A stretch of DNA of 52,523 nucleotides from assembly GCA_003213495.1 (NCBI GenBank), contig QCMW01000001.1, forward strand, positions 874,181-926,703, read 5' to 3'. This stretch comes from SAR86 cluster bacterium AG-422-O05 (GTDB taxonomy: Bacteria; Pseudomonadota; Gammaproteobacteria; Magnimaribacterales; D2472). The notes under the pieces were generated by a model. It saw only the letters and a list, made by a program, of their open reading frames with translations. It was not told the DNA's origin and made no database searches. How positions within the stretch are numbered: position 1 is the first letter of the stretch; every line of letters begins with the position of its first letter. Below are positions 1 to 52,523 of this stretch, piece by piece. The position numbers and the translations under genes are program-made.

Positions 1-1875
1 ATGACCAGAGATGCTAAATCAAATTATTTTATTAACAATACAAAATGCAGAAGAAAAGATGTTCAAGACATTTTCCTTGGTACAGGACTAAGCTCATATG
101 CAATTATTGAGCAAGGAATGGTTAGTAGACTGGTTAGCTCTAAACCTGACGAGTTAAGGGCTCATTTAGAAGAAGCAGCCGGTGTATCTAAATATAAAGA
201 AAGAAGAAAAGAAACAGAATCTAGAATTAAAAGAACAAAAGAAAATCTATCAAGAGTAAAAGATATTAAAGATGAAATAGGCAGACTGATTAAAAGATTG
301 CAGAATCAAGCAAAAGCAGCAGAAAAATATAATTTATTGAAAGATGAAAAATCAAAGCTTGAGCTAGATAAGGCAATATTATTTTCAATAGAAGCAAAAA
401 ATAATAGAGATGGCCTTCAAAAAAAATTAGACGGCCTTAAAAGAGACCTGAAAATCAAAAATGCGGAATCGGATACATATCAATCTCAAATCGATCAATA
501 TAGAACCGAAAATGAGTCAGTGTTAAAAGAATATGAAAATGCTCAAAAAAACTTTTATGCAATTGGAGCTGAAATAGCTAAAAGAGAGGCTAATCTTCAA
601 AATATTATTAAATCTCAATTAGAAATTAAAGATAATTTAGAGAAGGCTTCTGCAAATTACGAAAAAGCCAAAGCTACTGAAAAAAACTTCGATGAGTTAA
701 GTCCAAGCGAAAAGGCTATGCATATATTAGATGAGATTATAAATACAATCCAAAAACACGCTATTAAAACTGAAAATATTGATAATAAATCACTAGAATT
801 AAAAAAACTTTTAAAAGATATTTTAAATATTGCTACTGCGCAGTCCAAAACATTGATTGACGAGTATCTAAAACGTCAAAATGAACTTGAAATACAAATT
901 CAAGATGATCAAAAAAACAAGAAAGTAATTGAAGATGAAATAAAAGAATTTGTTGATCAAAGTTCGAAAGCAGAATCCATTCTGATTACTCTTAGGCAAA
1001 AGCAATCAAAGTTTAATGACGATTTAAGAGAACTTGAGAATAAAAAATCAATTTCAGATCTAGATTCTAGAGCAATATCAGAAAAAATTACAAATATCAG
1101 AATTGAACTTAATACATATGAAGTAAATTTAGAGAATTCTAATAAAAAGATTCAAGAAGCTGGGTTAGAGCTTCAAACAATTAATTTTTCTGAATACGAA
1201 GGCAATTCTACAGACGATATTGAAAATAAACTTACAGATTTAGAAGCTAAAATTATAAGACTTGGAGCTATAAATCTTGCAGCTCCAGAAGAAATAAAAG
1301 AAGAATCAAAACGAAAAGAAGAGCTTGATGAGCAGTATGCAGACCTAACAGAAGCATTAGAAAAATTAACAAGTGCAATAAAGAAAATTGATCAAGAAAC
1401 AAAAACAATCTTTAAAGATAGTTTTGATGCTGTCAATATAAAATTAAAAGAAATGTTCCCAAAATTATTTGGAGGAGGTGTGGCAGAACTTACTTTAACT
1501 GATGAAAACGAATTAAATGCCGGTGTTGTTCTTATGGCAAGACCGCCTGGTAAAAAAAATTCATCAATTTCGCAGCTTTCTGGAGGCGAGAAAGCGTTAA
1601 CGGCATTGGCTTTGGTATTTGCAATTTTCAATTTAAATCCAGCTCCATTTTGCTTATTAGATGAAGTAGATGCTCCATTGGATGACTTGAATACATTAAG
1701 ATTTGTAAATATGGTCGATGAAATGTCAGATACAGTTCAGTTTATTTTTATTACACATAACAAAGTATCAATGGAAAGAAGTGATCATTTAATGGGTGTA
1801 ACAATGCAAGAGGCTGGTGTTTCAAGAGTTGTGTCTGTAGATGTTAATCAAGCCGTTGAGATGGCACAATCTTAG
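1..1875 (+). CDS. smc: Chromosome segregation ATPase SMC, 5'-truncated by window edge; hinge domain not found
   Basis: C-terminal 624 residues of an SMC ATPase, the DNA-organising motor of bacterial condensin. The first residues (TRDAKSNYFINNTKCRR) match an internal part of the N-terminal head, so the true start lies upstream and roughly 110 residues are missing. Visible parts: the N-head with SSYAIIEQGMVSRL and EEAAGVSKYKERR (about 30-65), a coiled coil (about 70-225), a short non-coil stretch (about 226-290), a return coil (about 290-455), and the C-head with signature QLSGGEKAL near 528 and Walker B CLLDEVDAPLDD near 553. The usual hinge of about 180 residues is not visible and the arms are short; the whole protein would be about 730 residues against about 1150 for the family. 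The stop abuts the zipA start (TAGATG). Confidence 0.93.
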   Translation: MTRDAKSNYFINNTKCRRKDVQDIFLGTGLSSYAIIEQGMVSRLVSSKPDELRAHLEEAAGVSKYKERRKETESRIKRTKENLSRVKDIKDEIGRLIKRLQNQAKAAEKYNLLKDEKSKLELDKAILFSIEAKNNRDGLQKKLDGLKRDLKIKNAESDTYQSQIDQYRTENESVLKEYENAQKNFYAIGAEIAKREANLQNIIKSQLEIKDNLEKASANYEKAKATEKNFDELSPSEKAMHILDEIINTIQKHAIKTENIDNKSLELKKLLKDILNIATAQSKTLIDEYLKRQNELEIQIQDDQKNKKVIEDEIKEFVDQSSKAESILITLRQKQSKFNDDLRELENKKSISDLDSRAISEKITNIRIELNTYEVNLENSNKKIQEAGLELQTINFSEYEGNSTDDIENKLTDLEAKIIRLGAINLAAPEEIKEESKRKEELDEQYADLTEALEKLTSAIKKIDQETKTIFKDSFDAVNIKLKEMFPKLFGGGVAELTLTDENELNAGVVLMARPPGKKNSSISQLSGGEKALTALALVFAIFNLNPAPFCLLDEVDAPLDDLNTLRFVNMVDEMSDTVQFIFITHNKVSMERSDHLMGVTMQEAGVSRVVSVDVNQAVEMAQS

Positions 1876-2502
1876 ATGAATAGCAATTATGAAATTTATA
1901 TTGTTGGCTCAGCAATTTTATTTTTTTTAATTATTGTATTTTTCTATATTCGAAAAATTTCAAACTCTCAAGAACTAAAAGTTAAAATAGAATCTTTGCA
2001 GGATCCTTTGGAATCATCAAATCTTATCAATGAAGATAACTCTAATGCATCATTTGATGATGATACCCAAACAGAACAAGATCAAGAGTTAGTTATATTT
2101 AATTTAATTTCTTCGGATAAGTCATTTTTTAATATTTCACAGTTATTTGGTTTTCTATCTAACTGTGGGGCAAAGTTAAATAATGGTTTTTTTTCTTTTT
2201 ATGACGAAAAAAATAATGAAAACTTCAGGATAATAAATGCTTTAAAACCTGGAACTTTTGATAATGAAACAGAAACTTTTGCCATAGTATTAGTATCAGA
2301 CTTAGCTAAAGCGGAACATCCTTTATTGACCGTAAAATCTATGATTGATATTGCAGCAATTTTCTCTGAAAATTTTCATTCATCAATGTGTAATCAAGAC
2401 AGAACTCCAATTACAAAGCAGATGATTTCACATATAGAATCAAAAGCACAAGAAATTGAAAGAATTAGAAAATTGCCCGTAAATAGTTTGGATAAAGAAT
2501 GA
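1876..2502 (+). CDS. zipA: Cell division protein ZipA
   Basis: Membrane anchor that tethers FtsZ at the division ring. Residues 7-27 form one N-terminal transmembrane helix, residues 28-70 are an acidic linker, and from about 72 onward comes the FtsZ-binding ZipA C-terminal domain, recognised by FNLISSDKSFFNISQLFGFL, the KPGTFD motif near 133 and the closing helix with TPITKQMISHIESKAQEIER. At 208 residues it is shorter than the E. coli protein (about 330), mainly because the Pro/Gln-rich linker is reduced. It starts on the base after the smc stop and its TGA overlaps the ligase ATG (ATGA), so smc, zipA and ligase are translationally coupled. The smc-zipA order is usual in gammaproteobacteria, which supports the call. 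Confidence 0.85.
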   Translation: MNSNYEIYIVGSAILFFLIIVFFYIRKISNSQELKVKIESLQDPLESSNLINEDNSNASFDDDTQTEQDQELVIFNLISSDKSFFNISQLFGFLSNCGAKLNNGFFSFYDEKNNENFRIINALKPGTFDNETETFAIVLVSDLAKAEHPLLTVKSMIDIAAIFSENFHSSMCNQDRTPITKQMISHIESKAQEIERIRKLPVNSLDKE

Positions 2503-2921
2503 CAGATCCTTGGAAAATTATTAAACAGCTTGAGAGTGATAATAGTAGGCTCTTCAAAGAAGATGTAATCAAACAACATCTTCATGATTCAACTTTTCAA
2601 GAAGGTTTAGCGATGTGTTTAGATGCACTTGTAACTTTTGGTGTAAAGCAAGTGCCAGAATCCAATCAAAATGGCAAAGGTCTTGATTGGAAAACTTTTA
2701 AAGAAGGAGCAAATCTATTAATTGAAAGAGAAAGAACTGGACATGCTGCAAGAGATTTAATACTAGATTTAATGCATGCTGCAAAAATGAATCAATGGAA
2801 TGATTGGTATAGAAGAATATTGATAAAAGACTTACGGTGCGGAGTCAGTGAAAAGACGGTTAACAATGTTGCAAAAAAAATGAACCTTGATTATAGCGTT
2901 CCCGTTTTTCATGCATGTTAG
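2499..2921 (+). CDS. ATP-dependent DNA ligase, N-terminal part (DNA-binding domain); separated from catalytic part by a -1 frame change
   Basis: This 140-residue protein matches the N-terminal helical DNA-binding region of T4-type ATP-dependent ligases. The closing stretch WYRRILIKDLRCGVSEKTVN is the part just before the nucleotidyltransferase domain in that family. It ends at TAG 2919-2921, while the next frame opens with ATG at 2915 and continues the homology with MLAHDGAKHP. One extra base near 2915 would fuse both parts into a normal ligase of about 428 residues. Either a base is missing (mutation or sequence error), or the two parts are made separately by coupled translation (ATGTTAG overlap). 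The position after zipA is where the NAD-dependent ligA normally sits in gammaproteobacteria. Confidence 0.75.
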   Translation: MTDPWKIIKQLESDNSRLFKEDVIKQHLHDSTFQEGLAMCLDALVTFGVKQVPESNQNGKGLDWKTFKEGANLLIERERTGHAARDLILDLMHAAKMNQWNDWYRRILIKDLRCGVSEKTVNNVAKKMNLDYSVPVFHAC

Positions 2922-3784
2922 CTCATGATGGAGCAAAGCATCCAAAAAAAATTAAGGGCAATTGTCTTGTTGAATACAAATATGATGGCGTAAGAGTAAT
3001 AGCTATTGTCAAAAAAAACAAAGCAACTCTTTATAGCAGAAATGGTAAAGTGTTTAATAATTTTCCTCATATTGAAGATGCCTTAAGTAAATCGGAGTTT
3101 AATAATCTCGTACTGGATGGTGAAATTATGAGTGATGATTTTCAGGCACTCATGAAACAAGTTTATAGAAAATCAGGTGCAGAGACCGATGATGCCTATC
3201 TTGCATTATTTGATTTACTACCACTTGATGAATTTAATAATGGAAAAAGTAAATTAAATACACTAGAAAGAAAAAAACAGTTAGACAAGTTATCTGAATC
3301 TTTTCAAAGCTGCATCAAGTTGGTTGATTATGTCATTTTAAATTTTGACGATGAAAGTGGGAATGACACATTTACAAAAATGAATAAAGAGGCTTTAGAT
3401 AAAGGGTATGAAGGTTTGATGATTAAACCAAGTGAAAATTATTATGAAAGCAAGAGAAGTCACGCATGGTTAAAAATTAAACCATTCATAGAGGTGACAT
3501 TAAAAATTATTAGTATTCAAGAGGGTACTGGAAAACATGAAGGAAAATTAGGAGCTTTTCAGGTTGAAGGAACTGATGATGGCAAATTTTTTTCATTAAG
3601 CGTAGGAAGCGGTTTAACTGATGAAGATAGAGATAAATTTTGGGAATCAAGAGATAAATTAATTGGAATGCTGGTCGAGATAAGAGCAGATGCTATTACT
3701 CAAAGCATAGAAGGGGAACACTACAGTTTAAGATTTCCACGTTTTAAAAGTTTTAGAGGCTTTAAAAAAGATGAAAAAATATAA
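2915..3784 (+). CDS. ATP-dependent DNA ligase, catalytic part (nucleotidyltransferase and OB fold)
   Basis: This part carries the complete catalytic core of an ATP-dependent DNA ligase, which seals nicks by lysine adenylation. Motif I is EYKYDGVRV (Lys about residue 23), motif III is VLDGEIM (about 70), motif IV is EGLMIKP (about 168) and motif V is AWLKIKP (about 186). An OB-fold region follows to residue 289, ending in LRFPRFKSFRGFKKDE. There are no zinc-finger, HhH or BRCT regions as in LigA. The ATG at 2915 lies inside the end of the upstream part, and no independent Shine-Dalgarno is obvious. The 3' end overlaps the next lipoprotein start by 14 bases. The core is intact, so the pair could still be functional as two chains; the family assignment is firm, the split is not explained. 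Confidence 0.85.
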   Translation: MLAHDGAKHPKKIKGNCLVEYKYDGVRVIAIVKKNKATLYSRNGKVFNNFPHIEDALSKSEFNNLVLDGEIMSDDFQALMKQVYRKSGAETDDAYLALFDLLPLDEFNNGKSKLNTLERKKQLDKLSESFQSCIKLVDYVILNFDDESGNDTFTKMNKEALDKGYEGLMIKPSENYYESKRSHAWLKIKPFIEVTLKIISIQEGTGKHEGKLGAFQVEGTDDGKFFSLSVGSGLTDEDRDKFWESRDKLIGMLVEIRADAITQSIEGEHYSLRFPRFKSFRGFKKDEKI

Positions 3785-4382
3785 TTTAAATTATCTTTTT
3801 TTTGCGATAGTTATTATTTTATTGCAGTCTTGTATTTCAAAACCTCCTGAAAATCCTGACAATATTTGTTTAATTTTTAAAGAAAAGAAAAGTTGGTATA
3901 AAGCGGCTATAAGGTCTGAAAAACGCTGGAAAATACCTCCGCATGTTCTAATGTCGTTTGTCTATCAGGAATCTAGTTATAAAGCTAATGCTAAGCCTGA
4001 AAGAGACAAAGTTTTAGGTTTTATACCATGGTCTAGACCTTCTTCTGCTTCAGGTTACTCACAGGCACTTACAAAGACGTGGGAAGACTACAAGGATGAA
4101 ACAGGCAATACAAGAGCTAATCGAAAAAACTTTAGTGATTCTGCAGACTTTATCGGATGGTACGCTAGCAAAGGTTATTATCAAGGATTTGAAAAACAAG
4201 ATGCTAGGTCTTTATATCTTGCATATCATGAAGGATATGGTGGTTTTGAGAGAAAAACATATAGAAAAAAACAATGGCTAATAAAGGTTGCTGACAGAGT
4301 TCAAGCAAGATCTTCGAAATATCAACAACAATATTGGGGATGCTCACAAGAATTAAAGAAAAAGAGATTTTTAATTTTTTAA
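3771..4382 (+). CDS. Lytic transglycosylase-like lipoprotein (SLT fold)
   Basis: A 203-residue protein with a lipoprotein signal (hydrophobic residues 8-18, lipobox LQSC with Cys21). It has a goose-lysozyme/SLT-like core: the catalytic Glu is likely E67 in FVYQESSYKANAKP, followed by SGYSQALTKTWEDYK and an AYHEGYGGF motif near 152 that corresponds to the AYNAG region of lytic transglycosylases. Such enzymes cleave peptidoglycan glycan strands in the periplasm. The start overlaps the end of the ligase by 14 bases, so it is probably the last gene of the smc operon. Its stop is directly followed by the stop of the convergent peptidase gene; the AT-rich junction has no convincing terminator hairpin. 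Confidence 0.75.
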   Translation: MKKYNLNYLFFAIVIILLQSCISKPPENPDNICLIFKEKKSWYKAAIRSEKRWKIPPHVLMSFVYQESSYKANAKPERDKVLGFIPWSRPSSASGYSQALTKTWEDYKDETGNTRANRKNFSDSADFIGWYASKGYYQGFEKQDARSLYLAYHEGYGGFERKTYRKKQWLIKVADRVQARSSKYQQQYWGCSQELKKKRFLIF

Positions 4383-4674
4383 TTAAATATTTTTAATCTT
4401 AAAATTAAGACTTTTCATTTCTTCAATATAGTTTTTGCCTGCGATTACAGATTTTTTAGATTCATTAAATAGATATTTTTGAGATACATTTATCAAGTCA
4501 TCAATTGTACAGGCTTTTACTTTTTCTCTTATTTCTAACCTTGTTTTAATATTTTTTCTATCAATATTCATAGAAAAATCACTCATTGCCTCGCCAAACG
4601 GAGAGAGCGGTTTATCAATGCTTGATATGATTCCTAAGATGCCTTCATCAAGCTGCTCTTGGGTAATGTTTTTT
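4383..4674 (-). pseudogene. PreP-like M16C peptidase, C-terminal fragment after frameshift
   Basis: The C-terminal piece of the peptidase encoded upstream at 4648-7242, in another frame. From about 4674 down it reads LKNITQEQLDEGILGIISSI and DKPLSPFGEAMSDF, which is the family continuation of the upstream part. The upstream frame ends in REWSLKK and then a short nonsense tail. Removing one A from the minus-strand A6 run (complement of 4669-4674) gives REWSLKNITQEQLDEG in one frame. The ATG-initiated frame that could be drawn from 4799 reads nonsense until the junction, so this is not a separate gene. Confidence 0.75.
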
Positions 4675-7242
4675 AAGTGACCATTCTCTAGATTTTTTGA
4701 AGTCTTGAAATGTTTCAGTACATCTTGGATCTCGATATGAAAAGAATTTAAAAACCTTATTGTTTGAATCTTGCATAGCTCCCGAACCATAAGCCCCACC
4801 TTTTTCTCTTATAGCTGTATGTAAATAACCATTTCTTAAAACAGCACCTAAGACACTAAGAGCTGGTGCATCATTATGAAAGAAGTCAACGGTTGGAAAA
4901 GCTTCAGCACAGTAAGTTACTTGAGCTCCTGTGATCCAACCTATTGATTCTTCTTGTATGTCAAAATAATTTTGAGTACAAAAAGCAGCATCCTTATTTT
5001 GTAATTGAAAATTAATTTTAGATTCACTCATATCTGTTGAAGATGCAGTAAATGAGAAAGATGGGATAGGATTAATCTTACTTTTTATGCTTTCTAATAG
5101 TTCAACATATTTTTCAAGTTCATTGTTTTTTTCAATATTATTTGAAAGCTTGCTTGTATTGGTAATGAAATTTATGCCAGACGCATAATCATTTGTAGCC
5201 GATATATTATTTATTTGTGCTGCAGCATTGCTCATTGAAAGAAAATGTCCGTTTTGTATCAAAGATTTTTCAATATCTGAGGATATGAAGTTAAGCATAT
5301 CTTTAATTCTGTCTTTATCAGAAAAAGTAGCATTTTTTGCAGTTTCAATCATCAATTCTTGCATTTCTTTTTCCTTCTCTTCTAATGATTTTGATGTAAT
5401 TTTTAATCCTAAAGAATGAGATGATTGTTCTTCATTTGGAATTAAAACAAAGTTTGCAGAAATTCCTCCCGTCACTGCTGACTGTATCTTTTGAACTTCT
5501 ATATAACTCTTTTTTCCAATTCCAACATCAGTTAAGGTGTTGGTAAATAATGATGCAATTTTAAACTCATCTTTAGTAAGCGGACTGCATGGAAGAATAA
5601 TTGAATGATAAGTAATTCCGTTAGTGCCTACTTTATAGAAATAATTTTTGTCATCAATTGATACAGATTTACTGTAGGAGCGAGTCTTTGGAATATCGGT
5701 TTTTGTTACTTTTGGTAAAAGTTCAGGGTTATCATGTTTTTCTTGCCTTAATTTTAAATTTTTGGTTAATTCAATAATTCTTTCTTTTTCTTTTTCTGAT
5801 AGTTTTTTTGATTTTTTATTAATCTTTTCTTTAATTTTTTGTTCATTTTTAGAGTTAAATTCAACATCTGGAGCAAGACAATAATTTACTCTATGTGGAT
5901 TATTGATAATTTTGGTCTCAATAAGAGCTTCAATATATTTTTCTTTCTTTAAGTTGTTTTTAATTGTGTCAAATGATGAGTCTAAGTCTAATATTTTAAT
6001 GGGATCATCATTATGAAGACATGCCGGTAGGCAGCTTAGCATTAATTGAAGTCCATAAGGCATTCCAGATCCAGTAATTTCTCTTTGTTTAATTTCAAGC
6101 TGATGAAGCGAAGATTTAATTAAATCTTTTGGTATACCATTTGAAACTACATCCTTTAGACAATTTAAAATTAATTCTTCGATCTCAAGCTGTTTATTTG
6201 AAGATACACCTTCTAGGCCTGCAGCAAAAACAAGCTCTTTGTGATCAGCCTCAAGACCTGTTAATGGAGATAATGATTTTCCTAGGTCAGTATTTTCTAA
6301 AGCTTTTCTTAGAGGCGAAGCAGAATTATCTAGAAGTATGTTTGATACTAAGAAAGATTCTAATAATTCGACAGGATCATGACTTTCCCCCAACAGCCAG
6401 CTTAAAACAACGTGATGATTGTTTTCGTCTTCTGGCATAGGATTATAAAACTCGGTAACAGTTTTTGGTTTAGATATCCTATCTTCATTTTTAACACCAA
6501 TGATTTCATCTGATGGATCAAAATCTTGTAATACATTTTTACTAATGAATTCTTGGACTTCTTGTGGATTGACATTACCAAATGTAAAAAAAGTTGCATT
6601 TGAAGGGTGATAATGCTTTTGATGAAAATCTACAAGATATTCATGAGTTAAATCTAATATGTTTTCAGGATTGCCACCACTGTTGTGCTTGTATGTCGAG
6701 CTGTTGTAAAGATGTTTAGATAAACCATGCCATAATTGACTTGATATAGAGCTCATCGCACCTTTCATTTCATTGTAAACGACTCCTTTGATCTCTAAGT
6801 CGCTGTTAGCATTACTATCCTCAGAAAATTCAAGCCTGTGACCTTCCTGAAGAAAATCAAGCTCATCCAAATTTGGAAAAAAAGAAGAATCAAGATATAC
6901 ACTAAGTAAATTATTAAAATCTTTGTCATTCTGGGTTGCAAAAGGATATGCAGTCCAGTCGCTTGATGTAAATGCATTCATGAAAGTATTTAATGATCTT
7001 CTGATCATCATAAAGAAAGGATCTCTAACTGGGTATTTTTTTGATCCACATAAAGCGGTATGCTCTAAAATATGAGCTACGCCAGTTGAATCTTCAGGAA
7101 TTGTTCTAAAGGCAACCATAAATACCTTTTCATCACTATTAGATTCTAAATGAATATGCTTGCATTTAAATTCAGATTCAGTATATATTTGAGCATTAAG
7201 GTCTAATAATTTTATGTACTTTTGATCTTCTAAATTAAACAT
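4648..7242 (-). CDS. Insulinase-like metallopeptidase of the PreP family (M16C), frameshifted near its 3' end
   Basis: An 864-residue open frame of an M16C zinc peptidase, the family that degrades presequences and other unfolded peptides. The inverted zinc motif HILEH is at 57-61, with the downstream Glu likely in the GVVYNEMKGAMSS region. The second, inactive half contains REKGGAYGSGAMQ. Full-length relatives have about 970 residues; here the frame ends early after an A6 run (complement of 4669-4674) and the last ~95 residues continue in another frame. There is no signal peptide, so it is probably cytoplasmic. The ATG is preceded by TATAAA and a 9-base gap on the minus strand, with no Shine-Dalgarno. 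It diverges from the lipoprotein at 7261 with only 18 bases between starts. Confidence 0.88.
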   Translation of the reverse strand: MFNLEDQKYIKLLDLNAQIYTESEFKCKHIHLESNSDEKVFMVAFRTIPEDSTGVAHILEHTALCGSKKYPVRDPFFMMIRRSLNTFMNAFTSSDWTAYPFATQNDKDFNNLLSVYLDSSFFPNLDELDFLQEGHRLEFSEDSNANSDLEIKGVVYNEMKGAMSSISSQLWHGLSKHLYNSSTYKHNSGGNPENILDLTHEYLVDFHQKHYHPSNATFFTFGNVNPQEVQEFISKNVLQDFDPSDEIIGVKNEDRISKPKTVTEFYNPMPEDENNHHVVLSWLLGESHDPVELLESFLVSNILLDNSASPLRKALENTDLGKSLSPLTGLEADHKELVFAAGLEGVSSNKQLEIEELILNCLKDVVSNGIPKDLIKSSLHQLEIKQREITGSGMPYGLQLMLSCLPACLHNDDPIKILDLDSSFDTIKNNLKKEKYIEALIETKIINNPHRVNYCLAPDVEFNSKNEQKIKEKINKKSKKLSEKEKERIIELTKNLKLRQEKHDNPELLPKVTKTDIPKTRSYSKSVSIDDKNYFYKVGTNGITYHSIILPCSPLTKDEFKIASLFTNTLTDVGIGKKSYIEVQKIQSAVTGGISANFVLIPNEEQSSHSLGLKITSKSLEEKEKEMQELMIETAKNATFSDKDRIKDMLNFISSDIEKSLIQNGHFLSMSNAAAQINNISATNDYASGINFITNTSKLSNNIEKNNELEKYVELLESIKSKINPIPSFSFTASSTDMSESKINFQLQNKDAAFCTQNYFDIQEESIGWITGAQVTYCAEAFPTVDFFHNDAPALSVLGAVLRNGYLHTAIREKGGAYGSGAMQDSNNKVFKFFSYRDPRCTETFQDFKKSREWSLKKHYPRAA

Positions 7243-7260
7243 TTAAATAACTTTATAAAT

Positions 7261-7773
7261 ATGAAAACAACAATATCACTTTTAAGCTTAATATTTTTAA
7301 TGAGTTGTGTTTCTACACAATCAAATATAAAAATCGACTCTATTGAGACATTCAATTTAGATAATTATAACGATTTTAATATAAAGATAAATAACTCAAA
7401 TTTGAGTGCTGAGGTTAACCCAATTGTTTTAGAGAAATTTAAAGAAAATTTAAAAAATTCAATAGAGGAGAGGGGCCTGAGTTTTAATCAAGATTCAGAT
7501 TTGATATTTGATATTAATTTTACTACTAAGGATACGGTTGAATCTGACAGAATGAATCATTATTACTCAAGATATTATTGGGATTACTATATGTACCGTG
7601 ATGATTTGTATACTGTTACTCAAAATATTTTGCGCGTTAATTTAAAAGATTTATCACAAGACAAGACTGTGTGGACAGTAGTTACTGTTTGGAGAGATGG
7701 TTCAAGTCGATCAATCTCATATGATGATGCTTCAAATATTCTCGTAGATGAAATAATGGTAAGTTTTTTATAA
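7261..7773 (+). CDS. DUF4136-like lipoprotein
   Basis: A 170-residue predicted lipoprotein: signal residues 1-15 with lipobox LMSC (Cys16). The mature part begins with a beta-rich region (IKIDSIETFNLDNYNDFNI) and has a conserved-looking end with NILRVNLKDLSQDKTVWTVV and DDASNILVDEIM. This pattern resembles the DUF4136 family of small outer-membrane-associated lipoproteins, whose function is unknown. A Tyr-rich segment (HYYSRYYWDYYMYRDD, near 100-115) is like the loop seen in that family. It lies just upstream of the sulfatase-like lipoprotein with a 9-base gap and may be cotranscribed. Confidence 0.6.
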   Translation: MKTTISLLSLIFLMSCVSTQSNIKIDSIETFNLDNYNDFNIKINNSNLSAEVNPIVLEKFKENLKNSIEERGLSFNQDSDLIFDINFTTKDTVESDRMNHYYSRYYWDYYMYRDDLYTVTQNILRVNLKDLSQDKTVWTVVTVWRDGSSRSISYDDASNILVDEIMVSFL

Positions 7774-7782
7774 ACTATTTTA

Positions 7783-9501
7783 GTGTATAAATTTTTACTA
7801 TTCTTATCTTCATTTATATTTTTATATTCCTGTTCTAATTCAAATAATACTGAAATCAATATACCTTTGACCTCAGAGGCTGAATCTTTAGCAGAGCATT
7901 CAAAAGAATTTGAAAAGAAAGTACTTTCTTATGATACTCCTGGAGGCATGATTCACTTTGCAATAGGTTTTGGTATTGCAAATTCAATAATGGTTGAGGG
8001 TGAAAATGGCAATATTATAATTGATGCTGCTGATAGCGTTTATGAAGCTGAAAATATTTATGCTCTATTTCGTGAGAAAAATAAGAATCCTATAAAAGCA
8101 ATTATTTATACTCATAATCACGGAGACCATACTTTTGGTGCAGCATATTATCTTCAATCTCAAAAAGAAAAGCCGCAAATTATTGCACATGAGGATACCG
8201 ATTATTACGTGCAAAGAATTATGGGCATTCTAAATCCTGTAATAACTTCCAGAAGTACTAAAATGTTTGGAACATTATTGCCAGAAGAAGATGTTATAAA
8301 TGTAGGAATTGGACCAAATTTGAGTGTCTCTAAATCACCAACTGGATATGTAAAACCTGATACAACATTTAGCGATAGTCTTAATTTAAATATAGAAGGC
8401 ATCGAATTGGAGCTGTACCATGCTCCAGGGGAAACTAATGATCAAATATTTATATGGCTACCAAAGCATAAAGCATTGATGCCAGGAGATAATATTTATA
8501 AAACTTTTCCAAATCTTTATACAATCAGAGGTACTAGTCACAGAGATGTAAAGGGTTGGGTTGATAGTATTGATCACATGAAAACTTTTGAACCTGAATA
8601 CCTGTTCCCAAGTCATACTAAACCTATTTTAGGTAAAGACACAATTCAAGATGCAATGAACATTTATAGAGATGCTATTCAATATATTCACGATCAGACT
8701 ATTAGATTAATGAATCAAGGTTTGTATCCTGATGAAATAGCAGATGCTATAAAGCTTCCAAAAGAAATTGCAGAATCTCCTTATTTATATGAATTTTATG
8801 GAACTGTAAGATGGTCTGTTAAAAGTATTTTCAATGGATATCTTGGTTGGTTTAGCGGAAATCCCTCTGAGCTTGATCCTCTTTCAAGGAAAGAAAAAGC
8901 GTTAAGAATTTCCGAACTTGCTGGTGGAAATGATATCCTCCTAAAAGAATTACTTCTAGCTGTACAAGAAAAAGATATGCAGTGGGCTTTAGAATTAAGC
9001 GATTATTTAATTTCGCTTGATATGTTTACTGATGAGGTTAAAGATTTAAGAATAGAAGCACTTATTTACGAGGGTTCAAGATCGTCTAATCCTAATAAAA
9101 GAAATTATTTTTTAACATCTGCTTTTGAGTTGAAAGGGGGCATTAAAGAGACATCTTTGCTTGATAGAACTTCAGAAGATTTATTACATCAAATTTCAAT
9201 CAACACTTTATTTGATGTCTTATCAACTAGGTATAATCCAGAAAGTGAATTAATAAATAATTATAAAGTTTGCTTTTCTTTTTTATCTGGAAAAACAAAA
9301 AACATCACACTAAGAAATAAAGTGGCAGTTATTTCAAATAATGCAGAAGATAACTGCGATTTGAAGATAATTTCTGAGGAAGTTGAATTTAAAAAAACTC
9401 TTACCGGATTATCTAATCCAGTGACTCAAATCGCTTCAGGTGAATTGATTGTTAATGGCAGCGCTACTGAATTTCTAAACTTTCTAACAAAATTTAGATA
9501 A
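7783..9501 (+). CDS. Alkyl/aryl-sulfatase-type metallo-beta-lactamase lipoprotein
   Basis: A 572-residue protein of the SdsA1/BDS1 family, whose members hydrolyse alkyl sulfate esters with a binuclear zinc site. The zinc motif THNHGDH gives H111, H113, D115 and H116. GDNIYKTFPNLYTIRGT near 236 is the family signature, with Asp where many members have another acid. An alkylsulfatase dimerisation region (about 285-420) and an SCP2-like C-terminal domain (about 430-572) follow. It starts with GTG and has a lipoprotein signal (lipobox LYSC, Cys17), unlike most family members, which are soluble periplasmic enzymes. The real substrate is not visible from sequence; other ester or hydrolase roles are possible. 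Confidence 0.82.
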   Translation: MYKFLLFLSSFIFLYSCSNSNNTEINIPLTSEAESLAEHSKEFEKKVLSYDTPGGMIHFAIGFGIANSIMVEGENGNIIIDAADSVYEAENIYALFREKNKNPIKAIIYTHNHGDHTFGAAYYLQSQKEKPQIIAHEDTDYYVQRIMGILNPVITSRSTKMFGTLLPEEDVINVGIGPNLSVSKSPTGYVKPDTTFSDSLNLNIEGIELELYHAPGETNDQIFIWLPKHKALMPGDNIYKTFPNLYTIRGTSHRDVKGWVDSIDHMKTFEPEYLFPSHTKPILGKDTIQDAMNIYRDAIQYIHDQTIRLMNQGLYPDEIADAIKLPKEIAESPYLYEFYGTVRWSVKSIFNGYLGWFSGNPSELDPLSRKEKALRISELAGGNDILLKELLLAVQEKDMQWALELSDYLISLDMFTDEVKDLRIEALIYEGSRSSNPNKRNYFLTSAFELKGGIKETSLLDRTSEDLLHQISINTLFDVLSTRYNPESELINNYKVCFSFLSGKTKNITLRNKVAVISNNAEDNCDLKIISEEVEFKKTLTGLSNPVTQIASGELIVNGSATEFLNFLTKFR

Positions 9502-9503
9502 TA

Positions 9504-10727
9504 CTAGGAATTGCCAGAAGGTATATCTTTGAATGCAACACCTTTATCTGCCCTAGGGTCTTGTGGTAGTCCCAAAACTCTTTCAGCAATTATATTTCTC
9601 AATATTTCATCAGTACCGCCAGCTATACGCATACCAGGTGCACCTAACCATGCATTTTGAAAGCCTTTAATGTCTTGATTGTCAGTTTTTAACATGCCTG
9701 CCATATCAAGTGAGTCAATTCCAAAATTACCAATATCTTGAAGCTTTCCTGCACTTACAATTTTTGTTATTGATGCTTCTGGTCCTGGTGTATCACCCCT
9801 GGACAATGCTGACATCGTTCTAAGTTTAGTATTTTTTAAACCACTTTTTTCACAATACCAATCTGCAATTGATTCTCTTGCTGCTTTGTTTGTGAGAAGT
9901 GGATCTCCAAGGTTATCTTGTGTTTTTGCCCATCTAAATGCATCTTCAACATCAGCTCCACCTGCATCACCGACAGCTAATCTCTCATTCATCAATGTAG
10001 TAATTGCAACTTTCCAACCATCACCGATTTCTCCTAGTCTTTGTGAATCTGGAATTTCAACATCTGTAAAATACACTTCATTAAAGCTAGATCCTCCAGT
10101 AATTTGTTTGATTGGTTTTACTTCAATTCCTGGAGATTTCATATCAACAAAGAAAAATGTCATACCCTTATGTTTTTCAAGATTTGGATCATGTCTTACA
10201 ACTAAAATACCAAAATCAGAAAAATGCGCGCCTGATGTCCATACTTTTTGACCATTTATGATCCATTTATCGCCATCTTGTACCGCTTTACTTCTTAATC
10301 CAGCTACATCAGACCCGGCAGACGGTTCTGAAAAGAGCTGACACCAAATTTCCTTCCCTTCAGCCATGGGTGGTAAATATCTTTCCTTTTGTTCTTCTGT
10401 TGCGTATTCCATCATCACTGGACCACACATTCCCAAACCTATCTCAAAAATTCCTTTAGGAACATCAAATTTAGCTTCTTCATTTGCCCAGATTATTCTT
10501 TCCATAGAGCTTGCGCCTATGCCACCGTATTCTTTTGGCCAATGTAACATTGCCCAACCGGCATCGTACTTCTTCTTTTGCCATGCTTTTGCAGCCTTCA
10601 TCTTGTTAGCGTTAGCAAAATCATCATTTTGAGGCGTAGACTCATCTTTGTAAGTAGCATTTTTTTCAAGCCATTCTCTACATTTCTTTCTAAATTTTGC
10701 TTCTTCAGGTGTATCGTTAAAATCCAT
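9504..10727 (-). CDS. Acyl-CoA dehydrogenase, catalytic-type subunit
   Basis: A 407-residue FAD-dependent acyl-CoA dehydrogenase with N-terminal helical, middle beta and C-terminal helical domains. FAD and substrate motifs are visible: QLFSEPSAGSD near 130-140, WTSGAH near 163, and GGTDEILRNIIAERVLG at the C-terminus. The C-terminal position that is Glu in medium-chain enzymes is Gly here. A Glu in the alternative catalytic position, E248 in TLMNERLAVG, fits the isovaleryl-CoA and ChsE type. It is the downstream gene of a pair with 10736-11848 (8-base gap), the arrangement of heteromeric alpha2beta2 acyl-CoA dehydrogenases known in sterol and bile-acid side-chain degradation. The substrate is not determinable here. 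Confidence 0.9.
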   Translation of the reverse strand: MDFNDTPEEAKFRKKCREWLEKNATYKDESTPQNDDFANANKMKAAKAWQKKKYDAGWAMLHWPKEYGGIGASSMERIIWANEEAKFDVPKGIFEIGLGMCGPVMMEYATEEQKERYLPPMAEGKEIWCQLFSEPSAGSDVAGLRSKAVQDGDKWIINGQKVWTSGAHFSDFGILVVRHDPNLEKHKGMTFFFVDMKSPGIEVKPIKQITGGSSFNEVYFTDVEIPDSQRLGEIGDGWKVAITTLMNERLAVGDAGGADVEDAFRWAKTQDNLGDPLLTNKAARESIADWYCEKSGLKNTKLRTMSALSRGDTPGPEASITKIVSAGKLQDIGNFGIDSLDMAGMLKTDNQDIKGFQNAWLGAPGMRIAGGTDEILRNIIAERVLGLPQDPRADKGVAFKDIPSGNS

Positions 10728-10735
10728 ATTTCTTC

Positions 10736-11848
10736 CTAATTAATATTTGATTGCTCTAAACTTGTAACTAATTTTTCTCTCCAATTGCTTAGAGATCCAA
10801 TATTTAATGATAATAGCTTAGAGCGTCTGTAAAACATATGACAGTCATATTCCCATGTAAAACCATTTCCTCCATGAGTCTGTATATTTTCTTTTGAACA
10901 CAATTGATATGCTTTTGTTGCGCTCACTCTTGCAGTTGCAGATGCAGAAGGTAAATCAGCTGCGTCTGTTGATAACGCCCATGCAGCATAGTAACAATTA
11001 GATTTTGCTAGTGTCAAAGCAATATACATATCAGCTAATTTATGTTTAATAGCTTGATATGATCCAATTGGTCTTCCAAAAGCATATCTTTCTTTTGCAT
11101 AATTAATTGCCATATCAAGTGATGCTTGAGATCCTCCAATTTGTTCATAACTAAACAAAACAGCAGCCTGATTAATTAATGATTCATATAGCTCCCATCC
11201 GCTAACTTCGTCACCTAACAATTGTGTTTCTACATCATTAAAAGTAATTGAAAAGTGGCCTCTGCTTTCATCAATATTTTCTTGATGTTCAGTGGTAACT
11301 CCTGTTACAGACAAATCAACAAGTTGAAGGCTTATTCCTTTATTTGATTTTGCAACAACAACAGCATGAGTTGCTACACCAGCATCTGGCACAGCAATTT
11401 TCTTCCCATTTATTTTGCCATTAGCATAACTTAAATTAATATTATTTTTAGTCGGTGCATGCAAATCTTCTGTAACCGCCAATGTCCCTACAATTTCTCC
11501 ACTCACTAATTTTGGAAGAATGTCCTCTTTTATTTCATCAGTTCCGTAATTAATTATTGCTTCGGTAAAAAGATAGACTGATGAAGAAAAGGGAACTGGT
11601 GCTAAGAATCTGCCAAGCTCTTCTGCAATAACGCATAGCTCTAAATGACCCAGTCCTAAGCCATCATATTCTTCAGGTATTCTTATACCTGTCCATCCAA
11701 GATCAACTATTTTTTTCCAAAGATCTTCATCAAATTTGTTATCTGTTTCAAGGACAGCTCTATTTCTATTAAGTGCCTCTTCTTTTTCAAGAAACTTTCT
11801 AGCTTCCTCTTGTAAAAATTTCTGGTCGTCTGAAAAATCTAAATTCAT
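10736..11848 (-). CDS. Acyl-CoA dehydrogenase, partner subunit
   Basis: A 370-residue acyl-CoA dehydrogenase paralogue. The N-terminal domain has DFSDDQKFLQEEARKFL and GIRIPEEYDGLGLGHLE; the C-terminal domain has SYQAIKHKLADMY and THGGNGFTWEYDCHMFYRR. The HGG.GFTWE.D motif is typical of the non-catalytic or regulatory beta subunits of heteromeric enzymes. The middle domain lacks a clear SEPxAGSD flavin motif (TEDLHAP instead), which agrees with a partner role. It is the first gene of the pair and probably forms an alpha2beta2 complex with the downstream product. It diverges from the coiled-coil membrane protein at 11923 across 74 AT-rich bases. Confidence 0.85.
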   Translation of the reverse strand: MNLDFSDDQKFLQEEARKFLEKEEALNRNRAVLETDNKFDEDLWKKIVDLGWTGIRIPEEYDGLGLGHLELCVIAEELGRFLAPVPFSSSVYLFTEAIINYGTDEIKEDILPKLVSGEIVGTLAVTEDLHAPTKNNINLSYANGKINGKKIAVPDAGVATHAVVVAKSNKGISLQLVDLSVTGVTTEHQENIDESRGHFSITFNDVETQLLGDEVSGWELYESLINQAAVLFSYEQIGGSQASLDMAINYAKERYAFGRPIGSYQAIKHKLADMYIALTLAKSNCYYAAWALSTDAADLPSASATARVSATKAYQLCSKENIQTHGGNGFTWEYDCHMFYRRSKLLSLNIGSLSNWREKLVTSLEQSNIN

Positions 11849-11922
11849 AAATATCTATATAGTATTGTTAAGATAAAATAAGGGTTTATTATATGCTAAA
11901 TGCCATTTAATTTTAATTATCA

Positions 11923-12561
11923 ATGAATAACAAACTTAAAATTAATAAAAAGCCACCTTCTTACCTCAAAAGATCATCTGAGGGAGGCTTATTAATTGGC
12001 TTTATATATGTTTTAACTTTTCTTAGTATTTTGTTTTTAATTATTTGGCAGACTTTTGAAAGTGAAAGTAATAAAGCTAGTGAGCAATTAATTAATGAAA
12101 GGCTTATGTTAATTGAAGATCAGTTGAGTATAGTTGACGAAACAAATAATGACTCATTAACCGACATAAGTTCTTCAATACAATTCCTTGATAAAGAAAT
12201 AAGAAAATTATGGGATTTAAGCAATAAAAGAAATAAGGTAAATATTCAAAATTTAACAAGCCAAACTGCTGAGATTCAGAGTTTACTCTCTAGAATTGAA
12301 AAAGATATTAAAAGCAATCAAAACAAGCTTACATCAATCGAACAAACCCTTAAAACTAATATTGAAAAAATAAGAGACTTAGAACTTACAGCAGATGAAT
12401 TGGCTACATATAAATTAAATTTAAGTAACATAGATACTCAGTTAATTCTGCTTGAGGATTCAGTTCAAGCACTCAACAATTATAAAAATCAGTTGAATCA
12501 GGCAATACTTGAAATTCAGACAGAAATTACAATTATTAACAACTCTCAAAATATTGAATAA
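11923..12561 (+). CDS. Single-pass membrane protein with long coiled coil, unknown function
   Basis: Not recognised as a named family. The 212 residues start with a basic cytoplasmic segment (KLKINKKPPSYLKRSSEGG), then one transmembrane helix at about 24-43, then a heptad-rich coiled coil to the C-terminus (for example RIEKDIKSNQNKLTSIEQTL), with almost no Gly, Pro or Cys in it. The topology is therefore inner-membrane anchored with a periplasmic rod, assuming the positive-inside rule. The layout resembles small cell-division or polysaccharide co-factors, but no motif proves that. It is followed after 45 bases by a 70-residue membrane protein. Confidence 0.6.
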   Translation: MNNKLKINKKPPSYLKRSSEGGLLIGFIYVLTFLSILFLIIWQTFESESNKASEQLINERLMLIEDQLSIVDETNNDSLTDISSSIQFLDKEIRKLWDLSNKRNKVNIQNLTSQTAEIQSLLSRIEKDIKSNQNKLTSIEQTLKTNIEKIRDLELTADELATYKLNLSNIDTQLILLEDSVQALNNYKNQLNQAILEIQTEITIINNSQNIE

Positions 12562-12606
12562 TTCTTCAAAATTGACAATTAAATAAAATAATAGTTTTAT
12601 TTACTT

Positions 12607-12819
12607 ATGAATAAATTTGTCTTACAAGTTTTTTTGTTTCTGGCATTTATACCTTTAGCAATATTGGTAGGTTATGGAATATTAGTTATGGCGCCGATTT
12701 TTTGCTGCTTTCTTGCAATTAATTCATATAAGTTTAACAATTATAAGGAAATGTATATATGGATAGGCTTTGGAATCCTATCTTTGATGCTTGCTTTGTA
12801 CATGCTAGGTGTAATATGA
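12607..12819 (+). CDS. Small two-helix membrane protein, unknown function
   Basis: A 70-residue, very hydrophobic protein with helices at about 6-36 (possibly two) and 48-68, separated by the polar segment NSYKFNNYKEMY. No family is recognised. Its TGA overlaps the ATG of the next membrane protein (ATGA at 12816-12819), which argues that it is a real translated gene and that both are made together. No strong Shine-Dalgarno is seen. Confidence 0.55.
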   Translation: MNKFVLQVFLFLAFIPLAILVGYGILVMAPIFCCFLAINSYKFNNYKEMYIWIGFGILSLMLALYMLGVI

Positions 12820-13211
12820 CTACATTGTTTAAAGGATATTTGTTGATTATAGGCATAGTTTCTATGGCATTAGGTCTTACATGTATGTTTATGCCAGACT
12901 TAGGCTGGTATCCTGCGTTTGAAGATATTGAAAGAGGAACAGCTGCAGCAAGCTTTGTAAGGACAATGGCTGGTGTTTTTGTTGCCTCCGGTTATGTTCT
13001 CATAAGGTTTATTTTTTCTTCTTCAAAAGTTCAATTAGGTACAGTTTTGATATATCTATGTTCGTTTATGTTGATTGGTAAATTTTCAGGACTATATTAC
13101 GAGGGTATTAAATTTCATGACATTGTTACAACATCTTTAGGAACGCTAACATTAATTGGATTGATTGTTATTCACAAACATAGAAAAAATTTACTTAATT
13201 ACGACCTATAA
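12816..13211 (+). CDS. Four-helix membrane protein, DUF4345-like
   Basis: A 131-residue protein with four predicted transmembrane helices (about 4-24, 46-65, 71-90, 98-118). The pattern of a first helix with MALG, a short loop with MPDLGWYPA, then SFVRTMAGVFVASGYVL is like DUF4345 proteins, a family of unknown function. The ATG at 12816 was chosen because it forms an ATGA overlap with the upstream small gene; a longer reading from 12759 would start within that gene and adds an implausible Cys-containing stretch. It ends 47 bases before tRNA-Leu. Confidence 0.55.
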   Translation: MTTLFKGYLLIIGIVSMALGLTCMFMPDLGWYPAFEDIERGTAAASFVRTMAGVFVASGYVLIRFIFSSSKVQLGTVLIYLCSFMLIGKFSGLYYEGIKFHDIVTTSLGTLTLIGLIVIHKHRKNLLNYDL

Positions 13212-13241
13212 AAAATACTCCACTTCGTCAATATAACTCTA

Positions 13242-13247
13242 TATAAT
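13242..13247 (+). promoter_or_regulatory. -10 element of tRNA-Leu promoter
   Basis: A perfect TATAAT at 13242-13247 lies 10 bases before the mature 5' end of tRNA-Leu, so transcription would start close to 13254. No good -35 hexamer is found at 16-18 bases upstream; the nearest regions are TCCACT-like. Confidence 0.45.
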
Positions 13248-13257
13248 GCATGTGCCT

Positions 13258-13342
13258 GGGGATGTGGTGGAATTGGTAGACACGCTTGGCTTAGAACCAA
13301 GTGCCGCAAGGCGTGGGGGTTCGACTCCCTCCATCCCTACCA
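13258..13342 (+). tRNA. tRNA-Leu (anticodon UAG)
   Basis: An 85-base tRNA with encoded CCA. The acceptor arms are GGGGATG (13258-13264) and CATCCCT (13332-13338), with one G.U pair at 1-72, then discriminator A and CCA. The anticodon stem is CTTGG/CCAAG with loop CTTAGAA, giving anticodon TAG that reads CUN Leu codons. The long variable arm TGCCGCAAGGCGT is typical of type II tRNA-Leu. The T arm is GGGGG TTCGACT CCCTC. Confidence 0.95.
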
Positions 13343-13349
13343 CTTAATA

Positions 13350-13355
13350 TATAAT
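13350..13355 (+). promoter_or_regulatory. -10 element implying a leaderless transcript
   Basis: TATAAT ends 7 bases before the ATG at 13363, so a transcript from this element would begin at or within a base or two of the start codon. The spacer CATTGAT contains no Shine-Dalgarno. The gene could instead be read from the tRNA-Leu promoter. Confidence 0.35.
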
Positions 13356-13362
13356 CATTGAT

Positions 13363-13860
13363 ATGGAAATTGATTACAGAGCTATGCAAGTAATTGCAGA
13401 GGTTTCGTTAGGTATTGTTGGTTTTTCAGCAATTTTAATTGCTTTGAGTAGAGCTAATGATGGATTCAGTGCTCCAGATAATTTTAGAGTTCAACTTTTA
13501 ACTTATTCTGCTTTTGGTGCTATGTTTTGTGCATTAATACCATTTGCAATTTTCAATGCCAGCGAGCCATCAACTAGTTGGACAATATTAAGCTTTATTT
13601 TGTGTGTATATTCTGCAATCGGCTTATCAATATTTCCAAAAAAAGTAATAGGACTAAGAAAAGATGGATATAAAGACTTATTTCCGTTGAAAATTGTATT
13701 TCTTCAAATGGGTATGTTATCAATAATTTTTATTCTTTCTGGTTCTATGATCCTTGATTGGATACCACAAAAAAATAATGTCTATTTGTTTTGTCTAATA
13801 TTATTTTTAATTCAAAGCACAATTGCTTTTATAAGAACTATGTTTGTAAGAGTTAAATAG
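13363..13860 (+). CDS. Four-helix membrane protein, unknown function
   Basis: A 165-residue membrane protein with helices at about 9-28, 47-66, 73-92, 108-127 and possibly 136-158. It starts IDYRAMQVIAEVSLGIVGFSAI, with a small-residue-rich first helix. No named family is recognised; proteins of this form are common hypotheticals in marine gammaproteobacteria. It follows tRNA-Leu by 20 bases, and TATAAT sits 7 bases before its ATG. No terminator is seen immediately after it; the nearest hairpin is that at 13998. Confidence 0.55.
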   Translation: MEIDYRAMQVIAEVSLGIVGFSAILIALSRANDGFSAPDNFRVQLLTYSAFGAMFCALIPFAIFNASEPSTSWTILSFILCVYSAIGLSIFPKKVIGLRKDGYKDLFPLKIVFLQMGMLSIIFILSGSMILDWIPQKNNVYLFCLILFLIQSTIAFIRTMFVRVK

Positions 13861-13897
13861 ATATAAAAAACATATACTATTTTTTAAAAAATAATAT

Positions 13898-13926
13898 TAT
13901 GAGAATATTTTTTATATATACTCATA
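13898..13926 (+). promoter_or_regulatory. Inverted repeat TATGAG...CTCATA in the TonB-receptor leader
   Basis: The 6-base arms (13898-13903 and 13921-13926) flank 17 AT-only bases. It may be a regulator site or an RNA hairpin just before the short reading frame at 13931. It does not fit a Fur box. Confidence 0.3.
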
Positions 13927-13930
13927 GTAG

Positions 13931-13975
13931 ATGAAAAAATTATTTATATTAAATATTCGGGGAATAACTTTATAG
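13931..13975 (+). CDS. Possible 14-residue leader peptide upstream of TonB receptor
   Basis: The short frame reads MKKLFILNIRGITL and stops with TAG at 13973-13975. The G of the stop is also the first base of GTTGGG, which can pair with CCCAGC of the downstream terminator stem. This is the geometry of translation-coupled attenuation. Evidence against: there is no clear Shine-Dalgarno, there is no run of one amino acid, and a short frame can occur by chance. Confidence 0.25.
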   Translation: MKKLFILNIRGITL

Positions 13976-13997
13976 TTGGGCCAGTTTATTTTATTCG

Positions 13998-14024
13998 AAC
14001 CCAGCTGATGCTGGGTTTTTTTTT
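13998..14024 (+). terminator. Intrinsic terminator hairpin in the TonB-receptor 5' leader
   Basis: The stem AACCCAGC (13998-14005) pairs with GCTGGGTT (14010-14017) around a TGAT loop and is followed by a T run to 14024. It lies only a few bases before the receptor's Shine-Dalgarno (AAGAGGAG at 14025-14032). No promoter can fit between hairpin and start codon, so either receptor transcripts read through it (attenuator), or it terminates the upstream gene and the receptor promoter overlaps it. GTTGGG at 13975-13980 can compete for the 5' arm. Confidence 0.75.
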
Positions 14025-14040
14025 AAGAGGAGATTATTCT

Positions 14041-16404
14041 ATGAAAAATTTTTACATTTTATTTTGCCTTTTATTGTTGATGCCTGTTGCTTTGACGTCA
14101 CAAGAGATTGAGGAGGTAATAGTTACCGCAAACAAAAAAGCTGAAACAGTTCAAGAAATACCAATGAATATTTCAGTTATTACTGAATCAGCACTTGAAG
14201 AAAGAGGGATAATGAATCCAGAGGATTACTTGAGATCAATTGCAGGTGTTTCAACACCTGGAGGGTCTAATTACTATACCTTTAGAGGTTTAAATACCTC
14301 AACATCTCAGCGTTCTTCTGGAACTTCTTCAACATATATTGATGAGGTTAACGGCTCATTAATGAGCTTATTTGATGTTGAAAGAATTGAGGTTCTTAGA
14401 GGGCCTCAAGGTACTTTATATGGTTCAAATGCAATTGGAGGAACAATTAGATATATCACAAACAAACCAGATTCAAGTGCAGCCTATGGAAAGCTTAGAG
14501 TTGGATATGGAGACAAAGTTAAAGCAAGTGATCCAGAAACAAGCATTGAAGTTATGTACAACTTACCTTTAACAGACAGCCTAGCAGTTAGAGCGGTATA
14601 TTCTCAATTGGTGTCTCCAGGAATTTACAAAAATATCCAAACAGGCAATACGGTTGGTGAAGAAGATGATTCTCAGTTAATGGTTACACTAGCTTTTGAT
14701 AATGGTGGAAAACTTAATGGAATCCTAAGATATATGAATGTAAATAATAAAGCTTACGGTATATTAGAGCCTGGTCAAAGCAAGCCAGGTAGTGCAGATG
14801 TTTATGTAGAGGGATGTCCTCAGGCAACAAGTTGGTTTTATAATTTTGATGGTGATCCAACATGTGCTCGTTTGAGTGCAATTTCAACATATGCTGCTGA
14901 CGAAGGAGTAGTTGGAGTTCTTTCAAATTATGATCCAAGATTTTCACATGCTTTAGCTGCTGATGAATCCGAAGATATAACTACAGAAACTTTTATCGCA
15001 AATATTAAGTATGATTTTGGTATCTTTGATGCAAATTTGATTATCTCTGATAAAACAATAAGTGAAGATGCTATAACAGACTGGGCTAGAATTGATATGG
15101 ATGATTATGTTCCTGCTCCGTTAATTGTGGATGGTGATGAATATTCTGAGGAAACTACAGAGCTGAGATTGGTCTCAAAGCCAGGAAAATTTGAGTGGAC
15201 TATTGGATATTACAGTTATAAGTTTAATGAGGAGCCTAACTCAGTTTCACAAACTCAATATGCAGTGGATCAGGATTGGTTAGAGTATGTAATGTATTAT
15301 GCTGCTGGGTTAAATCCTGGTGACTATGACGCCACAGTATATTGTCCTCCTTTTTGTGAAGGACATTTAGGTTACCCATATTTATATTATGGTTCGTATA
15401 CTGAATATAACGAACAAGAAGAAACTTCTTTCTATGGTCAATTTGATTACAACTTTAATGAAAAGCTCACACTTACACTTGGTATAAGAGATTACGAAAT
15501 TAAAGATAAATCTAAATCATATCAATATGGTATTTTTTATATGGATAGCACAGGCTGTGATGGAAATGATCCTGCTGGAACAGATTGTTCTGAGTTATCT
15601 GGTAAAGAATCTGATACTAGAATGAAATATGCTATTAGCTATGAGCTAAATGAAGATCTTACTTTATATTCTACAAAAGCAGCTGGGTATAGACCTGGTG
15701 GAAACCAATCACCACTTCCTCCTTTTTGTAGTAGTGATGAAACCGCACAAGAAACATGGGGACCTAGATTTAACTCTGATGAGGCTGAAACTACTGAATT
15801 TGGTGTAAAATCAAGGGGTAATAACTATACTGCGAATGTTACTTATTTCGAAGTTGATTGGGATGGAATAATTATTTCTGTAACTCCTGGTTGTGGCTGG
15901 TCATATAATTTTAATGGTGGTAAGGCTGAAACATCTGGGTGGGAGATAGACTTTACCTACGCATTATCAGACGAATTTTCTATTGATTTTGCAGGAAGTT
16001 CTATGTCTGCTGAGACTTCAATAGATATTGCATCTTTAGGTGCTGCTGCTGGTGATAGATTACCAAATACTGTTGAAACACAATGGAATCTTGGCTTGGT
16101 ATACGATACTTTAATTCTTTCGTATCCTTCTTATGCAAGACTTGATGTAAATTACTACGGAGATAGTTTTAATACTTTTGCTGAAAACCCTAATTCAAGC
16201 TCACCAGACTATACCAAGCTTAATTTTAATCTTGGATTAGATATTAGTGAAAATTCCAAACTACAATTATCAATTGATAACCTTACTGATGAGAGAACAG
16301 AGGCATATGTATATGCAGTCAATGATACTTCATGGAGACCAAGAAATTGGATGCAGTGGATACCTCCGAGAACAATAGCGTTAAAATACACTTTAAATTT
16401 TTAA
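14041..16404 (+). CDS. TonB-dependent outer-membrane receptor
   Basis: A 787-residue receptor with a signal peptide (about 1-20, cleaved near TSQ). A TonB-box-like EEVIVTANKK is followed by the plug domain (QEIPMNISVITESALEERG, FRGLNTS, RIEVLRGPQGTLYGSNAIGG near 110-135). The rest is a 22-strand barrel ending in Phe (IALKYTLNF). It takes up a bound ligand across the outer membrane with energy from TonB. Several Cys pairs in extracellular loops (for example CPPFCEG) are notable. The ATG at 14041 has the strong Shine-Dalgarno AAGAGGAG with an 8-base gap; an upstream in-frame ATG at 14008 lies in the terminator and is rejected. The ligand is unknown; the P450 and MFS genes downstream suggest an organic compound rather than iron. 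Confidence 0.93.
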   Translation: MKNFYILFCLLLLMPVALTSQEIEEVIVTANKKAETVQEIPMNISVITESALEERGIMNPEDYLRSIAGVSTPGGSNYYTFRGLNTSTSQRSSGTSSTYIDEVNGSLMSLFDVERIEVLRGPQGTLYGSNAIGGTIRYITNKPDSSAAYGKLRVGYGDKVKASDPETSIEVMYNLPLTDSLAVRAVYSQLVSPGIYKNIQTGNTVGEEDDSQLMVTLAFDNGGKLNGILRYMNVNNKAYGILEPGQSKPGSADVYVEGCPQATSWFYNFDGDPTCARLSAISTYAADEGVVGVLSNYDPRFSHALAADESEDITTETFIANIKYDFGIFDANLIISDKTISEDAITDWARIDMDDYVPAPLIVDGDEYSEETTELRLVSKPGKFEWTIGYYSYKFNEEPNSVSQTQYAVDQDWLEYVMYYAAGLNPGDYDATVYCPPFCEGHLGYPYLYYGSYTEYNEQEETSFYGQFDYNFNEKLTLTLGIRDYEIKDKSKSYQYGIFYMDSTGCDGNDPAGTDCSELSGKESDTRMKYAISYELNEDLTLYSTKAAGYRPGGNQSPLPPFCSSDETAQETWGPRFNSDEAETTEFGVKSRGNNYTANVTYFEVDWDGIIISVTPGCGWSYNFNGGKAETSGWEIDFTYALSDEFSIDFAGSSMSAETSIDIASLGAAAGDRLPNTVETQWNLGLVYDTLILSYPSYARLDVNYYGDSFNTFAENPNSSSPDYTKLNFNLGLDISENSKLQLSIDNLTDERTEAYVYAVNDTSWRPRNWMQWIPPRTIALKYTLNF

Positions 16405-16491
16405 GTTGTATTTTGAAGATTAAATATGAGAGTATTTAATTCTTATATCTTATTAAAGGCAACGCGTTCGACTCAATATATTCTCTCAAGA

Positions 16492-16497
16492 TATAAT
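16492..16497 (+). promoter_or_regulatory. -10 element for the propeller-P450 genes, leaderless spacing
   Basis: TATAAT (16492-16497) lies 7 bases before the ATG at 16505. A weak TTCGAC (16467-16472) is 19 bases upstream as a possible -35. The spacer TGTAGGC has AGG, but too close to ATG to act as a Shine-Dalgarno, so the mRNA is probably leaderless. Confidence 0.45.
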
Positions 16498-16504
16498 TGT
16501 AGGC

Positions 16505-17122
16505 ATGAATAAAGTTGCTGTCTTTGGCAAAAAAGGATCAATTGCAAAATATGATCTTACAAATAATAAGCCCATATGGGTGGGGGATCTTCCAAGTGGA
16601 TATATACCTCATATAATAGGTCAGTATGAAGATTATGTGATTGTTTTTAGTTGGGCCTGGTTCGCTACAAAAATGGTGCATTGTTTTAGAGAGAGTTCTG
16701 GAGAATTATTATGGTCACATTATCAGCATGGTCTTCATAGCGAAATGACTCCATTCATTCCCCATACTCATGACAAGTATATGTATTATCTTGCTTCGCA
16801 AAAAGAAGTATCAAAATTATCATGGGAAACTGGAAAAGTAATTTTTAGAAAGAGGTTTAAAAAATCAATATTTAAGTCATACTCGCTGGTGATAATTTCT
16901 GATGAAGTATGTTTAATTTCAAAAAAGGATGCTTTGATAATTAATAAAGAAAATGGAACGATTAAACCTTATCCTGAATTAGCAGAAAAGCTTAATCTAA
17001 AAGATTTAACAGCTTCACTAGGAAACGGTGTATCTTTTATGTCATCAATATATTTAACTCATCCACAATATCATGATGCCGGAACGTATGGAGGAGACGC
17101 AGGTGGGAGTGGAGGAAATTAA
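16505..17122 (+). CDS. Unrecognised protein with propeller-like repeats and Gly-rich tail
   Basis: The 205 residues have no signal peptide. Several short repeats resemble PQQ-type beta-propeller blades: SSGELLWSHYQHG near 68, WETGKVIFRKRF near 108, NKENGTIKPYP near 147. Only three or four blades are present, too few for a closed eight-blade ring. The C-terminus is the striking YHDAGTYGGDAGGSGGN. The gene overlaps the Shine-Dalgarno of the P450 gene, whose ATG is two bases after its TAA, so the two are coupled. A role as a partner or substrate carrier of the P450 is only inferred from position. Confidence 0.6.
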   Translation: MNKVAVFGKKGSIAKYDLTNNKPIWVGDLPSGYIPHIIGQYEDYVIVFSWAWFATKMVHCFRESSGELLWSHYQHGLHSEMTPFIPHTHDKYMYYLASQKEVSKLSWETGKVIFRKRFKKSIFKSYSLVIISDEVCLISKKDALIINKENGTIKPYPELAEKLNLKDLTASLGNGVSFMSSIYLTHPQYHDAGTYGGDAGGSGGN

Positions 17123-17123
17123 A

Positions 17124-18485
17124 ATGAGCGGTGGTTATGTATTATCAGATGAAATTCTTAAGCACAAAATAAACGGAAGTGCTTTTGATCATGTGTATCC
17201 TCATACAGCATCTAACTCTTTAAATAATCTTGATATTTTTACAAAAGGCCAACCTTTTGACTTATATGAAGAATTAAGAGAAAAAGCTCCCGTTTATTTT
17301 CACAATCCTATGCCAATTGATCCTGAGCCAGGTTATTGGGTCTTAACAAAGTACGAAGATATTAAATATGTATCAATGAACCCTAAAATATTTTCTTCAC
17401 AATATGCATCTGGAAATTTGCTTACTTTGGGTACTGAAGAAAATAGACACCCAAAACTATTTAAATCTACTATTGATCATATGTTAAACCTTGATGGGGA
17501 AATGCATTTAGGTCTTCGTAAAGAACATATGCCTTTTTTTAAAGCTGGTCATGTCGACGAGTTAAGACAGAAGGTATCATTAAAGGTCACAGAACTATTA
17601 GATGCTATCGCTCCAAAAGGTGAGTGTAATCTTGTTCAAGAAGTCTCTCAACAATTACCTATATTTACTTTATCAGAGATTTTGGGTATCCCAGAATCTG
17701 ATAGACAAAAACTTGTCTCGTGGATGGAATTTTTAGAATTGGCCCAATACTTTACGTATGAAATGATCAAAGAACAAAACGAGGGTAAGACAGATTCAAC
17801 ACCGGATCCAGCAATGATTGATATGTTTAATGCCATGGTTGATGAAATGTTTGAATACGGGAGATTTATTCTTAAAGAAAAGAGAAAAAATCCTGCAAAT
17901 GACTTGCTGAGTGCAATAGCTAACGCAGAAATAAATGGTGAAAAGTTATCCGATGAGTTCTTAGATGGATCATGGCTTTTAATAATTTTTGCTGGGAATG
18001 ACACCACAAGAAATACTATGAGCGGAGGCATAAAACTTTTACATGAAAATCAAGAACAAAAAGAAATGCTTATAAATGATTTGGAATTATTACCAAATTT
18101 TATTAATGAAACGGTTAGATGTGTATCTCCTGTTATTCACATGAGAAGAACTAGCTTAGAGGAAACTGAAATTAACGGCCAAAAGATCGGGCCATATGAG
18201 AAAATTGCTCTATGGTATGGTGCTGCAAATAGAGATCCTAGTGTTTTTGAAGACCCAAATAAATTTAATATCCTTAGAGACAATGCAGACAAACATCTTG
18301 CTTTTGGTATTGGCAGACATACTTGTATTGGAAAACCAATAGCTTTGATGCAACTGCAAGAATTTTATTCACAATTTTTAGTAAGATTCCAAGATTTTGA
18401 AATGAATGGTGATTGGAAAGTTGCCCCAAATAATTTTGTTCACGCAATTCAAGAAATGCCTATTAAATATTCTCCAGAAAATTAA
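17124..18485 (+). CDS. Cytochrome P450
   Basis: A 453-residue soluble bacterial P450, a haem monooxygenase that needs a ferredoxin partner not seen here. The I-helix oxygen motif is AGNDTT (290-295), ExxR is ETVR (329-332), and the haem loop is FGIGRHTCIG with the thiolate ligand C401. The form resembles the CYP families that act on terpenoids, sterol side chains or fatty acids. The start at 17124 is chosen for its Shine-Dalgarno GGAGG (17111-17115) and because it follows the upstream stop; a longer frame from 17073 would run inside that gene. It lies between a TonB receptor cluster and an MFS permease. Confidence 0.93.
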   Translation: MSGGYVLSDEILKHKINGSAFDHVYPHTASNSLNNLDIFTKGQPFDLYEELREKAPVYFHNPMPIDPEPGYWVLTKYEDIKYVSMNPKIFSSQYASGNLLTLGTEENRHPKLFKSTIDHMLNLDGEMHLGLRKEHMPFFKAGHVDELRQKVSLKVTELLDAIAPKGECNLVQEVSQQLPIFTLSEILGIPESDRQKLVSWMEFLELAQYFTYEMIKEQNEGKTDSTPDPAMIDMFNAMVDEMFEYGRFILKEKRKNPANDLLSAIANAEINGEKLSDEFLDGSWLLIIFAGNDTTRNTMSGGIKLLHENQEQKEMLINDLELLPNFINETVRCVSPVIHMRRTSLEETEINGQKIGPYEKIALWYGAANRDPSVFEDPNKFNILRDNADKHLAFGIGRHTCIGKPIALMQLQEFYSQFLVRFQDFEMNGDWKVAPNNFVHAIQEMPIKYSPEN

Positions 18486-18557
18486 TCTAGGTTAGATGAA
18501 ATATTTCACAATTATGATTTTCTGTTGATTGGATAGAGTATAAAGGGCTTTAGGATT

Positions 18558-19832
18558 ATGAATTTACCTTATAGATTTAAAGTAATTTTTTTATCATTTT
18601 TGGCAGTATCAATTTGCTATATAGATAGAGTAAATATTTCTGTAGCTATTATTCCAATGCAGGAGCAGTTTGGATGGTCTGAATTTCAGATAGGTATTAT
18701 CCTAAGTTCTTTTTATTTTGGTTATATGTTTACTTTAATTGTCGGTGGATATTTGGCTGACAAATATGGCGGTAAAAAAGTTTTAGGTTATGGTCTATTG
18801 ATATGGTCATTTTTTACAATTATCACACCATTTTTTGCCTATTCAGGATTATGGTGGCTCATTTTTATAAGGATTTTAATGGGTTTAGGCGAGGGCATAA
18901 CATTTCCATCCTGGCATGCTATTTATGCAAGATGGATTCCTTTTAATGAAAGAACTAGAGCTGTTGCTTTTACTAACAGTGGCATTGCTGCAGGAACCGT
19001 GTTTGGTTATGCAGTAGCAGCATTAATAATAGCTGCATACTCTTGGGAGTGGGTCTTCTATTTATTTGGCATCCTTGGAATTTTTTGGTATTTCTTTTGG
19101 AACAAGAGCGTTACTTCTTTTCCAGAGGAAAATAAGAATCTTACAGAAAATGAGTTGAAATTAATTCAGAATGAAGCTCCTTCAAAAGAATCTGCTCCCT
19201 CAATTCCTTTTTTAAGATTAATCAGAAATATGCCATTTGTAGCCATAGCAGTGGCAACTTTTTGTAACAACTGGTCTTTGTATACTTTTCTTTCCTATTT
19301 ACCAAAGTATGTGAATGCGCCAATTACTGAAGGTGGTATGGGCATAGACCTAGGGTCTAATATATTTGTTTTTGCAATATTGATTCCATGCGTAGTAGCT
19401 ATTCTTTCTTTAGTCATTGGAGGCTATTTAGCTGATGGACTAATTAAAAGAGGTTATGCAGTAATTAAAGTAAGAAAAGCTGTAAATTCAATTGGTTTCT
19501 TTGGTTCTGCATTATTTTTATTTTTAATTTCATCAGAGGATTCCTTATTTAATGTGGTTTTACTTCTTTCTTTGATTAACGTTTGTTCTGGAATATGTGC
19601 AGGAGGATTTGGAGTAAATCATGCAGATCTAGGTCCAAAATATACAGGCTCTTTGGTGGGCATATCTGGAAGCATAGGCATGATAGCAGCCATTTTAAGT
19701 CCAATAGTTGCCGGAACCGTACTACAAATTACAAACTCGTGGAGCATGATATTTTATATATGCGCAGGAATGTTAATTTTTGGCGGTATTTTTTATTTAA
19801 TTTTTGCAAGCGCCAACAAACAATTTGATTAA
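18558..19832 (+). CDS. MFS permease of the anion:cation symporter type (ACS family)
   Basis: 424 residues with 12 predicted helices in two halves. The sequence has the ACS/SLC17 features CYIDRVNISVAI in helix 1, GGYLADKYGGKKVLGYG between helices 2 and 3, and GLGEGITFPSWHAIYARW in helix 4. Members move organic anions such as hexuronates, phthalates, tartrate and other carboxylates into the cell. It follows the P450 gene by 72 bases on the same strand and could import the compound admitted by the receptor at 14041. Its stop overlaps that of the convergent thioredoxin-like gene. Confidence 0.88.
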   Translation: MNLPYRFKVIFLSFLAVSICYIDRVNISVAIIPMQEQFGWSEFQIGIILSSFYFGYMFTLIVGGYLADKYGGKKVLGYGLLIWSFFTIITPFFAYSGLWWLIFIRILMGLGEGITFPSWHAIYARWIPFNERTRAVAFTNSGIAAGTVFGYAVAALIIAAYSWEWVFYLFGILGIFWYFFWNKSVTSFPEENKNLTENELKLIQNEAPSKESAPSIPFLRLIRNMPFVAIAVATFCNNWSLYTFLSYLPKYVNAPITEGGMGIDLGSNIFVFAILIPCVVAILSLVIGGYLADGLIKRGYAVIKVRKAVNSIGFFGSALFLFLISSEDSLFNVVLLLSLINVCSGICAGGFGVNHADLGPKYTGSLVGISGSIGMIAAILSPIVAGTVLQITNSWSMIFYICAGMLIFGGIFYLIFASANKQFD

Positions 19833-20332
19833 TTAGTGTTCATTTCTTGAAAAAAATTAAAGATTTCTTGAGATGTCCTGTCTCTTGCTGTTCTCCACTC
19901 AGTTGTATTTGAGCTATTAATAAGTTTTTTATTCGAATCAAAAACCAATAGTCTTGGAATTCCTTCAGCAGGCTCAATTCCATATTCCTCCATAAGACTC
20001 ATATTTATTTCATATCTTTTCACATCGACATAAAGAATGTCGAAATTCTTATCAATATAGGATTTAATTTTAGGAATATTCATTGTGGCCGAAAAAATCC
20101 TGCAATCTGGACACCAATTAGCTCCAAAAATAATTATAGGTTGTTTATCATTATAAATCGTTGATGATATAAAATAATTCAAATCATTAACTGTATATTC
20201 TTTTCCATCATACGGTTTTGGTAGTGGCATTGTTAAAATGTCGTTTTCATCTAACATAATTTTTGTATTAACAGGTAAAGACAAAGCAAAGAATAAAATA
20301 ATATAAAAGGAATATGCTGCAACTTTAATCAT
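19829..20332 (-). CDS. Exported thioredoxin-like protein with CPDC active site
   Basis: A 167-residue protein with an N-terminal signal or anchor helix (about 4-20) and a thioredoxin fold (about 45-165). The active site is FGANWCPDC (C74 and C77), and the cis-Pro is in EGIPRLLVFDS. It would act as a periplasmic thiol-disulfide protein; the exact partner is unknown. The ATG at 20332 is preferred because it opens a normal signal sequence; a longer reading from 20428 adds a polar Lys-rich stretch and runs into the region before the divergent lipoprotein. Confidence 0.75.
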   Translation of the reverse strand: MIKVAAYSFYIILFFALSLPVNTKIMLDENDILTMPLPKPYDGKEYTVNDLNYFISSTIYNDKQPIIIFGANWCPDCRIFSATMNIPKIKSYIDKNFDILYVDVKRYEINMSLMEEYGIEPAEGIPRLLVFDSNKKLINSSNTTEWRTARDRTSQEIFNFFQEMNTN

Positions 20333-20407
20333 TAATATTACTTTATCATTTTTATTTTTATAGTTCTCTACATAAATCTTTTTTACTATTTTTACTGGAT
20401 AGAAAAT

Positions 20408-20428
20408 ATGTGTTAACTTGTTACACAT
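20408..20428 (+). promoter_or_regulatory. Imperfect inverted repeat between divergent thioredoxin and lipoprotein genes
   Basis: TGTGTTAAC and GTTACACA form arms around a TT centre with one bulged T. It sits about 20 bases before the lipoprotein start and just upstream of its Shine-Dalgarno, so it could be an operator or a leader hairpin. Confidence 0.3.
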
Positions 20429-20447
20429 ATATGTGGAGATATTAATT

Positions 20448-20819
20448 ATGAAAAATTATATTATTGGTTTATTTTGTATCACTTTCTTATTCGCTTGCGG
20501 CGGTTCAGAGGATTCATCATCAAGCGAGGTTGTTGAGGCTAAAGTTGAACAAAAAGATAATAGTGCTGCAAAAGCATTCATGAAAGAATTTAGTGATGAA
20601 TATATTGCTTCATGTGTTGCTGCAGGAAATGAGCAAGGCTTAACAGTTATGTTCTCTATGTTAGGCGTGGACTATAATGAGTATTGTAAATGTACCCTTG
20701 ATGCAGGTTTAGCTGGAGAAACTTACGAAAGCATTACAGATGCAACAGCTGAATCAAGATTAATGATGAAAGTCATGAATAGTGCGGAAGATTGCATGTC
20801 AAAATATATGCCTATGTAA
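20448..20819 (+). CDS. Small lipoprotein, unknown function
   Basis: A 123-residue lipoprotein with lipobox LFAC and Ser-rich linker GGSEDSSSSE. The mature helical domain contains four Cys (ASCVAAG, YCKC, DCMSKYM), which may form two disulfides. The family is not recognised. The ATG at 20448 is preferred, with Shine-Dalgarno GGAGAT 10 bases upstream, over an in-frame TTG at 20418 that precedes it. Confidence 0.6.
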   Translation: MKNYIIGLFCITFLFACGGSEDSSSSEVVEAKVEQKDNSAAKAFMKEFSDEYIASCVAAGNEQGLTVMFSMLGVDYNEYCKCTLDAGLAGETYESITDATAESRLMMKVMNSAEDCMSKYMPM

Positions 20820-20850
20820 TACCTAAATAGTACTTTTAACTATTTAAATA

Positions 20851-21267
20851 ATGATTTGGATTATAAGACTATATTTAATAGCGATGTCAGCTATTTATTC
20901 ATGGATTGGTATTTGGGCGCTTCTAGACCCTGTTGCAGGAGCATTAGATCTTGGTTGGCCTAGTTTTTCTGTTGCGATTGGATTATCGGTTACCTCAGAA
21001 ATAGGCTATTCAGAAATAGCTGGCATATATGGCGGATTAAATTTTTGTATCGGTTTAGCTTGCTTAATAGGAATATTTAAAAAAAGTGTTGGAATGTTTT
21101 TAATAAAATTTATAACTTTCTTGGTAGGGTCTATTGCTTTTGGCAGAGTCCTATTTTCTCTTTTACCAACAACCCCAACTTTTTTTAATACTTTTTTTGT
21201 ATTTGAAATAGTAGCTTTATTAGTAGGACTTTTAATATTATTTTTTTCTAATTCTAAAGAAGTTTAA
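20851..21267 (+). CDS. Four-helix membrane protein, DUF4345-like
   Basis: 138 residues with four predicted helices (about 4-26, 36-75, 83-101, 110-132). The first loop has LLDPVAGALDLGWPSFSV and the second helix has EIAGIYGGLNFCIGLACLIG, a pattern shared with DUF4345 proteins and with the product of 12816-13211. Function is unknown. It lies 31 bases after the lipoprotein on the same strand. Confidence 0.55.
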   Translation: MIWIIRLYLIAMSAIYSWIGIWALLDPVAGALDLGWPSFSVAIGLSVTSEIGYSEIAGIYGGLNFCIGLACLIGIFKKSVGMFLIKFITFLVGSIAFGRVLFSLLPTTPTFFNTFFVFEIVALLVGLLILFFSNSKEV

Positions 21268-21321
21268 TGATACATATAGTATGTAAGGTTATGCATAATT
21301 AGGATTTGGGTTTGATAATAG

Positions 21322-22329
21322 CTAAATTATTTTTACTAAATTTAAAATATATAAAATATAAATAATCACAAAAAGATATCCACTAAAGTTTATTAGTTTT
21401 ATACTTTTAAAAATATTTTTTTTAGTTTGAAGAAAAACAAATAAAGCAAAAAAGAGAGTGAGAAATATCATTACGAAATAATCTCTTTGAAATAAAACTG
21501 GATCTAGACTTTTTCCACTTCCAAAAAAACCAATGATTGGAACTACCAAAACAATATTTAGTACGTTTGACCCAATAACGTTACCAACAACTACATCTGT
21601 TCTCTTTTTCATAATAGCTCCAATTGTGACAGCAAGTTCAGGTAGACTAGTTCCAACTGCTACGACTATCAAACCGATAACAATTTGAGAAATTCCAAAT
21701 ACTTCGCCCATGCCTTTTCCTGCCAAAACTACACCTTCTGAACCAAAATAAAGCGCAATGAAAGAAATAATTAGAATAATCAATGACCATAAAACATTAC
21801 TTTGCTTTGATTTATTTGAATCATCTTGTATGTCGACTCCAATATTTTTTTCAGAGTAAATAACATATAAAAAAACAGGCAAAACTAATAATATGCAAAA
21901 CGCTTCAAATAAGTTTATTGCATTATCAGAATAGAGAAAAAATCCTAATAAAATTGCAGAACCTATTAAAGGTATATACTGTCTTTTACTGGTTATGTTC
22001 TTTCTTGGATATATTTCTCTTCCAATACAAGCAACCCCAAATATTAATGCAATATTTGAAATATTTGATCCTACAATTGCCCCCATAGCAAGATTTTCAG
22101 TTTCTTTTGATACAGACTGTATGCCAACAAATATCTCCGGTAAAGACGTTCCTAAAGCAACAATTGTCAGACCAATAATAAATTCACTAGTCCCAAGTTT
22201 TTTTGCTAAATCTTCTGTCGCGTCTAGCAATTTGTCAGCACCACCAATCAACAAGATTAATGATATAACCATTAAAGGAATGTAATTACCAACAGATACG
22301 TCAGCAAGGGCATTAGTAAATTCGTTCAT
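21322..22329 (-). CDS. Calcium/sodium antiporter (YrbG-type, CaCA superfamily)
   Basis: 335 residues and about 10 helices made of two inverted repeats. Each half has an alpha-repeat with the ion-binding motif: IVALGTSLPEIFVGIQS near 57 and VVAVGTSLPELAVTIGA near 220, each followed by GAIVGSNISN or GNVIGSNVLN. These Glu and Asn residues coordinate Ca2+ and Na+ in the family. It would export Ca2+ from the cytoplasm using the Na+ gradient, useful in sea water. It diverges from the SDR gene. Confidence 0.9.
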   Translation of the reverse strand: MNEFTNALADVSVGNYIPLMVISLILLIGGADKLLDATEDLAKKLGTSEFIIGLTIVALGTSLPEIFVGIQSVSKETENLAMGAIVGSNISNIALIFGVACIGREIYPRKNITSKRQYIPLIGSAILLGFFLYSDNAINLFEAFCILLVLPVFLYVIYSEKNIGVDIQDDSNKSKQSNVLWSLIILIISFIALYFGSEGVVLAGKGMGEVFGISQIVIGLIVVAVGTSLPELAVTIGAIMKKRTDVVVGNVIGSNVLNIVLVVPIIGFFGSGKSLDPVLFQRDYFVMIFLTLFFALFVFLQTKKNIFKSIKLINFSGYLFVIIYILYILNLVKII

Positions 22330-22387
22330 GATGTTGCATTTTACAATAATTAACTGTTGGTTTGTGCTTCAGTAAATAAAAATGCAA

Positions 22388-22393
22388 TATAAT
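22388..22393 (+). promoter_or_regulatory. -10 element of the SDR gene promoter
   Basis: TATAAT lies 30 bases before the ATG at 22424, leaving room for a leader with Shine-Dalgarno AGAAGG (22412-22417). The best -35 candidate, TTGTGC (22362-22367), is 20 bases away, so the -35 is weak. Confidence 0.4.
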
Positions 22394-22423
22394 TGATAAC
22401 AGTTAATGATTAGAAGGCTTAAT

Positions 22424-23221
22424 ATGAAAATCACAGATTTATTTAATGTTAAAAATAAGGTTGCGGTTGTTACTGGAGGTTCTAGGGGAATTGGAGAGAT
22501 GATTACAGCTGGTTTTTTAGCAAATGGAGTCAAGGTATATATAACTGCCAGAAAAGCTCCTGCTCTTCTTGAAAAGGCAAAAGAGTTGTCAGAGAAATAT
22601 GAACATGAATGTATACCAATTCCTTGCGATTTAAGTACAAAAGAAGGAGTTGAGGATTTTGTTAATCAAATTGTTAACAAAGAAAATGGAATCGATTTCT
22701 TAATTAATAATGCTGGAGCAGCATGGGGCGAGCCTTTTGAATCGTTTTCAGAGGGCGGTTGGGATAAAGTTATGGATTTGAATGTCAAAAGCCTGTTTTT
22801 TTTAACTCAAAAGATGAAATTACTTTTGACCACAAATGCATCACTAGATGATCCATCAAGAGTAATAAATATTGGATCTATAGATGGCTTAAATGTTCCA
22901 GCGTTGCCTACATTTTCTTATAGCGCATCCAAAGCTGCAGTACACCATCTTACAAGGGTATTGGCAGCGCAATTAGTCAAAGAAAATATTTTGGTTAATG
23001 CAATAGCTCCAGGACCTTATCCAAGCAACATGCTGGGTGCTGCAGTGAATCATGACTATTCTGAGATTGAGAAGAGAAATCCAAGAAAAAGAGTAGGGAC
23101 GCCTGAGGATATAGCTGGTTTGGTGATCTTTTTATGCTCAAGAGCAGGAGCATATACTGTTGGTGAGACTATTACTTCAGATGGAGGTATCGTAAAGACA
23201 GCTAGCCATAATTTAAGTTGA
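22424..23221 (+). CDS. Short-chain dehydrogenase/reductase
   Basis: A 265-residue classical SDR that uses NAD(P)H on a carbonyl or alcohol. Motifs: TGGSRGIG (17-24) for the cofactor, NNAG (95-98), catalytic S152, YxxxK as Y166 and K170, and a C-terminal GETITSDGG. The form is close to the RhlG-like 3-oxoacyl reductase group, but the substrate is open. The ATG at 22424 is chosen for the Shine-Dalgarno AGAAGG six bases upstream, over an ATG at 22406. It ends 20 bases before the convergent LysR gene. Confidence 0.88.
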   Translation: MKITDLFNVKNKVAVVTGGSRGIGEMITAGFLANGVKVYITARKAPALLEKAKELSEKYEHECIPIPCDLSTKEGVEDFVNQIVNKENGIDFLINNAGAAWGEPFESFSEGGWDKVMDLNVKSLFFLTQKMKLLLTTNASLDDPSRVINIGSIDGLNVPALPTFSYSASKAAVHHLTRVLAAQLVKENILVNAIAPGPYPSNMLGAAVNHDYSEIEKRNPRKRVGTPEDIAGLVIFLCSRAGAYTVGETITSDGGIVKTASHNLS

Positions 23222-23240
23222 AATTAAACGTTTCGTTAAG

Positions 23241-24143
23241 TTATCTTTGCGCATCTTTAAAGGCTCTTATGATCAGATCTTTCATCCAAATATGACCCCC
23301 ATCACCTTCATCACTTTTATGCCAAATTAAGAAATATTCCATCATTGGTATTTCAATTGGAATTTCAACAAATGGCATGTTATTTCTTTTTGCAAAGCTT
23401 CTCGTACCCATCAAAACTAAATCAGTTGATTGAATGATTGTAGGCGCTATCAAGAAGTGTTGACATCTTAATGCCACCTTTCTTCTGTATCCTATTTTAT
23501 CTAGTTCAACATCTATTAAATGCAAACCTCTTTTTCTTCCAGACACATGAAGATGTTTTTGATTCAAAATATCGTCTACTGTTACATTTTTAACTTTTGA
23601 TAAATCATGACCCTCTCTATGCATTACAACAAAATCATCTTCAAACACTTTTTCAGAATTAATTTCATCAGATCTGGGTATTATTGGATCTACAACAAAG
23701 TCTAAATTATTTGTAGATAAAGCGTGAACCTGATCACTTCTCAGATATGCATAGCTTCCAATTGATATGTTTGGCGCATCTGCATAAATTTCTTTCATGA
23801 TATAAGGTAGAACTCTTCCTTCTGATACATCTCCTAATGAAAGTTTAAAATTTCTTTTAGTCGTTGAAGGATCAAATGTATCTGGTTCATTAACGCTTTG
23901 TTGAATTAGAGTGAGAGCACTTTGCACATCCTGAATCATATTTTCAGTTTTTTGTGTTGGCACCATTCCAGAACCAGTTCTTACAAAAAGGTCATCATTA
24001 AATTTTTCTCTTAATCTAGCTAATGCATTACTAACTGCTGGTTGAGTTATTCCAACAACTTCAGCTGCCTTTGTAAGACTACCCTCAGTATAAATAGCAT
24101 TAAGAATTACAAAAAGATTTAAATCAAAAGAACTTATTTTCAT
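23241..24143 (-). CDS. LysR-family transcriptional regulator
   Basis: A 300-residue LysR regulator. The N-terminal winged helix-turn-helix (about 4-62) shows NLFVILNAIYTEGSLTKAAE, GITQPAVSNALARLR and DDLFVRTG; the rest is a substrate-binding-type effector domain like that of the NodD-like branch. It is divergent from the acyl-CoA dehydrogenase at 24301, the usual place for a LysR target. The ATG at 24143 has a GAGGTG Shine-Dalgarno on the minus strand; a GTG three codons earlier is less likely. Confidence 0.88.
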   Translation of the reverse strand: MKISSFDLNLFVILNAIYTEGSLTKAAEVVGITQPAVSNALARLREKFNDDLFVRTGSGMVPTQKTENMIQDVQSALTLIQQSVNEPDTFDPSTTKRNFKLSLGDVSEGRVLPYIMKEIYADAPNISIGSYAYLRSDQVHALSTNNLDFVVDPIIPRSDEINSEKVFEDDFVVMHREGHDLSKVKNVTVDDILNQKHLHVSGRKRGLHLIDVELDKIGYRRKVALRCQHFLIAPTIIQSTDLVLMGTRSFAKRNNMPFVEIPIEIPMMEYFLIWHKSDEGDGGHIWMKDLIIRAFKDAQR

Positions 24144-24240
24144 TAGTAACACCTCAATAAAAAATCAATGTTCTTGCTTCCTGTAATTACGTATAGATTT
24201 GTTTTGAACATACCGTTATTATAGAAATAAGTTACATTAA

Positions 24241-24266
24241 TACTATTCACAGTATTTATAATAGTA
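24241..24266 (+). promoter_or_regulatory. Candidate LysR operator overlapping acyl-CoA dehydrogenase promoter
   Basis: The inverted repeat TACTATT (24241-24247) and AATAGTA (24260-24266) has a 12-base spacer and a TATAAT (24257-24262) inside. LysR sites are usually interrupted dyads of the T-N11-A kind, and the site lies between the regulator and the divergent gene. A weak TTACAT (24232-24237) could be the -35. Confidence 0.45.
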
Positions 24267-24300
24267 ACAAAATTTTTAATATAACGGGAGATTTAACCTC

Positions 24301-25518
24301 ATGATGCCTGAATTAAGACCTGAAGCAGTATCACTAGTTGAAAAAGTGAAAACATTCATAAAAGATGAAGTTGCACCAAAGGAGCATGTATTTCACGAAC
24401 AAATTCAAGAGGGCAAAGATAGATGGAATAGTTATCCATCAGTAATAGATGAGCTAAAAGATAAAGCAAAATCTGTAGGTTTGTGGAATTTATTCTTACC
24501 TGAAAGCGAATTTGGAGCAGGACTCACAAATTATGAGTATGCTCATTTAGCAGAAGAAATGGGTAAGTCGCATATTGCATCAGAAGCTATGAATTGCAGT
24601 GCACCTGATACAGGCAATATGGAAGTAATTGCTAGATATGGAAACGAAAAACATCAAGAAGAATGGCTGCAACCCCTTCTTGATGGAAAAATCAGATCAG
24701 CTTTTAGCATGACCGAACCTGGAACAGCATCTTCAGATGCAACTAATATGCAAGCTACAGCTGTATTGGATGGAGATGAGTATGTGATTAATGGTGAAAA
24801 ATGGTGGACGTCTGGAGCTGGTGACCCTAGGTGTAAAATTTTAATATTCATGTGTGTTACAAATCCAGATAACCCAAGGCATCAAAGACATTCAATGATA
24901 CTTGTACCAATGGAAACTGAAGGTGTAGAAATTATCAAAATGATGCATGTATTTGGTTATGACGATGCTCCTCATGGGCATGCTCATATGAAGTTTACTA
25001 ATGTAAGAGTACCTAAAGAGAATCTTCTTCTTGGAGAAGGAAGGGGATTTGAAATTGCACAAGGCCGATTAGGGCCTGGTAGAATTCATCACTGCATGAG
25101 AGCAATTGGTGCTGGTGAAGTTGCATTAGAGCTTATGTGTAGAAGAGGCATTGATCCAGAAAAAATTGCTTTTGGAAAAAATTTAGCACGTTTAGGTGCT
25201 AACTTTGACTATATTGCCGAATCAAGAATAGAACTTAATGCAGCAAGATTTTTAACTTTAGATGCTGCAGTAAAAATGGATACTGTAGGTAATAAAATTG
25301 CTGCCAGTGAGATAGCTCAAATTAAGGTTTATGCTCCTAATGTTGCCTTGAAAATAATTGATAGAGCTATTCAAATCCATGGTGGTGAGGGAGTATCTCA
25401 GTTAACACCTCTAGCATCTATGTATGCACATATGAGAACACTTAGATTAGCTGACGGACCAGATGAAGTTCATAGAAGAGCAGTTGCTAGACATGAATTA
25501 GGCAAATATATGGCTTAA
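24301..25518 (+). CDS. Acyl-CoA dehydrogenase (ACAD10/11-like)
   Basis: A 405-residue FAD-dependent acyl-CoA dehydrogenase. Features: [16 protein letters not shown] near 137 for flavin and substrate contact, [11 protein letters not shown] near 162, [15 protein letters not shown], and a C-terminal [14 protein letters not shown] and [13 protein letters not shown]. This C-terminal ADGPDEVH motif is that of the ACAD10/11 and long branched chain group; the Asp in ADGP occupies the position of the catalytic Glu of medium-chain enzymes. A GGGAG (24286-24290) precedes the ATG by about 10 bases; the second Met at 24304 is equally possible. Confidence 0.88.
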
Positions 25519-25522
25519 AATT

Positions 25523-26923
25523 TTGGTTGAACCTAATTTAATTTTTTACGATACAGAGACCACCGGTACTGACATTAATTTCAGTCAAATTATTCAATGC
25601 GGCTCTGTTCTAACTGACGCTCAACTTAATATTAAAGATGAGCAAAATATTGGTAGCTCTCCATTACCATGGGTTATTCCGCACCCTAAGGCTATGCTCA
25701 CTAATAAAAAAATTAATTCTTTTAAATCAAACACGTCTCACTATCAAATGATCAAAGATATTTACGATCAGTGGCAAAGCTGGAGTACAAATCAACCCTC
25801 AATATTTGTGACTTACAATGGACATCGTTTTGATGAAGAGCTAATAAGGAGACAATTTTGGTATAACCTTTTTGAACCATATGTTACCAATACTAATCAG
25901 AATGGAAGACTTGATTTGATGTTAATGATGCATAATATTGCATCATTTTTTTATGACAAATTTACTATCCCTAACTTCGAAGATGGGCCTGCATTAAGCT
26001 TAAAATTAGAACATATTTGTCTAGTTCATGGGATAGATGTATCGGATGCGCATGATGCAGTTGCTGATTGTAAATTTATGATAGATGTATGCAATATTAT
26101 TAAAGATGAGCTTCCAGATGTTTTTAACTCTTTTTTACAAACTTCTACAAAAGAGGGAGTAAAAAATCTCTTATATTCTGATGAATTTCTTGCTCTTGGA
26201 GAGGTTTTTAGAAGACATTCATTTCGATATCCTGTTGTAATGTGTGGTGGAGACAATTCTAGACCAAATGATATTTGTTTTTTTGATTTAAGTTTTGATC
26301 CAGATGATATAGTCAATTTAGACTATTCAGAAATAAACCAAATGATACAAACTGGAGGTAGAGATACACCATTAAAAAAATATAAAATTAACAAAACTAT
26401 ACCCATTTGTTCAAGCAAATTATTGAATAATAAAAATCATTTTGATATTGAATATAAAGAGTTGCAAAGAAGAGCCGATGTAATTAAATCAAATAATGAT
26501 TTTCAAACAAAAGTTTCTCAGGCAATGGAAGATAGAATGATCAGCTTTCCTGAGCCAAATCATATTGAAGCAACAATATATTCAGGAGGCTTTCCTTCTT
26601 TTAGAGATAAGGAATTGATGCTAGATTTTCACTCATCAGATGACTGTGAGAAGCGCATAAAAATCTCAAGAAATTTTGAAGATGAAAGATTTCGATTGTT
26701 TGCTGAGCGAATAATTTGTACTGAGTATGAGGCAGGAATACCCGAAGATATTAAAAATAGATATGAGGAATTAATTGAAGAAAGACTCAATACAGAAGGG
26801 AAGTGGGGCTCATATGACAAATTGTTAAATGAAACAGAGAAACTATTAGGTGAAGCTGAATCTAAAGAAGATAAGAATATTCTTAAGGCAACTAAAGAGC
26901 ATATCGTTTCTTTGAAAAAATAA
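25523..26923 (+). CDS. sbcB: Exodeoxyribonuclease I
   Basis: A 466-residue 3'-5' single-strand DNA exonuclease used in recombination and mismatch repair. The DEDDh core is visible: YDTETTG (D9, E11), NGHRFDEELIRRQFW (about 99-113) and HDAVADC (about 173-179). A C-terminal SH3-like and helical exonuclease I region (YPVVMCGGDN onward) follows. The length fits the E. coli enzyme (475). It starts with TTG at 25523, four bases after the preceding gene's stop, with no ATG nearby upstream of DTETTG, so the TTG is needed. Confidence 0.9.
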   Translation: MVEPNLIFYDTETTGTDINFSQIIQCGSVLTDAQLNIKDEQNIGSSPLPWVIPHPKAMLTNKKINSFKSNTSHYQMIKDIYDQWQSWSTNQPSIFVTYNGHRFDEELIRRQFWYNLFEPYVTNTNQNGRLDLMLMMHNIASFFYDKFTIPNFEDGPALSLKLEHICLVHGIDVSDAHDAVADCKFMIDVCNIIKDELPDVFNSFLQTSTKEGVKNLLYSDEFLALGEVFRRHSFRYPVVMCGGDNSRPNDICFFDLSFDPDDIVNLDYSEINQMIQTGGRDTPLKKYKINKTIPICSSKLLNNKNHFDIEYKELQRRADVIKSNNDFQTKVSQAMEDRMISFPEPNHIEATIYSGGFPSFRDKELMLDFHSSDDCEKRIKISRNFEDERFRLFAERIICTEYEAGIPEDIKNRYEELIEERLNTEGKWGSYDKLLNETEKLLGEAESKEDKNILKATKEHIVSLKK

Positions 26924-26932
26924 AAATATTTA

Positions 26933-27009
26933 TGGTGGGCGAGGAGAGATTCGAACTCCCGACTTCCTGCGTGTCGAGCAGACACTCTAACCAACTGAGT
27001 TACTCGCCC
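26933..27009 (-). tRNA. tRNA-Val (anticodon GAC), with C33 in place of U33
   Basis: A 77-base tRNA on the minus strand with encoded CCA. All arms pair: acceptor GGGCGAG/CTCGCCC, D stem ACTC/GAGT, anticodon stem TCTGC/GCAGG (one T.G) and T stem GGGAG/CTCTC. The loop is TCGACAC, so the anticodon is GAC at complement 26973-26975. Position 33, nearly always U, is C (G at 26976 on the + strand). Other foldings of the anticodon arm pair worse. The identity Val is inferred from the anticodon and the overall body. Confidence 0.85.
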
Positions 27010-27095
27010 CAATGAATCGAGAATTAATTTTACACAAAAATATTAAAGAACATAACTAAAAATAATATCTAAAGATAGTGACGCTATGATTGTGT

Positions 27096-27725
27096 TTATG
27101 CAGCTTTCTTGTTTTTACTTTTTTTTGAGATACTTCTATTGAGGTTGTCTGCGTAACTGTGATTAACATCTGCATGGTGCATTTCATCTGCTCTAACAGA
27201 TATTATTAAGTCTGATAATTTGGCATCTTTTTTAAGATTGTAATATTCAATTGCAAGTTTTGGAGCTCTAATGTTCATTACCTTACCTTTTTTAACAAGA
27301 TCTAAGTATTCTGTATAGCTTTTCACTGCTTCATCCTCAAAATAACCAATCATTCTATGGGATGTCTTCGGAAAGAAGATATACATAAAGAAATAAAAAC
27401 TCATAAAAATTCCTTGTGCAAGTATTACTAAAAATCTCTCAAAAATATTTGGTTTAGCTATTTCGATAAAAAACATGAGATGCATTCTTTCATTTTCAGC
27501 CTCAGCTAGCATTTCTCTAATTTGATTGCCGTAACCCGTTTGCATCTTTCTTAAACTTCTAAGATGTATCAGCATGCCTGCAACCATTCCGGGTACGCCA
27601 GCGATAGTCTCTAAAACAACAGCTCTATGACCATATCGCTTTGCAAAAAAAGTATCAGCAACAAATCTGAAAAATTTTGTCATAGACAAAGCAAAATAAT
27701 CTGAAAAATTTTTCGGTTTATTCAT
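27096..27725 (-). CDS. aox: Alternative oxidase (cyanide-insensitive ubiquinol oxidase)
   Basis: A 209-residue diiron oxidase that passes electrons from ubiquinol to O2 without pumping protons, at the membrane surface. The iron ligands are all present: E39 in LETIAGVPGM, E79 and H82 in NERMH, E130 in FEDEAV, and E181 and H184 in ADEMHH. The helices around 45-55 and 100-118 are hydrophobic, as for a membrane-bound monotopic protein. The start shares one base with the pseudoazurin stop (TAATG), so it is cotranscribed and coupled. Bacterial AOX is less common than the plant form; roles in NO or cyanide tolerance are known elsewhere. Confidence 0.93.
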   Translation of the reverse strand: MNKPKNFSDYFALSMTKFFRFVADTFFAKRYGHRAVVLETIAGVPGMVAGMLIHLRSLRKMQTGYGNQIREMLAEAENERMHLMFFIEIAKPNIFERFLVILAQGIFMSFYFFMYIFFPKTSHRMIGYFEDEAVKSYTEYLDLVKKGKVMNIRAPKLAIEYYNLKKDAKLSDLIISVRADEMHHADVNHSYADNLNRSISKKSKNKKAA

Positions 27726-28180
27726 TAATTAAGTTGAGATATGTAATCATCTAATCTTGTCTGATTCATTACAAAAGTAGTTTTGAATTGAGTAGCAACA
27801 TTTTTAACAGACTGAAGATTAGAATAATCATTGCCAACTTGAATGACACCTACCATTGCCATCATTGCATGGGGAGTGCATTGATAACCATATATTCCAG
27901 GTATATCAAATGTAACACTTATGTCTCTACTTAATTGTCCATTCCAATTACTAGCATTTGGTGGAAGCATGCCAGGTATCGAGGCAGAGTTGTGTGCAGC
28001 ATCAGTTGCTTCAAAAGTTACTGTGTCACCAACATTTATTTTTAATACGGCAGGTTCAAATACCATAACACCAGTAGATCCTTGGTTGAGCATTTTTACA
28101 GTATGAACTTCTGATAAGAGCTCGAAACTACAAATTAGCGTAGGTAGCAAGATGAATATTTTTTTAGAAAAAGTGCCCAT
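27725..28180 (-). CDS. Pseudoazurin (type 1 copper protein)
   Basis: A 151-residue periplasmic blue copper protein with signal peptide (about 1-24). Copper ligands fit pseudoazurin: H63 (AAHNSASIPG), C101, H104 and M109 (YQCTPHAMMAM), with the usual Cys-x2-His-x4-Met spacing. Such proteins carry electrons to denitrification or other periplasmic enzymes; no nitrite reductase is in this window. It is the first gene of an operon with alternative oxidase. The mRNA is probably leaderless, since TATAAT lies 7 bases before ATG and no Shine-Dalgarno exists. Confidence 0.9.
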   Translation of the reverse strand: MGTFSKKIFILLPTLICSFELLSEVHTVKMLNQGSTGVMVFEPAVLKINVGDTVTFEATDAAHNSASIPGMLPPNASNWNGQLSRDISVTFDIPGIYGYQCTPHAMMAMVGVIQVGNDYSNLQSVKNVATQFKTTFVMNQTRLDDYISQLN

Positions 28181-28187
28181 TGCTATT

Positions 28188-28215
28188 ATTATATTTATTT
28201 ATAATTAAATATCAA
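28188..28215 (-). promoter_or_regulatory. Promoter of pseudoazurin-aox operon
   Basis: On the minus strand a -35 TTGATA (28215-28210) is 16 bases from a -10 TATAAT (28193-28188). ATG begins 8 bases after the -10, so the start of transcription should be at the start codon. A perfect 15-base palindrome AATATAATTTATATT (28214-28228) touches the -35. Confidence 0.6.
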
Positions 28216-28297
28216 TATAATTTATATTATTAAAAGGTTGCGTATTAAACAAAAATGTTTATATTAGATTAATATCCGTATCAGTTGCTCAACAATT

Positions 28298-29503
28298 ATG
28301 TATTTAAATTTTAAAACCAAAAAATTTTTGCTACTACCACTAGCATTTTTTACCATGTTTTGTCGAGCAGATTATTTTCCACAATCAGATAATTGGGAAG
28401 TTTCATCCCCTGAAGTTGAAGGCATAAGCTCATCAAAAATAGATAAGTTAATGGAAATGTCATTTTTAGATAAAGCAACACAAGCAGTTGTTGTAATTAA
28501 AAACGGTAAGATAATTTCAGAAAAATATGCAGATGGCTATGATATGAATTCTCATGGCACTTCATGGTCCATGGCTAAAAGTTACTATGCGGCCTTAATT
28601 GGAATCTCCATTGATAAAGGTGAAATTGGAAGCTTGGATGATGCAGTAGCTAAATATTTAGATTATTTTAACGACGAAAGATCCAGCATTACTCTGAGAG
28701 ATCTATTGGATATGTCCAGTGGCTTAGATTTTCCAAGTCATGAACATGAAAAAATGTTCTTTCAAGCAGATCATCTTGATTATGCAAAACAAGTTGGTGT
28801 CGAGAAAGATGCTGGAATTAAATTTGAATACAATAATGTTAACTCTATGCTTTTGGGTGACATATTGCTTGAAGCAACTGGCAAAAAGGCTGATGTACTT
28901 TTTGAAGAAAGAATATTGCAACCGCTTGGAATAAATGACTATAAACTTTGGAAAGATGAAAAGGGTAATGTTATGACTTATTGCTGTGTAGATATGTCGG
29001 CAAGAGATTATTCAAAATTTGGATTGTTATTTGCAAGAGATGGATTATGGAAAGATGAGCAGCTAATATCTAAAGCTTTTGTTGATGAAACTTTTCAAGT
29101 TGTTTGGAATTTAACACCTGAAAGGTTTACCGATCTTAACAGAGGTTACTCATTACATTGGTGGATATCAAAGTATGACGATGAATCAAAGATATTCAAT
29201 ACAAGTGGAAAGTTTGGCCAATTTACTTTTGTAGACAGAGAAAATGATGTAATTGTTACAAGAATTACTAAATATAATCAGCAAGACTCTGGTTCTGTTC
29301 AAAAGTGGGGTGTGATGAAATATCTAAGATGGGCAGGAATTGATAATGCTATAAATATTGGAAGAAAGCTTATAGAAAGTGGTTCAATTGAAGCAGGTGA
29401 TGATGTGATTACACCTTTTACTGATGAAAAAGGAGAGTCAAAAGAATTTTATGAAAATTATGCAGATATAATTGATGCAATTGCAGATCTTAGTCGTAAT
29501 TAA
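28298..29503 (+). CDS. Secreted serine hydrolase (class C beta-lactamase family)
   Basis: A 401-residue protein with signal peptide (about 1-24, cleaved near CRA-DYF). The catalytic SxxK is S91-M-A-K94 and the YxN is Y178-N-N180; TSGKFGQF near 310 lies in the third-motif region. This family includes penicillin-binding proteins, esterases and 6-aminohexanoate hydrolases; the substrate cannot be named from sequence. It diverges from pseudoazurin and its end overlaps the convergent 63-residue gene by 14 bases. Confidence 0.85.
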   Translation: MYLNFKTKKFLLLPLAFFTMFCRADYFPQSDNWEVSSPEVEGISSSKIDKLMEMSFLDKATQAVVVIKNGKIISEKYADGYDMNSHGTSWSMAKSYYAALIGISIDKGEIGSLDDAVAKYLDYFNDERSSITLRDLLDMSSGLDFPSHEHEKMFFQADHLDYAKQVGVEKDAGIKFEYNNVNSMLLGDILLEATGKKADVLFEERILQPLGINDYKLWKDEKGNVMTYCCVDMSARDYSKFGLLFARDGLWKDEQLISKAFVDETFQVVWNLTPERFTDLNRGYSLHWWISKYDDESKIFNTSGKFGQFTFVDRENDVIVTRITKYNQQDSGSVQKWGVMKYLRWAGIDNAINIGRKLIESGSIEAGDDVITPFTDEKGESKEFYENYADIIDAIADLSRN

Positions 29504-29684
29504 TATTTAGTTCTCTTGCTTTTTTTAAGAAGCTTTCCATGTCTTTTTTCCATTCCTCTAGATAGTATCCATCATTGCCATGCTTATTCAGATATCTTAA
29601 AAAAACTCTGCCAGAATCATCCTGAAATCCTGGTTTAAATGGCTTGCCAGTTATCTTATTAATTCTTTTAAAAGTTTCTTCCAT
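29490..29684 (-). CDS. Small protein coupled to SLC13 permease, unknown function
   Basis: A 64-residue charged protein with no membrane segment, starting MEETFKRINKITGKPFKPGF and ending in a Lys-rich helix. No family is recognised. It begins at 29684 with ATG sharing one base with the permease stop (TAATG). That coupling and a body without low-complexity sequence argue for a real gene. A longer reading from 29759 would run in the permease sequence and is rejected. Confidence 0.5.
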   Translation of the reverse strand: MEETFKRINKITGKPFKPGFQDDSGRVFLRYLNKHGNDGYYLEEWKKDMESFLKKARELNINYD

Positions 29685-31498
29685 TAGGCCCAAACAAAAA
29701 GAATCATTGGTATGGCTACTGCAATAATCAATATTTCTAATGGAAGACCCATTCTCCAATAATCAGTAAATTTATAATTACCTGGACCCATAACGACTGT
29801 ATTGCATTGATGACCTATTGGAGTTAGAAATGCACAACTTGCTCCTATAGCAACCACCATTAAAAATGCATTTACATCGTATCCAAAATTAATAGCAATT
29901 TCATAAGATATCGGCGCCATAATAACTGCTGTAGCAGCATTATTTATGATATCCGAAACTACCATAGTAATTACAAGAATAATTATTAAGATCCACGCCT
30001 GATTTAGATTTGGAGCTAAATCAGATATATTTGATGCTATAAGAGAACTTAAACCAGTAGTTTGCATTGCTAAGCCAATAGGTATCATTGCAGCAAGCAT
30101 TACAATTATTGGCCACTCTACAGATTTATAAAAATTAGAATTTATTATTTTAATTCTTGCGAAACATAACACACATAATAAAAATGCAATCGTTGGTGAT
30201 AGAACCTCAAAAGCAACTAATAAAATTGAGCTTATAAAAAAAACGATACCTTTCAATAATCTGCTTCTGCTTGATATAACCTCAATTTCTCTTTCTCTAA
30301 TCGGCATCAAGCCTAAATGTTTAATCTTACTTTTTACTTCCTCATCATCAAGTTCTCTTACACCTAGGAGTAATACATCTCCGGCTTTGAATGTTTCTCT
30401 AGTTAATCTAGTTCTATATTTTGTTCCTTTGCGCCATAAACCTAATAAATTTAATTCTTCAAAGGCTAATTTCTGAAAATAATCATAATTTCTTCCAATA
30501 AGCCTTGAACCAGGACTAATCAATACCTCAATCTCTTCTAGATCAGCCTCATCAAATGAATGTAAGTCTTCTGGTATTGAAAAATCAAATAGACTTAAAA
30601 TTTTTCCTATTTCATCTGGCGGGCTTTTAATTACTAATATTTGACCTTCCTTGATTCGCATATTATTTCTTACTTTTCTTATTGAGCCAGTTTCTGAAAT
30701 AACACCCATTATCTCTATATCTTCACCTGCTTGTTTCTTGAACTTGAATAGAGTCAAACCAATAGAGGAGCTGCCTTTATTAACTTTTACCTCAAACATG
30801 TAACCTTTCATATTTATTAGAGGTTCATTATTTGGTATTTCTCTTAGTTCGAGGAGTTTATTTCCTAGGAAAGCAACAAAAAGGACTCCTGAAATAGTTA
30901 TTAGTAGACCTACTTTTGAGAAATCAAAAAAATTAAATTCAGAGCCTGTTTGTTGATATGCATAATCTGAAATAATAATATTAGGCGGGGTACCTATTAG
31001 TGTATTCATACCACCTAAAATACAAGCAAAAGCTAAGGGCATTAAAAATTTTGCAGGATGCCACTCCATTTTTTGACAAACACTTATTGTTAAAGGTAGC
31101 AATATCGCCATAGCACCAATGTTATTTATGAATGACGAAAGTGCGGCTGCGATAATCATCAAAAAAAGTAGAAATTGTATTTCAGTATATTTTCGTCCAG
31201 CAAGGACTTTCCCTGCTAATGCAGATAAACCTGCATTTTTTAGACCCTGACTAATAATTAATACTAGTGCAACTGTCATTACAGCGGGATTTGCAAAACC
31301 ATCAAAAGCTTGGTCAATATTAATTATATTAAGTTTTAAAGATGGAATAGAACTTATCGTAACCAAAAATATTAGAGCTGCAACTGATATAGCATCGTAC
31401 CTATATTTATTCCAGATAAAAAAAGCCAGTAGAACAATAATTGTAAATGTTAAAACTAACTGATTTGTTAATTCATTTGTTGCAGACATCTCTACCAT
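29684..31498 (-). CDS. SLC13-family permease with two TrkA-C domains
   Basis: 604 residues. The N-terminal half has about five or six helices, including NTLIGTPPNIIISDYA, the SLC13 SNT-like motif. Two soluble RCK/TrkA-C domains (about 210-300 and 310-395) follow, then a second membrane half with NNAATAVIMAPISYEIA, the matching repeat, and a final helix. Such permeases import sulfate, dicarboxylates or similar anions with Na+; the exact anion is not clear. It heads toward a small coupled gene. The ATG at 31498 is used; a second Met at 31489 is possible. Confidence 0.88.
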   Translation of the reverse strand: MVEMSATNELTNQLVLTFTIIVLLAFFIWNKYRYDAISVAALIFLVTISSIPSLKLNIINIDQAFDGFANPAVMTVALVLIISQGLKNAGLSALAGKVLAGRKYTEIQFLLFLMIIAAALSSFINNIGAMAILLPLTISVCQKMEWHPAKFLMPLAFACILGGMNTLIGTPPNIIISDYAYQQTGSEFNFFDFSKVGLLITISGVLFVAFLGNKLLELREIPNNEPLINMKGYMFEVKVNKGSSSIGLTLFKFKKQAGEDIEIMGVISETGSIRKVRNNMRIKEGQILVIKSPPDEIGKILSLFDFSIPEDLHSFDEADLEEIEVLISPGSRLIGRNYDYFQKLAFEELNLLGLWRKGTKYRTRLTRETFKAGDVLLLGVRELDDEEVKSKIKHLGLMPIREREIEVISSRSRLLKGIVFFISSILLVAFEVLSPTIAFLLCVLCFARIKIINSNFYKSVEWPIIVMLAAMIPIGLAMQTTGLSSLIASNISDLAPNLNQAWILIIILVITMVVSDIINNAATAVIMAPISYEIAINFGYDVNAFLMVVAIGASCAFLTPIGHQCNTVVMGPGNYKFTDYWRMGLPLEILIIAVAIPMILFVWA

Positions 31499-31509
31499 AC
31501 ATCACCGTT

Positions 31510-32595
31510 TTAATCTTTTGGCATAGATTCAACATATAGAGATGTTGATGGATAAGCAAAGTCAGAACCGCTTTCTTTAATTATATTCATAATTTGAAAT
31601 ATTAAAGCCTCTTTAAGCTCATTGAATGGAGCAAAACCCATTTTTGGAGCATAGGCAACAATCAACAAATCTATAGAGCTTTCTCCTAGTTCAACTATTC
31701 TAATTACTGGTTGAAATTCTCCATCTGAGAGAAAGCTGTCACTGTTAACAATGTAATCTTTAATATTATTTCTAATTTGTTCAAGCTGATCGACCGAAGT
31801 TGAGTAAATTAAATTTATTTTCCAATTTATTCTTCTGTTTTGCATTTCGCCATGATTTGTGACGTATACGTCTGATAAGTCTTTATTAGGTATTAACATT
31901 GGAGCACTGTCAAAACTCCTCACTATTGTTGATCTAAAACCAATAGATTCTACAATTCCATGAATTGAGCCTGCTTCAATTCTATCACCAGGTTGAAATC
32001 GACCTTCACCGATAATTAGTATCCCTGAAATAAGATTTTTAAATAAGTCTTGCGCACCTAAAGCTACAGCAACAGAAAACAAGCCCAGACCAGCAATCAA
32101 AGGACCAATTTGAATTCCAAAAATATCTAATATTACAGCTGCACCAATAACCCAAACAACAAATTTCGAGGCTCTTTCAAGCCACATTTGAATTGCCACA
32201 GTTAACCATGAACTGGTTGAAAGTGCTTCAAAAATTGGCTTAATACTATTAGCTAAAGCACTGAAGATAGTAAAAACGACAAACGCTTTTACTGTATTTG
32301 TTGCAATTTCTCCCACCAAACCACTTAAAGGCAAAATAAGAGTACATATGTATAGTGCAATTGTGATTGGGATTAAACCCAGTGGTCTTCTTAGTGCATT
32401 TAATATCTCATCATCAAGATTTGATTCAGTTTTATCAGCCAGTTTAGCAAGAGCTTTAATTACAATTGAAATAATAAATCCTCTAAAGAGAAGGGCTAAA
32501 AGAATAACCAATAAAGAGCTGATAATTGAGCCAAGGTCAATTCCAAAAAAGCCTCTATTCCAAACATCAGTAATTAAAGTAATAAAATCATCCAT
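31510..32595 (-). CDS. Mechanosensitive ion channel of the MscS family
   Basis: 361 residues. Four or five N-terminal helices precede the pore helix GPLIAGLGLFSVAVALGAQD (about 165-185) and the MscS beta domain with GRFQPGDRIEAGSIHGIVE and GFRSTIVRSFDSAPMLIPN. A C-terminal alpha/beta part follows. It releases small solutes upon sudden osmotic downshift. It lies in a minus-strand run between a YwaF-like membrane protein (2 bases upstream) and the SLC13 permease (11 bases downstream), so these are probably one transcript. Confidence 0.9.
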   Translation of the reverse strand: MDDFITLITDVWNRGFFGIDLGSIISSLLVILLALLFRGFIISIVIKALAKLADKTESNLDDEILNALRRPLGLIPITIALYICTLILPLSGLVGEIATNTVKAFVVFTIFSALANSIKPIFEALSTSSWLTVAIQMWLERASKFVVWVIGAAVILDIFGIQIGPLIAGLGLFSVAVALGAQDLFKNLISGILIIGEGRFQPGDRIEAGSIHGIVESIGFRSTIVRSFDSAPMLIPNKDLSDVYVTNHGEMQNRRINWKINLIYSTSVDQLEQIRNNIKDYIVNSDSFLSDGEFQPVIRIVELGESSIDLLIVAYAPKMGFAPFNELKEALIFQIMNIIKESGSDFAYPSTSLYVESMPKD

Positions 32596-32597
32596 AA

Positions 32598-33299
32598 TTA
32601 TTTTGATACCGTATCCTTAATAAAATAAGGTAAATAAATTAAATAAAAAACGGCAATGGCTAATGGTACTGTGAAGAAAAGACTGTGAGGCGGATCTGGG
32701 AACATATCCATTAGAGATGCACCGTCAGGTTTTGCTTGAAGGTACCAAAAATTTGCTGGCTCGCCAAGTAAATCATTAATCAAGTAAATATTTGGTAATA
32801 AAATAAACGCAGTAATTAAAGATACTGTAATAATATCTTTAGCATAAGGTCTGTTCCCTAAAGCTATGGTGGCATACATAATTGCAACCACTATCATTCC
32901 ATGGCCGATCATAAAATATATATAATCTAAATCATGATAAGTTATATCTGGAGTAAGTATTGCCATTGTCGCACCACCAAGACCCCAGAAGAAAGCACAT
33001 GTATATAAAATTCTAGGACCACCAAGTAAAAACCATACTAAAAATATTTCAGACAAGTCACACATGTGCAAAGGTAAAACTTCTCTCCAATCATAAGGAT
33101 TCTCTAACAGATATAGATCTTTGTATGGCGAAGAAATAATATGAAATGCAATTACGGCTATGATAATCCTTGCCATAGTTAGTTTTTGACTATCAGATTT
33201 ATTCTTATAGAACTTTGGTAGGAGAGCTGAAATCAAAATAACAATTGCAATTGTTAAAACATGAACTACTCCAAATATTTCGAAGGGTGTGCCGTACAT
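32598..33299 (-). CDS. YwaF-like integral membrane protein (TIGR02206 family)
   Basis: 233 residues with seven predicted helices. The family signature is LPLHMCDLSEIFLVW near 75-90, with ILTPDITYHDLDYIYFMIGH near 113. Members are of unknown function. It is the first gene of the group that runs into the MscS channel, with a 2-base gap. No Shine-Dalgarno is obvious. Confidence 0.8.
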   Translation of the reverse strand: MYGTPFEIFGVVHVLTIAIVILISALLPKFYKNKSDSQKLTMARIIIAVIAFHIISSPYKDLYLLENPYDWREVLPLHMCDLSEIFLVWFLLGGPRILYTCAFFWGLGGATMAILTPDITYHDLDYIYFMIGHGMIVVAIMYATIALGNRPYAKDIITVSLITAFILLPNIYLINDLLGEPANFWYLQAKPDGASLMDMFPDPPHSLFFTVPLAIAVFYLIYLPYFIKDTVSK

Positions 33300-33352
33300 T
33301 TTGAATCCCTGTTAATTTACCTATTCGTGATTATATTATTATTTAATTAACT

Positions 33353-35320
33353 TTAAAAACTATCTAGCAGTATTTGTTCTGTAAGGATTGATGGCAAAAC
33401 TTTAGATTCGCTCAAACCTGGCTTCCAATAAATATATAAAGGAACACCACTTCTACTGTAAGATTCTAGTGTTTCTAATATTTCAGTATCTTTATTTGTC
33501 CAGTCAGCTACAACATAATCAATATTGTTATCTTTTAAATATTCTTTAATTTTAGGTCTTGATAGAGCTATTTTGTCATTTGCCTGACATGTAATACACC
33601 ATGCTGCAGTAAAGTTAATTAAATAAGCTTGATTTGAATTCTTGTATCTAGCCTCAAGTTCAGAATCCCAAATGGTAAAAGTTGTATTATTTGAACCATC
33701 TACACCCATACCATTTGATTGATCATAATCATGAATAGATTTAGCTTCTATGATAATAATTATCAAAAGCAATAATGAATAGACTAAATTTATTTTTTTG
33801 TTATTTGAATTTTTTATTAACCATAAAACTAATGAAATCAATAACATACTTATTAGTAATCCAATTAATAAATCTGTGCTTGTTTGTTTGCTAAATACCC
33901 AAATCAACCATATAGCAGTTGCAAACATGGGAAAGGCAAAGAATTCTTTTAAAATCTCCATCCATTTGCCTGGTTTAGGCATAAAATTGATTAAATTTGG
34001 GTATATTGAAAGAATTAAATAAGGTAAGGCAAATCCTGTACCCAATGAAACAAAAATTGGCATTGTAACCCCATTCGGTTGTACAAGAGCATATCCAAGC
34101 GCTGGCGCCATTAATGGAGCAGTACAGGGGGAGGCTACAATTACAGCAAGAACACCCGTAAGAAATGAACCTAAAAAACTATTTGATGATTTGTTACCTA
34201 ATTTGGTTAAAGAAGAACCAATATTTAAATCGGTTAACAAAACCACTCCAATTATAAACATCAGAATGCTCAAAGTACCTACAATAAGCGGAGATTGAAG
34301 TTGGAAGCCCCAACCAAGATTAGTACCTACTTGTTTTAAAGCTAATAATGCCAAGCCCATAGCGATAAATGAGACCAATACACCTATGCAGAAAGATAAT
34401 GAATGAAATCTGATGCTAGTTGGTGATTCATTTCCCATAGAAACAAAACTTAAAACCTTAAGAGAAATCACAGGAAAAACACATGGCATTAGATTAAGTA
34501 TTAATCCTCCAATTAAAGCAAAAATTATTGCTTGAGCTAATGTTAATGTTGAATTGTTTTCTGATGTGAGTATTTGGGCATCAATAATAAAATTTTGATT
34601 TTGATTAATTGAAATTAAGCCTTTGAATTTTTCAAAAGAATTAAAATTTTTTAACAAAGGTATTTTGAGAAACCAATTATTCTCTTCTTTAATTAGGATT
34701 TGTTCAGCGGGATGATCTACAGTATTTTGATTTTCAATAAAAAATACTACATCTTCAATAGGATCATTAAATGAAAAACGAAGCTCTATAAAACCATTAT
34801 TGATGCGCGCTTTAACAGGTAAAACTGTTGTGGGAACTTTGTTATTCCAGTCAATCAGCTGATCATCATCTTTTATATCATTTAATGTTGTTTTAATTTT
34901 TGCCTTTTCTGGTATACAAACATCATCACAAATTAAAAAATCTAAATCTAATTCTATGTCGGCATTACCATCAAAATTTTTAACGTACTCAAAAGGGAAT
35001 ATAACAAAATCTTTATAGCCATAAGTCATCAGGGGGTCATAAGGGATTAATGCTGGAGTTGGCCATTTTATTTGACCAATAGAGATATTTTGACTTGTTT
35101 TCCAAATTATTTTTATTGGACCACCAGAATCACCAGGATTTTTCCAATAGGTATGCCAATTCTTTTGCATATCCATTTTTATTCCAATTAGATTTTTATC
35201 ATTTGATAACTCTGATTGGTTATATTTGATTAAAGAAATTTCTGCATGACCAGAATTTACTGAGTTAGCATTGATATTAACTACAAAAAGAAAAAGTAAT
35301 ATTATTTTGGATAATTTCAT
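33353..35320 (-). CDS. DsbD/ScsB-type thiol:disulfide interchange protein
   Basis: A 655-residue membrane protein that moves reducing power from cytoplasmic thioredoxin to periplasmic targets. It has a signal peptide, an N-terminal beta domain of the ScsB type (HAEISLIKYNQSEL, NWHTYWKNPGDSGGP, with the CDDVCIP pair near 125), eight helices with the two key Cys in LMPCVFPVISLK and VASPCTAPLMAP, and a C-terminal thioredoxin domain with AAWCITCQANDK. The N-terminal domain is more like ScsB than classic DsbD. The ATG at 35320 is preferred because it opens a clean signal peptide; a longer reading from 35368 adds Cys-rich residues. Confidence 0.9.
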   Translation of the reverse strand: MKLSKIILLFLFVVNINANSVNSGHAEISLIKYNQSELSNDKNLIGIKMDMQKNWHTYWKNPGDSGGPIKIIWKTSQNISIGQIKWPTPALIPYDPLMTYGYKDFVIFPFEYVKNFDGNADIELDLDFLICDDVCIPEKAKIKTTLNDIKDDDQLIDWNNKVPTTVLPVKARINNGFIELRFSFNDPIEDVVFFIENQNTVDHPAEQILIKEENNWFLKIPLLKNFNSFEKFKGLISINQNQNFIIDAQILTSENNSTLTLAQAIIFALIGGLILNLMPCVFPVISLKVLSFVSMGNESPTSIRFHSLSFCIGVLVSFIAMGLALLALKQVGTNLGWGFQLQSPLIVGTLSILMFIIGVVLLTDLNIGSSLTKLGNKSSNSFLGSFLTGVLAVIVASPCTAPLMAPALGYALVQPNGVTMPIFVSLGTGFALPYLILSIYPNLINFMPKPGKWMEILKEFFAFPMFATAIWLIWVFSKQTSTDLLIGLLISMLLISLVLWLIKNSNNKKINLVYSLLLLIIIIIEAKSIHDYDQSNGMGVDGSNNTTFTIWDSELEARYKNSNQAYLINFTAAWCITCQANDKIALSRPKIKEYLKDNNIDYVVADWTNKDTEILETLESYSRSGVPLYIYWKPGLSESKVLPSILTEQILLDSF

Positions 35321-35386
35321 TTTATAGTTTTTTATTGTACTAATTGGGGCACATATTATGCACCCCAATTAACTTTTTGTGGAGAT

Positions 35387-35839
35387 TTATTTACTTGAGA
35401 TTCTTTTTGGTGTTTTGATCTCAATTGTTCTTGGTTTTTTTTCATCAGGAATTATTTTTTCTAGATTAACTGTAAGTAATCCATTAATTAATTCCGCTCC
35501 TTGAACAACAACATCTTCAGATAATGTGAACTGTTGTTTAAATGCTCTTTGAGCAATTCCTTGATAGACAACCTTATTCTCTCCATTAATGACTTCTGTT
35601 TTTGGCCCATCATAACTGATGGTAAGAACGCCATCTGCAAGTTCAACCTGAATATCATTTTTAGATAATCCAGCAACAGCTACTTCAATAGCAAAAAAGT
35701 TACCATCTTTGCTGATGTTGTATGGTGGATAACTAGAGGAGCGATCATTTGACTCAGATAATCGTTGTAATCTATCAAATAATGGCTCAAATCCAAGAAC
35801 GCGTGTTGTAAAAAACGGATCTGTAAAATTAAGTATCAT
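35387..35839 (-). CDS. Hsp20-family small heat shock protein (IbpA-like)
   Basis: A 150-residue holdase chaperone that binds unfolding proteins. The alpha-crystallin domain spans about 33-135: PPYNISKDGNFFAIEVAVAG, LADGVLTISYDG, GIAQRAFKQQFTLSEDV and the conserved NGLLTVNLEK. The C-terminal anchoring tail has RTIEIKTPK, an I-x-I type motif. It has a strong Shine-Dalgarno (AAGGAGG, complement 35846-35852), but that sequence is paired in the leader hairpin at 35843-35861, which suggests heat-controlled translation. Confidence 0.93.
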   Translation of the reverse strand: MILNFTDPFFTTRVLGFEPLFDRLQRLSESNDRSSSYPPYNISKDGNFFAIEVAVAGLSKNDIQVELADGVLTISYDGPKTEVINGENKVVYQGIAQRAFKQQFTLSEDVVVQGAELINGLLTVNLEKIIPDEKKPRTIEIKTPKRISSK

Positions 35840-35842
35840 ATT

Positions 35843-35893
35843 AGTCCTCCTTAAAGCGACTTTTGGTATGTTTTTATTATTAAAAACACATAC
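35843..35893 (-). promoter_or_regulatory. ROSE-like RNA thermometer in hsp20 leader
   Basis: Two hairpins lie in the minus-strand leader. The distal one (35893-35866) pairs GTATGTGTTTTTA with TAAAAACATAC. The proximal one (35861-35843) pairs AGTCGCT with AGGACT around loop TTAAGG, with one bulged G, and hides the Shine-Dalgarno. The arm TCGCT facing AGGA, with a bulged G, is the hallmark of ROSE elements, which open on heating in rhizobial and enterobacterial small heat shock mRNAs. Confidence 0.6.
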
Positions 35894-35931
35894 TTGTTTA
35901 ATGCGAAGACCCTTTATGGCATCTTCATCAT

Positions 35932-35963
35932 ATTATACTTATAGCCATTTTTATTTTTTTCAA
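35932..35963 (-). promoter_or_regulatory. Possible promoter of hsp20
   Basis: On the minus strand, TTGAAA (35963-35958) and TATAAT (35937-35932) are 20 bases apart, too far for an ideal sigma-70 promoter. A closer TATAAG lies in between. A sigma-32 site is not convincing. Transcription from here gives a leader of about 85 bases, enough to hold both hairpins. Confidence 0.3.
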
Positions 35964-36034
35964 CTTCTTGTAGGAAAATACAATAAAATTTACTTGAATT
36001 AGAACTTTAATATAAATAATATGTCTATAAAGAT

Positions 36035-36442
36035 ATGTATAAATTAATTTTTACCCCATTATTACTAATTTTTTCCCTAGATTTTGTTGCTGATGATGAC
36101 AAAGTTAACATAGAAGCTGGACAAACTTGGCTACTGGAGTCAAAGAGCAATAGACTCTCAATATCAAACAGTGAAGTTTTGTTCTTTTTTTCAAGCGATG
36201 CTTACAATACATATCAGGCCAGAAGATTTTCTGATTGGGATCAATTTTCCATTGTTGATGGAAGAGATCTTGTTAGACTAAATACTGGAGACAAAATTAA
36301 AATTATCAAACCAAAGCATCATAAAAAAATATATGAAGTCATGCTTTTAGATGGTTTTGAAAAAAACAGAACTTATTTTGTTATTACAGAAGACCTTTTA
36401 AAAGATTTCGTTATAAGTGAGGAGAAAAACACTGAAATATAA
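36035..36442 (+). CDS. Secreted protein, unknown function
   Basis: 135 residues with a signal peptide (about 1-19, cleavage near VAD). The mature part is mixed beta (AGQTWLLESKSNRLSISNSE, SDWDQFSIVDGRDLVRLNTG) and has no Cys. No family is recognised. It overlaps the following glycine-zipper protein by 26 bases, so the two are probably coupled. Confidence 0.55.
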   Translation: MYKLIFTPLLLIFSLDFVADDDKVNIEAGQTWLLESKSNRLSISNSEVLFFFSSDAYNTYQARRFSDWDQFSIVDGRDLVRLNTGDKIKIIKPKHHKKIYEVMLLDGFEKNRTYFVITEDLLKDFVISEEKNTEI

Positions 36443-36896
36443 AAACTACATAGCATTTAGTCTGATTGTTTCTATGACTTACTCTTGCACTAATATGAGC
36501 TTGGCTCCAGATGTTGTTAAGCGTGAAGATGCACAAAAACAGCAGTATGTTGTCATTGGAGTTATTGAGGATATTAATGAGGTAATCATAGAAGGTGATC
36601 GAGAAGCTGGCGCTATTGCTGGAGGATTAATTGGTGGTGCTGCAGGAAAAAGTGTTACAGACTCAGAACCTGAATCAGACATAGCTACTGTTATTGGTGG
36701 ATTAGTTGGTTCTGCTGTTGGGGCAGAATTAGGTTCAAATTTTACTCAAAAGGAAGGAATTGAATTATTAATTAGAACTGAAACAGGAAGATTAATTTCT
36801 ATCATTCAAGAAGTTAGTAACTATGATTTTGTACTTAATCAAAAAGTTCGAATTATTAAAAGAAATGGAAAATCTAGAGTAATACCATTTAATTAA
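36417..36896 (+). CDS. Glycine-zipper outer-membrane lipoprotein (SlyB/Pcp-like)
   Basis: 159 residues with a lipoprotein signal ending in lipobox TYSC (Cys24), then a glycine-zipper region EAGAIAGGLIGGAAGKS and IGGLVGSAVGAELGSN (about 62-105) of the Rick_17kDa/SlyB type, then a beta-rich tail (ELLIRTETGRLISI). Such lipoproteins stabilise the outer membrane. The GTG at 36417 is the longest start; a CTG at 36432 with AGGAG before it is possible. It overlaps the preceding gene and its TAA shares a base with recX (TAATG). Confidence 0.75.
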   Translation: MRRKTLKYKNYIAFSLIVSMTYSCTNMSLAPDVVKREDAQKQQYVVIGVIEDINEVIIEGDREAGAIAGGLIGGAAGKSVTDSEPESDIATVIGGLVGSAVGAELGSNFTQKEGIELLIRTETGRLISIIQEVSNYDFVLNQKVRIIKRNGKSRVIPFN

Positions 36897-37348
36897 TGAC
36901 ATCTGAACTTTTTTCAGCAATTTATAATAAAGCATTAGATATATTATCCAGAAGAGAACATTCTGTTTTAGAATTAAAGCAAAAGCTAAAAAAAAAATAT
37001 GATATAGAAGATGATATCGAAGAAACTATATTTCGACTAAAAAAAAATAATTTGCTAAATGACTACAGGTTTTCTGAATCATATGTTGTTTATAGAAAGA
37101 GAAAGGGATTTGGACCAGTTAAAATTTCTAAAGAACTTGAATCAAAAGGCGTAGCAGAAGTTATAATTTTTGAAGTATTAGATAATGAAGGTGGTTGGGT
37201 CGAAGCTGCAAATAAGGCTTTCTCAAAACGCTTTAAGGAGGGCCCGTCAACTGATACAAAAACTTTATTGAAACAAAAGAGTTTCTTATACAACCGAGGG
37301 TTTGATTTTAAAGAAATTGAATCAGTTTTAAGTGATGACATGTTATGA
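36896..37348 (+). CDS. recX: Regulatory protein RecX
   Basis: A 150-residue, all-helical RecX of three tandem three-helix repeats, which binds RecA filaments and limits recombination. The family patterns ALDILSRREHSVLELKQKL, LNDYRFSESYVVYRKRKGFG and KISKELESKGV are visible. It starts with TAATG overlap on the preceding lipoprotein, not next to recA as is common. It ends 9 bases before dnaX. Confidence 0.85.
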   Translation: MTSELFSAIYNKALDILSRREHSVLELKQKLKKKYDIEDDIEETIFRLKKNNLLNDYRFSESYVVYRKRKGFGPVKISKELESKGVAEVIIFEVLDNEGGWVEAANKAFSKRFKEGPSTDTKTLLKQKSFLYNRGFDFKEIESVLSDDML

Positions 37349-37357
37349 TTTGTTGCT

Positions 37358-38944
37358 ATGTCTTATGAGGTATTAGCAAGAAAATATAGACCATCAAATT
37401 TTGAAGAAGTTGTTGGTCAAGAGCACATTATAAAAGCATTAGTAAATAGTTTAGATCAAAATAAGTTACACCAAGCTTTTATATTTTCTGGAACAAGAGG
37501 GGTCGGTAAAACTACTCTAGGAAGGATACTTGCAAAATGTCTTAATTGTTTATCATCTGACAAACCTATTTCATCTCCATGCAATGAATGTTCAAACTGC
37601 AAAGAAATCAAAGCAGGACGGTCGTTAGATTTTTTTGAACAAGACGCTGCCTCTCAAAGGGGTATAGACGCTATGAAAGAACTCCTTCAAACAGTTCCAC
37701 AATCTCCATCAAACGGAAGATACAAAATATATCTTTTAGATGAAGCTCATCAACTTACAACTGAAAGTTTTAATGCACTACTAAAAAATTTAGAAGAGCC
37801 TCCAAAACATGTTGTTTTTATTTTGGCTACAACTAATCCAGAAAAACTTCCTAAAACAATACAGTCAAGGTGCTTACAATTAAATTTAAAAACAGTTAAT
37901 GAGGAAATCCTATCAGCTCATTTAACAAAAATTTTAGATCTTGAGGCCATTGAATTTGATAAAGAAAGTGTCAAGCTAATATCTAAGTCTGCAAAAGGTT
38001 CTGTAAGAGATGCTTTAACTCTTCTTGACCAATCAATCGCTTATGGTAATGGCTTTTTAAAATCAGATGATATAAAGAAGTTATTAGGAACAATAGATGA
38101 TTCAATGTTATTTGAATTAATTGAATCAATCACAGATGGAAATAGCGAACATGCATTTAATATGCTTTCAGAAATTGAGGAGCTTGCACCAGAATATGAT
38201 TCAATTCTTAAGGACATGATTGCTGTTTTGCACAAAGTATCAATTCATCAGGCTCTAGAAAACTCAACTGATAATAGAGTCATAGATTTAGCCAAAAAAA
38301 TTGATAAAGAGTTCTGTCAGTTGTTATATGAAATAGCAATCAATTCATATAGTAAATTTTCCGTACACCCTAATCCAAAAGAAGCTCTTGAGCTTTGTTT
38401 GCTGAGGATGTTGACGTTCAATCCTCTTCAAAAACTATCAGAAAATAATACTAACCAGAGTGTTGAAAAAGTTGAAAAAAAAAATTTAAAAAAAAATGAA
38501 AAAACGTTTCACAAAACTCAAAATCTCAAAGCATTAGAACCCTCATACAATTTAATAAAATTTAAAGATAATAATGAGTGGATAAAGTATTTTAATTCTC
38601 TTGAGTTAAGTCAATTCGTTAAAAATATTTTTGGAGCAATGTCTTTTTTATCATTTGAAGATGATGAATTATTTTTAATGTGCCATAAGCATTCGCCTAA
38701 AGATATTAATGACAATTGGATGTCTGAATTTAAGGACGCTTTAAAAACTTCATTTTCGAAAGAAATTACTGTAAAAATTGAAGAAGGAGAAGTTAAGGAA
38801 ACACCATTTAGCTATAATATTAGAAAAGATGAAGAAGCTATAAGTAAGTCAAAATTAGAAATTGAAAAAGATAAAGATATACAAAATTTTTTAAAAAAAT
38901 TTAATGCAAAAATTAAAGCCAATTCAATTAAGCCAATAAAATGA
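37358..38944 (+). CDS. dnaX: DNA polymerase III subunit gamma/tau
   Basis: A 528-residue clamp-loader subunit. AAA+ core: Walker A GTRGVGKTT (about 45-53), zinc module with CLNC, CNEC and C of NCKE (about 63-85), Walker B LLDEAHQ near 126, and sensor ATTNPEKLPKTIQSRC (about 158-173). Domain III follows to about 370, then a Lys/Asn-rich linker and the tau-specific C-terminal part. The linker is encoded by A10 and A9 runs (38475-38484 and 38488-38496), where a one-base slip would stop translation and make a gamma form of about 376-393 residues. The TGA overlaps the recR start (ATGA). Confidence 0.95.
   Translation: MSYEVLARKYRPSNFEEVVGQEHIIKALVNSLDQNKLHQAFIFSGTRGVGKTTLGRILAKCLNCLSSDKPISSPCNECSNCKEIKAGRSLDFFEQDAASQRGIDAMKELLQTVPQSPSNGRYKIYLLDEAHQLTTESFNALLKNLEEPPKHVVFILATTNPEKLPKTIQSRCLQLNLKTVNEEILSAHLTKILDLEAIEFDKESVKLISKSAKGSVRDALTLLDQSIAYGNGFLKSDDIKKLLGTIDDSMLFELIESITDGNSEHAFNMLSEIEELAPEYDSILKDMIAVLHKVSIHQALENSTDNRVIDLAKKIDKEFCQLLYEIAINSYSKFSVHPNPKEALELCLLRMLTFNPLQKLSENNTNQSVEKVEKKNLKKNEKTFHKTQNLKALEPSYNLIKFKDNNEWIKYFNSLELSQFVKNIFGAMSFLSFEDDELFLMCHKHSPKDINDNWMSEFKDALKTSFSKEITVKIEEGEVKETPFSYNIRKDEEAISKSKLEIEKDKDIQNFLKKFNAKIKANSIKPIK
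38475..38496 (+). other. Slippery A10 and A9 runs in dnaX
   Basis: A10 (38475-38484) and A9 (38488-38496) flank TTT right after domain III. Losing one A from A10 gives an immediate TAA (376 residues); gaining one gives a stop after 393 residues; gaining one in A9 gives TGA after 380. The placement is like the A9 slip site of Thermus dnaX. Confidence 0.5.
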
Positions 38945-39537
38945 ACAAAGATTTATTATTAGAACTTATAAATGCATTAACAATTTTACCTGGAGTTGGA
39001 AAGAAATCTGCTCAAAGAATGGCTCTTTATTTACTTGATAAAAATAAAGATGGGGCAAGGATTTTGGCAAATACATTAGCAGATGCTGTTGATAACATCC
39101 AAAGATGTTCGTCTTGCAGAATGTTAACTTCTAATGAGGTATGCAGTGTATGTGATGATAATTCAAGAGATGATTTAAGCATTTGTGTTGTTGAAAATCC
39201 ATCTGATGTTCTGGCCATTGAGTCTACTGGAGGTTATAGAGGTAAATACTTCGTTTTAATGGGCAGGCTATCACCAATCGATGGAATCGGTCCCGAGGAT
39301 ATTGGAATAGATGATTTATTAAAATTAATTGAATCAAAAAGTGTAAAAGAGATTATATTAGCAACAAGCAGCACAGTTGAAGGTGATGCAACTGCTATAT
39401 ATATTAAAGATCACGTTAAAACAGCCAAAGTTTCACGAATTTCTTATGGTATTCCAATTGGTGGAGAGTTAGAGTATGTTGATGGAACTACAATTGCAAG
39501 AGCAATAGAAGGAAGGATAGAAGTTAATGTCGATTAA
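38941..39537 (+). CDS. recR: Recombination mediator RecR
   Basis: A 198-residue protein that loads RecA at gaps with RecF and RecO. Features in order: helix-hairpin-helix [17 protein letters not shown] (about 17-33), C4 zinc finger CSSCRML...CSVC (about 56-71), and Toprim domain with [29 protein letters not shown] and [13 protein letters not shown]. The start overlaps the dnaX stop. The ybaB/ebfC gene that usually lies between dnaX and recR is absent here. Confidence 0.95.
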
Positions 39538-40096
39538 GTCAGATAAGTGGATAAAAGATATGTCAATTAATCATGAAATGATTAAACCATTTTCTGAGGG
39601 TCAGGTAAGGCTTGACGACAGCGGCAATAAACTTATTTCTTATGGCGTATCGAGCTATGGTTACGATGTTAGATGTTCAAATGAATTTAAAGTTTTCACA
39701 AATATTCATTCGGCAGTTGTAGACCCTAAATCATTTGACGAAAAAAGCTTTGTTGATATCAATTCTGATGTATGCATTATTCCTCCAAATTCTTTTGCTT
39801 TAGCAAGAACTATTGAGTATTTTAAAATACCAAGAAATGTTTTAACTGTTTGCCTAGGAAAATCCACTTATGCTAGATGTGGAATTATTGTAAACGTAAC
39901 ACCTCTAGAACCAGAATGGGAAGGGCACGTAACACTAGAGTTCTCGAATACTACAAACTTACCAGCAAAAATTTATGCAGGAGAAGGAGTTGCACAAATG
40001 TTATTTTTTGAGTCTGATGAGGTTTGTGAAGTTAGCTATAAAGATCGTGGCGGTAAATATCAAGGACAAACCGGTGTTACATTACCCAAAACTTAA
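39527..40096 (+). CDS. dcd: dCTP deaminase
   Basis: A 189-residue enzyme that turns dCTP into dUTP as the main route to dTMP. It has [16 protein letters not shown] near 40, [40 protein letters not shown] with catalytic Glu near 138, and the C-terminal [15 protein letters not shown]. It starts 10 bases before the recR stop and ends overlapping the convergent DUF3108 gene by 15 bases. Confidence 0.95.
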
Positions 40097-40762
40097 GATC
40101 TCCTCCAAATTTAAGGTATTTTTTCTTTCTGGATTGATATCAATAATTTTTAAAAACATGTATTCGTATTTTTCCATCAAAAAATATGTAACTTTTCTAT
40201 CACTCCCTTCCCTTGATCTTTGTAAAACAATGCAATTAATCTTTTCTTCATTGAAGACACACATTTCGCTTCCTATTACTTCAAAATCATATTCTTTGTA
40301 GTCACCTTTTTGCATATCTACAATATTAAGACTAAATTCTGTTTTGTTCTCTTTAATGAGTGTTCTTATCATTATCTGAACATTTAATGGATCCATTATC
40401 AAAACATCTTGATTTAAAATTTTGAACCAATCATTACTACCTTTCGATATGATCTGATTTTCTTCATAATCGAATTCAATAAACTGATCTCTATTTAAAA
40501 ATTTAGGTTTAATTTTTACATCGTATGATTTTGGAATAACTTTATAGTCTTCAAAATGAAACAAAGACGAAAAATTCATTCCTACAAATAAGTTAGAGGC
40601 TTGAAACTCAATCTCATATCCCTTTGAGTTTTTATTAAACTTTCTTATTCCAGTAATGTTGATTTCATCAGATTCAAACTTATATTTTGCTTCATAGAAT
40701 GGCAGCTCGACAGCATTAACGCTAAATATAGTTATAAATAAAATAAAAATATTAAATTTCAT
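40082..40762 (-). CDS. DUF3108 exported protein
   Basis: 226 residues with a signal peptide (about 1-17, [17 protein letters not shown]). The mature beta-rich domain has [40 protein letters not shown], and YDVKIKPKF, the pattern of DUF3108, an envelope protein family found next to purN in many gammaproteobacteria. Function is unknown. It follows purN after 8 bases on the same strand. Confidence 0.8.
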
Positions 40763-40770
40763 TTCAACGA

Positions 40771-41421
40771 TTAATTATTAAAATAGGTTACAAACATCTT
40801 TGAATCAAGAATATTACTATACATAACTTTATGTGATTCGCAATTCAAATAAATATTATTAAGACACAATTCATTTATTACTTTGGGTAACAAATCATGC
40901 TCAACTTTATGTATTCTAGCAATTAATTTTTCAATATCATCATCTTCTTTTATTAAAATTTTTCCTTGTGCTATAAGTGGTCCTTCGTCTAATTTGGAGG
41001 TAACAAAATGAATTGAAATTCCATGATATTTGTCTTTGTTATTTAATGCCTGCGCGTGAGTATTTAAACCAGGATACAAAGGAAGCAGTGAAGGATGTAA
41101 ATTTATCATTTTACCGTAGAATTTATGGGTTAGATTTTTTCCAAGAATTCTCATAAAACCAGCAAGTATTATTAAATCAACATCAAGATAATCAAGAATA
41201 TCTTCTAAAGCATTATCAAAATCATCTCTTTTTGAAAATTCTTTATGATCAATTATTTTTGTTGGAATACTATATTTTTTTGCTCTCTCAATTCCGTATG
41301 CATGAGGGTTATTTGAAATGACACAAACTATTTCTCCATTTATATTTTTTGCATTACAAGCTTTTATGATAGCTTCTAAGTTAGATCCGCTACCCGAGAT
41401 CATAACAACAATTTTCTTCAT
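40771..41421 (-). CDS. purN: Phosphoribosylglycinamide formyltransferase
   Basis: A 216-residue enzyme for the third step of purine synthesis, using 10-formyltetrahydrofolate. Motifs: MISGSGSNLEAII at the N-terminus for phosphate binding, AGFMRIL near 90, and the active-site set NLHPSLLPLYPG with conserved Asn and His (about 107-118), SIHFVTSKLDEGPLIAQG with Asp near 145. It is 4 bases after purM on the same strand. Confidence 0.95.
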   Translation of the reverse strand: MKKIVVMISGSGSNLEAIIKACNAKNINGEIVCVISNNPHAYGIERAKKYSIPTKIIDHKEFSKRDDFDNALEDILDYLDVDLIILAGFMRILGKNLTHKFYGKMINLHPSLLPLYPGLNTHAQALNNKDKYHGISIHFVTSKLDEGPLIAQGKILIKEDDDIEKLIARIHKVEHDLLPKVINELCLNNIYLNCESHKVMYSNILDSKMFVTYFNN

Positions 41422-41425
41422 TATT

Positions 41426-42457
41426 TTATTTAAATATTACAGATTCTTCTTGATTTTTATCTTTGACTTTACCAATAACGTATCCATTGAATTTATTTGA
41501 TGAGATTTCATTTAAAATGTCACCGACGTATTCTTCACTTACAACAAGAACCATACCGATACCGCAATTAAATATTCTGTACATATCTTTCTGTAAAACA
41601 TTTCCTTCATTTTTAATCCATTCAAAAATTTCCGGCATTTGCCATGATTGTGAATCAATCTCTGCTGATAAATGCATAGGAATTGATCTTGGTAAATTTT
41701 CTAATAATCCGCCACCTGTAATGTGTGAAATCGAATTGATTTTATACTTTTTCAAAATATTTAAAATTACTGTTGGATAAAGATATGTTGGTACAAGAGC
41801 TTTCTTTATCATTTCACGTTTTATGACTTCTGATCCTTTAAAATTATCTAAAACTTTTCTAATTAAAGAAAATCCATTCGAATGTGGTCCGCTAGACTCA
41901 ATGCCAATAAGTATGTTCTCTGATGATACTTTTTCAGATAGTATTACTTTTTCTTCCTCAACACATCCAACAGAAAAACCAGCTAAATCAAAGTTATTAT
42001 CTTTGTAATGACCTGGCATCTCAGCTGTTTCTCCACCAAGCAATGAACAGCCCGAATCTATACATGCATCAGCAATACTTTTGATTACAATGGATGCTTC
42101 TCTAACATTAAGCTTAGAAGTTGCATAATAGTCTAAAAAAAACAAAGGTTTAGCTCCACAAACAATCAAGTCATTTACGCACATTGCGACCAGATCTTGA
42201 CCAATACCATGAAGATCACCAAATTCCTGTGCGAGTGCAACTTTTGTACCAACGCCATCGGTGCAAGCTACAAGTATTGGATTTTGAAATTCTTTAGGTA
42301 ACTTGAACATTCCTGCAAATCCACCAATATTCCCAATAACATTTTTACCATGAGTTGATGCAACGTCATTTTTAATCTTTTTAATTAAATCTTCTCCAGC
42401 TTCAATGTCTACACCAGCCAATTTGTATGGATCATTTTCTAAAATTTCTTTTGTCAT
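41426..42457 (-). CDS. purM: Phosphoribosylformylglycinamidine cyclo-ligase
   Basis: A 343-residue AIR synthetase, the fifth step of purine synthesis. It shows NIGGFAGMFKLP, ACTDGVGTKVALA, GIGQDLVAMCVNDLIVCGAKPLFFLDY, LLGGETAEMPGHY, ESSGPHSNGFSLIRK and HITGGGLLENLPR, all typical of the PurM fold with ATP site. The ATG is only 19 bases from the start of the divergent DUF2066 gene, so the promoters must overlap the coding sequences. PurM and PurN form an operon with DUF3108. Confidence 0.96.
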   Translation of the reverse strand: MTKEILENDPYKLAGVDIEAGEDLIKKIKNDVASTHGKNVIGNIGGFAGMFKLPKEFQNPILVACTDGVGTKVALAQEFGDLHGIGQDLVAMCVNDLIVCGAKPLFFLDYYATSKLNVREASIVIKSIADACIDSGCSLLGGETAEMPGHYKDNNFDLAGFSVGCVEEEKVILSEKVSSENILIGIESSGPHSNGFSLIRKVLDNFKGSEVIKREMIKKALVPTYLYPTVILNILKKYKINSISHITGGGLLENLPRSIPMHLSAEIDSQSWQMPEIFEWIKNEGNVLQKDMYRIFNCGIGMVLVVSEEYVGDILNEISSNKFNGYVIGKVKDKNQEESVIFK

Positions 42458-42476
42458 TTAAAATACCAATGTGAGA

Positions 42477-43496
42477 ATGCTTAAACTAAAAACCTTTTTA
42501 TTATCTATTATTATCTTTTCTAATGTCCTCTTTGCAAAGGAATTTGATCAACTTTTTAAAGTTTATACCCCCATAAACAATTCATCAGAAATCGAAAAAT
42601 CAATTAACAATTCATTTAACATCATGATTTATAGATTAAGTGGGAGTGAGTCGCCATCAAATATATGGAAAATAATCAATGCAGGTAATACAAGAAAAGA
42701 TTTTATTAAAAGTTATTCTTTGAGAAATATTGACGGAAAAAGTTTTTTGGAGGTAAGTTTTAATAAAGACTATTTGGTAAATGTCTTTAATGAATTATCC
42801 ATTCCTATTATTGGCAATTCGAGACCAGTTATTCTTTTTATATTTAACGTTGATTCAGGAACAAAAAATCCATACATGCTTTCAAATTATGATAACAACA
42901 ATGATTTAGATATTAAAATCAATGATTTTCTTAATCAAAAATCTACATCACGAGGTGTTTTTCTTGAGCTGCCAGAACTAGATTTGTTTTATATGAATGA
43001 AATAAAAAATTATGAAAAATTAGTTAATTTAAAAGAGCTTGTTTCGTCTCAGTATAACTACGACCTCTTATCTGAAATAAATATTATTAAAATTGGTCCA
43101 AATAGATGGTCAGTGACAGGGGACATTAAATTTGATTATGAGGGCGACGCTTTTGATAGTTATTTTACAAATAAATTAGAAAATTTTGCTACTAAACAAA
43201 TTGATAACCTTTTGGCTGGGCAAAAAATAGATACGTCAAACATTATCAGTGTAAGCGCGACCTTTATGAATATCGATAATTATCAAGATTATAAAAATTT
43301 AAAGGAAATTATTAACGGCCTTGTAGGAGTAAAATCTACCAATATAACTAAATTTGACAAGGAATCTATTTATTATGATATTGAGGTATATGGTAATTTA
43401 TTGAATTTTGTTTATGAAATTTCGGATAGTAGTTATATAAACATAGATAGTTTTGACACCTCAAAATCTGAGATCGTTATGAGTCTTAAATCGTGA
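42477..43496 (+). CDS. DUF2066 exported protein
   Basis: 339 residues with signal peptide (about 1-20, ending VLFAKEF). The first half has FKVYTPINNSSEIEKSINNS, IMIYRLSGSESPSN and SFLEVSFNKDYLVNVFNELS, fitting DUF2066, a family always close to purM and hda in gammaproteobacteria; its function is unknown. The ATG at 42477 is used; a GTG two codons earlier (42471) is possible and neither has a good Shine-Dalgarno. Its TGA overlaps the next GTG. Confidence 0.7.
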   Translation: MLKLKTFLLSIIIFSNVLFAKEFDQLFKVYTPINNSSEIEKSINNSFNIMIYRLSGSESPSNIWKIINAGNTRKDFIKSYSLRNIDGKSFLEVSFNKDYLVNVFNELSIPIIGNSRPVILFIFNVDSGTKNPYMLSNYDNNNDLDIKINDFLNQKSTSRGVFLELPELDLFYMNEIKNYEKLVNLKELVSSQYNYDLLSEINIIKIGPNRWSVTGDIKFDYEGDAFDSYFTNKLENFATKQIDNLLAGQKIDTSNIISVSATFMNIDNYQDYKNLKEIINGLVGVKSTNITKFDKESIYYDIEVYGNLLNFVYEISDSSYINIDSFDTSKSEIVMSLKS

Positions 43497-44047
43497 GTAA
43501 ATATTTTATTTTTATACCTAATTTATTATCAATAATTAGGATAATACTTGTATACCCAATTTTGTATAACATTTTTTTAGGCAACTTTATTATTAGTATT
43601 ATTTATTTTGTAATTGCATCAGTCACTGATGCTTTAGATGGATTTTTAGCAAGAAAGATGGACTGGCAAACACAACTTGGGAAGATATTAGACCCTGTTG
43701 CAGATAAACTCCTGCTATCAGGTACCATCTTTATATTATGGTTAAATGAGTATATTCCTTTCTATATTTTTATAATTTTTATATCTCGTGATATTGCTAT
43801 TCTAATTGGGGCAGCAATTAAAATGACTTTGATAGAGTCAGCTACGCCTTTGCCAAACTTCTTGGGTAAATTTACTACAATCTTACAAATCGTTTACATA
43901 GCATTCATTTATTTAAAAGAGATTATGAATTTTAAATTTTCTTTGACTTCTTTAGATGTATTTATTGTTTTCATAACAGTTTTAAGTCTAATTGTTTATA
44001 GTGCTGACTGGTTTAAAGATATTAAAAACTACCATAAGAATGAGTAA
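43493..44047 (+). CDS. CDP-alcohol phosphatidyltransferase (PgsA-like)
   Basis: 184 residues with about six helices. The catalytic CDP-alcohol motif is complete: DALDGFLARKM followed by GKILDPVAD (about 43-68), the D-x2-D-G-x2-A-R-x8-G-x3-D-x3-D pattern. PgsA makes phosphatidylglycerophosphate; cardiolipin or other products are possible within the family. The gene starts with GTG overlapping the DUF2066 stop (GTGA) and overlaps the hda start by 8 bases. Confidence 0.88.
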   Translation: MSKYFIFIPNLLSIIRIILVYPILYNIFLGNFIISIIYFVIASVTDALDGFLARKMDWQTQLGKILDPVADKLLLSGTIFILWLNEYIPFYIFIIFISRDIAILIGAAIKMTLIESATPLPNFLGKFTTILQIVYIAFIYLKEIMNFKFSLTSLDVFIVFITVLSLIVYSADWFKDIKNYHKNE

Positions 44048-44722
44048 AATAGAACAACTTACATTCCCTTGGAGTAAACCAAATAACTCCTCTTTTGATG
44101 ATTTTTATTTTGAAAAAATAATCTTTCAATTTTAGAGAATCTAAAAAGCGGAGATGATTTAGTAATATATGGATTAAGTAAAGTTGGAAAATCATTTTTA
44201 CTTCAATCGTTATGTAATTATTTTTCAAAATCTAACAAATTATCTCTTTATTTACCTTTAAAAGAATTAAATAATTATAAAACAGGCCTTTTAGATGATT
44301 TAGAAAAGCTTGATTTAGTTTGTATTGATGATCTTCATCTTATTGCTGGCGATCATAAGTGGGAGACAGCTATCTTTAATCTAATAAATAATTGTTTAAT
44401 ATCTAATTGCAGAATAGTTTTTTGTTCTAATATAAATCCATCCTTGATTTCCTTTGAATTGGATGATCTTTTTTCAAGAATTCAGAAAATTAATCGAATG
44501 GAAGTTCATCCAGTTAAATCAGATAATCTTATCGAGGCAGTTAGATTTTTTGCTAATCTAAGATCTATAAATATTGGCGATAAGGAAGTGACATATTTAA
44601 TTAATCATTCAAAAAGAAATATGGGTGACTTAGTCACCCACATCAATCAATTAGATAAGCTTTCAATGCAACTAAAAAGAAAAATAACTATCCCTCTGAT
44701 TAAAAAAGTTATTGAGAATTAA
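44040..44722 (+). pseudogene. hda: DnaA regulatory inactivator Hda, frame-disrupted at an A6 run
   Basis: Hda is the DnaA-like AAA+ protein that promotes ATP hydrolysis by DnaA after initiation. The frame starts MSKIEQLTFPWSKPNNSSF, with the clamp-binding QLTFPW motif, but meets TAG at 44133. The following frame has the whole AAA+ part: Walker A GLSKVGKS, Walker B LVCIDDLHL and the sensor IVFCSNINP, with the closing DnaA-type lid domain. One extra A in the A6 run at 44113-44118 gives a complete 227-residue protein, FEKNNLSILENLKSGDD. The gene is thus either broken by mutation, read by slippage, or hit by a sequence error. It ends overlapping the convergent sppA gene. Confidence 0.8.
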
Positions 44723-46553
44723 AGAATTCGCATTCAAAACAATAAACTGCCTTGTTAATCTTTTCATCTGGATTAATAAATTCATAACGAGCATCTAAAA
44801 ATTGATTCAAAGCCTGAAGATTATTATTTATTTCAATTCTTGAATTTAAATCATTCAACAATTCATTTAAAAACATTTCAAAAGGGTCCATTTCTTTTTC
44901 GTATGAAACTATTTTATAGTCATTAATAAATGCAAATTTAGCAGCTGAATCAATAGCATCATTCAAGTCTCCAATTTTATCTACTAATCCGAGCTGTAAT
45001 GCTTTTTCGCCGGACCAAATTCTACCACCGGCAATAGACAAAACTTCTTTATATGCCATACCTCTATTCTCAGCTACTTTTGAAACAAATTTATCATAGG
45101 TATGATCAATACTTGCCTGAATGGATTCAGTAACATAACTCGGCATTGCCAGCCTTTCATCCCATTCACCAGCTTTTGTAGATGAAATACCGTCAACCTG
45201 TATGCCAGCCCAATCATATATACCATCAAGAGTAGGCACTATTCCGTAAACTCCAATAGAGCCAGTAAGTGTTTCTTCTTTTGCCCATATTTCATCTGAA
45301 TAAGTTGTCACCCAAACTCCACCAGAAGCAGCAATATCTCCCATACTTGTTACGATAGGCCTACCTGTTGATTTAAATTCGTCTAAAGCGTTTGTAATTA
45401 GTTCGCTCGCCCAAACACTGCCACCAGGACTATTTACTCTTAGAACTAATGCTTTAACCGAATCATCTTTGATGGCATTTCTAATGTTTTTCACAATGGT
45501 ATCTGACCCAGCAATGCCGTATTGCACTTCACCAGTCGTAATTGCTCCTTCTACATTAACAACTGCGATTTTATTTTCGGAGTCATTGATGTCCTCCTCA
45601 AATATAGATAGATATTCATAAATTGAGATCGAATCTGGAAGTTCATTTTTATCATTCTTATCGTTGGGAAATTTTTCATACATCCAATGTCTTAGTTCTT
45701 CTCTTGTAACAACCATATCTACCATGGCAAGCTCTAATGCAATTTTTGCAGGCTCGGGATTGTTTAATGATCTTTCCCATAAAGTATCTCCATATTCCTG
45801 AATTGTGCCTTGTTGCAAGTCTCTTCCAGCCTCCATCATTTCTTTCATTTTATTCCATAAAGGATCTGCAAATTCACTCCAAGCCAATTTATCTTCCTCA
45901 GACATTGAGTTTCTTGTATAAGGCTCTGGACCACTTTTAAAATCCCCAGCAACAAAAACATTGTAGTTAAGATTTATTTTTTCATATAAATCTTTATAAA
46001 ACTCTCTCTTTCTTGAAAATCCCACAGCATTGACACCACCATATTCATTAACCATTACGGTATTTGCCTGTGAGCTTATTAAGTATGCGTTATTCCCAAA
46101 ATTTTCAGCATAGGCAATCACATTCTTTCCACTATCTCTGACATTTTTTACAGCATTAGCAAGTTCAAAGGCAGAAGAGATGTACATGCCTAGTTCAGAT
46201 ACATTCACATAAACTGCAGCAAGAGATTCATCATTAGCTGCCATATCGAGCACCTTCAATAAGTCTTCAAGCTCATGTTGTTGGACAGTACCACCACCTA
46301 AAGCAAGCGAGTCAAATGAAAATGAAGGCGACGAATTTACACTAGAGTCAACAACCACACCAATTGGTTTAAACCATAAAACTTTATTTTCAGTATTAAT
46401 TTCTTCTTCAGGAGCGAACATAGATCCAAGACCACCCAAAATTGAAAATGTAATCACAATCAAAACAATTGCAGTAACTGTATTCACTATGATTTTTCTT
46501 GCTAATGTAAGAAATTTATCTGCTTGTGACCAAATTGATTTTATTTTACTCAT
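44709..46553 (-). CDS. sppA: Signal peptide peptidase SppA, 67-kDa type
   Basis: A 614-residue membrane serine protease that degrades cleaved signal peptides. An N-terminal helix (about 20-43) anchors it in the inner membrane with the catalytic part in the periplasm. Two tandem S49 domains are seen; the Lys general base is K206 (VAGDFKSGPEPYT) and the nucleophile is S410 (MGDIAASGGVW), close to the E. coli positions. It has an AGGAG Shine-Dalgarno. The 3' end overlaps hda by 14 bases. Confidence 0.93.
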   Translation of the reverse strand: MSKIKSIWSQADKFLTLARKIIVNTVTAIVLIVITFSILGGLGSMFAPEEEINTENKVLWFKPIGVVVDSSVNSSPSFSFDSLALGGGTVQQHELEDLLKVLDMAANDESLAAVYVNVSELGMYISSAFELANAVKNVRDSGKNVIAYAENFGNNAYLISSQANTVMVNEYGGVNAVGFSRKREFYKDLYEKINLNYNVFVAGDFKSGPEPYTRNSMSEEDKLAWSEFADPLWNKMKEMMEAGRDLQQGTIQEYGDTLWERSLNNPEPAKIALELAMVDMVVTREELRHWMYEKFPNDKNDKNELPDSISIYEYLSIFEEDINDSENKIAVVNVEGAITTGEVQYGIAGSDTIVKNIRNAIKDDSVKALVLRVNSPGGSVWASELITNALDEFKSTGRPIVTSMGDIAASGGVWVTTYSDEIWAKEETLTGSIGVYGIVPTLDGIYDWAGIQVDGISSTKAGEWDERLAMPSYVTESIQASIDHTYDKFVSKVAENRGMAYKEVLSIAGGRIWSGEKALQLGLVDKIGDLNDAIDSAAKFAFINDYKIVSYEKEMDPFEMFLNELLNDLNSRIEINNNLQALNQFLDARYEFINPDEKINKAVYCFECEFFNSQ

Positions 46554-46610
46554 TAATTTCTCCTGAAAAGTTTTGATGATATGACATTAGTTAGACTAAG
46601 TAAATGGATA

Positions 46611-46940
46611 TCAGTTCATTGACTTTATTTTTTTTGGTCCATACATAATATGTATAAACAAAGCACATATCAGAACTAATTCGGTGACATCCAACCAATA
46701 AGGAGAAGTTCCAAATACTCTTAGTGATGAAGACAAGAAATAAATTAGCAATACAAAACAAAACCACTGATAGGCTTTGATATTTAGCTTAACTATGAAT
46801 CTATAGAATATTAACATGGGCACTATCCAAAAAAGATAAACTGTTAGGTCAATTCTATCCTGAACTACGTTAATAAACTTAGTTAGAAATAACAGGATAA
46901 AAAAAACATGTACAAGAATTAAATAGTTTTTAAGATTCAT
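46611..46940 (-). CDS. DUF2069 membrane protein
   Basis: 109 residues with four helices (about 5-23, 33-51, 58-73, 85-102). It fits DUF2069, a small membrane family next to wrbA in gammaproteobacteria; the function is unknown. Its start overlaps the wrbA stop by 11 bases, so the two are coupled. The gap to sppA (57 bases) is AT-rich with no clear terminator. Confidence 0.75.
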   Translation of the reverse strand: MNLKNYLILVHVFFILLFLTKFINVVQDRIDLTVYLFWIVPMLIFYRFIVKLNIKAYQWFCFVLLIYFLSSSLRVFGTSPYWLDVTELVLICALFIHIMYGPKKIKSMN

Positions 46941-47532
46941 TCGAAACTTTTTTGATTAAATCAGCAATTCTAACACCTGATTTTTTTGCTATTTCGTATT
47001 CATCTTTTGTAAGTTCATTAGATTTGTTAAAACTTTCAACATGAGTTGCACCATATGGGGTGCCACCAGATTTAGTTTTATGCAATTCACTTATAGAATA
47101 AGGACTTCCTGCTACGATCATTCCATGATGAAGCATAAATGTTATTAGATTAAATAATGTAGTTTCTTGACCGCCATGCATTGAACCTGTTGAAGTAAAA
47201 ACTATTCCTGGCTTATCTTCTAAAGCATTCGTTGCCCAAAGATCACCTGTAGAGTCTAGAAAATATTTTAATGATGACGCCATTGATCCAAATCTAGTAG
47301 GTGAGCCTAAAGCGAGACCAGAACAATTAATTAAATCATCTTTTGTGCAATATACTTCGCCTGTTTCGGGAATATTAGCTTCAACTTTTTCATTTTTCGC
47401 TGATACTTTTGGAACAGTTCTTATTTTTACTTTGATTCCAACATCTTCTGCACCATCAGCTATTGCGTGGGCAATTTTTTTTACGGAGCCAGATGCTGAA
47501 TAAAATAATACTAATAAATAATTTTTTTCCAT
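46930..47532 (-). CDS. wrbA: NAD(P)H:quinone oxidoreductase WrbA-like
   Basis: A 200-residue flavodoxin-fold protein that reduces quinones by two electrons. FMN-binding features are YSASGSVKKIAHAIADGAE, LALGSPTRFGSMASSLKYFL and FTSTGSMHGGQETT, with GGTPYGATH near 155 as in WrbA. The ATG at 47532 gives the usual N-terminus (MEKNYLLVLFYSASGS); a longer reading from 47571 is not supported. It lies in the conserved wrbA-DUF2069 pair. Confidence 0.85.
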   Translation of the reverse strand: MEKNYLLVLFYSASGSVKKIAHAIADGAEDVGIKVKIRTVPKVSAKNEKVEANIPETGEVYCTKDDLINCSGLALGSPTRFGSMASSLKYFLDSTGDLWATNALEDKPGIVFTSTGSMHGGQETTLFNLITFMLHHGMIVAGSPYSISELHKTKSGGTPYGATHVESFNKSNELTKDEYEIAKKSGVRIADLIKKVSNES

Positions 47533-47570
47533 GTTTACTTTTTTATTATTAATTATATTATGTGTACGCA

Positions 47571-48023
47571 ATGAAGATTAAGATTATACAACTATTATGT
47601 GTCCTAGTACTTTTTGGGTGCCAGAAAAATGACATCGATGTTTATAACGGTTCAGATACTAATCTAGCAAAGTTAAATGGCAAATGGATAGTAGTTAACT
47701 ATTGGGCTGATTGGTGCGCGCCATGCATCAAAGAAATACCAGAATTAAATGCATTTGCTAAAGAAAATGACGATTTACTTGTTTTTACATTTAATTTTGA
47801 TTTTTTAGAGGTAGACGATTTAGAGCCAATTGCTGAAAGATTCAACATAGAGGTACCATCTTTAATTACTCATCCTAATGAAATTTGGGGCATTGACACA
47901 CCGCCAGCAGTTCCAGCCACTTTTTTTATAAATCCTAAAGGAGAAGTGGTTTTGTCTTTGTTCAGACCGCAAACAAAAGAAGAACTAAATAATATTTATA
48001 TTCAGTTAAAGAAGAGTATCTAA
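47571..48023 (+). CDS. TlpA/ResA-like thioredoxin lipoprotein
   Basis: 150 residues. A lipoprotein signal (lipobox LFGC, Cys17) precedes a thioredoxin fold with WADWCAPC (C49, C52) and the cis-Pro region AVPATFFINPKGEV. TlpA-like proteins reduce periplasmic thiols, often for cytochrome maturation. The ATG at 47571 fits the signal; an in-frame GTG at 47562 adds three residues only. It diverges from wrbA and overlaps the M23 stop by 18 bases. Confidence 0.85.
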   Translation: MKIKIIQLLCVLVLFGCQKNDIDVYNGSDTNLAKLNGKWIVVNYWADWCAPCIKEIPELNAFAKENDDLLVFTFNFDFLEVDDLEPIAERFNIEVPSLITHPNEIWGIDTPPAVPATFFINPKGEVVLSLFRPQTKEELNNIYIQLKKSI

Positions 48024-48791
48024 ATAATTTTTATCTATTAATATTTCAGGATTGATACGAATTTGATTTAAGTAGACTGTCCAGTGGAGGTGAGGTCCAG
48101 TAACTCTCCCAGTTGAGCCAACTTCGCCAATTTTTTGACCTTTGTCAATAAGTTGACCTTCTTTAACAGCAACTTTAGACAAATGACTATACGAAGTTAT
48201 TAAACCGTATCCATGATCAACAACCACATAGTTGCCTGAATAAAAGAAATCTCCAACTAAAATTATTTTCCCAAATTCTGGTGAAATAATTTTTGTTCCG
48301 GTCGGTGCAGCAATATCTAAAGCTAAATGAGGTGATCTAGGTAGGCCATTGATATATCTTTTCTTTCCGTATCTGCTTGATATTAAACCATCAACAGGCT
48401 TCAAAAATTTAAAATTAGATTTAAATTGAGTTGAAGATATAGATATTGCTTTTTTAATTAACTGTGATTCTTTATAAGCTCTTTGAGCATCTCTATCACT
48501 CAGGGTTACTTTTGATGAGTCCTGTATCGTAATTCTAGATTCTCCAAAATCTTTCTCAATGATATATATATTTCTGTCTCTAACATTTATATATTGACCT
48601 TGTTTAGAAAATGGTAAAGCTACAAGCTCATACATAGATCCATCAATTTCTATAGTAAGATTTGTATAATCTCTGTTTGGTTGCACTAAAACAGGAAATA
48701 CTTCTCCAGGATTTCCCTGTGATTCAGCAAATAAATTTATTTGAATTACAAATGATAAAAATATTATCAATAGATTTATTTTTTTTAACAC
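48006..48791 (-). CDS. M23 metallopeptidase (LytM domain)
   Basis: 261 residues with signal peptide (about 1-22). A C-terminal M23 domain (about 130-250) has zinc ligands in HLALD (H155, D159) and HLHW (H234, H236), with H203 in SHLSK. The N-terminal part is beta-rich (VFPVLVQPNRDYTNL). M23 enzymes cut peptidoglycan cross-bridges; all catalytic residues are present, so it is probably active. It starts with GTG, three bases after the xseA stop on the same strand. Confidence 0.88.
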   Translation of the reverse strand: MLKKINLLIIFLSFVIQINLFAESQGNPGEVFPVLVQPNRDYTNLTIEIDGSMYELVALPFSKQGQYINVRDRNIYIIEKDFGESRITIQDSSKVTLSDRDAQRAYKESQLIKKAISISSTQFKSNFKFLKPVDGLISSRYGKKRYINGLPRSPHLALDIAAPTGTKIISPEFGKIILVGDFFYSGNYVVVDHGYGLITSYSHLSKVAVKEGQLIDKGQKIGEVGSTGRVTGPHLHWTVYLNQIRINPEILIDKNYLDTLL

Positions 48792-48794
48792 TTG

Positions 48795-50144
48795 TTATTT
48801 AACCTCTATATCAATAGTTCCTTTACTTAATCTTGCTTTTAAATTTTCACCTTTATTTACATCCTTAGAGGATTTTATAGCTGAACCTTTTTTGTTTATT
48901 ATTATCGAGTAACCCCTATCAAGAATGGATAACGGATTAAGAATACTGATACTTTTCTGAAGGTTGTCTAAATTATTTCTTCTATTATTTATTTTTTGAC
49001 TCAATATTAGATTTAGTTTCTCTGATAATGAATTAAGCTTGTTAGTCAAATTATTTAATTTCGTGATTGGATTTTTAAGATTAAGTTCTGAATATAGATC
49101 ATTAACGATACCTTTCTTATTAGATAAAATTATTTGTTGATGTTTTTGAAATAGAATTTCTACATTATCTAATTTTTGTGACTTTTCTCTGAGTAATGCG
49201 TTTGGACTTTTAAGTTTAGTTTTTAAAAGTATGATCTTTTGATTTAGATTTTCTGTGAGATCAAGAAATGATTTATGGATTTCAATCTTGAGATCATTAA
49301 GTTTGTCTACAAGATTAAAATTAAACTCTGTGACTACCTCCGCAGATGCAGTAGGGGTCGGAACTCTTAAATCAGATACAAAATCGCATATTGTAAAATC
49401 GATTTCATGCCCAACTCCGGATATTGTTGGTATTGGAAATGCATGAATTTCTCTTGCTAAATCTTCGTTATTAAAACACCACAAATCTTCAATTGATCCT
49501 CCGCCTCTTGTTAAAATCACAACATCAATTTTATTTTTATTATTTTCATTAAATTTCATTATTCTGTCTAAGGCATTAATTATTGATATATGTGCATTAT
49601 CACCTTGAACAGTTGCTTCGCTTATTGATACCTGTGAACTTGGCGCTCTTCTTTTAATAGTAGAAATAATATCTTGGAAAGCAGCTGTTGAAGAGGATGT
49701 AACAACACAAATATGTTTTGGAGAATGAGGTATTTGTAATTTATTTTTAGGATCAAATAGGCCCTCATACTCAAGTTTCTTTTTAAGCTCTTCAAATTTT
49801 TGCATTAAATTACCAGAACCAGCAGGCTGTATACTGCTAACAATTAGTTGATAATCTCCTCTTGCTGGATAAATACTTACCTGTCCTTTTAATAAACATT
49901 GGTCTCCATCTTGTGGTTGGAAATTTAAATTGATATTCCTATTTTTAAACATGGCACATCTGATAGCACCGTCTTCATCTTTAAGGGTAAAATAAATATG
50001 GCCTGAGCTGGGTCTTGATAAGTTTGATATTTCTCCAATGACAGATACATTGTTGAAATTTTTCTCTAACAAATATTTTGCAGATCTATTTAGCTCACCT
50101 ACTGAGATAATTTCGTCATTCTGGTCTACAATGTTGCTAGTCAT
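48795..50144 (-). CDS. xseA: Exodeoxyribonuclease VII large subunit
   Basis: A 449-residue subunit of the single-strand DNA exonuclease ExoVII. It has the N-terminal OB fold (SVIGEISNLSRPSSGHIYF, about 39-57), a catalytic domain with HICVVTSSSTAAFQDI, LTRGGGSIEDLWCFN and SGVGHEIDFTICDF, and a long C-terminal coiled coil ending with LDRGYSIIINKKG. The small subunit xseB is not in this window. It runs into the M23 gene with a 3-base gap. Confidence 0.95.
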   Translation of the reverse strand: MTSNIVDQNDEIISVGELNRSAKYLLEKNFNNVSVIGEISNLSRPSSGHIYFTLKDEDGAIRCAMFKNRNINLNFQPQDGDQCLLKGQVSIYPARGDYQLIVSSIQPAGSGNLMQKFEELKKKLEYEGLFDPKNKLQIPHSPKHICVVTSSSTAAFQDIISTIKRRAPSSQVSISEATVQGDNAHISIINALDRIMKFNENNKNKIDVVILTRGGGSIEDLWCFNNEDLAREIHAFPIPTISGVGHEIDFTICDFVSDLRVPTPTASAEVVTEFNFNLVDKLNDLKIEIHKSFLDLTENLNQKIILLKTKLKSPNALLREKSQKLDNVEILFQKHQQIILSNKKGIVNDLYSELNLKNPITKLNNLTNKLNSLSEKLNLILSQKINNRRNNLDNLQKSISILNPLSILDRGYSIIINKKGSAIKSSKDVNKGENLKARLSKGTIDIEVK

Positions 50145-50162
50145 CTTATAAAGTATAACTTT

Positions 50163-51041
50163 ATGAAAAGCATTTTTCAGCGAACTAATTATTTTATTCT
50201 GTTAGCCTCTGGTGCAATGCTTATTGGGTTTGCTCCTATTTTTGTAAAATTAAGTATGCTGTCTTCGTCAGCCATTTCTTTTTATAGAATGATTTTAGCT
50301 CTCCCTTTTTTATTTTTGCTTAATTACATACTTAATAAGAAATTATTATTTAAAGTTAAAAATAAAAAAACAATTTTTTATACAGCGTTGGCTTCGTTGG
50401 CGTTTACAACAGATTTAACCCTATGGCATTACAGTATGGATATCACATCTGTATCAAATGCAACAATTATTGTTAATTCCGCTCCAATATTTGTAGCAAT
50501 TTTATCTTTTGTTTTTTTTAAAGAGAGATTAACCAAAGGGTTTCTTTTATCCTTTTTAGTCACATATATAGGCATAATTGGGCTTATTTATTTTTCAAAT
50601 AATTACGTTAATGGCAAATTACTTGGGGATATATTATGTCTAATAGCAGCTTTGTTTTATGGCATATATTTATTGGTTATTGCTAGACTTGGTAAAGAAA
50701 ACTCTTTGAATATTATTTTTTATACAACTTTTTTCTGTTGTTTGTTTTCAATTATTCCAATGATTATAGAGGGCGATAATATGATTCCGTCTTCAAGCTT
50801 TGAGTGGTTGAATCTAACTCTAATGGCTTTTTTATGTCAGTTTGGTGGACAATACTTTATTACTCATGCTATTGGTAAGATTTCGGTATCGGGTGCATCT
50901 ATTGGACTGCTTATGCAACCTCTTACTGCAACAATCTTAGCAGCAATTATTTTTTCAGAAATTTTAACTTCGTTACAAATTTTATTTGCATTAATAAGTT
51001 TATTTGGAATCTATTTAGCAAGAATTAATTTAAATCAATAA
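50163..51041 (+). CDS. DMT-superfamily permease (EamA domains)
   Basis: 292 residues and 10 helices in two EamA repeats (about 10-140 and 150-290). Typical residues are IGFAPIFVKLSMLSS in the first helix and GKLLGDILCLIAALFYGIYL in the second repeat. The family exports or imports amino acids, nucleotides or drugs; the substrate is not shown. It diverges from xseA across 18 bases. Confidence 0.85.
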   Translation: MKSIFQRTNYFILLASGAMLIGFAPIFVKLSMLSSSAISFYRMILALPFLFLLNYILNKKLLFKVKNKKTIFYTALASLAFTTDLTLWHYSMDITSVSNATIIVNSAPIFVAILSFVFFKERLTKGFLLSFLVTYIGIIGLIYFSNNYVNGKLLGDILCLIAALFYGIYLLVIARLGKENSLNIIFYTTFFCCLFSIIPMIIEGDNMIPSSSFEWLNLTLMAFLCQFGGQYFITHAIGKISVSGASIGLLMQPLTATILAAIIFSEILTSLQILFALISLFGIYLARINLNQ

Positions 51042-51049
51042 AATTTCTT

Positions 51050-51077
51050 TTGTATAGTTCAAATTAATCAATATAAT
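51050..51077 (+). promoter_or_regulatory. Promoter of tRNA-Val(UAC)
   Basis: TTGTAT (51050-51055) and TATAAT (51072-51077) are 16 bases apart, and the tRNA begins 10 bases after the -10. It may also serve tRNA-Asp and the DUF4149 gene. Confidence 0.6.
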
Positions 51078-51086
51078 AGCCTGCGT

Positions 51087-51163
51087 GGGTGATTAGCTCA
51101 GTTTGGTAGAGCATCTCGTTTACACCGAGAGGGTCGGCAGTTCGATCCTGTCATCACCCACCA
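51087..51163 (+). tRNA. tRNA-Val (anticodon UAC)
   Basis: A 77-base tRNA with encoded CCA. Acceptor GGGTGAT/ATCACCC, D arm GCTC...GAGC, anticodon stem TCTCG/CGAGA with loop TTTACAC and anticodon TAC, T arm GGCAG/CTGTC. It has the usual U33, unlike the tRNA-Val at 26933. Confidence 0.96.
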
Positions 51164-51212
51164 TTAAGGTTGAACTTTTAATTAAAATATATATTATTCA
51201 ATCTTTAACAGT

Positions 51213-51287
51213 GGTCCGGTAGTTAAACGGCTATAATTCCGCCCTGTCACGGCGGCGTTCGGGGTTCGATTCCCCGTCGGACCGCCA
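51213..51287 (+). tRNA. tRNA-Asp (anticodon GUC)
   Basis: A 75-base tRNA with encoded CCA. Acceptor GGTCCGG/TCGGACC (one G.T pair), discriminator G, anticodon stem CCGCC/GGCGG with loop CTGTCAC and anticodon GTC, T stem CGGGG/CCCCG. It follows tRNA-Val by 49 bases and precedes the DUF4149 gene by 12. Confidence 0.96.
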
Positions 51288-51299
51288 TTATGAATTGAA

Positions 51300-51707
51300 A
51301 TGAATGCTCTAACTATAAGTCTCCTAATTTTGTGTTACGCATTAATATTGGGAATTATCTTTGCTCAAGTGCTCTTGACTGCACCTGTGGTATTTAAAGT
51401 TCTTGATGAACAGAACGCTGCAAAGTTTTTAAGAAAGATATTTCCAAGATATTATCTTTTATTATTTTTAATTAGTTTGATTGCTCTCTTATTATCGTAT
51501 CTATTTTTTAAAAGCTTCGATATTTATTCTGCAGTTGTTGCTGTTTGTTTTGCCTTTGCTGGATATATTATTATTCCATTAACAAATGCTGCTCGAGATA
51601 GGGGGTGGGATGGTCTTTTCCAATGGCTTCATAATTTTAGTGTTTTTAATACCATAATAATAATGATCATCTCTATAGTTCAAATATTTAGGTTGACCAC
51701 CATCTAA
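51300..51707 (+). CDS. DUF4149 membrane protein
   Basis: 135 residues with four helices (about 4-30, 48-70, 75-96, 112-132). The pattern RKIFPRYYLLLFL and PLTNAARDRGWDGLFQWLHN is that of DUF4149 (TMEM205-like) proteins, whose function is unknown. It starts 12 bases after the tRNA-Asp CCA, so it is probably read through from the tRNA promoter. Confidence 0.7.
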   Translation: MNALTISLLILCYALILGIIFAQVLLTAPVVFKVLDEQNAAKFLRKIFPRYYLLLFLISLIALLLSYLFFKSFDIYSAVVAVCFAFAGYIIIPLTNAARDRGWDGLFQWLHNFSVFNTIIIMIISIVQIFRLTTI

Positions 51708-51715
51708 AAAATATT

Positions 51716-52523
51716 GTGGATTCTTTAAAAAAAGTAGCTGTTTTAGGAGGTGGAAGCTTTGGAACCGTATTAGCAAATCTGGCAGCTTCTAACGGAAATC
51801 AAGTTTCTTTATGGGTAAGAGATGCAGATCAAGCGCTTAGAATTAACTCTGAAGGTGCAAACACTTCTTATCATCCAGAACTTAGATTATCTAATAATAT
51901 TAAGGCTTCTGATAATCTTGAGGAAGTAATGCATGAAGCATCGATTATTTTTATTGCTACTCCAAGTCTCATTTTTGAACAAATTATAACAAGAATTTCA
52001 AATTTCTTAATTGAAGAGGCGTTTATTATCTCATGTACCAAAGGAATTCTTGATAAACCTTTTAGAACTCTATCTGATATTTTATCTGATGAACTAAAAA
52101 ACAAAGTTGGAGTTTTAAGTGGACCCAATTTAGCCAAGGAAATAGCAGATAAAAAAATTGCAGGTACTGTAATTGCAAGTTCCGATGATAAAGTTATTGC
52201 TACAGTTAAAGTAGTATTATCATCTGAACATTTCAAAATTTATTCAAGCAATGATATTCAAGGAGTTGAGCTTGCTGGCGCTCTAAAAAATATCTATGCA
52301 ATTATCTGTGGTATGGCTGAGTCTCTTAAAGTTGGTGAAAATGCATTAGGGCTAATCTTAACAAGAAGCATGGCAGAGATGAGTAGGTTTGCAGTAGCAA
52401 AAGGTGCGAATCCTATTACATTCTTAGGACTAGCAGGGATGGGTGATCTTGTAGCAACATGCACGTCTAAGTTATCTCGAAACTATCAATTAGGCTTTAA
52501 TTTGGGTCAAGATATGACCTTAG
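51716..52523 (+). CDS. gpsA: NAD(P)-dependent glycerol-3-phosphate dehydrogenase, 3'-truncated by window edge
   Basis: The frame begins with GTG at 51716 and reads MDSLKKVAVLGGGSFGTVLA, the Rossmann motif GxGxxGT-like. It goes on with SLWVRD, IIFIATPS, SCTKGIL, LSGPNLAKEIA, and YSSNDIQGVELAGALKNIYA with the catalytic Lys in ALKN, then GLAGMGDLVATCTS, all typical of GpsA. It makes sn-glycerol 3-phosphate for phospholipids. The window ends after 269 codons; about 60 residues are missing. There is no clear Shine-Dalgarno before the GTG. Confidence 0.93.
   Translation, partial: MDSLKKVAVLGGGSFGTVLANLAASNGNQVSLWVRDADQALRINSEGANTSYHPELRLSNNIKASDNLEEVMHEASIIFIATPSLIFEQIITRISNFLIEEAFIISCTKGILDKPFRTLSDILSDELKNKVGVLSGPNLAKEIADKKIAGTVIASSDDKVIATVKVVLSSEHFKIYSSNDIQGVELAGALKNIYAIICGMAESLKVGENALGLILTRSMAEMSRFAVAKGANPITFLGLAGMGDLVATCTSKLSRNYQLGFNLGQDMTL

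Follow-up and report, generated by a model that had tools for sequence, protein, structure and literature searches.

An SMC protein without a hinge domain in the gammaproteobacterial lineage SAR86

The sequence, a tree of the heads, and the relatives show that the smc gene of SAR86 cluster bacterium AG-422-O05 is the orthologous smc of SAR86 and that its product has lost the hinge along with a large part of the arms. The gene probably encodes the ATPase of an SMC-ScpAB condensin. The protein is an SMC ortholog that lacks the defining hinge domain, not a canonical hinge SMC. SAR86 is abundant in surface oceans. The gene lies at the start of the window (the whole stretch of 52,523 nucleotides that we analyzed, C1:874181-926703 of genome G000, which has 1.28 Mb on 2 contigs and is 96.67% complete). 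The first 106 codons are upstream of the window (C1:873863-874180), and the complete open reading frame (C1:873863-876052) encodes 730 amino acids.

The ATPase motifs are intact, with Walker A at residue 31, LSGGE at 632, and Walker B (LLDEVDAPLD) at 658, and they form the split ABC head (Walker A, signature, and Walker B) of a prokaryotic SMC. The protein scored 797.9 bits against TIGR02168 (SMC_prok_B, cut-off 567.35), as compared to 383.3 bits for SMC_prok_A, 79.7 bits for the archaeal SMC-related ASRP, and 56.5 bits for the best Rad50 model. MukB was absent among the best 25 of the 30 NCBIfam families that matched. The further PF02463 matches in this genome are frames of 364, 930, 593, 531, 235, 231, and 231 amino acids, which we take, judging by size, for putative RecF, UvrA, and ABC ATPases.

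We placed the parts of the protein with an AlphaFold2 model of a relative, L096 (732 amino acids, 30-row alignment, monomer; 78% identical to the window SMC in the arm region), and with the mean pairwise identity among 16 representatives. The features of the window are:

1..1875, plus strand: smc, codons 107-730 and the stop codon; frame open; full ORF of 730 amino acids
187..393, plus strand: N-terminal head-proximal arm helix, residues 169-237 (helix 170-239 of L096; identity 0.71)
406..696, plus strand: N-terminal distal arm helix, residues 242-338 (helix 244-340 of L096; identity 0.43)
697..876, plus strand: helical tip at the place of the hinge, residues 339-398, with helix 1, a loop, and the start of helix 2 (L096 model, identity, and hydrophobicity)
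877..1155, plus strand: C-terminal distal arm helix, residues 399-491 (L096 model and identity)
1156..1287, plus strand: joint-like region, residues 492-535, with a conserved GAINLAAPEE at its end (helix break 494-512 of L096)
1288..1467, plus strand: C-terminal head-proximal arm, residues 536-595 (L096 model and identity)
1468..1872, plus strand: C-terminal ATPase head, with LSGGE from 1576 and Walker B from 1654 (Pfam, NCBIfam, and motifs)

The L096 model (pLDDT 77.3, pTM 0.48) has SMC heads and a helical hairpin, with no strand between residues 123 and 601. Its helices are at residues 170-239, 244-340, 343-360, 366-494, 504-507, 512-529, and 536-598. The model thus predicts the antiparallel coiled-coil arms with a joint that characterize prokaryotic SMC proteins. 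Within the joint-like region, identity is 0.87 for the segment 524-535, but only 0.31 for 492-512 (16 representatives). When the model was compared to known structures, Foldseek's top match was 5xei (the Pyrococcus Smc head with coil and joint), and VIA-align placed 5xns first and ranked SMC, cohesin, and condensin heads above Rad50 chains. In a sequence search of the PDB, bacterial SMC heads came first, and we noticed no isolated hinge chain among the 55 matches.

Profile searches agree that there is no hinge. Pfam identified SMC_N in the window SMC and no SMC_hinge at E ≤ 1. None of the 60 genomes searched from the order, G000 among them, gave a match to the hinge model PF06470 (55 of them have an smc match and 5 do not), so we reject the idea that the hinge is encoded as a separate protein. 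Nor did it match any of nine individual SMC proteins, which covered short, middle, and long forms as well as two other small-genome families (f40 and f139, see below). The sensitivity of PF06470 is incomplete: it missed a Caulobacter control and likewise some genomes with strong full-length SMC matches, such as G174, G175, and G181. Because it misses Caulobacter, we added a closer control, 12 proteins picked from 38 complete full-length gammaproteobacterial SMCs, and PF06470 matched all 12 at E ≤ 1 (2.5e-9 for the first member). Given this result and the L096 model, it is unlikely that the profile overlooked a hinge. Length, the L096 model, and the close positive control jointly confirm that the hinge is absent. 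We also found no CxxC zinc-hook motif, either in the window SMC or in 67 further SMCs checked from the order.

In a sample of the class, PF06470 matched in 113 of 149 genomes. The 36 genomes without a match are not 36 losses of the hinge, because some carry a strong full-length SMC and others have none, and the model misses some hinges. Among the 20 that were listed are G000, genomes of families f4 and f40, the three with full-length SMC mentioned above, and G179 and G184, which have no SMC match. Another genome of the same class, G171, has a hinge match in a frame of 1003 amino acids, so a hinge can be present in a shorter SMC.

Short SMCs are what we found in the SAR86 relatives sampled. Among the best 80 of 550 confirmed loci in a genome scan, there were 39 short SMCs, 38 complete SMCs of 1164-1186 amino acids, and 3 that were cut or incomplete. 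The short ones comprise 22 of 727-734 amino acids, 9 of 809-826, and 8 of 995; 30 are labelled as SAR86 and 9 only as Gammaproteobacteria or Proteobacteria. None of the 38 complete long proteins among these 80 loci is labelled as SAR86. The SMC on the closed chromosome CP097973.1 (L117) has 728 amino acids. We also read the gene at 69 loci from the order, a set that overlaps with the 39 scan loci (one locus, L073, gave no gene). All 68 genes encode proteins of 727-736, 809-827, or 995-996 amino acids. By family, f1 has 38 of 727-734 and 10 of 995-996, f2 has 8 of 821-827, f3 has 7 of 809-810, and f4 has 5 of 732-736. In a survey of 151 genomes of the order, SMC_prok_B matched in 148, and none of the SMC matches listed had an open frame above 1010 amino acids.

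An earlier note on this DNA had described a protein of about 730 residues that appears to lack the hinge and has short arms. The length is exactly 730, and the Pfam and PF06470 negatives, the length, and the L096 model support the rest of that description. The note had also named places where contrary evidence might turn up, and all were empty: the predicted structure of this close relative hides no hinge, the window SMC was matched only once in its own genome by profile search (and the genome has no hinge match), and no SMC of about 1150 amino acids was found in relatives from the order, as all 68 genes read there are shorter.

At the place of the hinge, the L096 model has a tip made of a helix (343-360), a loop (361-365), and the start of a long helix (366-494), at a pLDDT of 58-77 (only 58-76 for the blocks at 341-380). 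The short middle stretch of the earlier note starts here, at residue L339 (window position 697). Among the 16 representatives, the mean pairwise identity is 0.51 and 0.52 for the tip helices and 0.25 for the loop, as compared to 0.43 and 0.41 for the distal arms and 0.86 and 0.81 for the heads. Taken as a whole, the 60-residue tip reaches 0.471, no higher than the 75th percentile of arm windows. In all 11 short f1 proteins that we examined, no other stretch of 42 residues in the arm region was as hydrophobic as the tip. Among six long proteins, the hydrophobic maximum was off the tip in five; it was also off the tip in one of two proteins from f4 and one of two from f139, and off-centre in f3 and f40. 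In 19 of 30 proteins, it was at most 40 residues from the middle. As a general signature of the tip, hydrophobicity fails outside of the short f1 and f2 forms.

We think it probable that this is a working SMC-ScpAB condensin in which the helical tip, together with contacts of the arms and of the heads, replaces dimerization by the hinge. The arm is predicted to close on itself via a two-helix tip of about 50-60 residues. Two SMC subunits would most likely be held together by packing of the tip helices against each other and by arm contacts, and ScpA and ScpB would bridge the ATP-engaged heads. The complex would still work as a condensin, with a smaller compartment. As the earlier note suggested, it is plausible that the protein dimerizes by another surface, perhaps the middle stretch; the models that we used are of monomers.

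In the main alternative, the function of the hinge would simply be gone. The arms would end freely, and the subunits would pair only via ATP-engaged heads, bridging by ScpA, and weak arm contacts, as an open clamp without a closed ring. In the short f1 proteins, conservation and hydrophobicity are higher in the tip helices than in the neighboring arm, and the long forms that we read retain one central tip, which argues against this open arrangement. It would fit with the lack of a hook motif in the window SMC and with a tip that as a whole is only moderately conserved and whose sequence differs between families f1-f4. Also, contacts between arms probably contribute to the dimerization of hinge-less Smc, according to the relevant part of PMC5526789. 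On balance, we consider free arm ends unlikely, and we prefer dimerization via the tip.

The earlier note had suggested looking for scpA and scpB, and we found both the kleisin ScpA and ScpB encoded in the genome, as expected for a prokaryotic SMC. ScpA has 266 amino acids and scores over the cut-off of PF02616. Just downstream, scpB is a PF04079 match (positions 2-160 of 160) in a frame of 188 amino acids. We did not see an ATG-started ORF of at least 100 amino acids at the place of scpB, which therefore begins at some other codon or at an ATG further into the frame. Of 60 genomes searched from the order, 51 gave a match for scpA and 51 for scpB; the remaining nine are the same for both genes, and eight of them have 20-50 contigs. 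In G041 and G053, ScpA was matched only in part. In G044 (family f4), which is a single contig, 93% complete, and has smc, neither scpA nor scpB was detected; this is possibly a further reduced complex. The gene order of smc, a gene that we read as zipA-like, and a DNA ligase is the same as in hinge-bearing relatives (the ligase was identified by Pfam scan for the window, L096, and L119 only). The earlier note had also considered that the protein may act differently from canonical condensin; as far as can be judged from sequence, the presence of scpA and scpB argues for a condensin role of the window SMC.

These partners and the gene order speak against the idea that this is a repair-type ATPase like Rad50 or RecN that has no condensin role. 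Heads on a hairpin without a hinge do resemble RecN and Rad50/SbcC in outline, but the window SMC has no CxxC hook, its SMC_prok_B score is far above its score for Rad50, and Rad50 chains rank below SMC chains in the structural comparison, so we view a repair role as very improbable. An in-frame deletion or misassembly that shortened a normal smc can be ruled out, even though the same assembly has two frame breaks within 5 kb (in the ligase and M16 protease genes), by the relatives with the same short SMC: the architecture is present in all 68 genes from the order and at the 39 scan loci, whose sources include MAGs, isolates with single-cell-style names, and a closed chromosome.

SMCs of 995-996 amino acids were observed at L076-L085 and at L118-L125. 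In all 10 of those at L076-L085, the N-terminal arm repeats at an offset of 120 and the C-terminal arm at an offset of 143 (z = 6.5-9.6 versus other offsets; z ≤ 3.3 in 7 shorter proteins). The sum, 120 + 143 = 263, equals 995 - 732. In a model of a 995-residue form (L119), the joint-like break appears twice and the tip once; we used only the helix pattern of this model, as its heads are poor (long stretches with pLDDT below 50, pTM 0.27). The long forms that we read keep a single tip in the middle. These comparisons of sequences show that arm length is evolvable: in some lineages, a second hairpin is nested in the first, and the hinge was not regained. The second joint of the long forms is predicted from the model. 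By rough estimates from residue positions, the mean arm length is about 190 residues in the 730-residue form, 225-230 in f2 and f3, and 320 in the 995-residue form.

In the head tree, the long forms are at three places (genera g12, g15, and g16), which requires 3 changes, and placing them in one clade is rejected (p-AU = 9.5e-47). The inner units of the long forms are one clade (100/98), and the outer units group with each host's relatives. Grouping the inner and outer units of g12 as one clade is rejected (p-AU = 2.5e-6), as is placing the inner units of g12 and g16 with their own side (p-AU = 0.003), so g12 and g16 did not duplicate their arms independently. The AU test did not reject one duplication at the base of f1 with exact losses afterwards (p-AU = 0.177), and lateral transfer of the inner module is thus not demonstrated. 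Most likely, the inner hairpin arose once and then either spread laterally or was exactly lost several times.

Two other families of the same class, f40 and f139, also have small genomes (1.0-1.1 Mb, 94-99% complete). Their frames are of 940 and 947 amino acids (f40) and 930, 947, and 950 amino acids (f139), and PF06470 had no match in the four proteins scanned, two from each family. At the f139 loci L179, L181, and L182 and the f40 loci L187 and L189, the SMC has 927-947 amino acids (the hinge scan covered L179, L182, L187, and L189). For hinge loss shared between these families and SAR86, the head tree gives a value of 56/93, which does not decide either way. A broader reading, which we offer tentatively as somewhat short of an even chance, is that SAR86 and, independently or ancestrally, these two gammaproteobacterial families have a hinge-free condensin whose arm is a modular telescope. 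A nested hairpin module (N-arm segment, tip, C-arm segment, and second joint) would have been passed between lineages or repeatedly removed exactly. If this is true, then the length of the arms and the closure of the ring are free to evolve, with the heads and ScpAB remaining in place.

The SAR86 protein shares with the SMC-ScpAB condensin (TIGR02168) its head sequence, ATPase motifs, predicted antiparallel arms with a joint, ScpA and ScpB genes, and gene neighborhood. It differs in having a helical tip and no hinge, and in its length of 730 amino acids, versus 1164-1186 for the 38 complete non-SAR86 proteins among the best 80 of 550 loci. Hinge-less SMC as a kind is already known: the sections of Sussfeld et al. 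2025 (PMC12153180) that bear on this describe it from ORF catalogues of marine Actinobacteria, as one clade near the actinobacterial base. The definition of that cluster (SMC heads, no hinge, and no CXXC) describes the window SMC as well, and both are marine and have hairpin arms. As that cluster is described there, SAR86 is set apart by belonging to Gammaproteobacteria, by its genome context and ScpAB, and by the arm duplication. SAR86 does not occur in the main text of that paper, nor ScpA in its listing. The gammaproteobacterial tree neighbors and labels speak against membership in the actinobacterial cluster (the tree had no actinobacterial rows). In the open-access literature, we found no report of a gammaproteobacterial hinge-less SMC with ScpAB and arm duplication. 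SAR86 thus extends hinge-less SMC to a second phylum and adds genome context.

A common view is that SMC dimerization, DNA loading, and loop extrusion depend on the hinge (as summarized in PMC12153180). According to the portions of PMC5344682 on engineered Smc, B. subtilis grows normally if the Rad50 zinc hook takes the place of the hinge, and Smc with shortened arms is functional at particular lengths; arm length matters in steps. The same source gives modes of natural prokaryotic arm length of 238, 341, and 515 residues, and perhaps 163 and 423. As described there, the engineered Mini-Smc and zinc-hook Smc resemble the SAR86 protein in having short arms or a dimerization domain other than the hinge, but they are engineered and keep a known dimerization domain. 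SAR86 kept the ATPase heads and, mostly, ScpAB, and lost the hinge, which suggests that nature runs this machine without a hinge. The SAR86 SMC is a natural test of the hinge's purpose. With forms of about 730, 810-827, and 995 residues, it offers a ready series in which to find out what arm length and what contact at the end are required.

We also note that two genes near smc are each split over two frames in the window: the ligase gene, around position 2906, and another around 4672, which we take to be an M16-type protease. In L096, each is in one frame. These could be small assembly indels or real breaks, and smc is not affected.

The ligase, two genes after smc (window 2499-3784, plus strand; L096:7362-8645), is an ATP-dependent DNA ligase according to Pfam in both the window and L096. 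PF01653, for the NAD-dependent DNA ligase, had no match in G000 and matched in 11 of 14 controls. To our knowledge, bacteria have very rarely lost LigA, and we found no paper in the open-access literature on an ATP-dependent DNA ligase in SAR86. Of 75 genomes searched from the order, 22 have no PF01653 match; these include all 9 that were searched from the genus of G000, as well as G063 and G034, each of which is a single contig. A 428-residue ORF is in the same slot in L098, L104, and L117. In L119, the slot holds an NAD-dependent LigA (L119:8167-10323), and L126 and L140 have ORFs of the size of LigA.
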